From contig DUQX01000096.1 in the NCBI GenBank assembly GCA_012837615.1, forward strand, positions 1 through 51,504: DNA of 51,504 nt, read 5' to 3'. The position numbers and the translations under genes are program-made. The DNA is from Bacillota bacterium (lineage in GTDB: Bacteria > Bacillota > Dethiobacteria > DTU022 > UBA8154). Shown piece after piece: positions 1-51,504 of this stretch. The notes under the pieces are model-generated. The model was given only the letters and a program-made list of their open reading frames with translations. It ran no database searches and had not been told where the DNA came from. Each line of letters begins with the position of its first letter. The first letter of the stretch is position 1.

Positions 1-51
1 ACAGATACAGCTTTTTTGATATTGAAGCAGCATTGATATTTTTTGTGACAT
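1..51 (-). CDS. Possible 5' end of a minus-strand gene running off the left edge (MSQKISMLLQYQKSCIC...)
   Basis: Open to the window edge on the minus strand; GGAG/GGAGG Shine-Dalgarno-like sequence upstream of the ATG; only 17 codons visible. Confidence 0.25.
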   Translation of the reverse strand, partial: MSQKISMLLQYQKSCIC

Positions 52-92
52 GTTATATAGCTCCTACCTCCTCTTAGGAGAGATTATATATT

Positions 93-128
93 GCCGGGCA
101 GGTTCGCGCCTACCCAGGCTTTTTTTTT
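93..128 (+). terminator. Intrinsic-terminator-like hairpin plus T9
   Basis: gccgggcagg-ttcgcg-cctacccaggc followed by ttttttttt. Confidence 0.5.
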
Positions 129-237
129 GATTTTGCCTTGTATCATCTTTGGGAAGCCACATACCTTCTCTATCGCTCATGATCACTGGGGAGAGAAAAT
201 TTTTCTGTACATTTTAAAAAAACAACCATTAGGATGC

Positions 238-261
238 AAAAAACCCGGTCAACCCGGGTTT
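238..261 (-). terminator. Hairpin with U-run on the minus strand
   Basis: aaacccgg-tcaac-ccgggttt preceded by an A-run (a U-run on the minus strand). Confidence 0.35.
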
Positions 262-355
262 AAAACAGATAGCTTCCAAATCAATTGCCAAATCCGAGAT
301 TATCATGTAAAATCAATAATAATTGACTATAGTGGTGGAAAAGGAGAATAGAGAT

Positions 356-1405
356 ATGGAAAGCACCCAACCCAGGAGAATACTGGCCATTGACATTGGC
401 GGAGGCACACAGGATATCGTGATCTATGAGGAAGGGAAAAGTCCGGAGAATTTTATTCAGCTGGTGCTTCCTTCACCCACTTCTATAGTGGCTGACAGGA
501 TAAAAGAAATAACCTCCGCTCAAAAGGGATTACACCTTTCCGGCACAATTATGGGCGGAGGCAGATGCGTTAGAGCGATTAAAAAACATTTACAAGCAGG
601 ACTTCCGGTAACCGCTGAGGAAGAGGCCGCCAAAACAGTAAAAGACGATCTGGAAAGAGTTAAAAATCTGGGTATTACGATAAAAAATTCCCCTCCGGAA
701 GGTTATGAGGTTGTGGAAACTAAAGACGTAGATTTAGAAACCCTGGGAAAGGTATTGGAGCTTTATCACGTCGATCTTCCGCAAGAGGTGGCTATTGCCG
801 TACAGGATCATGGCGAGGCTCCCCCCGGAATGAGCAACCGCAACTTCCGCTTTGAACACTGGAAAAGTTTTATTCAGGGTGGAGGAATGATTTATAACCT
901 CGCCTATTTAACCCCTCCGGATTATCTGACAAGGATGAAAGCCGTTAAGAAAACAGTTCCCCAGGCTCTTGTTATGGATACTTGCTCGGCTGCAATTTTG
1001 GGGTCTTTTGAAGATGAATTAGTGCAGAGCAAGCTGGAAGAAAGCGTTGTGCTGGTAAACATCGGCAACCAGCACACCTTCGCTGCCTTGGTTAATGGAG
1101 AAAGGATATATGGTATATTCGAACATCATACACGGCTGCTAGATTCCCAAAAACTGTTCGCACTGATCAAAAAGCTGCGCAGGAAAGAGCTTACGCACGA
1201 GGAAATATTTGCAGATGGAGGCCACGGCTGCTATATCGCGCAGGATTCCCCGGAGAGCGATTTTAACTTTGTAGGTGTTACAGGCCCCAGGCGCTCTCTG
1301 GCACAGGGACTCGGCTTTCACATGGTCAATCCGCACGGCAACATGATGGTGGCAGGATGCTTCGGATTAATTGAAGCAACCAAAAGCAGGAGAAAAAATA
1401 TGTAA
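356..1405 (+). CDS. DUF1786 family protein (ASKHA-fold-like)
   Basis: ILAIDIGGGTQDIVIYEEG phosphate-1-like motif and VLVNIGNQHTFAALV; start moved to the ATG preceded by AAGGAG. Confidence 0.75.
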   Translation: MESTQPRRILAIDIGGGTQDIVIYEEGKSPENFIQLVLPSPTSIVADRIKEITSAQKGLHLSGTIMGGGRCVRAIKKHLQAGLPVTAEEEAAKTVKDDLERVKNLGITIKNSPPEGYEVVETKDVDLETLGKVLELYHVDLPQEVAIAVQDHGEAPPGMSNRNFRFEHWKSFIQGGGMIYNLAYLTPPDYLTRMKAVKKTVPQALVMDTCSAAILGSFEDELVQSKLEESVVLVNIGNQHTFAALVNGERIYGIFEHHTRLLDSQKLFALIKKLRRKELTHEEIFADGGHGCYIAQDSPESDFNFVGVTGPRRSLAQGLGFHMVNPHGNMMVAGCFGLIEATKSRRKNM

Positions 1406-1594
1406 AAATACGAAAAAAATATGCTATTATCACTTATGCTATCACTTAGGCGATCAAAATTTGGTATGAAATAAATTCGGATTATGCAGTATTCAATAAA
1501 GGATTTTCTGAATAAGATTATGGGGAGGCATTTTTTAATACCTCCCTGAAGAATAGCAATGGTAGCGGCTGTATTTTTCCAGGGGAAAAGGGTG

Positions 1595-2407
1595 ATGGCG
1601 TTGTCAAAGGTGAAAGTAGCAGCTATCCAAATGGATATTGCTTTGGGAAACCCACCAGTAAACCGGGCTAAAGCCTTTAAACTGGTGGAAGAAGCTGTAA
1701 GGCAGCAGGCCAAAATAATTCTTCTTCCGGAGCTGTGGACCACCGGGTATTGCCTGGAACAGATCCACCTGCTGGCAGAGACAGAGATGGGGCCTTCTAT
1801 TAATGGCTTACGGAAACTTGCTTGCCGGTATGGGGTAACTATCGTCGGCTCCATCGCCGAAAAAAGCCATGAAGGTATCTTTAATACCGCTTATGTGGTA
1901 AACCGGGATGGTTTACTGGGGAGATATAGAAAAATACACCTGGTGCCCTTTATGTACGAAACTGATTATTTTCAAGCAGGAAATGAACTTCCTGTTTTCT
2001 ACAGCAACGGGGTCAAATTTGCTGTTACTATCTGCTACGACCTGCGTTTCCCGGAGCTAGTCGCCCTTCTTGGTTATCAAAAAATTGACCTTTACATGAA
2101 CTCTGCAGAATTTATAACCCCCCGGCTAGAACACTGGCGGACATTGCTTCGGGCCAGAGCCATAGAGAACCAGTTTTTCGTTATGGCCGCTTCACGTGTC
2201 GGCAACGATGATACATATACTTTCTTTGGACACTCCTTGATCATAGATCCTCAAGGAAATATCATGGCCGAAGCAGGTGAAACTGAAGAGATCATTACTA
2301 CAACGTTAGACTTTGCTCTCTTACCGGATGTACGGAAACAGCTACCTCTGCTAAAAAACCGCCGTCCGGAACTTTACGCTAACCTGCGTAAGCAGCTAAA
2401 TATCTAA
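1595..2407 (+). CDS. Carbon-nitrogen hydrolase (nitrilase/omega-amidase family)
   Basis: E-K-C triad contexts: LLPELWTTG, YRKIHLVPF, TICYDLRFPEL. Confidence 0.85.
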   Translation: MALSKVKVAAIQMDIALGNPPVNRAKAFKLVEEAVRQQAKIILLPELWTTGYCLEQIHLLAETEMGPSINGLRKLACRYGVTIVGSIAEKSHEGIFNTAYVVNRDGLLGRYRKIHLVPFMYETDYFQAGNELPVFYSNGVKFAVTICYDLRFPELVALLGYQKIDLYMNSAEFITPRLEHWRTLLRARAIENQFFVMAASRVGNDDTYTFFGHSLIIDPQGNIMAEAGETEEIITTTLDFALLPDVRKQLPLLKNRRPELYANLRKQLNI

Positions 2408-2992
2408 CACCGTGTTGTAACCTCTGCCGCATAACATAATAGAAAGGCAGTAAGGTTAATATTGTTGTTTCCACTACAAAAAAACCATCACCCCTTTAAG
2501 ATCACAACATGTATATTTCTGCTATCTCAAACATAAATTTTTAAAGTAACACTACAGCGAAAAACTACTTGCGTGCTGCACTGCCTAAGCTATGGGGATA
2601 GGGTCCATCGTCTCCTCTGGCAGTTTAGCGCTACGCTCGGATGACAATCGATAGGGACATTTCATCGGGGATATTCTTCTGAATGAGGTATATTCCCCCA
2701 ACCTTGGAGGCATGTCTTATACCTATTAGGAAATCGTATCTTTTTAGAATGATGTTTTTAGCAGCCCTACCTTAGAAGTATGCCCTTATACCTATACCTG
2801 GGGGGTATGTCCCTATACCATGTCACCATACCCATAGAAGAGATGTGTCCCCATGCCTTTAAAGCGGCATCTCCCCATATCTTAAACCTACCTTCATGAC
2901 ACCACGACACCGCTACGAGATACCGCTACGCGACACTGCTAAGCGATGTTTTTCGTCTGCAGTGTAACCAGTTTCAATGCGGGGAAAACAAA

Positions 2993-3742
2993 TTGAAAAA
3001 ACGATTAATCATCTTACTGCTACCCCGAAAAACAATAAGAAATAGCATGATATCTTTAGCCCTTATCGTTCTGATACTCTTTTTTACATGGCCTTGCAAT
3101 TATCTTTCCGTTATCCAACCAAAAGCTTTAAACCAGGTTACGGTAATAATTGACCCCGGCCATGGTGGAATTGACGGGGGGGTTAGCCGGGGCGGGCTGC
3201 TGGAAAAAGATATTACCCTGGAAGTAGCAAAAATACTGAAAAAGATGCTGGAAAACAAAGGATGCGACGTTAAAATGACAAGGGAAACCGATACAGATGT
3301 CAGCCATCTCATTCCCGGCGGTCCTGAAACCCGATACCGCAGGGACGTTCATAGCCGTACCAAATTTGTTAACGAAAGTAACGGGGATTTATATGTAAGT
3401 ATCCATGTTGATTCTTGTGATGATCCCAGTATCAGGGGTGCGATAGTTTTTCATAGTAAAAATAACGAGGAAAGCCTGAACTTGGCAACAATAATCCAAA
3501 GCCATTTAAATAAGGTAACCGTAATAAATCCCCAAGCGGGAGAATATTTTCATCAAGAGGTTAAGGAAGGAGACTTCCATATTTTAAATAATGCCGTTAT
3601 TCCCGGAGTCCTGGCGGAAGTGGGATTTATCACCAACGCCAACGACAGAAAACTACTGGCAACCCACAGTTATAGAAAGAAACTGGCGGAAGCGATTTGT
3701 AATGGAATTGTTGACTTCCTTTGCAATATACCCGCCCATTAA
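2993..3742 (+). CDS. cwlD: N-acetylmuramoyl-L-alanine amidase (Amidase_3), CwlD-like
   Basis: VIIDPGHGGIDGGVSRGG, DLYVSIHVDS, PGVLAEVGFITNAND; N-terminal signal anchor; TTG start. Confidence 0.7.
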   Translation: MKKRLIILLLPRKTIRNSMISLALIVLILFFTWPCNYLSVIQPKALNQVTVIIDPGHGGIDGGVSRGGLLEKDITLEVAKILKKMLENKGCDVKMTRETDTDVSHLIPGGPETRYRRDVHSRTKFVNESNGDLYVSIHVDSCDDPSIRGAIVFHSKNNEESLNLATIIQSHLNKVTVINPQAGEYFHQEVKEGDFHILNNAVIPGVLAEVGFITNANDRKLLATHSYRKKLAEAICNGIVDFLCNIPAH

Positions 3743-3876
3743 TGCAATAGTGTCCAAACCAAATCGGCGTTGTTTTAATTCTCAATATTATCCTGAAAAC
3801 CTGCCTGCCCAATAATGCAACCGGCTTCGTGAAAGATTATAAAGAACCGCCCTGCTACACCCTTGTCCCGCCCCTT

Positions 3877-4683
3877 TCACACAGTCAGAATTCGTTTTAT
3901 CCCTGATATTTTAAAACGCCAGTTATTTTCCGAAAGGCTATACCTGACAACAGCATTTTGCTTGCTGGAAGCGTTAATAAAAACTTGATCAGCCTCATAA
4001 ATTCCCACATGTGTTGGCTTTTCCACAACATCCTCATAAAAATAAATTAGATCCCCGGCGCGAATCTCTTCAAGTTTTACCGGAAAACCATCATACTTAT
4101 ATTGTAAATCTGTATCCCGGTGCAGGCAAAACCCATGTAAGGCATAGACTGTATAAACAAAACCGGAACAATCAGCCCCATCGGGGGTGATCCCCCCCCA
4201 CAGATAGGGAGTGCCTAAAAAAGATCTGGCTACATTAAGTATTTGCTCCCCTGTTATCCTATCTCTGGCAGCGAGGGTTTTTTCCCAGGAGGAGGTTTCC
4301 CCGGCTTGAATCCAGGCTGTCTCTCCCCCCGGAAGCCAGGTCTCATACCAGTTTTTTTGCTCTTGGATTACCCATAAGCGGGTATTGACAACCAGGTTCA
4401 TGATCTTTTTACCGCTTTTTGCAGGAAAATTTTTTAGCTCGGCTCTATGTTTCCGGACAATAATTTTCCCCAAAAAATCTTCCGGAGGTTCTCCCAAAAA
4501 TACCGCCTCTTTTTTTACCCATCCCGAATAAGCTTGCTGAATGGGTATTTGAATTTGATACCAGCAACCTTTTTCCTTCAAAATAACTACCTCTGTAGCA
4601 AAAACTGCCTGGGTTACAACTTCGGATCCAGGCACACAATAATAATAAACGTCAGTCAGGGGCACCTTAATTATGCCTTTCAT
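3877..4683 (-). CDS. NlpC/P60 family cysteine peptidase with N-terminal SH3b-like domains
   Basis: GTPYLWGG...GADCSGFVYTVYALHG and PTHVGIY catalytic contexts; GGGGGGAG Shine-Dalgarno before MKG. Confidence 0.85.
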   Translation of the reverse strand: MKGIIKVPLTDVYYYCVPGSEVVTQAVFATEVVILKEKGCWYQIQIPIQQAYSGWVKKEAVFLGEPPEDFLGKIIVRKHRAELKNFPAKSGKKIMNLVVNTRLWVIQEQKNWYETWLPGGETAWIQAGETSSWEKTLAARDRITGEQILNVARSFLGTPYLWGGITPDGADCSGFVYTVYALHGFCLHRDTDLQYKYDGFPVKLEEIRAGDLIYFYEDVVEKPTHVGIYEADQVFINASSKQNAVVRYSLSENNWRFKISGIKRILTV

Positions 4684-4795
4684 TGTTACTCCCCCCATTA
4701 TTGCTCTCCCTTCTTGGTTACTGTCTCTTCTTGATTCCCTCCCTTCTTGGCTGAAGCTGTACTCTCTATTAAGTTAAGTTAAAGTTAAAGACTTG

Positions 4796-5542
4796 TTAGC
4801 ATCTTACCGCCATCCTCTTTAATACTTTTTGATAAGCCATTTTTTCAAATTTACTGTTAAGTAGTTTTAACCTGGTCCCAGGGTATTTGTTATTGACAGC
4901 CTTTTCTAGAATATAATCGGCAAGCCACGGGTGTTTAGGAAGAAGAGGGCCATGCAGGTATGTCCCCAAAACGTTTTTATAGATTGCTCCCTCTTTTCCG
5001 TCCTGCCCATTATTCCCATAACCCTTTAATACTTTGCCAAAGGGTAGTGCCCTTGCTCCCAAAAAAGTATTTCCTGCATGGTTCTCAAAACCAACAATAG
5101 TTTTATTCATATTCCCAAGGCGGACCCTGAGAGCTATATGGCCGACCGCTCTCCTTTTGCTTGCAATCGTCCAGATATCAAGCAGGCCAATCCCCGGTAT
5201 TCTATCTCCTTCAGCCGTAAGGTAATATTTCCCTAAAAGCTGAAAGCCACTGCAAATGGCCAAAATAGGGATTTTATTTTCGGCGCAGTAATGAATCTCC
5301 GGACTTTTTTGCTGCAGATCTTTGCAGATAGCCATTCTTTCTTCTAAACCCTGGCCGCCTCCAATCACGATACAATCGGCGCCAGTTATTCTTCGATTAT
5401 CCCCGGCGGAAACATCCATAACCTCTACTGAAAACCCTCTCCATCTGGCCCGCATTACCAGGGCTATCATATTCCCCCTGTCCCCATAGGAGTTCATTAA
5501 ATCGGGATATAAATGCGCAAAACGCAGCTTCAATCCTTGCAA
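4796..5542 (-). CDS. gatD: Lipid II isoglutaminyl synthase, glutaminase subunit GatD
   Basis: Class I GATase motif IPILAICSGFQLLG; MNSYGDRGNMIAL start region; adjacent to murT. Confidence 0.85.
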   Translation of the reverse strand: MQGLKLRFAHLYPDLMNSYGDRGNMIALVMRARWRGFSVEVMDVSAGDNRRITGADCIVIGGGQGLEERMAICKDLQQKSPEIHYCAENKIPILAICSGFQLLGKYYLTAEGDRIPGIGLLDIWTIASKRRAVGHIALRVRLGNMNKTIVGFENHAGNTFLGARALPFGKVLKGYGNNGQDGKEGAIYKNVLGTYLHGPLLPKHPWLADYILEKAVNNKYPGTRLKLLNSKFEKMAYQKVLKRMAVRC

Positions 5543-5545
5543 GCC

Positions 5546-6943
5546 TTATTCCTCCCAAAACTTTTTCCCATAACCCATCTTATTTATTATTTTCCTTAAT
5601 TCCAGCATCGCTGTATACGTAAGCAGTATCGGCAATTTACCTCCATCCGGCGTGTTGCTCAAACTCTCCCTAAAAATAATATTCAGATCATCCTCGTATT
5701 TGATTTTCCTGGTATCAATGCCGGCATATTTCAATCTTAGCGACATCTCTTCTCCTCTGGTTCCGGAACAAAATATATTTTTAATTTTATTATCTGGATG
5801 GGCCAGCATCTCAAAATCCACATCCCAAAGCCAGGAAACATCTGTACCATCGGCATATTTGTCATTGACAGCCAGCATCAGCGTTATTTCGCCATCCTCT
5901 TCAACAATGGTCCGTAAGACTTCGTTGGCGCCCACGGGATTTTTAATTAAAGCAAGCTCAACCATCTTATTTTCGATAGCAAATGTCTCCATGCGACCAA
6001 AACAAGCTGTAAATTGTCGCAGGCTTGCTTTGATCACCTCTTCTCTTACACCCAAAATCAGAGCGCAGGAGATAGCTGCAAGAGCATTATAAATGTTGTA
6101 AAACCCCCTTGCTTTTAATGAAAATTGAAAAACGCCGGTAGGCGTTTTAATGGCAACCGCCGCGCTTTGAGCAGGTTTTTTAAAATGGGAAACGATGGAA
6201 TACTGTGGCGAAGGACGCCTTATTCCGCAACCCGGACATCGATAAATACCCAGGTGAGCATAATGAATATGCGCATAATCATACTTTTTTCCGCAACGAT
6301 AGCATGTTTTAATATCTGTTTGATCCGCAGTTATTGATGCTCCCTTTAATCTGTCTATACCATAATAAATTGTCCGAACATTTTTTTTAATGCTTGACAC
6401 CAAAGGGTCATCAGCATTTAACAGAAGAAAGCCATCCCCATCAATCTTATTAAGCCCCTGTGCTATTATTTTTAAGATATGTTTCAGTTCTCCGAAACGG
6501 TCTAGCTGATCTGGAAATAAGTTAGTAACTATGGCTGCTTTTACCCTTAGGCGGGAGGCAACAGCCGGCATGGAGGCTTCATCTACCTCAATAACACCCA
6601 GATCGGCATTTATTTTTCCTGACCACGTACTTTCTGCAATAAAAGAGGTTGTAACGCCGGAAATAAGGTTGGCCCCGCTGCGGTTATGGATTATTTTTTT
6701 TCCGGCCTGAGATAAAATTTTCGCCAGCAAGTACGCCGTTGTCGTTTTACCATTTGTACCGGTTATAAGAATACACCCTTCTTTAAGCTGAGAAGCCAGT
6801 ATAGAGAGAATGTCAGGAGACAAGCTGGCAGCAAGTCTGCCAGGTAAAGTGGAGCCCCCAAAGTTAGAATACCTGCTAAAATTTATACACATCTTCCCCA
6901 GGCCAAGGCTGGGCAGCACTTTTAGACGGTTACCCGGAAACAA
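5546..6943 (-). CDS. murT: Lipid II isoglutaminyl synthase, Mur-ligase subunit MurT
   Basis: ITGTNGKTTTAYLLA P-loop; internal zinc ribbon CYRCGKKYDY...YRCPGCG typical of MurT. Confidence 0.88.
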   Translation of the reverse strand: MFPGNRLKVLPSLGLGKMCINFSRYSNFGGSTLPGRLAASLSPDILSILASQLKEGCILITGTNGKTTTAYLLAKILSQAGKKIIHNRSGANLISGVTTSFIAESTWSGKINADLGVIEVDEASMPAVASRLRVKAAIVTNLFPDQLDRFGELKHILKIIAQGLNKIDGDGFLLLNADDPLVSSIKKNVRTIYYGIDRLKGASITADQTDIKTCYRCGKKYDYAHIHYAHLGIYRCPGCGIRRPSPQYSIVSHFKKPAQSAAVAIKTPTGVFQFSLKARGFYNIYNALAAISCALILGVREEVIKASLRQFTACFGRMETFAIENKMVELALIKNPVGANEVLRTIVEEDGEITLMLAVNDKYADGTDVSWLWDVDFEMLAHPDNKIKNIFCSGTRGEEMSLRLKYAGIDTRKIKYEDDLNIIFRESLSNTPDGGKLPILLTYTAMLELRKIINKMGYGKKFWEE

Positions 6944-7102
6944 AATTATCCCCCCGTTTTTACTTTATAATATGGTTTGGGAGGATGAAAAGTGAGAGCG
7001 CCTTATTTGCCATACTGCTTGCCACCTTTTTCCGGTATTAAGGGGAGGGGCAAGCGACAATGCTTTGTCCCCTTACTAAATAATCTTACTGAATAATAAA
7101 GA

Positions 7103-8542
7103 TCATTTTAACCCTTTTAACCTCTCCTGTGCTCTAAGAAAAAGAACCCGAACAAACTGCCCAATTATTATTAGATATACAAAACAAGAACGCAATCCCG
7201 CAATAATTCTTTTACCCATTAAAACAATATTATGATAACCTTCTTTCCAGACAATTCCCCCCCGCCCCAGGTGAAGTTCTAACTGTTTTTTAAACCGTTC
7301 CCAGGCCCCGGGGTTGTTGAGGAAATAGAAACCTGCCAGCGCTGTTGCCACTAATAAAATAATTACAGCTGCAGTTCCCCCCACACTGCCCCCAAGGGCA
7401 CCTGGCTTATCAGCCCTGGGGAATGCTTCATTCTCACCCTCCACGGGAATACCATAAAAATACTTTGCCACTACATCGGCAAAAAGAGTTATACCTTTTT
7501 CAGCGGCGTCCCGGCTATTTAGGTGAGCTCCTACCTCCAACAAGAGATTAAGCGGCGTTAAATCCTGATTATAATCGCCCCACCCCATAAAAACACCTTT
7601 TATTAGGCCGGGATAGATGTCGTCAGCCAGGCCCTTCATATCATAGGCAAAACGTCTTGTAACCTCCAAAGAGGGGCTCTCCCGACCTACTACAAACTGG
7701 ATTTTTGTTACCCATTCCTTTCCGATCTTAACCGCATAAACATCCATAGGAGCTGCATCACGGTGTATATCAAAAATGGCATCCGGGTTTCGACGTAAAA
7801 GATTCAAGACAGTATTCCGGGAACGGCGATAAGCGCCCTCATCATGAGGCAAGTGCATATTATCGGAATGTATAGCATTAATATTTTTTTCTTCCAGGGC
7901 CCGCTGCAGCGCCGCTCCAACCTGATGGATCCCTCCATGCCCGTACACGCTTTCGGTGCCGTCGGTGGGCACATAAGACTCGTCGTTATGCGTATGATAT
8001 ATGGCAATAAGCTTTTTCTTTGGCGGTTTTTTGTTTATTCCTTTCTTCAGGGGTGAATTAAGGGCTTGTAAAATTGGGTTTGGGGAATATTTTTCCTGAT
8101 CTAATAAGCTGGAAGCGGAACCATGCAAGTCAGGTCTTTTTATTTTCTCTGTCCGCAGATACCTGGCTATAGCCGTATAATCCCTAACGTGGCAGACTTC
8201 ATAAAGGCGGTTTTTTTCATCAAGGTAAAGATCTCCGGGCCTGATACGTCGCCCTGTTTTGGTAATAAGCTCGCCTTCTTCATCCACAAGGCAAAAGTAT
8301 TTCCCCCTGGCAATTTCTTCGCTTTCAAGTTCATCAAAATATTTAACTAATAACTGCTCCGTACCGCTTTCTCTTTCCTTAGTGCTGCCACTTTCGAGTA
8401 CAGAATCCAGCGTTTTTTCTTTCGTTAGCACATATACAGCTGAATTTTCTTCTAAAATATCCGCTTTTCCAACTCCAGCAAGGCAAAGAATAATTAAAAA
8501 GATAAAAAGAAGAAACAGGCGTTTAGGCAACTTAGTGCACAT
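7103..8542 (-). CDS. spoIIP: Stage II sporulation protein P
   Basis: IYHTHNDESYVPTDG, DIHRDAAPMD, LLLEVGAHLNS motifs of the SpoIIP family. Confidence 0.85.
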   Translation of the reverse strand: MCTKLPKRLFLLFIFLIILCLAGVGKADILEENSAVYVLTKEKTLDSVLESGSTKERESGTEQLLVKYFDELESEEIARGKYFCLVDEEGELITKTGRRIRPGDLYLDEKNRLYEVCHVRDYTAIARYLRTEKIKRPDLHGSASSLLDQEKYSPNPILQALNSPLKKGINKKPPKKKLIAIYHTHNDESYVPTDGTESVYGHGGIHQVGAALQRALEEKNINAIHSDNMHLPHDEGAYRRSRNTVLNLLRRNPDAIFDIHRDAAPMDVYAVKIGKEWVTKIQFVVGRESPSLEVTRRFAYDMKGLADDIYPGLIKGVFMGWGDYNQDLTPLNLLLEVGAHLNSRDAAEKGITLFADVVAKYFYGIPVEGENEAFPRADKPGALGGSVGGTAAVIILLVATALAGFYFLNNPGAWERFKKQLELHLGRGGIVWKEGYHNIVLMGKRIIAGLRSCFVYLIIIGQFVRVLFLRAQERLKGLK

Positions 8543-8592
8543 ACAAATTATGCCACCTTTTGTATAATACTAGCCTCTGGGGGCAGGATACC

Positions 8593-8632
8593 GGCCCCCG
8601 CAGGCAGGGGCCACGAACAAAAACCCTGCGGG
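8593..8632 (-). promoter_or_regulatory. Overlapping, mutually exclusive hairpins upstream of spoIIP
   Basis: ggcccc(8593-8598)/ggggcc(8607-8612) versus cccgcagg(8597-8604)/cctgcggg(8625-8632). Confidence 0.35.
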
Positions 8633-8711
8633 AAGGCCGCCAAAGACCCAGGCTGAAACATAAAATTTTAGAGTAAACCTGAAACTCAGCCATTTGTAGG
8701 CGCTTTGCTTT

Positions 8712-9332
8712 TCAAGTTCTATGAAGCCTTTCCCTTATTTCGCCAACTGTTTCAGCCAGCAGCACTGCCAGCATTCCGGAAAGAACAGCAGCACCGAATA
8801 CTCCCCCGCCCCCCAAAATTATAGTAATATTTTTCAAACCGCGTAACAGATTTTCCCCCCAAGCTATAAAATCCACAAGCAGTACTCCTAAAAAAGCGCT
8901 AATAAAGGATGCCCGTCTGGAACGTCCCAGGGCATAAGCCACTATGGCTGCCACCAGGGCAGGGAAATAGAGCGGGTCAATATTCAAGAAAAACTCATCC
9001 GGGTCCTGGGTAAAAAGGCGATCAGTAAAGAATACCGCAATTACTGTTACCGCTGTAGCTATTAGAACCCTCAACCTTTCCGTATTATCGTCAGCGGTAG
9101 CTACAAGATAAATAACTATGATCAGGGGGATGGCCATGCCTCCTAGATTTACTTCAAGGCCTTCAGCGAGGGGAATTGCAGGTAATCCACTTCCAAGGGC
9201 CATGGCCAGCAAAATAAAGATCGCCTGTTTTCTGGTAAGCCTCATCCTCTCCAAAACCCGCTCCAGAAAGCCCAGGTATATTAGGGCAAGCAATAAAATC
9301 AGAATAGTAATCGCCAGAGAGTTTGATCTCAT
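8712..9332 (-). CDS. DUF1614 family membrane protein
   Basis: Multi-TM protein; VNLGGMAIPLIIVIYLV, RRASFISAFLGVLLVD, LLAETVGEIRERL pattern. Confidence 0.7.
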   Translation of the reverse strand: MRSNSLAITILILLLALIYLGFLERVLERMRLTRKQAIFILLAMALGSGLPAIPLAEGLEVNLGGMAIPLIIVIYLVATADDNTERLRVLIATAVTVIAVFFTDRLFTQDPDEFFLNIDPLYFPALVAAIVAYALGRSRRASFISAFLGVLLVDFIAWGENLLRGLKNITIILGGGGVFGAAVLSGMLAVLLAETVGEIRERLHRT

Positions 9333-9599
9333 TAGTTAAACCCTTTATCATAGCACTATAGTTTAAGATGGCAGCGCTGAGCTAAATGCTATCTTTCGCT
9401 ATAAATGATGTATTTTTTTTCTTTTTTAGTATTTCACCGTAGCAAATAATAATACAAATGTTACAGTAATTCCCCCGAGGGGATAGCCTCTTCTTCAAGT
9501 CACAAAGGAGAAGGACACAAAAAAAGACGCTGGAGAATACCACCGTCTCGAACAAATACCAATCTTTCCGGTAATTATTAATCAAAAAAGCTTAGTACC

Positions 9600-9727
9600 A
9601 AAGATGTGCCTTTTCCGGATTATATGATTCAATTTGTTTAAAATGACATTTATCAATACAAAAAAATCTATAACGGAAATTATCCGGAAAGTTGCCATTT
9701 TTCATCCCAGCAAAAAAACACATCTTT
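9600..9727. repeat. 128-bp nested inverted repeat
   Basis: aaagatgtg(9600-9608)/cacatcttt(9719-9727) with inner ttccggat(9613-9620)/atccggaa(9682-9689). Confidence 0.45.
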
Positions 9728-9778
9728 ATAGCTCTTTATGTCACGTTTTCAAAAATCTTAAACCATGATACCTATATA

Positions 9779-9798
9779 ATCAATATTTCAATATTGAT
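9779..9798. repeat. 20-bp palindrome (possible AT-rich hairpin)
   Basis: atcaatatt-tc-aatattgat. Confidence 0.5.
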
Positions 9799-9813
9799 AA
9801 AATGCTGGTTTAA

Positions 9814-10027
9814 TCACTTGATATACTTATCGATATTTTCAACGTAAAACGATATTTCACCGCATTTAAGGCAGATTGCCACTTTTTGGCTTCCCCAGTC
9901 TTCTTGCAAAGATAGTTGTACTCTTGGTAATTTTAATGCCGTATCCAGCCCCCTCAACCTTCACGTCAAAACCTTCTACCATATTTACATTACATCGATG
10001 ACAAGCTCGCATAATAAGTTCCTTCAT
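9814..10027 (-). pseudogene. Frameshifted small zinc-ribbon protein gene
   Basis: Minus strand reads MKELIMRACHRCNVNMVEGFDVKVEGAGYGIKITKSTTIFARRLGKPK, then with one A removed from CCAAAAAGTGG continues VAICLKCGEISFYVENIDKYIK*; CHRC...CLKC zinc knuckles restored. Confidence 0.7.
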
Positions 10028-10034
10028 TTTTTAT

Positions 10035-10065
10035 GTGGGACAGGGAACCTGTCCCTCCGTCCCAC
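10035..10065. repeat. Interspersed palindromic repeat, copy 1
   Basis: gtgggacagggaacctgtccctccgtcccac. Confidence 0.75.
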
Positions 10066-10115
10066 CTCCGTCCCACAAGCTGTTGGCAGCCCTTGCCCGA
10101 CTCTTCCGCCGCTGT

Positions 10116-10856
10116 TTAGCCTAAATCATAAACCGCCCCTTCCTGAGCGACGCTTACACTTTTAAAAATTTGCTCAGCTTCGTCGAGGTAAAGCTGTGGT
10201 TTTCTGAAAGGAAGCAAGTGCGTAAGCAACAGCTTCCCCACCCCGGCCTCCCTGGCCAGGGTGGCCGCTTGCGCAGCGCTTAAATGATTGGCAGCTCCTT
10301 TCTGCAAATCTTCCTCCAAGAAATTGGCCTCACATAAAAACAGAGCCGCCCCCCTGGCAAAATCGGCCAGTGGGGGAATATATTCTGTATCTGCTGAATA
10401 GGCTAATTTCTTATCCCCTCCCAGAAAGGCCCCCACAGCATAACAGGGAACTGTATGTCTCGTTCTTAAAAAAACAAAAGTAAAAGGTCCTATCTGTAAC
10501 TCTTGCCCTTCCGCAAGCGCTTTAACGGCGTAAACATCCTTATAAGGCAGGCGCATGTATTCTTCCACCTGTTCTGCCGGTGCAAATACAGGCAGGGGAC
10601 GATTGAGAAGACCTCTTTCCCGGCTAAACTGCAGGGCATAGCGCAGGATAAAAAGGTCGGAACAATGATCGCTGTGCAGGTGTGAAATAATGATCGCCTT
10701 AAGTTTGCTGGGTTCGATAAATTCCTGCAAGCGGCTGAGCACACCGTTGCCGCAGTCGATCAATACAGCAAAACCTTCATGCTCCAACAGATATCCCGAG
10801 CACGCACCGCCGGCTGCTGGATACGGCCCATAACATCCCAGTACTGTTAGTTTCAT
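10116..10856 (-). CDS. MBL-fold metallo-hydrolase (RNase Z-like)
   Basis: SHLHSDHCSD, YSADTEYIP, LLLTHLLP motifs. Confidence 0.85.
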   Translation of the reverse strand: MKLTVLGCYGPYPAAGGACSGYLLEHEGFAVLIDCGNGVLSRLQEFIEPSKLKAIIISHLHSDHCSDLFILRYALQFSRERGLLNRPLPVFAPAEQVEEYMRLPYKDVYAVKALAEGQELQIGPFTFVFLRTRHTVPCYAVGAFLGGDKKLAYSADTEYIPPLADFARGAALFLCEANFLEEDLQKGAANHLSAAQAATLAREAGVGKLLLTHLLPFRKPQLYLDEAEQIFKSVSVAQEGAVYDLG

Positions 10857-10965
10857 TTATGGAGTACACCTCCACTATTTTACATGGATATAACTTATGC
10901 TCAGGAAATTTTTTTGCCCTCTTGCCATCGCTAGCATATTCAACATAATAATACCTATGAAAAAA

Positions 10966-10996
10966 GTGGGACGAGGAACCTGTCCCCGTGTCCCAC
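10966..10996. repeat. Interspersed palindromic repeat, copy 2
   Basis: gtgggacgaggaacctgtccccgtgtcccac; abuts the pcrA stop codon. Confidence 0.75.
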
Positions 10997-13186
10997 TTAT
11001 TTTTTGGAGACTACTGTAAGGGGGGCGAAATGAATGTCAAGGCTTTTGATTCCCCGATCGGGAAAAGCTACTTTAATCACAGTATCCCCTGGCTTGATTT
11101 CTACAACGATGCCTACGCCCCATTTTTTATGGAATACCCTATCGCCCAATTCATATTTATTATCGGGTCGATAAACATCTGTTTTTTCACCGGCAGGCTT
11201 ATCGGCAAAGAAATATCCCAGCGTTTTTTCTTTTTCTTTATTTTTAGAGTTATCGAGGTATTCCTCAGGGATCTCCCCTAAAAAACGTGAAGGTACTTTA
11301 TAGCGAGTCTCACCGTATATAAACCTCTTCTTAGCATAAGAAAGGTACAGCTTTTCCTCTGCTCTGGTCATGCCGACGTAGCAGAGCCTCCGCTCCTCCT
11401 CCATTTCAAGCTCGCTATCCAGCGAGCGAAAATGAGGAAAGGTCCCTTCCTCCAGTCCCATAATGAATACCGCCGGAAACTCCAGGCCTTTCGCACTATG
11501 AAGAGTCATCAGCACTAACTTGTCCTCCTCTTCAACATAGTCATCAATATCTGTAACCAGGGATACTTCCGCCAGGAAATCCTCCAGCGACCCATCAGGG
11601 TTCCGCTGATCATAGAACGCAGTGACATTGAGAAATTCCGTTAAGTTATCGCGCCTGGTCTCGGCTTCTATTGTATCTTCGCGAAGAAGGGCTTCCAGGT
11701 AGCCTGTCTCATTTAAAATATACGAAGTGATATCCCTTACGGAGGAATTCTCCAGTTCCTCTTCAAATCGTTCCAACATTTTTTTAAATCCCTGTAACTG
11801 CTTTAAAGCCCTGCCAGAAAGGCCGGGCACTTGATGAATAATAGAAAGCGCTTCATATAAAGATATTCCCCTTTGAAGTATAAATTCTCCAATCTTTGCC
11901 TGGCTTGTCGGGCCTATGCCTCTTTTGGGGACATTGATGATGCGGGCAAGGCTTAAATCATCATCCTTATTTACAAGAACTTTGAGGTAGGCCAGTATAT
12001 CTTTGATCTCTTTTCTCTCATAAAATTTAGTACCACCAAATATCTGGTAGCTGATATTATTTCTAACCAGCTCCTCTTCTATCGCCCTTGACTGGGCATG
12101 CGTCCTGTACAGAACGGCCATATCCCCGTAGAGCATGTTACTTGATGTTTTTAAAGATATTATTTCCGCTGTTATTTTTGCAGCCTCATCCTGTTCATCC
12201 TCCGCCTCAATCAGAAAGACCTTATCCCCGCCGGGTTTAGCTGTCCAAAGGTTCTTTTCTTTACGGCCGGAATTATTTTTTATAACCGCATTTGCAGCAG
12301 TTAATATGCAGGCGGTAGAACGGTAGTTCTGTTCTAATTTTATAACAGTTGCCTCCGGGTAATCCCTTTCAAAGCTCAAAATATTTTTGATATCGGCCCC
12401 TCGCCAGCGGTAAATGGACTGATCCGGATCGCCCACCACGCAAAGGTTTCGATGTTTTCTTGCCAGAAGATTGACAAGAATGTACTGGGCGTGGTTTGTA
12501 TCCTGATATTCATCTACCAGAACATGTAAAAATTTATCTTGATAAAATTCCAAGATCCCTTCATTATTCTGAAACAGTTCAACTGTTTTCATCAAAAGAT
12601 CATCAAAATCGAAGGCGTTGTTTGCCGCCATTTTTTCTTCAAATAATGCATAAACCCCGGAAACAATCTCCAGATAATAATCATCCCCTGTTTCCTTGGA
12701 AAATTTACGCGCGTCTTTTAATTCATTTTTTGCATTGCTGATTGTCGCCCCAATTGCTTTGGGAGAAAACCGTTTGGGGTCAAGATCCAGCTCTTTTATA
12801 CACTGCTTGAGCAGTGTTTCTCTGTCAGCCGTGTCATAGATCACAAAATTGCGGTTGTATCCTATCTTCGCTGCATGGCTCCGCAAAATGCGCACGCAAG
12901 CCGAATGGAAGGTACTGACCCACATATCATTGGCAACAGGACCAATAAGACCCGCCAATCTTTCCTTCATCTCATTGGCGGCTTTGTTTGTAAATGTAAT
13001 AGCAAGTATCCCCCAGGGGGGAACTTTCTCTACCTCCAGCAGATAAGCAATCCTGTGGGTTAGTACCCTTGTCTTCCCTGAACCGGCACCGGCAAGAATT
13101 AAAAGCGGGCCTCCGATGGTAGTTACAGCTTCGCGCTGAGCATCGTTCAGCCCCTCAAGAATCGAAGTATTATCCAATAAAATCAT
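10997..13186 (-). CDS. pcrA: ATP-dependent DNA helicase PcrA/UvrD
   Basis: LAGAGSGKTRVLTHRIAYL, VDEYQDTNHAQY, GDPDQSIYRWRGAD, LMTLHSAKGLEFPAVF, C-terminal GDRVFHKKWGVG. Confidence 0.95.
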   Translation of the reverse strand: MILLDNTSILEGLNDAQREAVTTIGGPLLILAGAGSGKTRVLTHRIAYLLEVEKVPPWGILAITFTNKAANEMKERLAGLIGPVANDMWVSTFHSACVRILRSHAAKIGYNRNFVIYDTADRETLLKQCIKELDLDPKRFSPKAIGATISNAKNELKDARKFSKETGDDYYLEIVSGVYALFEEKMAANNAFDFDDLLMKTVELFQNNEGILEFYQDKFLHVLVDEYQDTNHAQYILVNLLARKHRNLCVVGDPDQSIYRWRGADIKNILSFERDYPEATVIKLEQNYRSTACILTAANAVIKNNSGRKEKNLWTAKPGGDKVFLIEAEDEQDEAAKITAEIISLKTSSNMLYGDMAVLYRTHAQSRAIEEELVRNNISYQIFGGTKFYERKEIKDILAYLKVLVNKDDDLSLARIINVPKRGIGPTSQAKIGEFILQRGISLYEALSIIHQVPGLSGRALKQLQGFKKMLERFEEELENSSVRDITSYILNETGYLEALLREDTIEAETRRDNLTEFLNVTAFYDQRNPDGSLEDFLAEVSLVTDIDDYVEEEDKLVLMTLHSAKGLEFPAVFIMGLEEGTFPHFRSLDSELEMEEERRLCYVGMTRAEEKLYLSYAKKRFIYGETRYKVPSRFLGEIPEEYLDNSKNKEKEKTLGYFFADKPAGEKTDVYRPDNKYELGDRVFHKKWGVGIVVEIKPGDTVIKVAFPDRGIKSLDIHFAPLTVVSKK

Positions 13187-13315
13187 CCTTCCTTCGGATG
13201 CATTATAACATAATTTTGACTGAAATATACTATGCCGATAGATCGGGTCTCAAAGCGCTGCCTCAAGGCTGCCTGAAGATCAGGGAAAAATCGATTGTAT
13301 GAGGTTCAAAAAACC

Positions 13316-15250
13316 CTACTGGGCTGTAAGGTAGCGTTTAATTCCCAGAGCAATGGCCTCGGCCGCCCGCCTTTGAAATGCTGAATCTGCCAGAAGCATC
13401 TCCTCCTCCGGATTGGAGATAAAGGCTACCTCAACTAGCACAGCTGGAATCGGGCAGCTTCTTAAAACAAGAAAATTCGCCTCCCGGATCCCCTTGTCCT
13501 GCCTTTGCAGGCGGTTAACTAACTCTGTCTGAATATAATCCGCCAGCGCCATCGATTCCCGGACTCGACTATTGTGGTGGTAAAAAGTCATCGTCCCCGA
13601 CAATGAAGGGTTGGTTGAGGCATTAGCATGGATGCTTACCAGCAGGTCGGCACCGGAAAGGCTTCCTACCAGGGCCCTTTCCTCAAGCGACAACCCCGTA
13701 TTGGTTTCATTGGTATAGATGACTGTGCAGCCTTCTTTTAATAGAATGTTTCCCAAAAGCATAGAGATCCTGCGATTAACATCCCATTCCCTTAAACCCG
13801 ATGGGCCGATAGCCCCCGGATCATAACTATCCCATTCGTTAAGTGTTCCGTGTCCCGGATCGATGACAATAACCCGCCGGGCTAGATCTGCGGTATCGAT
13901 ATAAACAGTTATCGTTTTGCCGTCTGAAGACCGGTCCAGGGCATAAGATGCCGGTGTTTGTAGATCAGCGACGATCCGCGCGGTCCGCCCATCCAGCTGA
14001 CCCAGCCGAACACTTCTTACAGCCCCGTGGTTTACCGCTAGCGAAGGCGCCGGATCGTCTTCAACTATACGTCCGGAAAAGTCAAAAACAAGCCGCGATG
14101 GGTTATTCAGTTGAAAGGCTGAGGGCATACCCAGCGGGGAATTGGCGCTTATTTTCAGCACAACTTTACTGCCGTAATGTTCAACCTTTAAATCAGCAAT
14201 AAAGGGCAGCTCACCGGGCATCATTGTTTCCCCGGCACTCCAGCGGCTGATTAATTTGCCCTTCGTATTCCCGCCAGTATCGGATTCTTCCTTATCGCCG
14301 TCATAACACACCGCTATCAGCGAGCCGGCAATCCAGCCGCTACCGCCGCCGGGAAGGCGCACCGCATACCAGCTACCTTCTTCATTCAAAATATCCAGCT
14401 GCTGTCCCATGGTTGCCCTGGAGATTACCGGATGCTGCAAACCGGGACCGGAGCGAATATTGACCGAAGGTTTCATAACCAGTGCAGAGCGTTCGGTATC
14501 TGAGGGCATCGAATATTCTCCTCCCGGCTTTGTATCTCCGTTTGATGTACCGATAAAGTCCACCAGCCAGCCGGCTATCCAGCCCCTGTCACCGCCCGGA
14601 AGCTCTACCTGCAGCCAGGATCCGCTCTCCGCCAGAACTTTCAGCATTGTTCCCCTTGAAACCTGTGTCAGCCGGTCATAATTCGTTCCCGGCCCTGAGC
14701 GGATATTTACAATATCGCCGTTTACAACAGCTCTGCGCATCCCTGTTTTAGGGTCCGTTTGTGGCGGAGCCGGCGTTTTAATAGCAACTGTCCGTTCTTC
14801 CCCATTCCAAAATACCTCTAAACCAAAAGTTTCAGCCAGGAAGCGCAAGGGAACCATAGTACGGCCGCCTTTAAGAACAGCCGTAGTATCCAACTGTTGT
14901 TCATCCCCGTTAACATATGCTATCCGCTGATCAATAAATAGCTCCACAACTGTACCGGGCTGGGAAACCCTGATCAGCTTTTTCTCCTGTTTCCAACTTA
15001 CGTAACACCCAAGCGCCTCCGAAATAAAGCGTACCGGAACCATAGTGCGGTTATTTGCATCAATGTAAGGAGATACATCCGATTTTACAGCCATACCGTC
15101 TACAGTAATATTTATCGTTTCTGCTGCCTGTACCGGTACCACAATGCCTGTCCATAATAATAGCAATAGTAGAATAAGGAATAAAAAATTATAAGATTGA
15201 ATCCGGTATTTCATAGTATGCAACCTTCCCTTTTTGTAAAATAACCGCAT
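13316..15250 (-). CDS. Multidomain N-acetylmuramoyl-L-alanine amidase (copper amine oxidase N-like, 2x SH3b, AMIN, Amidase_3)
   Basis: MVPVRFISEALG/MVPLRFLAETFG; two VNIRSGPG SH3b repeats; VIDPGHG...VSIHANAS...AVLVEVAFISNPEE. Confidence 0.88.
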   Translation of the reverse strand: MRLFYKKGRLHTMKYRIQSYNFLFLILLLLLLWTGIVVPVQAAETINITVDGMAVKSDVSPYIDANNRTMVPVRFISEALGCYVSWKQEKKLIRVSQPGTVVELFIDQRIAYVNGDEQQLDTTAVLKGGRTMVPLRFLAETFGLEVFWNGEERTVAIKTPAPPQTDPKTGMRRAVVNGDIVNIRSGPGTNYDRLTQVSRGTMLKVLAESGSWLQVELPGGDRGWIAGWLVDFIGTSNGDTKPGGEYSMPSDTERSALVMKPSVNIRSGPGLQHPVISRATMGQQLDILNEEGSWYAVRLPGGGSGWIAGSLIAVCYDGDKEESDTGGNTKGKLISRWSAGETMMPGELPFIADLKVEHYGSKVVLKISANSPLGMPSAFQLNNPSRLVFDFSGRIVEDDPAPSLAVNHGAVRSVRLGQLDGRTARIVADLQTPASYALDRSSDGKTITVYIDTADLARRVIVIDPGHGTLNEWDSYDPGAIGPSGLREWDVNRRISMLLGNILLKEGCTVIYTNETNTGLSLEERALVGSLSGADLLVSIHANASTNPSLSGTMTFYHHNSRVRESMALADYIQTELVNRLQRQDKGIREANFLVLRSCPIPAVLVEVAFISNPEEEMLLADSAFQRRAAEAIALGIKRYLTAQ

Positions 15251-15334
15251 AATGCCTCTTATTACCTTATAACGTATGGTTTACCAAAAAAGATACGCCA
15301 AAAAAAGACAAATTATGGGACTAGAAAAATGGGT

Positions 15335-15374
15335 TAAAAAAACGCCCTTACCAAACAAACATATGATAAGGACG
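15335..15374 (-). terminator. Intrinsic terminator of the spore-coat gene
   Basis: Minus strand gcgtccttatcatatgtttgtttggtaagggcgttttttt. Confidence 0.75.
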
Positions 15375-15392
15375 CTTTTCTGGTAATAATGC

Positions 15393-15845
15393 TTATTGCG
15401 GCTGGTACATGCCGCTATTTTTCATATAGTTAAATATCCCTTCCCCATGTTCCTGTTCTTCCTTTTGTATATGGTTTAATGCCTGGCGTACACTGTTTTG
15501 CTGACATTCAAAGATTACCGTATCGTAAGTTCCCGAGACATATTTTTCCGTCATCAGCATATCGTTACAAAGCCCGGCATCATTAGGATTATTGGAACCC
15601 TGAAGATTTTGGCCGGGTATTTGCTGTTGCTGTTGTCCTTGGATGGAGGGAGTTTGCCCTTGAAGTATTTGCTCCAGCGTATTGTAGTGCTGCTGCTCCT
15701 GCTGCGCATAGCTGTTAAATAATTGCTTTAGTTGGGGGTCTTGAGCCTTTTGCGCATACGTTCTGTACTTGTCTATACAAACTTCCTCATGCCTTTGCTG
15801 ATCCTGCAACAGCATCTTTTCCTTCTGACTCAACTGAATGGCCAT
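15393..15845 (-). CDS. Spore coat protein (CotF-like, ferritin-like helices)
   Basis: YRTYAQKAQDPQLKQLFNSYAQQEQQHYNTLEQIL; LMTEKYVSGTYDTVIFE; Q-rich linker. Confidence 0.75.
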   Translation of the reverse strand: MAIQLSQKEKMLLQDQQRHEEVCIDKYRTYAQKAQDPQLKQLFNSYAQQEQQHYNTLEQILQGQTPSIQGQQQQQIPGQNLQGSNNPNDAGLCNDMLMTEKYVSGTYDTVIFECQQNSVRQALNHIQKEEQEHGEGIFNYMKNSGMYQPQ

Positions 15846-16082
15846 CTTCTTTGCAACCTCCTGTTTTTTTATTGCGGTTTATATCTTTCTACAAAACAGG
15901 AGGAATTATGCAAAGCTAGATCCGTATCCTTTTCGGTTTTTAGTGAAACAGAGTATCCGCAAGTTTTTTCATGAAAAATTAATTAAACAATGTCACTTCC
16001 TTTATATTTCGTAACTGCTCAGCTATGCGCAAGATTGTCATCCTCTTCTATTAAACTTGGATATGAGATCTCTCGGATGATA

Positions 16083-17435
16083 TTAGGATGATATTCCCAA
16101 TTCTTTTTCCACAACCGCTGCCAGGCTCCGGGAAATTTCCTGAAGAAGTGTACTTTTTTCCCCTTCGATCATGATCCTGATCAGCGGTTCGGTCCCCGAG
16201 GGCCTGATTAAAACCCTTCCCCTTTCCCCCAATTTTTCTTCAGCCAGCTTGATCGACTCTGAAATACGTTCATTGTCTTCCCAGCCTTCCTTGTTTCTCA
16301 CGCGGCAGTTTACCAGCAGCTGGGGCAGGGGACAAATAATAGAGGAAAGACGGGACAGGGGCTCACCCTTTTCGACCATAACCTTTAATAGCTGTAAAGA
16401 TGTGAAAAGCCCGTCACCCGTAGTCATCGGGCCATCAAAAATAATATGCCCGGACTGCTCGCCGCCCAGAGCACACCCTCTACGGAGCATCTCCTCCAGG
16501 ACATAGCGGTCCCCTACCTGCGTGCGAATAACTTCAAAGCCATGTTCTTCCCCTGCTATTTCCAGGCCGCCGTTGCTCATCACCGTAGCCACAATTTTAT
16601 TACCCGGAAGCATGTCCTTTTCAGCCAGGTAGGAAGCACAGATAGCCATAATTGCATCGCCATCTGCCAGTTCGCCGTTTTCATCTACAGCGATCAGGCG
16701 GTCCCCATCACCGTCAAAGGCAAGACCGAGATGGGCTCCTTGCTCACAAACAGTCCTTTGTAACGATTCCGGGCCGGTTGAACCACAATTTACATTAATA
16801 TTCTTCCCGTTCGGACTGTTATGTAGGGGAATTACTTCAGCACCCAGTTCCCTGTAAACCTCAGGAGCAATTTTCCAGAGCGAGCCGTTGGCGCAGTCCA
16901 GAACAATTTTCAGCCCCTTTAAAACGGGAGCTTCCTTTTTTAAAAATGTAAGGTAATGCTGCAAAGCCTTCTCTGACCTGAATGACTGGCCGACTTTCGC
17001 CCCTATCGGGCGGGGGAGATCATCCGTATCCCTATAAAAAAGTTCTTCCGCTTTTTTTTCCAGTTCTAAATCCATCTTAAAACCTTTTGCATCAAAAAAC
17101 TTAATACCGTTATCCTCGGCCGGATTGTGAGAAGCAGAAATCATAATCCCTCCGGCGGCTTTTAAAGCAACAGTTAAATAGGCTACCACCGGCGTTGATA
17201 CAACCCCCAAAAGGCGGACCTGCACACCAACGGAGGTAATACCGGCAACCAGAGCTCCCTCCAGCATGGTCCCGGAAATACGGGTATCCCTTCCCAACCA
17301 AAAAAAAGGCTGTCCAGAACGGCTCTTGTTTCCCAGTAAAAAAGCAACGATACGTCCCATTCTAAACGCCAACTCCGGGGTCAGCTCTGAATTAGCCACA
17401 CCCCGGATTCCATCTGTCCCGAATAATTTTTTCAT
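16083..17435 (-). CDS. glmM: Phosphoglucosamine mutase
   Basis: KLFGTDGIRGVAN, ISASHNPAEDNGIK, DGDGDR, RPSGTEPLIRIM. Confidence 0.95.
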   Translation of the reverse strand: MKKLFGTDGIRGVANSELTPELAFRMGRIVAFLLGNKSRSGQPFFWLGRDTRISGTMLEGALVAGITSVGVQVRLLGVVSTPVVAYLTVALKAAGGIMISASHNPAEDNGIKFFDAKGFKMDLELEKKAEELFYRDTDDLPRPIGAKVGQSFRSEKALQHYLTFLKKEAPVLKGLKIVLDCANGSLWKIAPEVYRELGAEVIPLHNSPNGKNINVNCGSTGPESLQRTVCEQGAHLGLAFDGDGDRLIAVDENGELADGDAIMAICASYLAEKDMLPGNKIVATVMSNGGLEIAGEEHGFEVIRTQVGDRYVLEEMLRRGCALGGEQSGHIIFDGPMTTGDGLFTSLQLLKVMVEKGEPLSRLSSIICPLPQLLVNCRVRNKEGWEDNERISESIKLAEEKLGERGRVLIRPSGTEPLIRIMIEGEKSTLLQEISRSLAAVVEKELGISS

Positions 17436-17469
17436 ATGTTCACCCTAATCATTATTAATTAATAAGTAG

Positions 17470-18399
17470 CTACTCAACAGGAAAAATCCTGACCTTTGCA
17501 AACCTGTGCTGAACAGGCTTTACCTCTTCAGGGAAAATCAAGGGCGCCTCTACCGTAGACGGCAGTCCAACGTCTTCCAACTGGATCTCCGCCGTCTTTA
17601 TAGTATCAATCTCTTTTAGGAGATACCCGGGCCCTTCTATAGTTACCTGGGAGGGCTCCAGTAACATAATCTCAACTTCATCCTGCACGTTATCCGCTAA
17701 AACGACCTCTACGGGAACATCTTTTTGGGGAAAAGTAAGGCTGACCGTTACCTCGACTTCCTCAGGGGAAACCGTTACCCCCTGGACAGGATTTCTCTTG
17801 CTATCCACCGGTTCAAGCCTGATACTCTTACTAAGAGTTCCTTCGGCGCCGCTTACGTCAATTATGAAAATAACGCTTTGCACAGAATCAACCTTCTCGC
17901 GTGTTCCCCTGACAAAAACTTCTTCAGGAGAAAAACTAATCTCTTCAACAATCTTTCCTCCTGTAGGCTCTCCTTCCAGGCTGCATTCCACGTTCATCTG
18001 TTTCGTGATCAAATTTTCAAGGATTATCGTTGCCTTTGATGGCTCAATACTGACTACGCTCAAACCCTGAGGCGCTTCAGCATTAATGCGGATTTCGTGA
18101 CGGCCCTCTTTTTTCCCGCTCAGGTCAACAAATGCCTCCAGGTGAGCGGGCGTTAACCCGTCAAAAGCCTGGGGAACCCCCTGCAGCGATAGGGTAATAC
18201 TATGATCCATATTCACTATTACCAGGTCCTCCCCCAGGTTACGATAAGACAAAGGAATATTGCCAAAAGAGCGCCGGGCTTCAAGACCAAGAGCTTCCTG
18301 GCTATCTCCGGCTACAAAAAGCCAGAGGATCAGAGCAAGAAAAAAGGATATGACCTTAGCAAAATTTCGGCTCTCCGTTATTTTACTCATTATTTTCAT
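17470..18399 (-). CDS. cdaR: YbbR-domain protein CdaR
   Basis: N-terminal TM then repeated YbbR-type domains; between cdaA and glmM. Confidence 0.85.
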   Translation of the reverse strand: MKIMSKITESRNFAKVISFFLALILWLFVAGDSQEALGLEARRSFGNIPLSYRNLGEDLVIVNMDHSITLSLQGVPQAFDGLTPAHLEAFVDLSGKKEGRHEIRINAEAPQGLSVVSIEPSKATIILENLITKQMNVECSLEGEPTGGKIVEEISFSPEEVFVRGTREKVDSVQSVIFIIDVSGAEGTLSKSIRLEPVDSKRNPVQGVTVSPEEVEVTVSLTFPQKDVPVEVVLADNVQDEVEIMLLEPSQVTIEGPGYLLKEIDTIKTAEIQLEDVGLPSTVEAPLIFPEEVKPVQHRFAKVRIFPVE

Positions 18400-19234
18400 C
18401 GTCTATATTAATCCTCCAGGGGAAAATAGAAACAATGCCTTTCTTTCTCTCCGCTGTTGAGAAAAAGTTCATCAATGCACTGCGTAGGGTCTTCTCATCA
18501 AGATAACGCGTTAATTTTCCGTTATTAGCAAGAGAGATAACACCTGTTTCTTCGGAGATAATAATAACCACTGCATCTGACACTTCCGTAATTCCAAGTC
18601 CGGCACGGTGTCTGGTTCCCAACTCTTTGCTGAGGTTGGGATTCTCCGTAAAAGGAAGAAAGCAACCCGCAGCAGCAATATTCCGGCCCCTGATAATCAC
18701 AGCGCCGTCATGCAGCGGGCTGCGGGGCATAAAAATATTGATCAAGAGCTCGGCCGTCGCAATCCCATCGATCATTATGCCCGTTTCAATAATGTCTTTC
18801 AAACCGGTTTCCCGCTCTAAAACAATGAGGGCACCGATTTTTTTCTTAACCATAACAGGAATTGCCTTGAGGAGTTCATTTAATACCTCCCGGAAATCCT
18901 CATCCTCCTGTTCATAAAGAGATCTTTGAAAGATCTTACCCCTGCCGAGCTGCTCCAGAGCCCTTCTCAGCTCCGGCTGAAAAATAATCGGGATAGCCAC
19001 AAGGCTCATCGTCATCAAGCTCTGCAGCAGCCAGTTTACGGTCCTCAACCCGAGCAGGTTGCTAACTAGGAGGGAAACCAGGAGAACAATGAGGCCTTTA
19101 ACCAGTTGTTCCGCCCGGGTGCCCTTGATCAAAAGGATAATGCGGTAGAAAATATACGTTATAATTGCAACATCTAGAACGTCGCGCCATTCCGGGCGGA
19201 ACTGAACAATACCGGTTAAAATTTTTTCCCACAT
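18383..19234 (-). CDS. cdaA: Diadenylate cyclase CdaA
   Basis: SPLHDGAVIIRG and LGTRHRAGLGITE DAC motifs; N-terminal TMs. Confidence 0.95.
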   Translation of the reverse strand: MWEKILTGIVQFRPEWRDVLDVAIITYIFYRIILLIKGTRAEQLVKGLIVLLVSLLVSNLLGLRTVNWLLQSLMTMSLVAIPIIFQPELRRALEQLGRGKIFQRSLYEQEDEDFREVLNELLKAIPVMVKKKIGALIVLERETGLKDIIETGIMIDGIATAELLINIFMPRSPLHDGAVIIRGRNIAAAGCFLPFTENPNLSKELGTRHRAGLGITEVSDAVVIIISEETGVISLANNGKLTRYLDEKTLRSALMNFFSTAERKKGIVSIFPWRINIDDENNE

Positions 19235-19516
19235 TTACGGCTTCCAACTCCCTGCCTGATTTACCTTTTTTATTCTACCCCCCGCAGGCTAAATCCTTTT
19301 TGGTAATTCTTTTTTTTCCGCTTACGGACTTTCAAAATATTTCTCAACAAGAGCCATATATTGGAAGGAATGGGGTTTGAAAACTTATTCCCCGGGAAAT
19401 GTCTTAACGCCGGCCGTTGCCAAACATCGTTTCTCAAAAAAAAATAACCTGAACTGCAAGGGCTGCAGATGGAAAGCAGGCTATATCCCTGAACCGCTGC
19501 GAGCTTCCATAAATGT

Positions 19517-20536
19517 TTAAACCTTCTCTCCATAAATATGCCCTGTTAACATGATCGTATGACCACATTTTTTGCAGCTTTTATCCTTAAGGCCGATATT
19601 TTTCAAGCGATAACCGTTCCGGCTAATCAACAATTGGCCACAATCAGGGCAATATGTTGAGCTCCGCTTATCATCGGCAACATTGCCCAGATAAACATAG
19701 GAGAGCTTCTCCCTGGCGGTTTCCCAGGCGTTTTCCATGATCTCCAGGGGGGTAGGAGGCATATCCAGCCGGTAGCCAGGAAAATAACGGCTGAAATGCA
19801 CAGGTATTTCCTTGTCGAGGGATGCCACCCAGTCAATAAAATTTCTTATTTCCTCGGGGCTGTCGTTAAGAGAGGTAACAATAAGATAAGTGAGTTCCAC
19901 ATGGCATTTTGAAAGGGCCAGTTCCACTGTCTTAAGAACCTGTTTATAGCCCTTTCCGTGGCAGTAGCGCCGGTAAAAACTATCCTGAAAAGCCTTAACA
20001 TCGATATTCATTCCGTGAATAAAAGGTAATAGCTCCTTCAAAGGCTCTTCATTAATAAAGCCGTTGGTAACCAGAACATTTTTATAGCCTTCCCCGGCAA
20101 CCATCTCCGCCGTATCACGGACAAATTCATACCAGACGGTCGGTTCGTTGTAGGTATAAGCGATACCAAGCTGTTCCCTGGCCGGTCTATCTCCGAGAAT
20201 GTCGAGGAGATCTTTGGCAGATATCTCTTTCAGCTCCTTCGATGCCCTGCCCCTGGCCAGAGCCCAGTTCTGGCAAAAAGAACAGTGCAGATTGCAACCG
20301 TTAGAACCCAGAGATAGAATATCATATCCCGGGTAAAAGTGATAAAGAGGCTTTTTTTCGACGGGATCAAAAGCAAGAGCACCGCAAAGGCCGTAATTCA
20401 TCGTTAACAGCCTGCCACCTTCGACCCTACGGACACCGCAAATCCCTTCCTGCTCCTCCTTCAGATTACATTCCTGGGGACAAAGCCTGCATATAACGGA
20501 ATCTTTCTCCCTGCTATAGAAACGCGCTTCTTGCAT
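19517..20536 (-). CDS. amrS: AmmeMemoRadiSam system radical SAM enzyme
   Basis: CX3CX2C in NLHCSFCQNW; CRLCPQECNL; C-terminal zinc ribbon YCPDCG...CKKCGH. Confidence 0.92.
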   Translation of the reverse strand: MQEARFYSREKDSVICRLCPQECNLKEEQEGICGVRRVEGGRLLTMNYGLCGALAFDPVEKKPLYHFYPGYDILSLGSNGCNLHCSFCQNWALARGRASKELKEISAKDLLDILGDRPAREQLGIAYTYNEPTVWYEFVRDTAEMVAGEGYKNVLVTNGFINEEPLKELLPFIHGMNIDVKAFQDSFYRRYCHGKGYKQVLKTVELALSKCHVELTYLIVTSLNDSPEEIRNFIDWVASLDKEIPVHFSRYFPGYRLDMPPTPLEIMENAWETAREKLSYVYLGNVADDKRSSTYCPDCGQLLISRNGYRLKNIGLKDKSCKKCGHTIMLTGHIYGEKV

Positions 20537-20577
20537 TTTGCTTCCCTTCTACAATATTTACATTCATCCTAACAAAA

Positions 20578-21111
20578 TTAGTTTCCCTCTTTTTCGTAAT
20601 AACGTTTTACTTCAAAGCGGTAAATCTCTACCAGCTCATCCGGAAAGATACCCGCTTTTTGTTTTGCAATAGATAATTGCTCTTCTACTGTAGTAATCCC
20701 TTCCAGATCCGGTAGCAGCAAGCCTCTTCGGCCTCCGCGGCGCACAATTACGCCAAAACGCTGAGGGTCAAGTTCATTAATATCCTCAACTTTTTCGGGT
20801 TCGGATAGGACATCTACCGAGTAGGTAAGCTCCGGGAGCTCGTCCTCGGAAACAGGCGGAAATCTCGGATCTTTCAAACCGGCGCTTACCGCATTAGCAG
20901 CAATCTCCCCCGCCAGAGTCCTCTTTGTCGGGCTTATCGTCCCGATACAGCCCCGGAGTTCACCTCTTTTCTTGATAGAAACAAAAGCGGCCCCCGGCTT
21001 TTGAAGATCCGGGGATAGGTCCGGAGGAATAGAAGAAAGGCGCTTTCCCCTTACATGGTTCTCCAGGGCTTTACGGGCAATTTCCGTATAAACGCTACCT
21101 TTTTCTTGCAC
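20578..21111 (-). CDS. amrA: AmmeMemoRadiSam system protein A (AMMECR1 domain)
   Basis: KRGELRGCIGTISP hallmark; GTG start overlapping the amrB TAG. Confidence 0.93.
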   Translation of the reverse strand: MQEKGSVYTEIARKALENHVRGKRLSSIPPDLSPDLQKPGAAFVSIKKRGELRGCIGTISPTKRTLAGEIAANAVSAGLKDPRFPPVSEDELPELTYSVDVLSEPEKVEDINELDPQRFGVIVRRGGRRGLLLPDLEGITTVEEQLSIAKQKAGIFPDELVEIYRFEVKRYYEKEGN

Positions 21112-21956
21112 TAAACATCCTCCTCTATTACAGGTGTTAGCAAAGCCACTAAATAACCGACACCAAACGGACCTTCATAAGACAATATCTGCGGCGCAAT
21201 CTTACAATCGGAAAGAATGCCCAGTAAAATAATTATGGAACGAATTCCACACTCTCCGGCAACGGAAACCAAATTCTCATCCATTTCCAGCAGTTTTGTT
21301 GTATTGTACTCCTTTACGTTTTCCACTATTTGCCGGTCGTATTCCTTCCCGAGAGGATTGTAGCCTGCAGGGGCATCCCTGGTAAGACGGTGAGAGAGAT
21401 CTCCGCTGGCGATCACCGCCACCCTGCGCCCCAAAGCCTCCACCGCTTTTTTTATCGCTTCTCCAAAACGATAAAGATCTTTAAAGGGAAGCATGGCAAA
21501 AGTAATGGCGACAATACAGCCGTCCTTGAAACCCGCTTTTTCCAAATAATAAAGGGGCACCATGATGCCATGATCCAGGGCAGCCATATCCCCCCTCCCC
21601 CGTATCCAGTTATTATCTTTTTTTAGCAATTTAACACCAATACTTACCTTTCTGCTCTCCTCAGCAATAGCCTTAACAAGTGGAATATCGTTTTTTACGT
21701 TGAAGTTAACACCGGGAACCCCAAAATCGCCGAAGTTCCCCTGAAGTTTTTCATCGGCCAGAATGGCCGGAGTATCTCTGAAGACAGGGCCGTGCGGTGT
21801 GATAAAGATGACCGTTTCAGGGGAAAGGGTAACAACTTGATCGCTTAGTTTTACTAACGCATCCGCTGTACTACGTACCCTATCTATCTCCCGACCGCCG
21901 ATCTCCGGGATAATCAGCGGCGGGTGAGGGCTAATACCTGCAACTAAAACGCCCAA
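21111..21956 (-). CDS. amrB: AmmeMemoRadiSam system protein B (Memo-like)
   Basis: GISPHPPLIIPEIGG, ITPHGPVF, ASGDLSHRLT; TTG start inferred. Confidence 0.9.
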   Translation of the reverse strand: MGVLVAGISPHPPLIIPEIGGREIDRVRSTADALVKLSDQVVTLSPETVIFITPHGPVFRDTPAILADEKLQGNFGDFGVPGVNFNVKNDIPLVKAIAEESRKVSIGVKLLKKDNNWIRGRGDMAALDHGIMVPLYYLEKAGFKDGCIVAITFAMLPFKDLYRFGEAIKKAVEALGRRVAVIASGDLSHRLTRDAPAGYNPLGKEYDRQIVENVKEYNTTKLLEMDENLVSVAGECGIRSIIILLGILSDCKIAPQILSYEGPFGVGYLVALLTPVIEEDV

Positions 21957-22230
21957 TGTAAAACACCCCCCCCTTTCCAGTATTCCATCTCCTGCATCTT
22001 TTATGAACTTCCTTATATCGGGAAATATTTCTTCACACCGGTATATATTCTCCAAAGTATTCGGAAAACCCTACATCTATAACAAAATAATCTATAAATA
22101 TTCTATTCGAAGCTGCCTGAACAGAGGCCTGCCGCCACCCTAGCAGCACAGAGGGGAAAAAGCACCGGGCAGCAAAAAAGCACGGCTGATTCTCTTTAGT
22201 AATCTTCTGTTGAAAATATTTTTCAAATAA

Positions 22231-22761
22231 TTATTCTGAACCCTGGAGGTAGACGATTTCCGCTCGTAGTTTCCGGTTTTTAATACTGAGGAGGGCGCAG
22301 GAAGGCGGATAGCCCCGGCGGGGGTCTCCCACCGAACCGGGATTAAGCAGGAGGATCTCATTGCGCTGCTCGAGAAGAGGGACATGGCTGTGTCCGAAGA
22401 TCAGCCCCTGGATCTCGCTGCCGCTAAATTTTTGCAGCAGCAGGTCGGAAGCACCCCGCGGCGCTCCAAAACCATGGATCAAACCCAGCGACACCTCGCC
22501 CAGATGAACAATTTTTTCCAGGCCCAGCTTCATTTTCAAATAAAGCGGGTCCATATTTCCCGCTACAGCCTCAACCGGAGCAAGGGCTCTTAATTCATCC
22601 AGGACACTTTCCTCTTCGATGTCACCGGCATGTAATATAAGGTCAACGCCATCCAGTAAACCGAACAGGCTGGAGGGTAAAAAAGGAGCACGGGCAGGAA
22701 TATGTGTATCCGAAACAACGCCAATTAAACCATTTTTTAGAGTATATTTAACCTCTCGCAT
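22231..22761 (-). CDS. YfcE/MJ0936-type metallophosphoesterase
   Basis: GVVSDTHIPAR, HAGDIEEE, GNMD, GHSHVP, NPGSVGDPR. Confidence 0.92.
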   Translation of the reverse strand: MREVKYTLKNGLIGVVSDTHIPARAPFLPSSLFGLLDGVDLILHAGDIEEESVLDELRALAPVEAVAGNMDPLYLKMKLGLEKIVHLGEVSLGLIHGFGAPRGASDLLLQKFSGSEIQGLIFGHSHVPLLEQRNEILLLNPGSVGDPRRGYPPSCALLSIKNRKLRAEIVYLQGSE

Positions 22762-22990
22762 AAGACATACCCCTTTGCCAACTGGGACAGGAACAGGATG
22801 TTCACTTTCTTTATTTATTCTTTCCTTTCATACCTGATTCCTTCCACTTTATTCATATCATTATTCATAAAAAGCCGCGTTAATCAGCACCCCACGTTAA
22901 TTACCCCCTGAATAATATCTATAGAAATAGATAAATTAATAAGAGCTGAGCTTCTGCTTATAACAAAAAAAGGTGAAAGGAGGTAGTCCG

Positions 22991-23482
22991 ATGACAGAAG
23001 AACGTTTACCTCAAAACATGGATCGCAGATCCGCAGGAGCAATTTCTCCTTATGGATTATGGGGGCATTTGGAAAGGATGCACCGCGAAATGAACAGGCT
23101 TTTTGAAGAAACAATAACCCCTTTTAGGGAAGGAAGTATGTTCACCTCTTACAGGCACAGTGTTAAGGAAGAAGGGGCTAATATAATAATATCAATGGAA
23201 ATGCCGGGAATCGAAGCCCAGGATGTGGAAATAGACGCCGCAGAAAACTATGTGACCATTAAAACCGAGCACAGGGAAGAACATACAAAAGATGTGGAAA
23301 ACCGTAAATTCACAGAAAGAAGTTTCGGACGATTTCAAAGCACTATACCCCTGCCCAAAAAAGTAAGGCCCGAGGCCGCTGAAGCCAGTTATGAAAACGG
23401 CATGCTTAAAATCAGCCTTCCCAAAAAAGAGGAAAAAAGAGAAAATACTTTCAGAATCAACGTCAAAAGATCCCCGCATTAA
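22991..23482 (+). CDS. Hsp20/alpha-crystallin small heat-shock protein
   Basis: IIISMEMPGIEAQDVEI, YENGMLKISLPKKEE; SD AAAGGAGG. Confidence 0.93.
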   Translation: MTEERLPQNMDRRSAGAISPYGLWGHLERMHREMNRLFEETITPFREGSMFTSYRHSVKEEGANIIISMEMPGIEAQDVEIDAAENYVTIKTEHREEHTKDVENRKFTERSFGRFQSTIPLPKKVRPEAAEASYENGMLKISLPKKEEKRENTFRINVKRSPH

Positions 23483-23577
23483 AATAAGCAGATCCTACAG
23501 CCGAAAAAAACCTTTTTGGAATTAAACTCCATGAAAAACAACGGTTCTCCCCTCCGCCATCTTCTTCGCGGCGGACT

Positions 23578-23614
23578 AAAAAACCCCGGATCAGTTATAA
23601 AACCGGGGTTTTTA
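23578..23614 (+). terminator. Intrinsic (bidirectional) terminator after hsp20
   Basis: aaaaaccccgg-atcagttataaaa-ccggggttttta. Confidence 0.8.
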
Positions 23615-23685
23615 AAATTACTGTCCATGCCTCAAGGAAAAGGGTTTTAGCCGCTCACGTCGAAATAACTTGATAGGTAAAAAGC

Positions 23686-24372
23686 TTAAAAAAATATGCG
23701 CGTAATCATCCTGTAGTTGTTATCAATGGCTGCCCGGCCTTGAATTATTTGCATATGTCCCGGCAACAGCCACTCGACATCCTCAATGCGGGAAAGTCTG
23801 CGTATACTATTGCCAAGGGCTTCCATGCTGCCATCGGGAAAATCTGTCCTGCCGATGCTCCCGCTGAAAACAGCATCCCCGGTAATTAAGGCCTGTTCAC
23901 CCGGGAAATAAAAACATACGGAGCCTGGAGAATGCCCCGGAGTATGAATAACCTGAATGATATCTTTTTTCTCGGTTCCAAGCTCCAGCTCCCCTTCCTG
24001 CAGGTATATATCAATTTCGGGAAGCACAGTATTGCTACCTGTCATCCGGTCAAAAAAGCGAGCCAGTTCTACCATGTGTTTCTCTTCACCCTGATGCATG
24101 GCAACATTTATATCTTTTTTTTCCTTAATAGCCACTGCAGCTTCGCAGTGATCGGCATGTCCATGGGTACAAAGAATCAGGTCAAACATATCAATGGTAA
24201 AACCATCGCGCTGCAGGCCTTTTTGAAGTGTTTCCAGGCAGTTTTCCCTCAGTTCGTTTCTTATATGCCCTGGATCAATAAGAATTACCTTTTCCCCGGC
24301 ATAGACATAAGTATTGCAATTGTTGCCTCTCCCTCTCCAGGGGTAGCAATATATTTTTTCTGTCAGTTTCAT
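23686..24372 (-). CDS. MBL-fold hydrolase (glyoxalase II-like)
   Basis: THGHADHCEA, HTPGHSPGSVCFYF, TGDAVFSGSIGRTD; start reset to MKLTEK. Confidence 0.88.
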   Translation of the reverse strand: MKLTEKIYCYPWRGRGNNCNTYVYAGEKVILIDPGHIRNELRENCLETLQKGLQRDGFTIDMFDLILCTHGHADHCEAAVAIKEKKDINVAMHQGEEKHMVELARFFDRMTGSNTVLPEIDIYLQEGELELGTEKKDIIQVIHTPGHSPGSVCFYFPGEQALITGDAVFSGSIGRTDFPDGSMEALGNSIRRLSRIEDVEWLLPGHMQIIQGRAAIDNNYRMITRIFF

Positions 24373-24467
24373 AAAAAAAATCCTCCTTACAAACCTTGGT
24401 TTATGTATATAAATAACATACATATTATTTATTATAACATAAAATATATTCAAAGGAGATGAAATCG

Positions 24468-25031
24468 TTGGGAAAAATGAAATCAGCCCTGGAAATAGCG
24501 CTGGAAAAAGCAAAAAAAATCAGCCTAGAGGAGAAGAAGACACCTGATGATATCGAACAAAAAAAATTTATGAAAGCTGCCGCCTTTCTGGGAAATTCAT
24601 TTCTGCAGGGAAAAGTAGAGAAAAAAGAAGTCAGGGAGAGTATTCTGCGTTATCCGGAGAAATACCGGAAAGCAGCTATTGCTTCGTTTATTGAACAGAT
24701 TACAGAAGAAATGGATTTAGAAAATACCCCGAAAATACTGCAGGCAATTACTTATATCGAGGAGGACGAATATATTAGAAATGCCTGCCGGGAAACGGAA
24801 AAATTATATCATCAATACAGGAAAATGATGAAAGAAAAGCTTTCACAGCTCCAGGAGAGCACTTCAAGATTTCTGCGCAAAAGGTTGGAAAGGGAAGGAA
24901 TTAAAGGATCCGCCGTTGCCAATTTCAACATAAAAAAAAGGAAGGAATGGAAGGAAGCCTCAGCACAGATTCAAAAAGAGTACAGGGAAATTTTAGAAAG
25001 ATTTCGATCCTCCCTTTTCAAACAAGAATAA
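24468..25031 (+). CDS. Hypothetical charged helical protein
   Basis: AAAGGAG Shine-Dalgarno with TTG start 9 nt after the SD-embedded ATG; no recognised motif. Confidence 0.6.
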   Translation: MGKMKSALEIALEKAKKISLEEKKTPDDIEQKKFMKAAAFLGNSFLQGKVEKKEVRESILRYPEKYRKAAIASFIEQITEEMDLENTPKILQAITYIEEDEYIRNACRETEKLYHQYRKMMKEKLSQLQESTSRFLRKRLEREGIKGSAVANFNIKKRKEWKEASAQIQKEYREILERFRSSLFKQE

Positions 25032-25144
25032 AAAACCCCGGTATCTTATCCTGTAATTGTATTTAATAAAACCAAGAGCTTAACCAAATGTGCGAAATAT
25101 GCGGAAAAATTTTGCTGTAAAAACCTGTTAAATTGTTAAGCGTA

Positions 25145-26944
25145 CTAAGTGACGTTTTCATCGCTATCCGGGTGATTGCCGATCAGCAGTTCCAGGAACT
25201 TTGCCGAAGGCCTCACCCTCCAGAGCCGGTTTTCCATTTTTACCTCCCAGCTTTCATGCACAAGCTCAAGCTCGCTTTCTTCGCCCGACAGGCGTACATT
25301 CAAATTAACTAATAACGACTCTCCGGCAGTCCTTACATCTTCACCCGGAGGGCTAACCTTATAAAAAACAGGTTTCATTACCCATGCATCTTTCCAATCC
25401 GGGTAGCTCAGGTGATCAAGCTTATGATCCGTAACCTGAAGCGTATATGCCTCTTTCCAATCCTTTTTCTGCAAGGCTTCAAGAAAAAGCTCTACAGCCC
25501 GCTGCGGAGTTCTGCCGAGGGAATCCTCCCCGGCTTCCTCCCTTGAGCGGGATAATGAGGAGAAAAGATTATCCGCCTCTTCTGCCGTTTTCAACGATGC
25601 AGGCTGATAACGGTTGCTGGCATTCCAGAGCAGGTACTCGTCGATACCCAGTTCCATGGCTGCCTCGATTTGGGCGCGGATTTCTGCAGGGCCATACGGA
25701 ATGGCTCCAGGAACCCAGGAAGTAGCTGTAAAACTCTGCAGCCAAGGACGAATAATTGCCGGGTCCTTAAGGGCAGCATTGCGTTTAAGGGCATCCGTCA
25801 GGGCAAACTCCACCGTTTCGCCCGGGTGAGCATCCGGAACGGAAAAACCGAAGTAGCCCTTGCCATAATGGCTGGGATAAACCATAGGGCAGATATAATC
25901 GACATGCGGTGACATCGCCTCCCATGCCTGGCCTATACGGTCGCTGTCTCCCCAGGAAGTAGCGATAACTCCAAAAACATCGGCAGAGAGATAGACATTA
26001 TAATCCTGTAGCTGTTCTGCAGCATAAACCAGGAAGTCACGGATTACCTCTTCCTTGGGAAGATCCTCGCCCGGATAATAGGCCTCGCGGTCGAGCAGAT
26101 GTGCGTTTTCGGGAAACCGGATATAGTCGAACTGTATTTCGCGAAATCCCAGCAGGGCAACTTCACGGGCAACGGCAATATTATAATCCCATACCTTTTT
26201 TTCATAAGGGTTTATCCAGGCCACACCATTCCGATCTCTCCAGAGGCCGCCTGAATTCTTTTGGATTGACCATTCAGGTTTCAACTCGGCCAGGTAGGGA
26301 TCTTTGAAAACTACGATGCGGGCAATCGGGTAAATGCCCTTTTCATGAAGCTCGTCCAATATCGCTTTCAAATCCTTAATCGGCGCGGAGAGGTGGGCAT
26401 CCAGCTCCTCGACAAGCTCAATTTGCGAATTATATGTAATTTTCCCATGGTCGTTTTTCACATCAATAACCACCGCGTTGAGTTCCGTTGTTTCGACCAT
26501 ATTTATCAAATCCCGAAAGCGCGAATGCCCTACCGTATTTCCTGTCAGATATATTCCCCGAGCCTTTACAGGTGGATTCTCCCGCTGCTCAAGGGGCGGC
26601 AGCGGAACGTAAAAGGCACCGAGCTCTTCTTTTCGCATTTCCTCAAGCTTCTGTCTCTCTTCCAGGGCCCGCCGTTTTTCTTCCTCCTGCGCCAACTCTT
26701 TGGCCAGCTCTTCATCACGGGGATCTGCTTCGGCTCCGTCAACATCCCCGTCAGTATCCATGCTTTCTCCCCCAGCCTGTACTGCGGGAATAGAGCGGTG
26801 CTTTCCCTGGTCCATAGAGTACGCCAGGCATCCGGTAAACATTATGGGTAGGACTAACACGATAATTACAAAAAAAATAGTCGAGATGCGGTTTTGGGTC
26901 ATTGATACCGATGTTTTTTCCCCCTTTATTCTGAATAAAAACAT
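25145..26944 (-). CDS. Putative glycoside hydrolase (DUF4015-type) lipoprotein with C-terminal extra domain
   Basis: RGIYLTGNTVGHSRF, IDVKNDHGKITY, REIQFDYIRFPEN, DVFGVIATSWGDSDRIGQ; lipobox-like MFTGC. Confidence 0.85.
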   Translation of the reverse strand: MFLFRIKGEKTSVSMTQNRISTIFFVIIVLVLPIMFTGCLAYSMDQGKHRSIPAVQAGGESMDTDGDVDGAEADPRDEELAKELAQEEEKRRALEERQKLEEMRKEELGAFYVPLPPLEQRENPPVKARGIYLTGNTVGHSRFRDLINMVETTELNAVVIDVKNDHGKITYNSQIELVEELDAHLSAPIKDLKAILDELHEKGIYPIARIVVFKDPYLAELKPEWSIQKNSGGLWRDRNGVAWINPYEKKVWDYNIAVAREVALLGFREIQFDYIRFPENAHLLDREAYYPGEDLPKEEVIRDFLVYAAEQLQDYNVYLSADVFGVIATSWGDSDRIGQAWEAMSPHVDYICPMVYPSHYGKGYFGFSVPDAHPGETVEFALTDALKRNAALKDPAIIRPWLQSFTATSWVPGAIPYGPAEIRAQIEAAMELGIDEYLLWNASNRYQPASLKTAEEADNLFSSLSRSREEAGEDSLGRTPQRAVELFLEALQKKDWKEAYTLQVTDHKLDHLSYPDWKDAWVMKPVFYKVSPPGEDVRTAGESLLVNLNVRLSGEESELELVHESWEVKMENRLWRVRPSAKFLELLIGNHPDSDENVT

Positions 26945-27125
26945 AAAAAATAATCCTCCCCGTCATGTTTTTGCATAAAAAGTAAATTACTGTTAGTATA
27001 ACTTTAGCTGAATCTTATAAAAATGTCGAACAGCGCAGGGGGGAATGGGGAAAGGAAACAATCATGTTTTCCTTAATAACCTCCTTGTTTTTACATATTT
27101 CGAACTTTGTGCCTATTATTGGCTA

Positions 27126-28229
27126 TCACCGATAATAATTTAATAGTCGTTCCCTAGTCTCGCACCGAAGGCGATCAATCTCCTCAAAATTCATGTGGGG
27201 TATGTAATAGTGCTCCAGTTCATCATGCAGGGATTTGGCTTTTATCAGGAAAGCAACGGCGCTCTTCAAAGCGCTGCGATAATTCCTGTAGTATTCCTCT
27301 TTCTCGGCCTGCAAGCTCAGAGAAAGCGGTATCGCCAGTTCCCCGGTATCTATCACACAGCGTGCCCTGGGGTTATTGTAATAATGCGGCTCCCTGCTCA
27401 TAATTACCGCCACTTCCAGCTCCGGTATCGCCAGGTGTTCCACTTTCAGGGGATCAAGCCCGCAGTGGTAGGCTTCAATGTAATATCCGCGCAGCCGGGC
27501 GGCATCCAGGATCCGTTCAATGACCTTACTCATGCCCGCCCGGCAATCTCCCTGCAAAATATATATGTTTGAATAACCGTCTACCAGCGTATCCAAAAAA
27601 TTAACCGTACCCTGCGGGGTTATAGCCGAGGCAAAAATACTTCTAACTTTACCGGCCTTATTCAGCGGGGGTTTTTCGGCAAATATCTCTTCCAGCAACT
27701 CCAGGCAAAGGCGATTAAGCCGGCCGCCCCGGTCAAGCGCCCCATCGGCGCTGTAGATACTTTCCAATCCCTCCAGGTAGAGCCTTGCCGGAGCTAAATA
27801 CCTGTAAACATTTTTGAATGTCCTTTTGATCTCCGCGCTGAGCTTAACAATTGCCTCCTTGCTTTCCATGATCCCATTCAGGCTCCAGTGTTCACCCAGG
27901 TAAATAATCTCATCAACAGCCCCCGGATATTGGGGATCCACTATATGAGGAAATGTGCCATCCAGAAATGCGGTGCCCATGGCCGGTATTACCAAACCAT
28001 CGAGAGACTCGCTATCCGAAGCACAGTGGTGATATTCAACATCATACCCCAGATCCTGCATCTCTTTCCCCAATTTACTCATAAAAGTTGACTTGCCTAC
28101 CCCGGGCCCTCCTTTAATGATAAATACCCTCCTTGCCTCCGACCCAATAATCTGCTCAAAAAAAGAATAAAAACCATATGCAGAATTGGCACCGGGAAAA
28201 TACCTGCGCAACTTTGCTCTCTCTTGCAT
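27126..28229 (-). CDS. PRK06851-type ATPase of unknown function
   Basis: VFIIKGGPGVGKSTFMSKLGKEM Walker A; duplicated halves; start reset to MQERAKL after GGGAGGGGG. Confidence 0.7.
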   Translation of the reverse strand: MQERAKLRRYFPGANSAYGFYSFFEQIIGSEARRVFIIKGGPGVGKSTFMSKLGKEMQDLGYDVEYHHCASDSESLDGLVIPAMGTAFLDGTFPHIVDPQYPGAVDEIIYLGEHWSLNGIMESKEAIVKLSAEIKRTFKNVYRYLAPARLYLEGLESIYSADGALDRGGRLNRLCLELLEEIFAEKPPLNKAGKVRSIFASAITPQGTVNFLDTLVDGYSNIYILQGDCRAGMSKVIERILDAARLRGYYIEAYHCGLDPLKVEHLAIPELEVAVIMSREPHYYNNPRARCVIDTGELAIPLSLSLQAEKEEYYRNYRSALKSAVAFLIKAKSLHDELEHYYIPHMNFEEIDRLRCETRERLLNYYR

Positions 28230-28395
28230 GAGATCCCCCTCCCGGAAATATTGCTGGGTAGCATTATCACAGAATGAGCATTCCATGAGGCCCCCTCTTG
28301 ACTTCCTTCTGCTATGTTGATAAACTCGTTTTAATTTATTTTATGCCGTATGAGACAACATGTGTGTATGTATATTTACCTGCGGGTGAAAGAAA

Positions 28396-28986
28396 ATGGA
28401 AGAAAAGCAACATCAATACAGGGGGAAAAAAGAAGTATCTCTAATTGAATTATTTTTTCTCTTTTTTTTCATAGGCTCCTTTACAATAGGTGGGGGGTTT
28501 GCAATGCTCCCCCTCGTTAAAAGAGAGATAATTGATAAAAAGCACTGGATGGAAAATGGAGATTTTCTAGATAACCTCGCTCTTGCCCAGTCCCTTCCCG
28601 GGCCTGTTATCATTAACATGTCCTTATTAACCGGCTACCGCCTGCGGGGAATTAAAGGGAGCATATCTTCCGTTCTCGGAACAGCTATGCCATCATTCGT
28701 TATTATCCTGACTATTGCTCTTTTTTTCTGGCAGTACAGGGATTATTACCTGATTCAGGCGGCTTTCATGGGAATCAGGCCCGCTGTAACCGCACTTATA
28801 ATCTATACAATTTTTCAACTCGGCAAACGGGTATTTGAAGACTACCGCTCGCTGCTGCTCTTTATGCTGTTTTTAAGCGGACTTATTTTTGTAAATCTCC
28901 ACCCGATAACTATCATTGTAGTCAGTGCAATTGTAGGTATTTTATGGCCTTTAAATAACAATAGCAAAAAGGAGCAGACGCCTTGA
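28396..28986 (+). CDS. Chromate transporter, CHR subunit 1
   Basis: FTIGGGFAMLPLVKREII, LAQSLPGPVIIN. Confidence 0.88.
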   Translation: MEEKQHQYRGKKEVSLIELFFLFFFIGSFTIGGGFAMLPLVKREIIDKKHWMENGDFLDNLALAQSLPGPVIINMSLLTGYRLRGIKGSISSVLGTAMPSFVIILTIALFFWQYRDYYLIQAAFMGIRPAVTALIIYTIFQLGKRVFEDYRSLLLFMLFLSGLIFVNLHPITIIVVSAIVGILWPLNNNSKKEQTP

Positions 28987-29516
28987 ACAATCTCAATATT
29001 TATACTGAACTTTTCATTTCTTTTTTTAAAATCGGGTTTTTTGGATTTGGCGGCGGCTACTCCATGCTGGCCCTTCTGGAACGTGAAATTGTCCAAATGC
29101 ACGGGTGGTTAAGTGTCACAGAGTTTGTAGATATTATCGCGATAGCCGAGATGACCCCCGGAGCGGTTGCCATTAATTCAGCCACTTTTGTGGGTTATCA
29201 GATAGCAGGGGTGGCCGGGGCGGCTATATCCACCTTTGGAGTAATCTTCCCTTCGCTTCTGCTGGTTATTCCAGCGGCTAAGCTGGTTACTTTATTTTAT
29301 CAGAACAAAAACCTTCAGAATGCCCTGAATGGTATCCACCCGGCCGTTATTGCATTAATTGGGCTGGCTGCTTACGTCATCGGGGTAAATTCTATCATCG
29401 ATATAAAAAGCGCCCTCATCGGTGTAGGGGCATTGTTGCTGCTCACCTTTACCAAAATTCACCCGCTATTGCTCATAGCAGCGGGTGCTGTAGCAGGGTT
29501 AATATTCTATTTGTAA
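28983..29516 (+). CDS. Chromate transporter, CHR subunit 2
   Basis: FGFGGGYSMLALLEREIV, AEMTPGAVAINSATFVG; TTGA overlap with the upstream gene. Confidence 0.88.
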   Translation: MNNLNIYTELFISFFKIGFFGFGGGYSMLALLEREIVQMHGWLSVTEFVDIIAIAEMTPGAVAINSATFVGYQIAGVAGAAISTFGVIFPSLLLVIPAAKLVTLFYQNKNLQNALNGIHPAVIALIGLAAYVIGVNSIIDIKSALIGVGALLLLTFTKIHPLLLIAAGAVAGLIFYL

Positions 29517-29559
29517 ATGAAAAGCCAAGCTTACAAAAAAAACCGGTTCTTCCCCCCCA

Positions 29560-29592
29560 AAAAAAAAGCCGCCCTGCTATATTGAGGCAGCT
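29560..29592 (-). terminator. Intrinsic terminator of the lipoprotein gene
   Basis: Minus strand gctgcct-caatatagc-agggcggcttttttttt. Confidence 0.6.
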
Positions 29593-29626
29593 GAAAATAT
29601 TTTATAATCCTTTAGTGGATTGCCCG

Positions 29627-30154
29627 CTAGTGGAGTTTCCCGCGACCCCAGTCATAAAAGCGAACATTGTGTTCCTCATTATCATATTTCCAGGTAATAT
29701 CAACATAGTAATTAATAAGAAAGTCTTCCTTTATCTTATCCTCAAAAACTCCGATCGGCACCCCATCGCTCCAGTTGGAGTTCTCTATGCTAAGGCTGTA
29801 CTCCAGTTTTTCCCCCTTTTCAACACTCCCGTAATCAATAACAAAGGAATCATCTATCAGCCCGCAGGTAAGGGGGCTCCTGATAACGATCTGCACATCC
29901 TGGGCGGATTTTTCCCCTAAATACTGTATAACGCTATCCGCTTCTATCAATACCTTATCGCCGCTAAACTCAATCTGCGCACTTCTCTCTTCAATACCCC
30001 AGACCCCTTCCCAATACTTATCGGGACGTAAATCCGCGGTTACTTCAGTAGCATCAACAACTGTACAACCGGTCGAAAAAATAAAAAGTGATAATACCAG
30101 CAGAAGCAGCAAAGGTTTTTGCATGTTTTTTTGCATCTTTTTATCCCCTTTCAT
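29627..30154 (-). CDS. Hypothetical lipoprotein
   Basis: Signal peptide with lipobox LFIFSTGC; no family recognised. Confidence 0.65.
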   Translation of the reverse strand: MKGDKKMQKNMQKPLLLLLVLSLFIFSTGCTVVDATEVTADLRPDKYWEGVWGIEERSAQIEFSGDKVLIEADSVIQYLGEKSAQDVQIVIRSPLTCGLIDDSFVIDYGSVEKGEKLEYSLSIENSNWSDGVPIGVFEDKIKEDFLINYYVDITWKYDNEEHNVRFYDWGRGKLH

Positions 30155-30230
30155 GGAAGCATATCATTATATGTTCAACATAAAAGTCCTTTATTCCTCC
30201 CTCAATTGACTCCGAGAAAAAAACATGAGT

Positions 30231-30263
30231 AAAAAGCGCGAATTTCTTAAGAATCGCACTTTT
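30231..30263 (-). terminator. Hairpin terminator after the GGGPS-like gene
   Basis: aaaagcgcgaat...gaatcgcactttt inverted repeat, one mismatch, flanked by A/T runs. Confidence 0.5.
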
Positions 30264-30308
30264 CATTCACCCCTGCTATCCCTGCGAAACAAAATTGTAT
30301 TATTTGGC

Positions 30309-31049
30309 TCAATCTTTTAGGGCGCTGAGGATTGAACGCAACCTTTCTCGATAACCGGCATTTTCTATGATTGTTCCCGTTACTACCATATCCGCGCCTG
30401 CCTGCCTTACGCGGCGTGCATCTACCGCAGTGCGAATTCCTCCCCCAACAATCAGGGGTATAGACAATTCCTTCTTAACCGAACGGATCATGCCTGCTGG
30501 AATGGGTTGAGCTGCGCTTAATCCTGAATCGAAATATATATATTTCATCCCGAATAGCTCGGCTGTTACAGCATAGCTTGCCGCAAGCCAGTAGTTATCC
30601 CGGGAGACAAGCTCCAGATTAGCGGCATTTCCTACTTTCATACCTGGTTCCACCGCTACATAGCCTACAGGAATAGTCTCCATTTCCATTCTTTTTAAAA
30701 TTATTGAAGCCTGCGCCTGCCCACCGCATAAATAATTGGGATTTTTTGAGTTAAGAAGGCTGCCAAAGAACAGGGCATCGAAAGAAAAACAGAGCGCTTC
30801 AGCTCCTGATGGAGAATAAACCAAGGGTATGGAAATCTTTTCCTTAATGGACCGGGAAGTTTTCAGGAGATTTCGTTGAGAAAGACCGCTAAGGCCTGCA
30901 ATCAGGATAAGGTCGCTTCCAAGTTCCTGAGCTGTAAGGGCCAGCCTAACCGCCGCTTCAGGCGATTGTTTCATAGGATCAATCATAGTAATATGAACGG
31001 TACCTCTTTTGACCTTTTCTTTTAAATATTGGTTTACACTCATAATCAA
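30309..31049 (-). CDS. Geranylgeranylglyceryl phosphate synthase-like TIM-barrel protein (GGGPS/PcrB family)
   Basis: HITMIDPMKQSPE, YFDSGLSAAQPIP, PLIVGGGIRTAVDARRVRQAGADMVVTGTIIE. Confidence 0.75.
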   Translation of the reverse strand: MIMSVNQYLKEKVKRGTVHITMIDPMKQSPEAAVRLALTAQELGSDLILIAGLSGLSQRNLLKTSRSIKEKISIPLVYSPSGAEALCFSFDALFFGSLLNSKNPNYLCGGQAQASIILKRMEMETIPVGYVAVEPGMKVGNAANLELVSRDNYWLAASYAVTAELFGMKYIYFDSGLSAAQPIPAGMIRSVKKELSIPLIVGGGIRTAVDARRVRQAGADMVVTGTIIENAGYRERLRSILSALKD

Positions 31050-31185
31050 CCTTCTCCGGTTTTTTTGTCAGTCCTCTCTTTATATTATTATAATAAACTT
31101 TGGGATATTTGACAACTGCCAAGATTTCCCGAATTATTGCCTGAATGTTTGGTTCCCTTATTTTTTTCTGAAAAACGTTAGAAGA

Positions 31186-31220
31186 AAACGAAAAAGCTGA
31201 CATAATACCCTGTCAGCTTT
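31186..31220 (-). terminator. Intrinsic terminator of the ribosomal superoperon
   Basis: Perfect 10-bp stem aaagctgaca/tgtcagcttt with U-run on the minus strand. Confidence 0.88.
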
Positions 31221-31250
31221 AGATATCTCAACTGGGGTCTCCCTGAGTAA

Positions 31251-31643
31251 TTAACGCTTAGAAAATTGCGGTGCACGGCGAGCTTTTTTCAAGCCATATT
31301 TTTTTCGCTCTTTCATTCTGGGATCCCTTGTGAGGAACCCTTCCCTTTTTAAAACAGGGCGGTATTCATCATCTGCTTCTAAAAGGGCTCTAGCAATACC
31401 ATGCCTGAGAGCACCGGCTTGCCCCGTAAAACCACCGCCTTCTACCTTGGCCAGAACATCAAATTTCTGTAGGGTTCCCGTCCTTTCCAGGGGACGACGA
31501 ACCTCTGCTTTTAATGTATCCATTCCAAAATATGCATCAAGATCTTTATTATTAATAATTATCTTACCCCCGCCGGGGACTAAACGCACTCTTGCGACAG
31601 ACTTTTTTCTGCGTCCTGTACCATAATATTGAACCTGGGTCAT
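31251..31643 (-). CDS. rpsI: 30S ribosomal protein S9
   Basis: [19 protein letters not shown]...[17 protein letters not shown]. Confidence 0.97.
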
Positions 31644-31725
31644 TCTTTACACCCCCTTTAAACTGAAAGTATAGGCATATTAAGTTGGTCTCGGATTTAC
31701 TTCCTAGAAAACCAAAAAGCGCTCC

Positions 31726-32178
31726 CTAACGCTCTGCCACCCTCTTGGGCACAAAAACCCATTCAGCAGGTTGCTGTGCCTGATGCCGGTGATCGGCACC
31801 GCGATAAACTTTAAGCTTTTTCAACATGGCCCTCCCCAAACGGTTTGCAGGAAGCATTCTTTTCACCGCCAGATAAAAAAGCCTTTCCGGGTTTTTGGCG
31901 AGAAAATGATCGTAGCGTATTTTTTTAATACCGCCCGGGTAACCTGAATGCCTGTAATAATATTTTCTCTGGGCCTTTTTTCCTGTCAACAAAATCTTGT
32001 CCACGTTAATAACTATGACATGGTCACCTACATCCAGATGGGGAGTATAAATGGTTTTATGCTTGCCTCTTAAAATTCTGGCTACTTCACTGGCCAACCT
32101 TCCCAGGGGTAAACCTGCAGCATCTATAACATACCACTTGCGTTCAATATCCTTTTCTGTTGCCATATAAGTGCGCAT
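31726..32178 (-). CDS. rplM: 50S ribosomal protein L13
   Basis: [27 protein letters not shown]. Confidence 0.97.
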
Positions 32179-32184
32179 AATTTG

Positions 32185-32224
32185 CCTGTTCCGCTTTCAA
32201 TCAAAATCTCTTTGCCGGAACAGG
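32185..32224 (-). promoter_or_regulatory. Candidate L13 (rplM) leader hairpin
   Basis: Perfect 9-bp stem CCTGTTCCG...CGGAACAGG directly upstream of the rplM ATG. Confidence 0.6.
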
Positions 32225-32483
32225 ACTGCACACCTCCTTTCTCCGCCTGTAATACACAAATATCCTTTTTAGTATTCATCATAAATATCAGGAAAATACA
32301 GGAACATTGCCCGTTCCATGTGCCACAAGGCTTATTTTAATATAAGAATCTACCGCCGTCAACCCTGCTGCTCATACCAAAGTTAATGAAGGTTTATTTA
32401 AAAACTGCTTTTAATATCTCAAGACTTATCCTTTCAATTCAACTTGACAGAGGGCACGCACCTTGTAAAAGCAACAAGTTTTA

Positions 32484-33257
32484 TTAGATTATAGTATTTG
32501 TATGATGATAAAAAACCTTCTCCAGACAAAGTCCTTGGGCCGGAGCGGTTTTACCCGCATCCTGCCGCTCACCGCTTTTCAATATTTGCCGCATGTTTTC
32601 CGGGTTTCTTTTTTTAAGACCCACCTCAACCAGGGTACCTGAAATATTGCGCACCATCTTATAAAGAAAACCGTCTCCCTTAAACCAAAACTTAACAAGT
32701 GGCCCATCTTGTCTTATCTCGAGGTTAAATATTTCCCGTTCTGTGGTTTTAACACTGCTTCCGGAAGCCTGAAAAGCCTTAAAATCGTGCTTCCCTAAAA
32801 GAAATGAGGCAGCCAGCTTCATTTCTTCAACATGCAGCCGTTCGGCAATATGCCAGGTATAAAATCTTAAAAACACATCGGGGAACCTACCGTTATAAAT
32901 AGTATAAGAGTAAGTTTTTGCACAGGCGTCTCGCCTGGCGTGAAAACTATTATCGACCTTCTCGGCTTTAAAAACAACAATATCCCTTGGAAGGACGCTG
33001 TTTAATGCCAGCGGAAGCACTTCTGGTGAAATATAGTCGGGAGCAAAAAAATTTGCTGCCTGCCCCCTGGCATGCGCGCCGGCATCTGTCCTGCCGGCAA
33101 CCACCACTCTGGTCTTTTTGCCATAGATCTTTTCCAAACTCCTCTCCAGTACCTCTTGCACCGTCAGCGCATTTTCTTGAACCTGGAACCCGTGATAAGA
33201 GGTCCCGTCATAAGAAAAGATGATCTTGTAATTCTGCAATAAAACCACCTGTTTCAA
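32484..33257 (-). CDS. truA: tRNA pseudouridine(38-40) synthase TruA
   Basis: SYDGTSYHGFQ, AGRTDAGAHARGQ, FLYKMVRNISGTLVEVG. Confidence 0.95.
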   Translation of the reverse strand: MKQVVLLQNYKIIFSYDGTSYHGFQVQENALTVQEVLERSLEKIYGKKTRVVVAGRTDAGAHARGQAANFFAPDYISPEVLPLALNSVLPRDIVVFKAEKVDNSFHARRDACAKTYSYTIYNGRFPDVFLRFYTWHIAERLHVEEMKLAASFLLGKHDFKAFQASGSSVKTTEREIFNLEIRQDGPLVKFWFKGDGFLYKMVRNISGTLVEVGLKKRNPENMRQILKSGERQDAGKTAPAQGLCLEKVFYHHTNTII

Positions 33258-34048
33258 ACTCTGCCGAGCAAGATAACCAGCATCATACCAAAGGAGGTAA
33301 ATAATCCGAAATAATCCAGCGGCTTTGTGTGCAATTCACGCATTTTAGTACGGCCTTTCCCTCCCTGGTAACAGCGGGCTTCCATTGCAATGGCCAACTC
33401 ATCCGCGCGGCGAAATGCGCTGACAAAAAGCGGCACCAGCAACGGTACCAGGTTCCGGGCACGTCGGAATATATTTCCCGTTTCAAAATCTGCACCGCGG
33501 GCTATCTGAGCTTTGCGGATCTTATCGCTTTCCTCCATCAGCGTGGGAATAAATCTCAACGCTATCGTCATCATCATAGCAATCTCATGCCCGGGTATGC
33601 CCAGTCGGCGAAATGGCCGCAGCATAAATTCAATGCCGTCAGCAAAGGAAATCGGCGATGTCGTCAGTGTAATCAGCAGCGTTGTAACTACCAGCAAAAT
33701 AAGCCTTAAAGTCATAAACGTGCCCATGTAAATCCCGGCTTCTTCTACTGATAAAGGACCAAGACGCCAGTAAACCTTCCCCCCTTTGGTAAAAAGAAAA
33801 TGGAGTATCAGGGTAAATAAGATTATATATAATACCGGCCTCAATCCGCGCAGAAAATACCGCCAGGGGAGCTTAGCAATTAAAAAAATAATAAAAATAA
33901 ATGCGCCGAAAAGAATAAAACCCCAGAAAGTTCTTACCAGAAACAGTGTTACGATGAGTACCAGCAAACATAAAAGCTTTATTCTCGGGTCAAGCTTGTG
34001 TAAAAGAGAATCTCCCGGAAGGTAGTGGCCAAGAGTTATAGCCCGCAT
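33254..34048 (-). CDS. ecfT: ECF transporter transmembrane subunit EcfT
   Basis: LLHKLDPRIKLL, ARGADFETGNIFRRARNLVPLLVPLF, AMEARCY. Confidence 0.93.
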   Translation of the reverse strand: MRAITLGHYLPGDSLLHKLDPRIKLLCLLVLIVTLFLVRTFWGFILFGAFIFIIFLIAKLPWRYFLRGLRPVLYIILFTLILHFLFTKGGKVYWRLGPLSVEEAGIYMGTFMTLRLILLVVTTLLITLTTSPISFADGIEFMLRPFRRLGIPGHEIAMMMTIALRFIPTLMEESDKIRKAQIARGADFETGNIFRRARNLVPLLVPLFVSAFRRADELAIAMEARCYQGGKGRTKMRELHTKPLDYFGLFTSFGMMLVILLGRV

Positions 34049-34050
34049 GG

Positions 34051-34902
34051 TCAGCCCCTCCTGTAGTGCTCCAGTATTTCCCTACCCACCTCCTCGACGG
34101 AAAAAAGGTCGGTACGAATGTTTTTCCCGGAATTCCTTAATTTCTGTAAAAGTTCCGACAAAACTGGGAGTTCCAGCCCAATCTCCTTGATTGTCTTTGC
34201 AGAATTAAATACTTCTGCGGGTCTGCCCTGTAATACCAGCCTGCCGGCGGAAAAAACAAAAAGCCTGTCGGCAAGGCGTGACACCTCGTCCATATTATGG
34301 GTTACCATGATAACTGTAATATTTTCTTCCCTGTGCAACTTTTCTATCTGCTTCAGCAGATGTCGCCGTCCGGAAGGATCCATCCCTGCGGTAGGCTCAT
34401 CCAGTATAATAACTTCGGGTTTCATTGCCAGTATCCCCGCCATGGCAACCCTTCTTTTTTCTCCTCCGCTAAGACTAAACGGGGAACGGTCTTTATAGCT
34501 TTTATAATCTAACCCCATCAATTTCAGCGCATAGCAAACGCGTTCCTTCACGTCTTTTTCACTAAGCCCGAGATTGCGCGGCCCAAAAGCTACATCTTTA
34601 TATACCGTTTCCTCAAAAAGCTGGTGTTCCGGGTACTGGAAAAGCAGTGCAACGCGGGAACGAATGGCACGCATGCTTATCTTGCCGGACCATATATTTT
34701 CCCCCCCCAGGAGAACGTCCCCTGAAGTTGGCTTGAGAAGACCGTTAAAATGTTGTACCAGCGTGGACTTTCCGGAACCTGTTTCCCCGATAATACCGAT
34801 AAATTCCCCTTTTTCAACTTTCAAGGATACATCTTTTAAAGCTGTTACCTGAAAGGGAGTACCGGCCATGTAGATATGGGATAGATTTTTTACTTCTAAC
34901 AT
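34051..34902 (-). CDS. ecfA2: ECF transporter ATPase EcfA2
   Basis: GETGSGKSTLVQHFNGL, FSLSGGEKRRVAMAGI, VIILDEPTAGMDP. Confidence 0.93.
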   Translation of the reverse strand: MLEVKNLSHIYMAGTPFQVTALKDVSLKVEKGEFIGIIGETGSGKSTLVQHFNGLLKPTSGDVLLGGENIWSGKISMRAIRSRVALLFQYPEHQLFEETVYKDVAFGPRNLGLSEKDVKERVCYALKLMGLDYKSYKDRSPFSLSGGEKRRVAMAGILAMKPEVIILDEPTAGMDPSGRRHLLKQIEKLHREENITVIMVTHNMDEVSRLADRLFVFSAGRLVLQGRPAEVFNSAKTIKEIGLELPVLSELLQKLRNSGKNIRTDLFSVEEVGREILEHYRRG

Positions 34903-35726
34903 AAAATATTCACCAGATCATTGAGATTCAAGATATTTGCAGGTATATCAAGACCCTCCGAACGGAGCATGCGAATCAGCCTCGGCAGAACGGGAATTTC
35001 CAGTCCCAGTTGATTAAGATCCGTTTCTCCGTTAAATAATTCCTCCGGTTTAGCGCTTTGGACAATCTTCCCTCTATCCATAACAAAAATCCTGTCCGCT
35101 TCCAGCGTTTCTTCCATAAAATGAGTAATATGAACTACAGTAATCCCTTCCCGGCGATTCATTTTTTTAACAGTATCCAGGACTTCACGGCGCCCGCGCG
35201 GATCCAGCATGGCTGTTGGTTCATCTAGCACCAGACAGTGAGGACGCATGGCAATAATACCAGCAATAGCAAGCCTTTGCTTCTGGCCACCGGAAAGCAA
35301 GTAAGGGGCATGATTCCTGAAAGAAGAAAGGCCAACCCTCTCTAAGGCCTCAGAAACCCGCCGTTTAATCAAGGAAGAGGGGATGCCAAGGTTTTCCAAA
35401 CCGAAGGCCACATCCTCTTCTACTGTAGTGGCTACAATCTGATTATCAGGGTTCTGAAAAACCATACCCACTCTCCTGCGGATTTCCCAGCGATGTTCAT
35501 CCCTGCTTGTAAGGAGTCCATCAACCCATACTTCCCCTGCTGTAGGCAGTAAAATAGCATTTAACAGCCGTGCCAGGGTAGATTTTCCCGAACCGTTAGA
35601 GCCAATTAAGGCGATATATTCACCTTTTTCGATTGTTAAGGAAATATCGTCCAGTGCCCTCAGAGAAGCTTCACCATTTAAAAAATAATCAAAGGAAACG
35701 TTTTTTAATTCTAAAATATTACTCAC
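34896..35726 (-). CDS. ecfA1: ECF transporter ATPase EcfA1
   Basis: GSNGSGKSTLARLLNA, YLLSGGQKQRLAIAG, LVLDEPTAMLDP; GTG start inferred. Confidence 0.93.
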   Translation of the reverse strand: MSNILELKNVSFDYFLNGEASLRALDDISLTIEKGEYIALIGSNGSGKSTLARLLNAILLPTAGEVWVDGLLTSRDEHRWEIRRRVGMVFQNPDNQIVATTVEEDVAFGLENLGIPSSLIKRRVSEALERVGLSSFRNHAPYLLSGGQKQRLAIAGIIAMRPHCLVLDEPTAMLDPRGRREVLDTVKKMNRREGITVVHITHFMEETLEADRIFVMDRGKIVQSAKPEELFNGETDLNQLGLEIPVLPRLIRMLRSEGLDIPANILNLNDLVNILC

Positions 35727-35782
35727 ACAAACGCCCCCCCCCGCGGACGGGTATATGGCCGTGCAGGCCATTTTTTAGGCCG

Positions 35783-35812
35783 GGGGACACGCCTCTACAG
35801 AGGAATGTCCCC
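35783..35812. repeat. GGGGACA...TGTCCCC hairpin between rplQ and ecfA1
   Basis: ggggacacgcctct-ac-agaggaatgtcccc, 14-bp stem with 2 mismatches. Confidence 0.6.
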
Positions 35813-35885
35813 TATGCCCAAAGATAGCTGAGCCATAGAGCTTTCCACAAGGGACCTAACCCCGTCTGTACGCTGGTAACCTTGT

Positions 35886-36230
35886 TCATCTTTCAACCAT
35901 TTCCAGGACAACCATTGGGGCAGCGTCCCCCCTGCGGTAACCTTTTTTAATGATTCTCGTATAGCCCCCAACCCTGCCTTCATAACGTGGCCCAATTTTT
36001 TCAAAAAGTTTGGTAACAGCATTCTCATCTAGCATGTAAGCCAGCGCCTGCCTGCGGGCATGGAGATCTCCTTTTTTGGCAAGGGTTATCATCCTTTCGG
36101 CAAGGCGGCTAATCTCTTTCGCCCTGGCTTCAGTAGTTTCGATACGTTCAGCAATGATAAAGGACGTAACGAGATTGCGTAAAAGAGCTCTCCTGGGGCC
36201 TATCTTTCTTCCAAATTTACGATGACTCAT
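35886..36230 (-). CDS. rplQ: 50S ribosomal protein L17
   Basis: [25 protein letters not shown]. Confidence 0.97.
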
Positions 36231-36312
36231 AGCGAACCCGGATTTTTCTTAAATTTATAAGCAAAATACCGGGAATCTACCCCCCTTTACCCAATAGTAC
36301 CCGGGCTTCTAT

Positions 36313-37260
36313 TTATTCCGATTCTTTCCTAAGGCTAAGACCGAGTTCACGGAGTTTGTTCTGTACCTCTTCCAAGGATTTCTTGCCCAGGTTTCGTACT
36401 TTCATCATCTCTTCTTCCGATTTGCGGATCAATTCTTCTACCGTATTAATGCCCGCTCTCTTCAAACAATTGTACGAGCGAACAGAAAGATCCATTTCCT
36501 CGACAGTCATCTCCAAAACTTTTTCTTTATTATCTTCATCTTCCTCGCTTGTAATTTCTACTTCGTCAACCTTCTCCGTCAGGTTTACAAAGAGGTTTAA
36601 ATGTTTGCTGAGTATCTTAGCTCCCAAGCTGATAGCTTCATCCGCACGGATGCTGCCATCGGTCCAAACCTCCAGCGTTAACCTGTCATAGTCTGTTATT
36701 TGACCTACCCGTGTATCTTCCACAAAATAGTTTACCTTTTTAATCGGGGTAAAGATGGAATCCAGCGGTATTACCCCAATAGGTTGATTGGGAATTTTAT
36801 TGCGTTCAGCCGGAATATATCCCCGCCCGGGGCTGGCGGTAATCTCCATATAGAGCTTCCCGCCTTCTTCCAGTGTACAGATAACCAGATCGGGATTTAA
36901 AATTTCAACTTCTGCCGGCGCTTGTATGTCGCCGGCGGTAACCTCCCCCTCACCCTCGACATCTAAAATAAGCACCTGTGGCTCGGAAGAATGAATTTTT
37001 AGCCTCAGTGATTTCAAATTCAAAAGAATTTCCGGAGTATCTTCAACCACATGGGGAATTGTAGAGAATTCGTGCAGAACCCCTTCAATTTTTACACTTG
37101 TCACCGCTGCCCCGGGTAACGATGACAATAATATGCGGCGCAGCGAATTGCCGAGGGTAATACCGTATCCCCGCTCCAGGGGTTCTACTACAAAACGACC
37201 GTGCTGCTCTCCGTCCTTGTTTACCCATTCAATCTTGGGCTTTTCGATTTCAATCACCAA
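36313..37260 (-). CDS. rpoA: DNA-directed RNA polymerase subunit alpha
   Basis: [28 protein letters not shown]; alpha-[16 protein letters not shown]. Confidence 0.97.
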
Positions 37261-37291
37261 ATATTTCCCTCCTACCTTATTAAGAGAATTT

Positions 37292-37918
37292 TTAACGAGA
37301 ATAAAGCTCTACAATAAGGTGTTCGGCTATTGGAACGTCTAATTCTTCCCTTGAAGGCAATCTTAGTACTGTACCGCTCATATTTTCCCGATCCACCTCC
37401 AGCCACTCTACAGTTCCCTGGGCTTCTCCCCATTCAGCCATTTCTTTAAAAAAGGAATTGTTTCTGCTTTTTTCACGGACGGCAATAACATCTCCGGGCT
37501 TGGTTAGATATGATGGTATATCCACCTTACGACCGTTGACGGAATAATGTCCATGGCGTATAAGCTGGCGGGCATCTGTGCGGGAGCGGGCCAGCCCCAT
37601 ACGGTAAACCATATTGTCCAGTCTGCTTTCAAGTATTTGCAACAGCGTTTCGCCTGTTACTCCTTTACGTCTATCCGCCTCTTTAAAATAACGCCTGAAT
37701 TGTTTTTCAAGAACACCATAAATGCGGCGAGCTTTTTGTTTTTCACGTAACTGCAGACCATATTCGGAAATTTTTTGTCTTCCTTGTCCGTGCGCACCGG
37801 GGGGATATCCTTTGCGAACAAACGCACATTTTTCGCTGTAGCACCTATCTCCCTTCAGATACAACTTGGTGCCTTCTCGGCGGCACAGTCTGCAGGATGC
37901 TTCTTTATACCTGGCCAT
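37292..37918 (-). CDS. rpsD: 30S ribosomal protein S4 (zinc-binding form)
   Basis: [33 protein letters not shown]. Confidence 0.97.
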
Positions 37919-37951
37919 ATATTTTCCAACACCTCCCTGTTAATATGCTCT

Positions 37952-38347
37952 TTATACCCGGCGCCTCTTGGGTGGACGGCATCCGTTGTGGGGAATGGGG
38001 GTAACATCTTTAATTAGGTTAACCTCCAGGCCGGTAGCCTGTAGGGAACGAATAGCTGCTTCACGGCCAGCACCGGGGCCTTTAACAAAAACTTCAACTT
38101 GCCTCATTCCATGTTCCATTGCAGTACGAGCTGCGGCCTCAGCTGCAAGTTGTGCTGCAAAGGGTGTGGATTTACGCGAACCTTTGAATCCTACTGTCCC
38201 GGCGCTTGCCCAGGCAATATTATTTCCCTGAAGATCCGTTATGGTAATAATAGTGTTATTAAAGCTGGATTTTATATGAGCAGCGCCGTGCTCAATATTT
38301 TTACGCTCCCGGCGCCGAGGCCGGGTAGTGGTTCTCCTTTTGGCCAT
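37952..38347 (-). CDS. rpsK: 30S ribosomal protein S11
   Basis: [30 protein letters not shown]. Confidence 0.97.
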
Positions 38348-38374
38348 CTCTTTTCTCCCTCCTTAACTTGCGCT

Positions 38375-38746
38375 TTATTTTTTCCTGCGAACACCAACTG
38401 TCTTCTTGGGACCCTTGCGTGTCCTGGAATTGTTCTTTGTGTTCTGCCCCCTTACGGGGAGGCCGCGACGATGCCGAATCCCACGGTAGGAGCTAATCTC
38501 TATTAGGCGCTTAATATTCATGGCAACTTCGCGCCGCAGATCGCCCTCCACCTTATAGTTCTTATCTATATATTCCCTTAACCTGTTAATCTCATCTTCT
38601 GTCAAGTTCCTAACCCTGGTGTCGGGATTTATTTTAGTATATCTTAAAGCTTCCTGGGCTCTTTTTCGCCCCACGCCATAGATATAGGTTAAAGCAATTT
38701 CCACTCTTTTGTCTCGCGGTATATCCACTCCGGCAATCCTGGCCAA
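38375..38746 (-). CDS. rpsM: 30S ribosomal protein S13
   Basis: [25 protein letters not shown]; inferred TTG start after GGAGGTGCAAGAAGC. Confidence 0.95.
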
Positions 38747-38901
38747 AGCTTCTTGCACCTCCTCTTTTAAAAAGGTTAAACGTAAATATAATACCCTATT
38801 TGAAGGGAAACTATACACGGGCAACTGTAGAAAGTCTGCTTTAGCATTAATAGCATTTCAAATATTGTGCTGATGACATATCAAACCTGTAAGGTCAGCC
38901 C

Positions 38902-39021
<120 letters not shown>

Positions 39022-39047
39022 TCAGCCCCCTTTGATTTTACTTATAA

Positions 39048-39269
39048 TTACTTATAACGATAAGTGATACGTCCCCTGGTCAGGTCATAAGGAGATAACT
39101 CCACCAGTACACGGTCCCCGGCAAGAATGCGAATAAAATTCATCCGAATTTTACCCGAAACATGAGCCAGTATTGTAACCCCGTTTTTTAATTCGACTCT
39201 GAACATGGCGTTGGGTAGAGGCTCAACCACTGTGCCCTCTACCTCAATAACATCCTTTTTCTTGGACAT
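39048..39269 (-). CDS. infA: Translation initiation factor IF-1
   Basis: [26 protein letters not shown]. Confidence 0.97.
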
Positions 39270-39290
39270 ACCCCGGCATACCTCCTTTCT

Positions 39291-39605
39291 CTAACATCCC
39301 TCGGATGAAGAAGTCCGGAGACAACAGGGGTAGTTTTGCCCTCTTTCAGTGGAAATTATCATGTTAAGTGCATCCCTTACTGTATTATCGCTTAAATTTC
39401 CCTGCCGGATCCTCTCCTTTATCTCAGGGATAACACAGCGGTAAGGCTGCAGGTGCTTTATATTTTTTTTCTTTGGCTTTTGAACTGTATGGTTGCGCCC
39501 ATTTGCCAGCAGTACCCTATTACCTTTAAAACCTAGAATAAGATAAAGTGTGCCTTTATCCCTTCCCGCCAATGATTTTACCACCTGCCCTGATTCCATA
39601 TCCAT
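39291..39605 (-). CDS. KOW-domain RNA-binding protein (L14e-like)
   Basis: GQVVKSLAGRDKGTLYLILGF KOW motif; between map and infA. Confidence 0.85.
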   Translation of the reverse strand: MDMESGQVVKSLAGRDKGTLYLILGFKGNRVLLANGRNHTVQKPKKKNIKHLQPYRCVIPEIKERIRQGNLSDNTVRDALNMIISTERGQNYPCCLRTSSSEGC

Positions 39606-39612
39606 TTATTAA

Positions 39613-40368
39613 TTACCTCCCCGAAAAAGAGGTCAGGATTTTCGGACCATCCTCTAAAATAGCCACGCTGTGCTCAAAATGAGCTGAAAGGCTCCTGTCT
39701 CTGGTTACTACTGTCCACTGATCGCCCAGCGTTTCCACTTCCCAGGTGCCCGCACTAACCATCGGCTCGATAGCCAACACCATCCCCGGCTCGAGCAAGG
39801 GACCTTTCCCCGGCATACCAAAATTTGGCACCTGGGGCTCCTCATGCAACCTGCTTCCAATTCCATGCCCGACATAGCTGCGGATAACAGAAAAACCCTG
39901 TGATTCAACATACGACTGAACAGCATAAGAAATATCATACAGGCGATTCCCGGGAATAGCTTTCTTAATAGCCCGATTTAAGCTTTCACGCGTTACTTCA
40001 ATCAACTGTGCTGCTGAAGACGACACTTTCCCCACTGGAAACGTGGCCGCCGCGTCACCGTAGTAGCCTTTATAATGGACTCCTACATCTATGCTGACGA
40101 TATCTCCGTTTTTAAGCCGCCTGAGACCGGGAATGCCGTGAACCAACTCTTCATTGACCGAAACGCAAATGCTTGCCGGAAAACCGTTATAACCGAGAAA
40201 GGCCGGCTCAGCATTATTTTTTCTAATACAGCGCACGGCAAGGATGTCAAGTTGGGCGGTGGTTATTCCCGGTTTGACCGCTTGGGAGAGCTCATACAGA
40301 ACTTCCCCCACAATACGCCCCGCCTGGCGCATCAGCTCTATTTCCTGGAGTGACTTGAGAACAATCAA
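39613..40368 (-). CDS. map: Type I methionyl aminopeptidase
   Basis: NEELVHGIPG, SIDVGVHYKGYYGDAA, GHGIGSRLHEEP. Confidence 0.96.
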   Translation of the reverse strand: MIVLKSLQEIELMRQAGRIVGEVLYELSQAVKPGITTAQLDILAVRCIRKNNAEPAFLGYNGFPASICVSVNEELVHGIPGLRRLKNGDIVSIDVGVHYKGYYGDAAATFPVGKVSSSAAQLIEVTRESLNRAIKKAIPGNRLYDISYAVQSYVESQGFSVIRSYVGHGIGSRLHEEPQVPNFGMPGKGPLLEPGMVLAIEPMVSAGTWEVETLGDQWTVVTRDRSLSAHFEHSVAILEDGPKILTSFSGR

Positions 40369-40381
40369 TATAATTCTCTCC

Positions 40382-41638
40382 TTATTTCATAAAGCCCTGA
40401 TAGTTACGCATGAGCATATGACTTTCGATTTGTCTCATCGTCTCCAGCGCTACGCCGACAATAATAATCAACCCGGTGCCGCTAAAAATCAAGTTTAACC
40501 TGGATACACCCTGTAATATAATCGGCAGGACACAAATAAAAGCCAGAGAAACAGCTCCAACCAGGGTCAACTTGTTTGAAATCCTGCCCAAATACTCTGC
40601 AGTCGGCCGCCCAGGTCGCAGTCCGGGAATAAAGCCTCCGTATTTCTTAATATCTCCCGCCACCCTCATTGGATCAAATTGAATTGCCGTATAAAAGAAA
40701 GTAAATAGTATTATAAAAACCGCATACAGAATTGTATTGAGCATCGTCCCCCAGCTTAATGCCTCAGCGATACTCTGGGTAATTGGATGGTTAATAAACA
40801 TAGCAAGCGTTGCCGGAAACATTAAAATCGCCGAAGCAAAGATAACGGGAATCACTCCTGCCTGATTGACTTTTAGGGGAATGTGCGTGCTCTGCCCGCC
40901 GTACATCCGTCTTCCTACTACTCTTTTGGCATACTGGACAGGAATACGTCTTCTACCGACATCCAGAGCAATAATACCCACAATAAGGCCAAGCATAACC
41001 AGAATTACGGGGAAAAGCACTAATAAGCGCGTTTCGCCCAACCGTATCAATTCGATAATCTGCCCTGCTCCGGCAGGAAAACCGGCAATAATCCCGGCAA
41101 AGATAAGCAGTGATATACCGTTACCGATACCTTTTTCTGTAATCAACTCACCCAGCCACATTAAAAAAGCGGTGCCGGCAGTTAAGGAAATAATAATCAC
41201 TAAATACGAAGAGGTGCTGCGTTCGGTTATGGCAGGCTGAATTAGACTAAAGGTCATTCCGGTTGCCTGCAGCAAAGCCAAACCCACGGTCCCGTAGCGA
41301 ATAACCTGGATCATTTTTTTTCGCCCTTCAACCCCTTCTTCACTCCACTCCTTAAATTTTGGAATAACCACCGTCAGGAGCTGAACAATGATGGAGGCAT
41401 TAATATAGGGCATAATACCCATGGCAAAAATAGTAAAGTTGCTCAGCGCACCGCCTGAGATTACGTTATAAAGACCAAAGAGGTTATCTCCTTGAAAAAA
41501 ATCCGCCAGCTTTCCCGGATCGATACCCGGGATAGGCACATGAGCGCCGACACGAAAAACAACCAGCATGAGCAGCGTAAAAATGATCCTCCTGCGCAAT
41601 TCCCCTATTTTCCACGCATTGCGGACAGCTTCTAACAT
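40382..41638 (-). CDS. secY: Preprotein translocase subunit SecY
   Basis: VFRVGAHVPIPGIDP, GIMPYINASIIVQLL, KYGGFIPGLRPGRPTAEYL. Confidence 0.97.
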   Translation of the reverse strand: MLEAVRNAWKIGELRRRIIFTLLMLVVFRVGAHVPIPGIDPGKLADFFQGDNLFGLYNVISGGALSNFTIFAMGIMPYINASIIVQLLTVVIPKFKEWSEEGVEGRKKMIQVIRYGTVGLALLQATGMTFSLIQPAITERSTSSYLVIIISLTAGTAFLMWLGELITEKGIGNGISLLIFAGIIAGFPAGAGQIIELIRLGETRLLVLFPVILVMLGLIVGIIALDVGRRRIPVQYAKRVVGRRMYGGQSTHIPLKVNQAGVIPVIFASAILMFPATLAMFINHPITQSIAEALSWGTMLNTILYAVFIILFTFFYTAIQFDPMRVAGDIKKYGGFIPGLRPGRPTAEYLGRISNKLTLVGAVSLAFICVLPIILQGVSRLNLIFSGTGLIIIVGVALETMRQIESHMLMRNYQGFMK

Positions 41639-41639
41639 A

Positions 41640-42080
41640 TTATATCACCTCAACCTGCCCGCCGGCCGTTTCAATTTTTTCCCTGGCCTGCGCGCTAAAG
41701 CTATGGGCTTTTACAATCAGCTTTTTTCCCAACTCACCTTTTCCGAGGATCTTAACCCCGGATTTTAAGGATTTAATCATGCCGGTATCTTTCATGAGCT
41801 GCGGTGTAACTACCGTACCAGTTTCAAAACGGTTCAAAGCTTCAACATTTACCTCAAACCATTCTTTTTTAAACCTATTCTTAAAACCTCGCTTGGGCAG
41901 GCGCTGGAATAACGGCATCTGTCCTCCCTCGAATCCCCGCCGAACGCCTCCTCCTGAGCGCGCCTTTTGCCCTTTCTGCCCTCGACCGGAAGTTTTCCCT
42001 TTGCCGGAACCAATTCCGCGACCGACCCTTGTAGCAGAAATTCGTGAACCTGGAGATGGTTTTAAATCGTGCAAACGCAT
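41640..42080 (-). CDS. rplO: 50S ribosomal protein L15
   Basis: [27 protein letters not shown]. Confidence 0.97.
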
Positions 42081-42178
42081 CTTTAAACACCTCCTTCAAA
42101 AACTGATGAAAACACCACCTGCGTTTTGCATGAATAAATCAGGTATCCAGAAGCTAACAGCAGCCAAACATTAATGTC

Positions 42179-42214
42179 TAAGAAACGCTCGGCCGGCGTA
42201 GCATTAATTTCTTA
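42179..42214 (-). promoter_or_regulatory. Intraoperonic hairpin in the rpmD-rplO spacer
   Basis: taagaaa...tttctta inverted repeat enclosing a gccggc core. Confidence 0.4.
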
Positions 42215-42258
42215 CGATTTTTCACATTCTAACTGCCGTCTCCTTTACCATCATTGGT

Positions 42259-42438
42259 CTAGATTTCTTCCACGGATATTAAATGTCTTACGCGATCAAC
42301 CATGCCCCTGATCTGGGGAGTATTGTTGTGCTCAACAGTATGGTTCATTCGCTTCAGACCCAGGGCTTTTATGGTCAAGCGTTGAGACGGCTTGCAACCC
42401 AAAGGGCTTCTTATAAGTTTGATTCTTATCTTATTCAC
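42259..42438 (-). CDS. rpmD: 50S ribosomal protein L30 (not in the supplied ORF track)
   Basis: GTG start: MNKIRIKLIRSPLGCKPSQRLTIKALGLKRMNHTVEHNNTPQIRGMVDHVRHLISVEEI*. Confidence 0.96.
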   Translation of the reverse strand: MNKIRIKLIRSPLGCKPSQRLTIKALGLKRMNHTVEHNNTPQIRGMVDRVRHLISVEEI

Positions 42439-42450
42439 GCTTAACTCCCC

Positions 42451-42948
42451 CTATGCTTTAAGCTCTTCTACCTGCTTGCCGCGTACTTTGGCGACTTCTT
42501 CCAACGTTTTTAAGGATTTCAACCCTTCCATTGTAGCATTAACCATATTCAAGGCATTAGAAGAACCAAGGCTTTTCGTTAGAATATCTTTTATTCCCGC
42601 TAGTTCCAAAACAGCTCTTACCGGCCCCCCGGCAATAACGCCGGTACCTTCGGAAGCCGGTTTCAATAGCACTTTACCCGCACCAAAAATTCCTGTTACA
42701 GAATGGGGGATTGTGGTCCCTGACATAGGAACGGAAATCATGTTCTTTTTGGCATCTTCTACCCCTTTGCGTATCGCCTCGGGAACTTCACCGGCTTTAC
42801 CCAATCCGGCTCCCACAGTCCCGTTTTCATCCCCAACCACTACTAATGCGCTAAAGCTAAACCTGCGGCCGCCTTTAACCACCTTGGCTACCCTGTTTAT
42901 TTTTACAACTCTTTCAGTAACCTCACCCTTGGGCTCGACCCTGGCCAA
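42451..42948 (-). CDS. rpsE: 30S ribosomal protein S5
   Basis: [24 protein letters not shown]-type motif; [19 protein letters not shown]. Confidence 0.97.
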
Positions 42949-42975
42949 TACCGTACCCTCCTTTCACTTCTTCTG

Positions 42976-43356
42976 CTAAAACTTAAGTCCCTGGCTTCTC
43001 GCTCCTTCTGCCAGGGATTTGATTCTACCATGATAAAGGAATCCTCCCCGGTCGAATACTACCTTATTTATACCTTTTTCAACTGCTCTTTTTCCGAGAA
43101 GCTCACCTACCATACGGGCAGCCTCTTTCTTTTCCTTGTTAACAATCTCCTCTCTGAGCGAAGGATCCATTGTGGATGCAAAAATCAGAGTGCGCCCGCT
43201 GGAATCATCAATAATCTGGGCGTATATATGCTTCAGGCTGCGGTAGACATTCAGCCTCGGGCTCTCCGGAGTTCCGCTAATCTTTTTTCTTACCCGTAGA
43301 TGGCGCCGCTTCCTGGCTTTTCTCTTTTCAATTATTCGTGCCACTATTATATTCAC
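42976..43356 (-). CDS. rplR: 50S ribosomal protein L18
   Basis: [30 protein letters not shown]. Confidence 0.97.
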
Positions 43357-43379
43357 CCCTTTACAGATTCCCGCCTTGT

Positions 43380-43928
43380 TTACTTGCCGGCTTTACCTAC
43401 TTTGCGTCTGATGTATTCTCCTTCGTATTTGATACCCTTACCTTTATATGGTTCAGGAGGACGAATACTACGAATCCTGGCAGCGGTATCGCCAACAGTT
43501 TCTTTGTCGATTCCGCTTACGGAAATTTTAGTTGGTGCCGGGACTTCAATTTCAATACCTTCTTCCGGCTCAATTTGTACAGGCTGGGAATATCCCACGT
43601 TTATTACTAAATTTTTTCCCTGCTTTGCAGCACGGTATCCTACACCAACCAGCTCCAATTTTCTGGAAAAACCTTTGGTTACACCTTCTATCATATTGGC
43701 TAACAGAGATCTCCCCAGCCCGTGCATAGCACGGTGTTCCTTCTTATCCGACGGTCGCAAAACAGAGATATAACCTTCTTCAAGCTTAATTTGCAAGCAG
43801 CGAGGAAGCTGTTTGGTTAACTGCCCCTTTGGCCCTTTAACGGTCACTAAATTTCCGTCTTCTACCTTTACTTCCACGTTTTCCGGTTTAATAATGGGTT
43901 TTCTCCCAATACGCGACAATATTGTCAC
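43380..43928 (-). CDS. rplF: 50S ribosomal protein L6
   Basis: [50 protein letters not shown]. Confidence 0.97.
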
Positions 43929-43931
43929 CTC

Positions 43932-44321
43932 CTACCATACATAGCAAATCACTTCGCCGCCAAGGCCAGCTTTACGGGCTTCCTGGTCGGTCATCAAGCC
44001 CTGAGAGGTAGAAATTATGGCAACCCCCAGCCCGCCCAGAACCCTGGGCAGCTCATCTTTTTTAACATAAACCCTTAAACCGGGCTTGCTGATGCGCTTG
44101 AGGCCAGTAATGGCACCTACTGCTTTCGGTTTCATATAAATTTTTAAAATCCCCTGTTTCCCGTCATCAAGATATTCAAAATCCTTAATATAACCTTCCC
44201 TTTTTAAAATTGCAGCGATAGACTTTTTCATCTTGGATGAAGGTACTTCAACATATCCATGACCTGATAATAAAATATTACGGATTCTCGTCAACAAATC
44301 TGCAATAGGATCAGTCATCAT
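43932..44321 (-). CDS. rpsH: 30S ribosomal protein S8
   Basis: [41 protein letters not shown]. Confidence 0.97.
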
Positions 44322-44351
44322 CTCAGAAACTAACCTCCTTTCTACCCACAG

Positions 44352-44537
44352 CTACCAGCTGGCCTTTTTAACACCGGGGATAATTCCCTGGTGAACCAAT
44401 TTTCGGAAGCATAAGCGACACATCCCAAACTTACGGAGGTAAGCTCTCGGGCGGCCACATATCTGGCAGCGGTTGTAACGACGGACTTCAAACTTGGGAT
44501 CTCTTTTCGCTTTTGCAATTAATGACTTTTTGGCCAC
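44352..44537 (-). CDS. rpsZ: 30S ribosomal protein S14 type Z
   Basis: 61 aa with [24 protein letters not shown] zinc motif. Confidence 0.96.
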
Positions 44538-44606
44538 AAATAATCCTGGTTTCCCTTTTCCTAACCAGGCTGCACCTCCTTTCGGCCCAAATAATTAAGA
44601 GATAGC

Positions 44607-45158
44607 TCATGCCGCTTTAAACGGCATTCCTAACTTTTTAAGCAGTTCTCTTGCCTCTTCATCGGTTTTTGCGGTTGTCACAATAATTATATCCATACCC
44701 AGTATCTTTTCTACATCATCATAGTTAATCTCCGGAAAGATTATTTGTTCCTTTAAACCAAGGGCATAATTGCCGCGACCATCAAATGATTTTGGAGAAA
44801 CACCTCGAAAGTCTCGAACCCTAGGAAGAGCAACATTGATCAGCTTGTTGACAAAGTCGTACATTTTTTCTCCCCGCAGGGTAACTTTACAACCGATTGA
44901 CATCCCTTCCCTTAGCTTAAAACTGGCTACCGATTTTTTCGCCCTGGTTATCACAGGCTTCTGCCCAGCAATCAGAGAAAGCTCCTTCACAGCTGATTCC
45001 AGCAGTTTAGGGTTATCCTTCCCTTCACCAATACCCATATTAATGACTACTTTTTCCAGTTGTGGGGCCTCGAGAATATTTTTATAAGCAAATTGTTCTA
45101 CTAAGGCAGGACGTACTTCTGTGAGATATTTTTCCTTCAAAGTGGACACTCTTTCCAC
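44607..45158 (-). CDS. rplE: 50S ribosomal protein L5
   Basis: [42 protein letters not shown]. Confidence 0.97.
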
Positions 45159-45306
45159 CTCCTTAAAACCTTACCCGCAAATCAGGAGCGATTTGTTTTC
45201 ATAAAAATCAGGTGCTCAGAACTCAAAAATTACGGATTATTTTGTTTCCATATCTACAAACCCGCTATTTCCTTCTTTTGAACCCTGGTTCGTGCCCCCA
45301 AGCAGG

Positions 45307-45636
45307 CTACTTGTCAATCAGCTCCCCACACTTTTTGCAACCTCTCACCCGTTTCCCGTCGGCAAGACTTTGCCGAAAAATGCGGGTGGGCTGCTGGCAG
45401 GATGGGCAAATGAGCATTACATTGCTCGCATCGATAGGAGCCTCCATTTCCCTGATACCGCCCTGAGGAATTTTTTGTGTAGGTTTGGCATGTTTTTTAA
45501 TAATATTAACCCCTTCTACTAACACCTTTTTTTTTCGGGGAACCGTGCTCAATACTTTGCCTTTTTTCCCTTTATCTTTACCGGAAAGAACCTGGATTTT
45601 GTCACCCTTGCGTATATGCATCTTTGCCACAGACAC
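45307..45636 (-). CDS. rplX: 50S ribosomal protein L24 (zinc-binding C-terminus)
   Basis: [31 protein letters not shown]...CKKCGELID. Confidence 0.97.
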
Positions 45637-45673
45637 AATACACCCCCTTCTATCCCATGAGAAACAGTGTTCA

Positions 45674-46042
45674 TTATAATACTTCCGGAGCCAGGGAAAT
45701 GATTCTCATAAAATCCTTTTCTCTAAGTTCTCTGGCAACCGGCCCAAAAATCCGCGTTCCCCTGGGAGCTTTCTGCTCGTTAATAATTACAGCAGCATTT
45801 TCATCAAATCTTATAAAAGTCCCATCTTTACGCCGATATCCTTTTTTAGAGCGAACAATAACTGCCCGAACCACATCACCTTTTTTAACAACACCGCCCG
45901 GGTTTGCCTCCTTTACAGAGGCTACAATAATATCCCCCACGCTGGCAGCCTTTCTTTTAGAGCCGCCCAGGACACGGATGCATGATATTCTACGGGCACC
46001 GGTATTATCGGCAACGTTGAGAATTGTCGAACTCTGAATCAT
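45674..46042 (-). CDS. rplN: 50S ribosomal protein L14
   Basis: [27 protein letters not shown]. Confidence 0.97.
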
Positions 46043-46066
46043 AACTGCCCCTCCTTATCGCCGGGT

Positions 46067-46324
46067 CTACAACTGTGATTTCTCAATGATTTCAACTAAA
46101 CGCCATCTCTTTTGTTTGCTCAGGGGTCTCGTCTCCATTATCCTGACCTTGTCTCCAATTCTACATTCGTTGGCCTCGTCGTGGACCTTAAAATTATTGG
46201 TTTTCCTGATTATTTTACCGTATAAAGGATGGCGTGTACTCCTTTCGACAGCCACCACAATAGTTTTATCCATTTTGTTACTTACAACTATGCCTGTTCT
46301 AGTTTTACGACTACCCCTTTCCAA
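46067..46324 (-). CDS. rpsQ: 30S ribosomal protein S17
   Basis: [35 protein letters not shown] start after AAAGGAGG inferred. Confidence 0.95.
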
Positions 46325-46562
46325 TCCGCCGCCTCCTTTCGGGGTACTCATCTACGGCTGCAGCCAATTCCCGCTCACGCATAACCGTTTTTATCCGAGC
46401 GATAGATTTGCGCACCTCTTTGAGCCTCATTGTATTCTCCAGCTGACCCGTGGCCATTTGAAATCGCAGATTAAAAAGCTCGTCTTTTAGCTCCCGGATT
46501 TTCTCCTGAAGCTCCTTATCTGAAAGCTCACGAATTTCGCTCCCCTTCATGGGCTTCACCAC
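46311..46562 (-). CDS. rpmC: 50S ribosomal protein L29
   Basis: [31 protein letters not shown]. Confidence 0.96.
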
Positions 46563-46974
46563 CTATTTCTTCTCTTTTAACAAATTTGCATTTCATGGGT
46601 AATTTTTGTGCCGCCAGACGCATAGCCTCCCGTGCCGTTTCCTCAGGAACGCCTGCGATTTCAAACATAATGCGCCCCGGCTTTACTACGGCAACCCAGT
46701 ATTCCGGTGAACCCTTTCCTTTTCCCATACGGGTCTCGGCAGGTTTTGCAGTAACAGGCTTATGCGGGAATATTTTAATCCAAATTTTACCGCCCCTTTT
46801 GACATACCTGGTCATCGCTATCCTGGCTGCTTCTATCTGCTGGCTGGTTACCCATTTAGGCTCCAGCGCCTGCAAGCCGTATTCTCCAAAATCTATTTCC
46901 GTACCTCCCTTGGATACGCCCTTCATCCGACCGCGCTGGTGGCGGCGAAATTTAACCTTTTTCGGCATCAACAT
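46528..46974 (-). CDS. rplP: 50S ribosomal protein L16
   Basis: [22 protein letters not shown]. Confidence 0.97.
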
Positions 46975-47641
46975 CTTTCTTTTGCACCCCCTCCGCCTCT
47001 TCTTTTTTCTTGGCTTCGGGAAGGATCTCGCCTTTATAAATCAGCACTTTAATCCCGATACGTCCATAGGTGGTATGCGCTTCAACGGCACCATAATCAA
47101 TATCGGCGCGCAATGTTTGTTGGGGAACCGTACCCTCGTGGTAACTTTCTGTGCGGGCCATCTCCGCCCCGCCCAGCCTTCCTTTACATATTACTTTAAT
47201 CCCTTTTGCGCCTGCACGCATGGTTCTGAAAATAGCCTGTTTCATCGCTCGCCTGAAAGCAATTCTCTTAGCAAGCTGCTGAGCAATGTTTTCCGCCACC
47301 AGATAAGCGTCCAGTTCCGGGTTCTTAATCTCAATTATATTGACATGCACTTTTTTTTGAGTGATCTTTTCCAGGTTGCGGCGCAGCTGATCCACCCCTG
47401 CTCCACCTTTGCCGATAACCATACCCGGTTTGGCTGTATGAACATTTATCCGCACATTGTTGGCAGCGCGGTCTATTTCTATACGCGAAACACCTGCACC
47501 TTCCAATTGTTTCCTGATAAAATTGCGAACCTGTAAATCTTCATGAAGCAGTTTCGTATAGTCCTTTTCGGCATACCAGCGGGCATCCCAATCCCTGATA
47601 ATACCAACCCGGAAACCAATAGGACTAACTTTTTGTCCCAA
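46952..47641 (-). CDS. rpsC: 30S ribosomal protein S3
   Basis: [24 protein letters not shown]. Confidence 0.97.
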
Positions 47642-47645
47642 CTTT

Positions 47646-47987
47646 TTAATCCCCCTCTCTTTCCCGTAGTATAACAGTTATATGACTGGTCCTTTTACGA
47701 ATACGTGTTGCCCTTCCCAAAGCCCGTGGAATAAATCTTTTTAAGGTTGGCCCTTCATCAACATAAGCTTTATAAACGTAAAGATCATCCTTGTTCATTT
47801 CATAATTATGCTCTGCATTTGCTGCTGCTGATTGAAGCAGCTTCTCAATAATCCCAGAAGCTCTTTTCGGTATAAAACGCAGCATGGACAAAGCCTCATC
47901 GAGATTTTTTTCCCTGATCAAATCCATAACGATCCTGGCTTTACGGGGGGCTATTCTGACAAATTTAGCCTGTGCTTTCGCTTCCAT
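47646..47987 (-). CDS. rplV: 50S ribosomal protein L22
   Basis: [35 protein letters not shown]. Confidence 0.97.
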
Positions 47988-48065
47988 ATAATAATATCCT
48001 CCCTTACAACTCTTGCAACCTGATTAAAATTCCCTTTCAAGTAAGGCACATGAGCCCCCGGGTTA

Positions 48066-48350
48066 TTATTTTAACGCAGTTGATCTTTCGGTATGCGAAC
48101 CGTGCCCGCGGAAAGTACGCGTTATAGCAAATTCGCCCAGCTTATGGCCTACCATATCTTCGGTAATAAAAATTGGAACGTGCTTCCTGCCGTCATGGAT
48201 AGCAATTGTATGACCGACCATCTCGGGGAATATGGTAGATCGCCGGGACCAGGTTTTAATGACACGTTTTTCGTTTTTGCTGTTCATTTTTTCAATTTTG
48301 GCCATGAGCTTGGCCTCTACATACGGGCCTTTTTTAAGAGAACGTCCCAT
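48066..48350 (-). CDS. rpsS: 30S ribosomal protein S19
   Basis: [19 protein letters not shown]. Confidence 0.97.
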
Positions 48351-48398
48351 CTAATCACCTCACCTCGAATTTATAAATCCTTTAATAATAACTAATGC

Positions 48399-49229
48399 TT
48401 ACTTCTTACGCCTTCTAAGAATGTGGTCATCCGATTTTTTCTTTTTGGGACGGGTTTTATAACCCAGCGTAGGTTTACCCCAGGGTGTGAGGGGACTTTT
48501 CCTGCCAATGGGGGCCTTTCCTTCACCACCACCATGAGGATGGTCGACCGGGTTCATCGCAGAACCCCTGACAGCAGGTCTTATACCCAGCCACCTGGAG
48601 CGTCCCGCCTTACCGATAGTAATATTTTCATGCTCTACATTTCCCAGCTGGCCAATAGTTGCCCTGCATCTGGAGGGAACCAACCTAACCTCCCCGGATG
48701 GAAGCTTGATATGGGCATATTTCCCCTCTTTAGCCATTAGCTGTGCAACGCCTCCGGCAGAACGAACCAATTGCCCGCCTTTTCCGGGTATCATTTCAAT
48801 ATTGTGAACCAAGGTTCCTACGGGAATGTTTTGTAGAGGAAGTGCGTTTCCAGCCTTGATTTCGGCATCCGGCCCAGAACTTATCGTTACGCCCACGTTC
48901 AAGCCCTGGGGGGCCAATATATAACGTTTTTCCCCATCTGCATAATGTAAAAGCGCAATGCGGGCAGAGCGATTGGGATCATATTCAATAGCGGCAACCC
49001 TGGCCGGAACACCATCCTTATCTCTTTTAAAATCAATTACTCTGTATTTTTGTTTATGCCCTCCCCCGCGGTGCCTGATGGTTATCCGCCCTGTCGCATT
49101 GCGACCCGCTTTTTTCTTTAAGGGCCTGAGCAGGGATTTTTCAGGCTTTTTTTTAGTAATCTCCTCAAATGTTGAAACGGTCATAGAGCGCCGGCCGGGA
49201 GATGTAGGAAAGAATTTTTTTATTGTCAT
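48399..49229 (-). CDS. rplB: 50S ribosomal protein L2
   Basis: [62 protein letters not shown]. Confidence 0.97.
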
Positions 49230-49266
49230 AATCTCTTAAACCTCCTTCCTCTTAAACTGCTGCTAT

Positions 49267-49551
49267 TTATTCAAAAAGCTCTATCGGCTTGCTGTTTTCG
49301 GTTAAAGTTACTATGGCCTTTTTCCAGCCGGGACGGTAACCCCTGTGTACCCCCACCCGCCTGGGCTTTCCTTTTACCGAAAGGGTATTCACAGCCCTCA
49401 CTTTAACATCAAAAATTTCCTCTACGGCATTTTTAATTTGGATCTTATTGGCCCTTTTGTCCACCACAAAGGAATATTTTTTTTCCTCTGCCTGTGCTGT
49501 CGATTTTTCTGTTATAAGCGGCTTTAAAATAATATCACGCGGATTTTTCAT
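49267..49551 (-). CDS. rplW: 50S ribosomal protein L23
   Basis: [39 protein letters not shown]. Confidence 0.97.
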
Positions 49552-50173
49552 CCGAAAACACCTCCTCGATCCTGGCTACCGCATCTTTGGTAAGAAGAAG
49601 CGTATCGTGATTCAGAATATCAAGGATATTAAGCGTGTCTGCAACTGCTGTATTCACTCTTGGAATATTACGGGTAGACTTATAAATGTTAGTATCCGCT
49701 TCTCCGGTAACCAGCAGCACGGACCGATCTAATCCCAGGTTATTTAAAATTTGCACTATTTCTTTCGTCTTCGGAGCTGTCAGCTTTAATTCGTCCAATA
49801 CCAATATCCCCTTAGCGGCCAACTTGGAGGTAAGTGCAGATCGCAAAGCGGTACGCCGCATTTTTCTGGGCATTGAATAGCGATATTTCCGCGGTCTGGG
49901 ACCAAACGTAATACCTCCCCCAGTCCAGATGGGTGAACGGATGCTTCCATGACGGGCCCTTCCTGTACCTTTCTGCCTCCAGGGTTTTCTCCCTCCGCCG
50001 CGCACTTCCCCCCTCGTTTTGGTGCTGGCGGTACCGCGCCGACGTGCAGCTAAAAGCATTTGCGCCACATCAAAAAGAAGCTTCTCGTTTACTTGAGCAT
50101 CAAAGATCTCCGGGCTGAGTTCCAATTCGCCTACCTGTTCACCTTGAACGTTATATACTTCTACTGTGGGCAT
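49535..50173 (-). CDS. rplD: 50S ribosomal protein L4
   Basis: [37 protein letters not shown]. Confidence 0.97.
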
Positions 50174-50210
50174 ATGTCACAAGCCCCCTTTCTACAAAGG
50201 CATTACTTAT

Positions 50211-50840
50211 TTAACTGGCTTTCACTGAATTTTTTACAATTAAAAGTCCGTTACGAGGACCGGGTACGGCCCCCTTTATCAGTAGCAGGTTTTTATCAGC
50301 ATCTATTTTAATAATCTTCAGCCTCTGCGATGTTACTTTTTTCCCACCCATTCTTCCGGGCAGCGGCCTTCCTTTAAACACTCGCGCCGCATCGACTGCA
50401 CCCATTGATCCGGGCCCTCTATGATAATGGGAACCGTGCGTCATTGCTCCCCTTCTTTGTCCATGCCTTTTAATACTTCCGGCAAATCCTTTTCCTTTGG
50501 AAATACCAGTTATATCCACATATTCTCCTGTTTCGAATATATCGGCTTTGATTTCCTGGCCCACTTCATATTTATCAACTTCTGCAAGCCGTATCTCCCG
50601 TAAATATTTTAAAGGAGCAACGCCTGCCTTGGCATAGTGTCCCAACAGCGGTTTATTCAGAAGGTTTTTCTTTGCCGGTTTAAACCCAATCTGAATAGAA
50701 CTATAACCGTCCTTGTCCGGATTTTTTTTCGCGACAACAACGCATGGCCCCGCTTCCAGGACCGTTACCGGAATAGCGCGTCCTTCATCATCAAATACCT
50801 GTGTCATGCCTATTTTTTTTGCCAGAATAGCTTTTTTCAT
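50211..50840 (-). CDS. rplC: 50S ribosomal protein L3
   Basis: [42 protein letters not shown]. Confidence 0.97.
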
Positions 50841-50869
50841 ACATCTACCCCCCTTTATTGCAATAGATC

Positions 50870-51178
50870 CTAAAGTTTAATTTCAATATCTACACCGGCA
50901 GGCAAATCCAGCCTCATTAAAGCATCTACGGTATTGGGTGTAGGGTCAAAAATATCTATTAATCTTTTGTGCGTCCGGATCTCAAATTGCTCACGAGAAT
51001 CTTTGTATTTATGGGGAGCCCTGATTACAGTATAGACACTTTTCTCCGTGGGAAGCGGAACAGGGCCTGAAACATTAGCCCCCGTACGTTTGGCGGTTGC
51101 CACGATTTTACCTGCAGATTGATCCAAAAGATAATGATCAAAAGCTTTTAAACGGATACGAATTTTTTGGTTGGACAT
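50870..51178 (-). CDS. rpsJ: 30S ribosomal protein S10
   Basis: [43 protein letters not shown]; start reset to MSNQK. Confidence 0.97.
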
Positions 51179-51222
51179 GCTTTTCCCCCTTTTCGTCTGA
51201 TTACTTTTTGCAGACTGCTCCG

Positions 51223-51247
51223 TAAAAATTACCCGCCTCCAAGGCGG
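51223..51247 (-). terminator. Terminator/attenuator-like hairpin between tuf and rpsJ
   Basis: Minus strand CCGCCT-TGG-AGGCGG followed by GTAATTTTTA. Confidence 0.5.
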
Positions 51248-51377
51248 CAACCTCTTACTTCATCACTGTTCAGCTAATCTAAAATATTGATATAAAATAT
51301 AACACTTACCCAACATCATTTTAACTATTGCCTTTATGCCGTAACAACGCTTTAAACCGGATTCAGCTTTAAATAAG

Positions 51378-51504
51378 TTATTCAATAATCGAGGTAACCA
51401 CGCCTGCTCCCACGGTGCGGCCGCCTTCACGAATTGCAAACCGCAAACCCTCTTCAATCGCAATGGGAGTAATCAGCTCAATCTCCATGTTTACGTTATC
51501 ACCC
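51378..51504 (-). CDS. tuf: Elongation factor Tu, C-terminal part (truncated by window edge)
   Basis: [41 protein letters not shown]. Confidence 0.96.

Follow-up and report, generated by a model that had tools for sequence, protein, structure and literature searches.

An AmmeMemoRadiSam cassette beside the c-di-AMP synthase cluster: an apparently old, class-wide gene arrangement with probably separate transcription units

The AmmeMemoRadiSam cassette analyzed here lies directly upstream of cdaA, the gene for the membrane diadenylate cyclase, and comparison of gene order indicates that this adjacency is an old arrangement across a bacterial class and not a local accident. The window is the whole analyzed stretch of 51,504 nucleotides of contig DUQX01000096.1 from a Bacillota bacterium (assembly GCA_012837615.1). 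While the cassette is already known as a kind, the present analysis adds the depth of its linkage to cdaA, a lost symporter gene, a promoter-like element favouring separate transcription, and the LigB-type identity of AmrB. The reading that we favour, and consider reasonably probable, is that a known cassette sits in an old near-ribosomal block of cell-wall and sporulation genes, that amr and cda form separate units within it, and that the cassette proteins act together as a single enzyme complex. The DNA and the predicted proteins show the gene order, the residues of the iron site, the promoter-like element and the scar of the symporter gene, and a biochemical link of the cassette to c-di-AMP is possible. 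Bacterial relatives of MEMO1 and AMMECR1 commonly travel with a radical SAM enzyme, and to our knowledge the human proteins have no settled molecular function. A literature search, mostly without subscription papers, found none joining AMMECR1 with bacterial c-di-AMP synthesis. A class in which the cassette almost always stands beside cdaA-cdaR-glmM is a natural experiment on a role in c-di-AMP or cell-wall supply, and it includes mapped exceptions (G467, G469, and G470) as well as a third player, an alanine symporter.

All genes of the block are located on the minus strand of the window. The cassette consists of amrS (19517..20536, 339 aa), which encodes the radical SAM enzyme and scored 299 bits against TIGR04337 (cut-off 220), amrA (20578..21111, 177 aa, GTG start), which encodes the AMMECR1 protein with 149 bits against TIGR04335 (cut-off 99) and 164 bits against PF01871, and amrB (21111..21956, 281 aa, TTG start), a member of the class III extradiol-dioxygenase/Memo superfamily with 33.8 bits against TIGR04336 (cut-off 26). 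The three genes are adjacent and co-oriented and all exceed the curated NCBIfam cut-offs, so the earlier naming of the cassette as AmmeMemoRadiSam was right. The motifs given in the preliminary description (SPHPPLIIPEIGG, LRGCIGT, CNLHCSFC, and the C-terminal CPDCG...CKKCG) were found at their places, as was the 1-nt overlap (TAGTG), in which the GTG start of amrA and the stop of amrB have one base in common. The gene order described there was likewise recovered, with a yfcE-type phosphoesterase gene upstream (22231..22761, 176 aa; TIGR00040 108.9 bits, cut-off 56) and cdaA-cdaR-glmM downstream. The latter are three adjoining same-strand genes of the expected families: cdaA (18383..19234, 283 aa; TIGR00159 266 bits, cut-off 189), cdaR, encoding the YbbR-like regulator of CdaA (17470..18399; PF07949 76 bits), and glmM, encoding phosphoglucosamine mutase (16083..17435; TIGR01455 554 bits). 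Genes, order and strand thus match the cdaA-cdaR-glmM(-glmS) cluster of Bacillota, and glmS with its ribozyme follows in locus L123. The arrangement differs from that cluster in the preceding amrBA-amrS, in the AGCS symporter gene of relatives and in the sigma-H-type promoter-like element that it carries. Among the loci read, yfcE was matched as a neighbour solely in those of the window's own family, f1. Two further open reading frames of the window, 24459-25031 (plus strand, 190 aa) and 29627-30154 (minus strand, 175 aa), had no Pfam match.

Across the window's class, the cassette was found directly upstream of cdaA and co-oriented with it in 77 genomes, with three clear exceptions; these counts are non-independent events, with shared ancestry accounting for most of the signal in the class. 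The 77 comprise 56 genomes of the window's order, 2 with partial genes and 19 from other families of the class. Within the order, both the amrS and the cdaA family were searched for in 71 genomes, and 56 of these had amrS directly upstream of cdaA and on its strand, at profile-edge distances of 183-540 bp (38 genomes) or 1.5-1.8 kb (18 genomes). The remaining order genomes showed contig borders or no hit; L182 and L042 are the partial linked cases, and L181 fits the pattern. The rest of the class contributed 18 further linked genomes, to which L189 was added as the nineteenth. In the exceptions (G467, G469, and G470), cwlD is followed by agcS and cdaA, with no amr among them. In family f81 and in G468, the amrS-cdaA distance is only about 60-115 bp.

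In a sample of the phylum, amrA and cdaA were both located in 120 genomes, most of which keep the two apart. Fifteen genomes had them within about 3 kb and co-oriented, 8 of these (6 families) lying outside the window's class, and G417 and G362 add two families, giving at least eight other linked families. The preliminary description had proposed a family survey for recurrent linkage and had named confinement to close relatives as evidence against a functional tie. The linkage proved recurrent, and such confinement is ruled out by the 77 class genomes and by the eight or more further families elsewhere in the phylum. In Atribacterota and Chloroflexota, 68 of 80 named cdaA loci had no amr HMM match, the available flank often being limited, while amrS lies about 3.6 kb upstream of cdaA in the Anaerolineae locus L118. 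In families f56 and f14 (L172, L173, and L170), amrS and cdaA are separated by other genes. Those of f56 code for an amino-acid kinase, for a sigma factor accompanied by a zf-HC2 (anti-sigma-like) protein, and for a TPR protein; f14 likewise has an amino-acid kinase, here together with a carbamoyltransferase and a TldD/PmbA pair. The amrS-cdaA gap of L124 holds a co-oriented reading frame of 138 aa that by appearance resembles a universal-stress-type domain.

The gap between amrS and cdaA in the window (19235..19516, minus strand) measures 282 bp and contains a run of T. In relatives with a long gap, this space is filled by one gene, agcS, encoding a Na+:alanine symporter (PF01235). A 26-nt piece of the window's gap (19386-19411), the strongest remnant, shares 88% identity with the agcS genes that two family members have at the homologous position, and none of 500 shuffles scored as well. 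As the remnant lies in a collinear chain with the end of amrS and the upstream region of cdaA, the gap is read as the scar of an agcS gene kept in relatives. On a tree of 58 CdaA+AmrS rows, agcS presence requires about 10 state changes, at least 9 of them on well-supported branches, while amr and cda stay together; only loci with the two genes on a common strand were chosen as rows, and the frequency at which the linkage breaks can therefore not be read from this tree. The preliminary description had reported a 280-bp gap with a hairpin and a T-run, of which gap and T-run stand and the hairpin does not rise above chance. No terminator-like site was listed in the gap (regional count 12 against 11.2 in shuffles), its fold was not better than that of shuffles (z = +0.8), no Rfam family was matched, and the corresponding gaps of relatives held no tRNA genes. 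A terminator or leader RNA in the gap was rejected on the chance-level site count and folding and the empty Rfam search.

Reading of the intergenic sequences upstream of cdaA revealed a recurring AGGTATTT...GCGAAT element. It was written as the pattern RNAGGNWWW, 10-13 nt, RNNGAAT, which is close to the sigma-H consensus of Bacillus subtilis, and occurs in the window at 19272..19299 (minus strand) as AAAGGATTT-N12-GTAGAAT. The pattern was present in 39 of 141 cdaA upstream regions compared with 1.2 in Markov-shuffled sequences; the count is exploratory, since the pattern was drawn up after viewing some of the tested sequences, and other genes were compared by the same pattern. Upstream regions of neighbouring genes matched in 0 of 16 cases for agcS, 1 of 58 for amrS, 0 of 56 for cdaR and 1 of 46 for glmM. 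Upstream of amrB, a possible but weak element, GTAGGGTTT-N12-GGAGAAT, lies at 22047..22074 (minus strand), and matches there occurred in 5 of 52 loci, 4 of them from the window's family. The sigH gene is present in the window's genome and in 48 of 71 genomes of the order.

Although no terminator exceeds chance, the conserved promoter-like element upstream of cdaA argues against a single amr-cda operon, and amr and cda are most likely transcribed separately. A separate cdaA transcript, which the preliminary description had also named as speaking against a tie, gains sequence support from this element. The gene would have its own promoter, probably read by the stationary-phase and sporulation factor sigma-H, and amr and cda would share an inherited place and possibly timing; perhaps they are under shared stationary-phase control. 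Against separate units, the short spacing in f81 and G468 would allow read-through or a common operon there, and the promoter element is a consensus match whose pattern 35 of the 62 linked cdaA loci show and 27 lack.

The block belongs to a wider neighbourhood downstream of ribosomal protein genes. Its fullest order, rplM-rpsI-chrAB-cwlD-amrBA-amrS-agcS-cdaA-cdaR-glmM-glmS, was found in L123, and in L123, L126, L166, L168, and L180 rplM-rpsI precedes the block directly or at a short distance. In the window, rpsI and rplM (31251..32178, minus strand; PF00380 and PF00572) mark the start of the conserved neighbourhood, and the ribosomal protein cluster spans about 31-51 kb. At the start of this cluster, an S10-Clostridia ribosomal leader (RF03136, 41.8 bits) was matched at 51193-51271 (minus strand). 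The separation of amrA and cdaA in 21 single-contig genomes, mostly tens of kilobases, was much smaller than expected for random placement, and in 13 of these genomes it was within 8% of half the genome. Together with the nearby rplM-rpsI, this closeness places the block in a slowly rearranging stretch by the ribosomal protein cluster, and adjacency alone is therefore no proof of a c-di-AMP link. The cwlD gene lies upstream of amr also where cdaA is far away (L153, L155, L156, and L159). In the genus mate L200 it stands between yfcE and amrB, and the comparison with this locus points to its loss from the window, where only a weak N-terminal match and no clear cwlD pseudogene was found between these two genes. 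Deletion of cwlD and agcS in the window's lineage would have brought amrS next to cdaA. In six Atribacterota loci (L058, L061, L062, L063, L064, and L071), rplM-rpsI occurs close upstream of cdaA, and amr is absent.

AmrB was described earlier as Memo-like, which holds for the superfamily fold and not for Memo as the best family, as the protein scored 166 bits against LigB (PF02900) and 28.8 bits against Memo (PF01875); the AmmeMemoSam_B cut-off was also exceeded only modestly. In a profile of 26 relatives, H10, H54, and E234 of AmrB (numbered without the start residue) align with H13, H62, and E251 of 2-aminophenol dioxygenase, which are its iron ligands (PMC11081632). Among 72 AmrB sequences, H10 and H54 are conserved in all and E234 in 70, and Cys235 beside the ligand Glu234 is invariant. 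Human MEMO1 (PDB 3BCZ, 7KQ8) has the same superfamily fold (Foldseek E ~3e-8, target-normalised TM ~0.55) and also a Cys-Gly pair near the third ligand. However, its metal site is H49/H81/C244 (PMC11081632), an H/H/C set, whereas AmrB aligns as H/H/E with the cysteine adjoining the glutamate. The top sequence and fold match of AmrB was TK2203 (PDB 5HEE; E 1e-27, target-normalised TM 0.84), with class III extradiol dioxygenases (8IQ8, 3VSH) among the best matches of both kinds, all much closer than MEMO1. The AlphaFold model of a fused AmrB-AmrA relative (mean pLDDT 83.7, pTM 0.65) likewise fits TK2203 and the dioxygenases better in Foldseek. From the 2-His-1-Glu site and this fold, AmrB is assigned to the class III extradiol-dioxygenase (LigB-type) proteins rather than the MEMO1-like ones. 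In contrast to AmrB, TK2203 lacks the ECG motif at the corresponding place, and AmrB differs from TK2203 and the dioxygenases in being accompanied by AMMECR1 and a radical SAM enzyme. A 2019 superfamily paper by Burroughs and colleagues reportedly linked Memo to nucleotide-base and isoprenoid modification.

With its LigB fold, complete iron site and Foldseek matches to DHPAO and aminophenol dioxygenase, AmrB could be taken for an O2-using, ring-cleaving dioxygenase in a cassette that degrades an aromatic compound. We regard this as very improbable, since AmrB always comes with an O2-sensitive radical SAM enzyme, genes of aromatic catabolism were not observed next to the cassette, the ligand glutamate is flanked by the additional invariant cysteine, and the hosts look anaerobic, judging by Syntrophomonadaceae-labelled and digester-type MAG titles.

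In AmrS, the radical SAM cysteines C81, C85, and C88 (CX3CX2C) are present in 94 of 94 aligned sequences and the further N-terminal cysteines C16, C19, C23, and C33 in 93-94 of 94, while the C-terminal zinc ribbon occurs in 58 of 62 cdaA-linked AmrS. Pyruvate formate-lyase activase provides the closest solved structures, and the CX3CX2C motif is common to both, but AmrS differs from this glycyl-radical-enzyme activase in the extra N-terminal cysteines and, usually, the zinc ribbon. AmrS was not placed among the glycyl-radical-enzyme activases, as no glycyl radical enzyme gene was found among the neighbours examined by family search, a subset of the window's genes. In AmrA, LRGCIGT is invariant or nearly so (74 sequences). 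The amrA and amrB genes are fused in about half of the related loci (47 fused and 45 separate, duplicates included), and such fusion speaks more strongly for a partnership than translational coupling does; the fusion supports an A-B partnership only, and joint action of all three proteins is predicted. Compared with the AmmeMemoRadiSam system as defined by TIGR04335/04336/04337, the window has all components adjacent and co-oriented, but component B belongs to the LigB type by both Pfam and fold, fusion of B and A is frequent in relatives, and the cassette is joined to the c-di-AMP synthase cluster class-wide. The cassette would most likely form one enzyme complex, in which AmrB would bind iron in the extradiol-dioxygenase site, AmrA, often fused to it, would contribute the invariant LRGCIG cysteine, and AmrS, as an activase relative, would generate a 5'-deoxyadenosyl radical, probably used on AmrBA or its bound substrate. 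At a pTM of 0.65, the fused model leaves the AmrB-AmrA interface undefined, which weighs against the one-complex part.

The favoured reading, an old near-ribosomal block with separate amr and cda units, has to be weighed against stronger and weaker interpretations of the linkage. Repeated agcS loss with amr kept beside cdaA could mean selection for the pair, and the cassette might set the supply of c-di-AMP or of peptidoglycan precursors, by making or modifying a cofactor, a metabolite (amino-acid or cell-wall) or the CdaA/CdaR proteins themselves, so that selection keeps amr and cda together. The class-wide adjacency and its recurrence in at least eight further families, always in the same orientation, would fit, as would its persistence while agcS came and went about ten times, and cwlD, agcS, glmM, and glmS share a cell-wall and alanine theme. 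However, cdaA has its own promoter-like element, most phylum genomes with both genes separate them, cwlD remains with amr where cdaA is distant, and we know of no shared biochemistry of amr and cda, which leaves this reading unlikely. A narrower version sees the AmmeMemoRadiSam enzyme and CdaA as a conserved module under sigma-H control, in which a metabolite or modification from the iron/radical enzyme would tune c-di-AMP and the supply of cell-wall precursors as cells enter stationary phase or sporulation. It is quite unlikely in our judgement, but if true it would be the first physiological role for Memo/AMMECR1-type proteins.

At the other end, pure inertia of gene order would hold both sets in a slowly rearranging post-ribosomal stretch, with no common regulation or function. 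In agreement with this, rplM-rpsI directly precedes either the block or just cdaA, in Atribacterota too, and the single-contig genomes show closer-than-random separations of mostly tens of kilobases. This account appears rather unlikely, however, as the class varies in yfcE, chrAB, cwlD, and agcS and yet keeps amr beside cda, and in the window's family amrB as well as cdaA has possible sigma-H-type sites.

AmrS-like proteins also occur apart from the cassette. The window's genome encodes a second one (G000:C131:2128-3096; L002, L130) with 170.6 bits, below the TIGR04337 cut-off of 220, and amrA and amrB matches were absent in the 10 kb read around it. High-scoring AmrS paralogs without amrA or amrB were found in further members of the order (L127 at 4995-7693, L128, L139, and L142), where they adjoin a second, oppositely oriented radical SAM gene.
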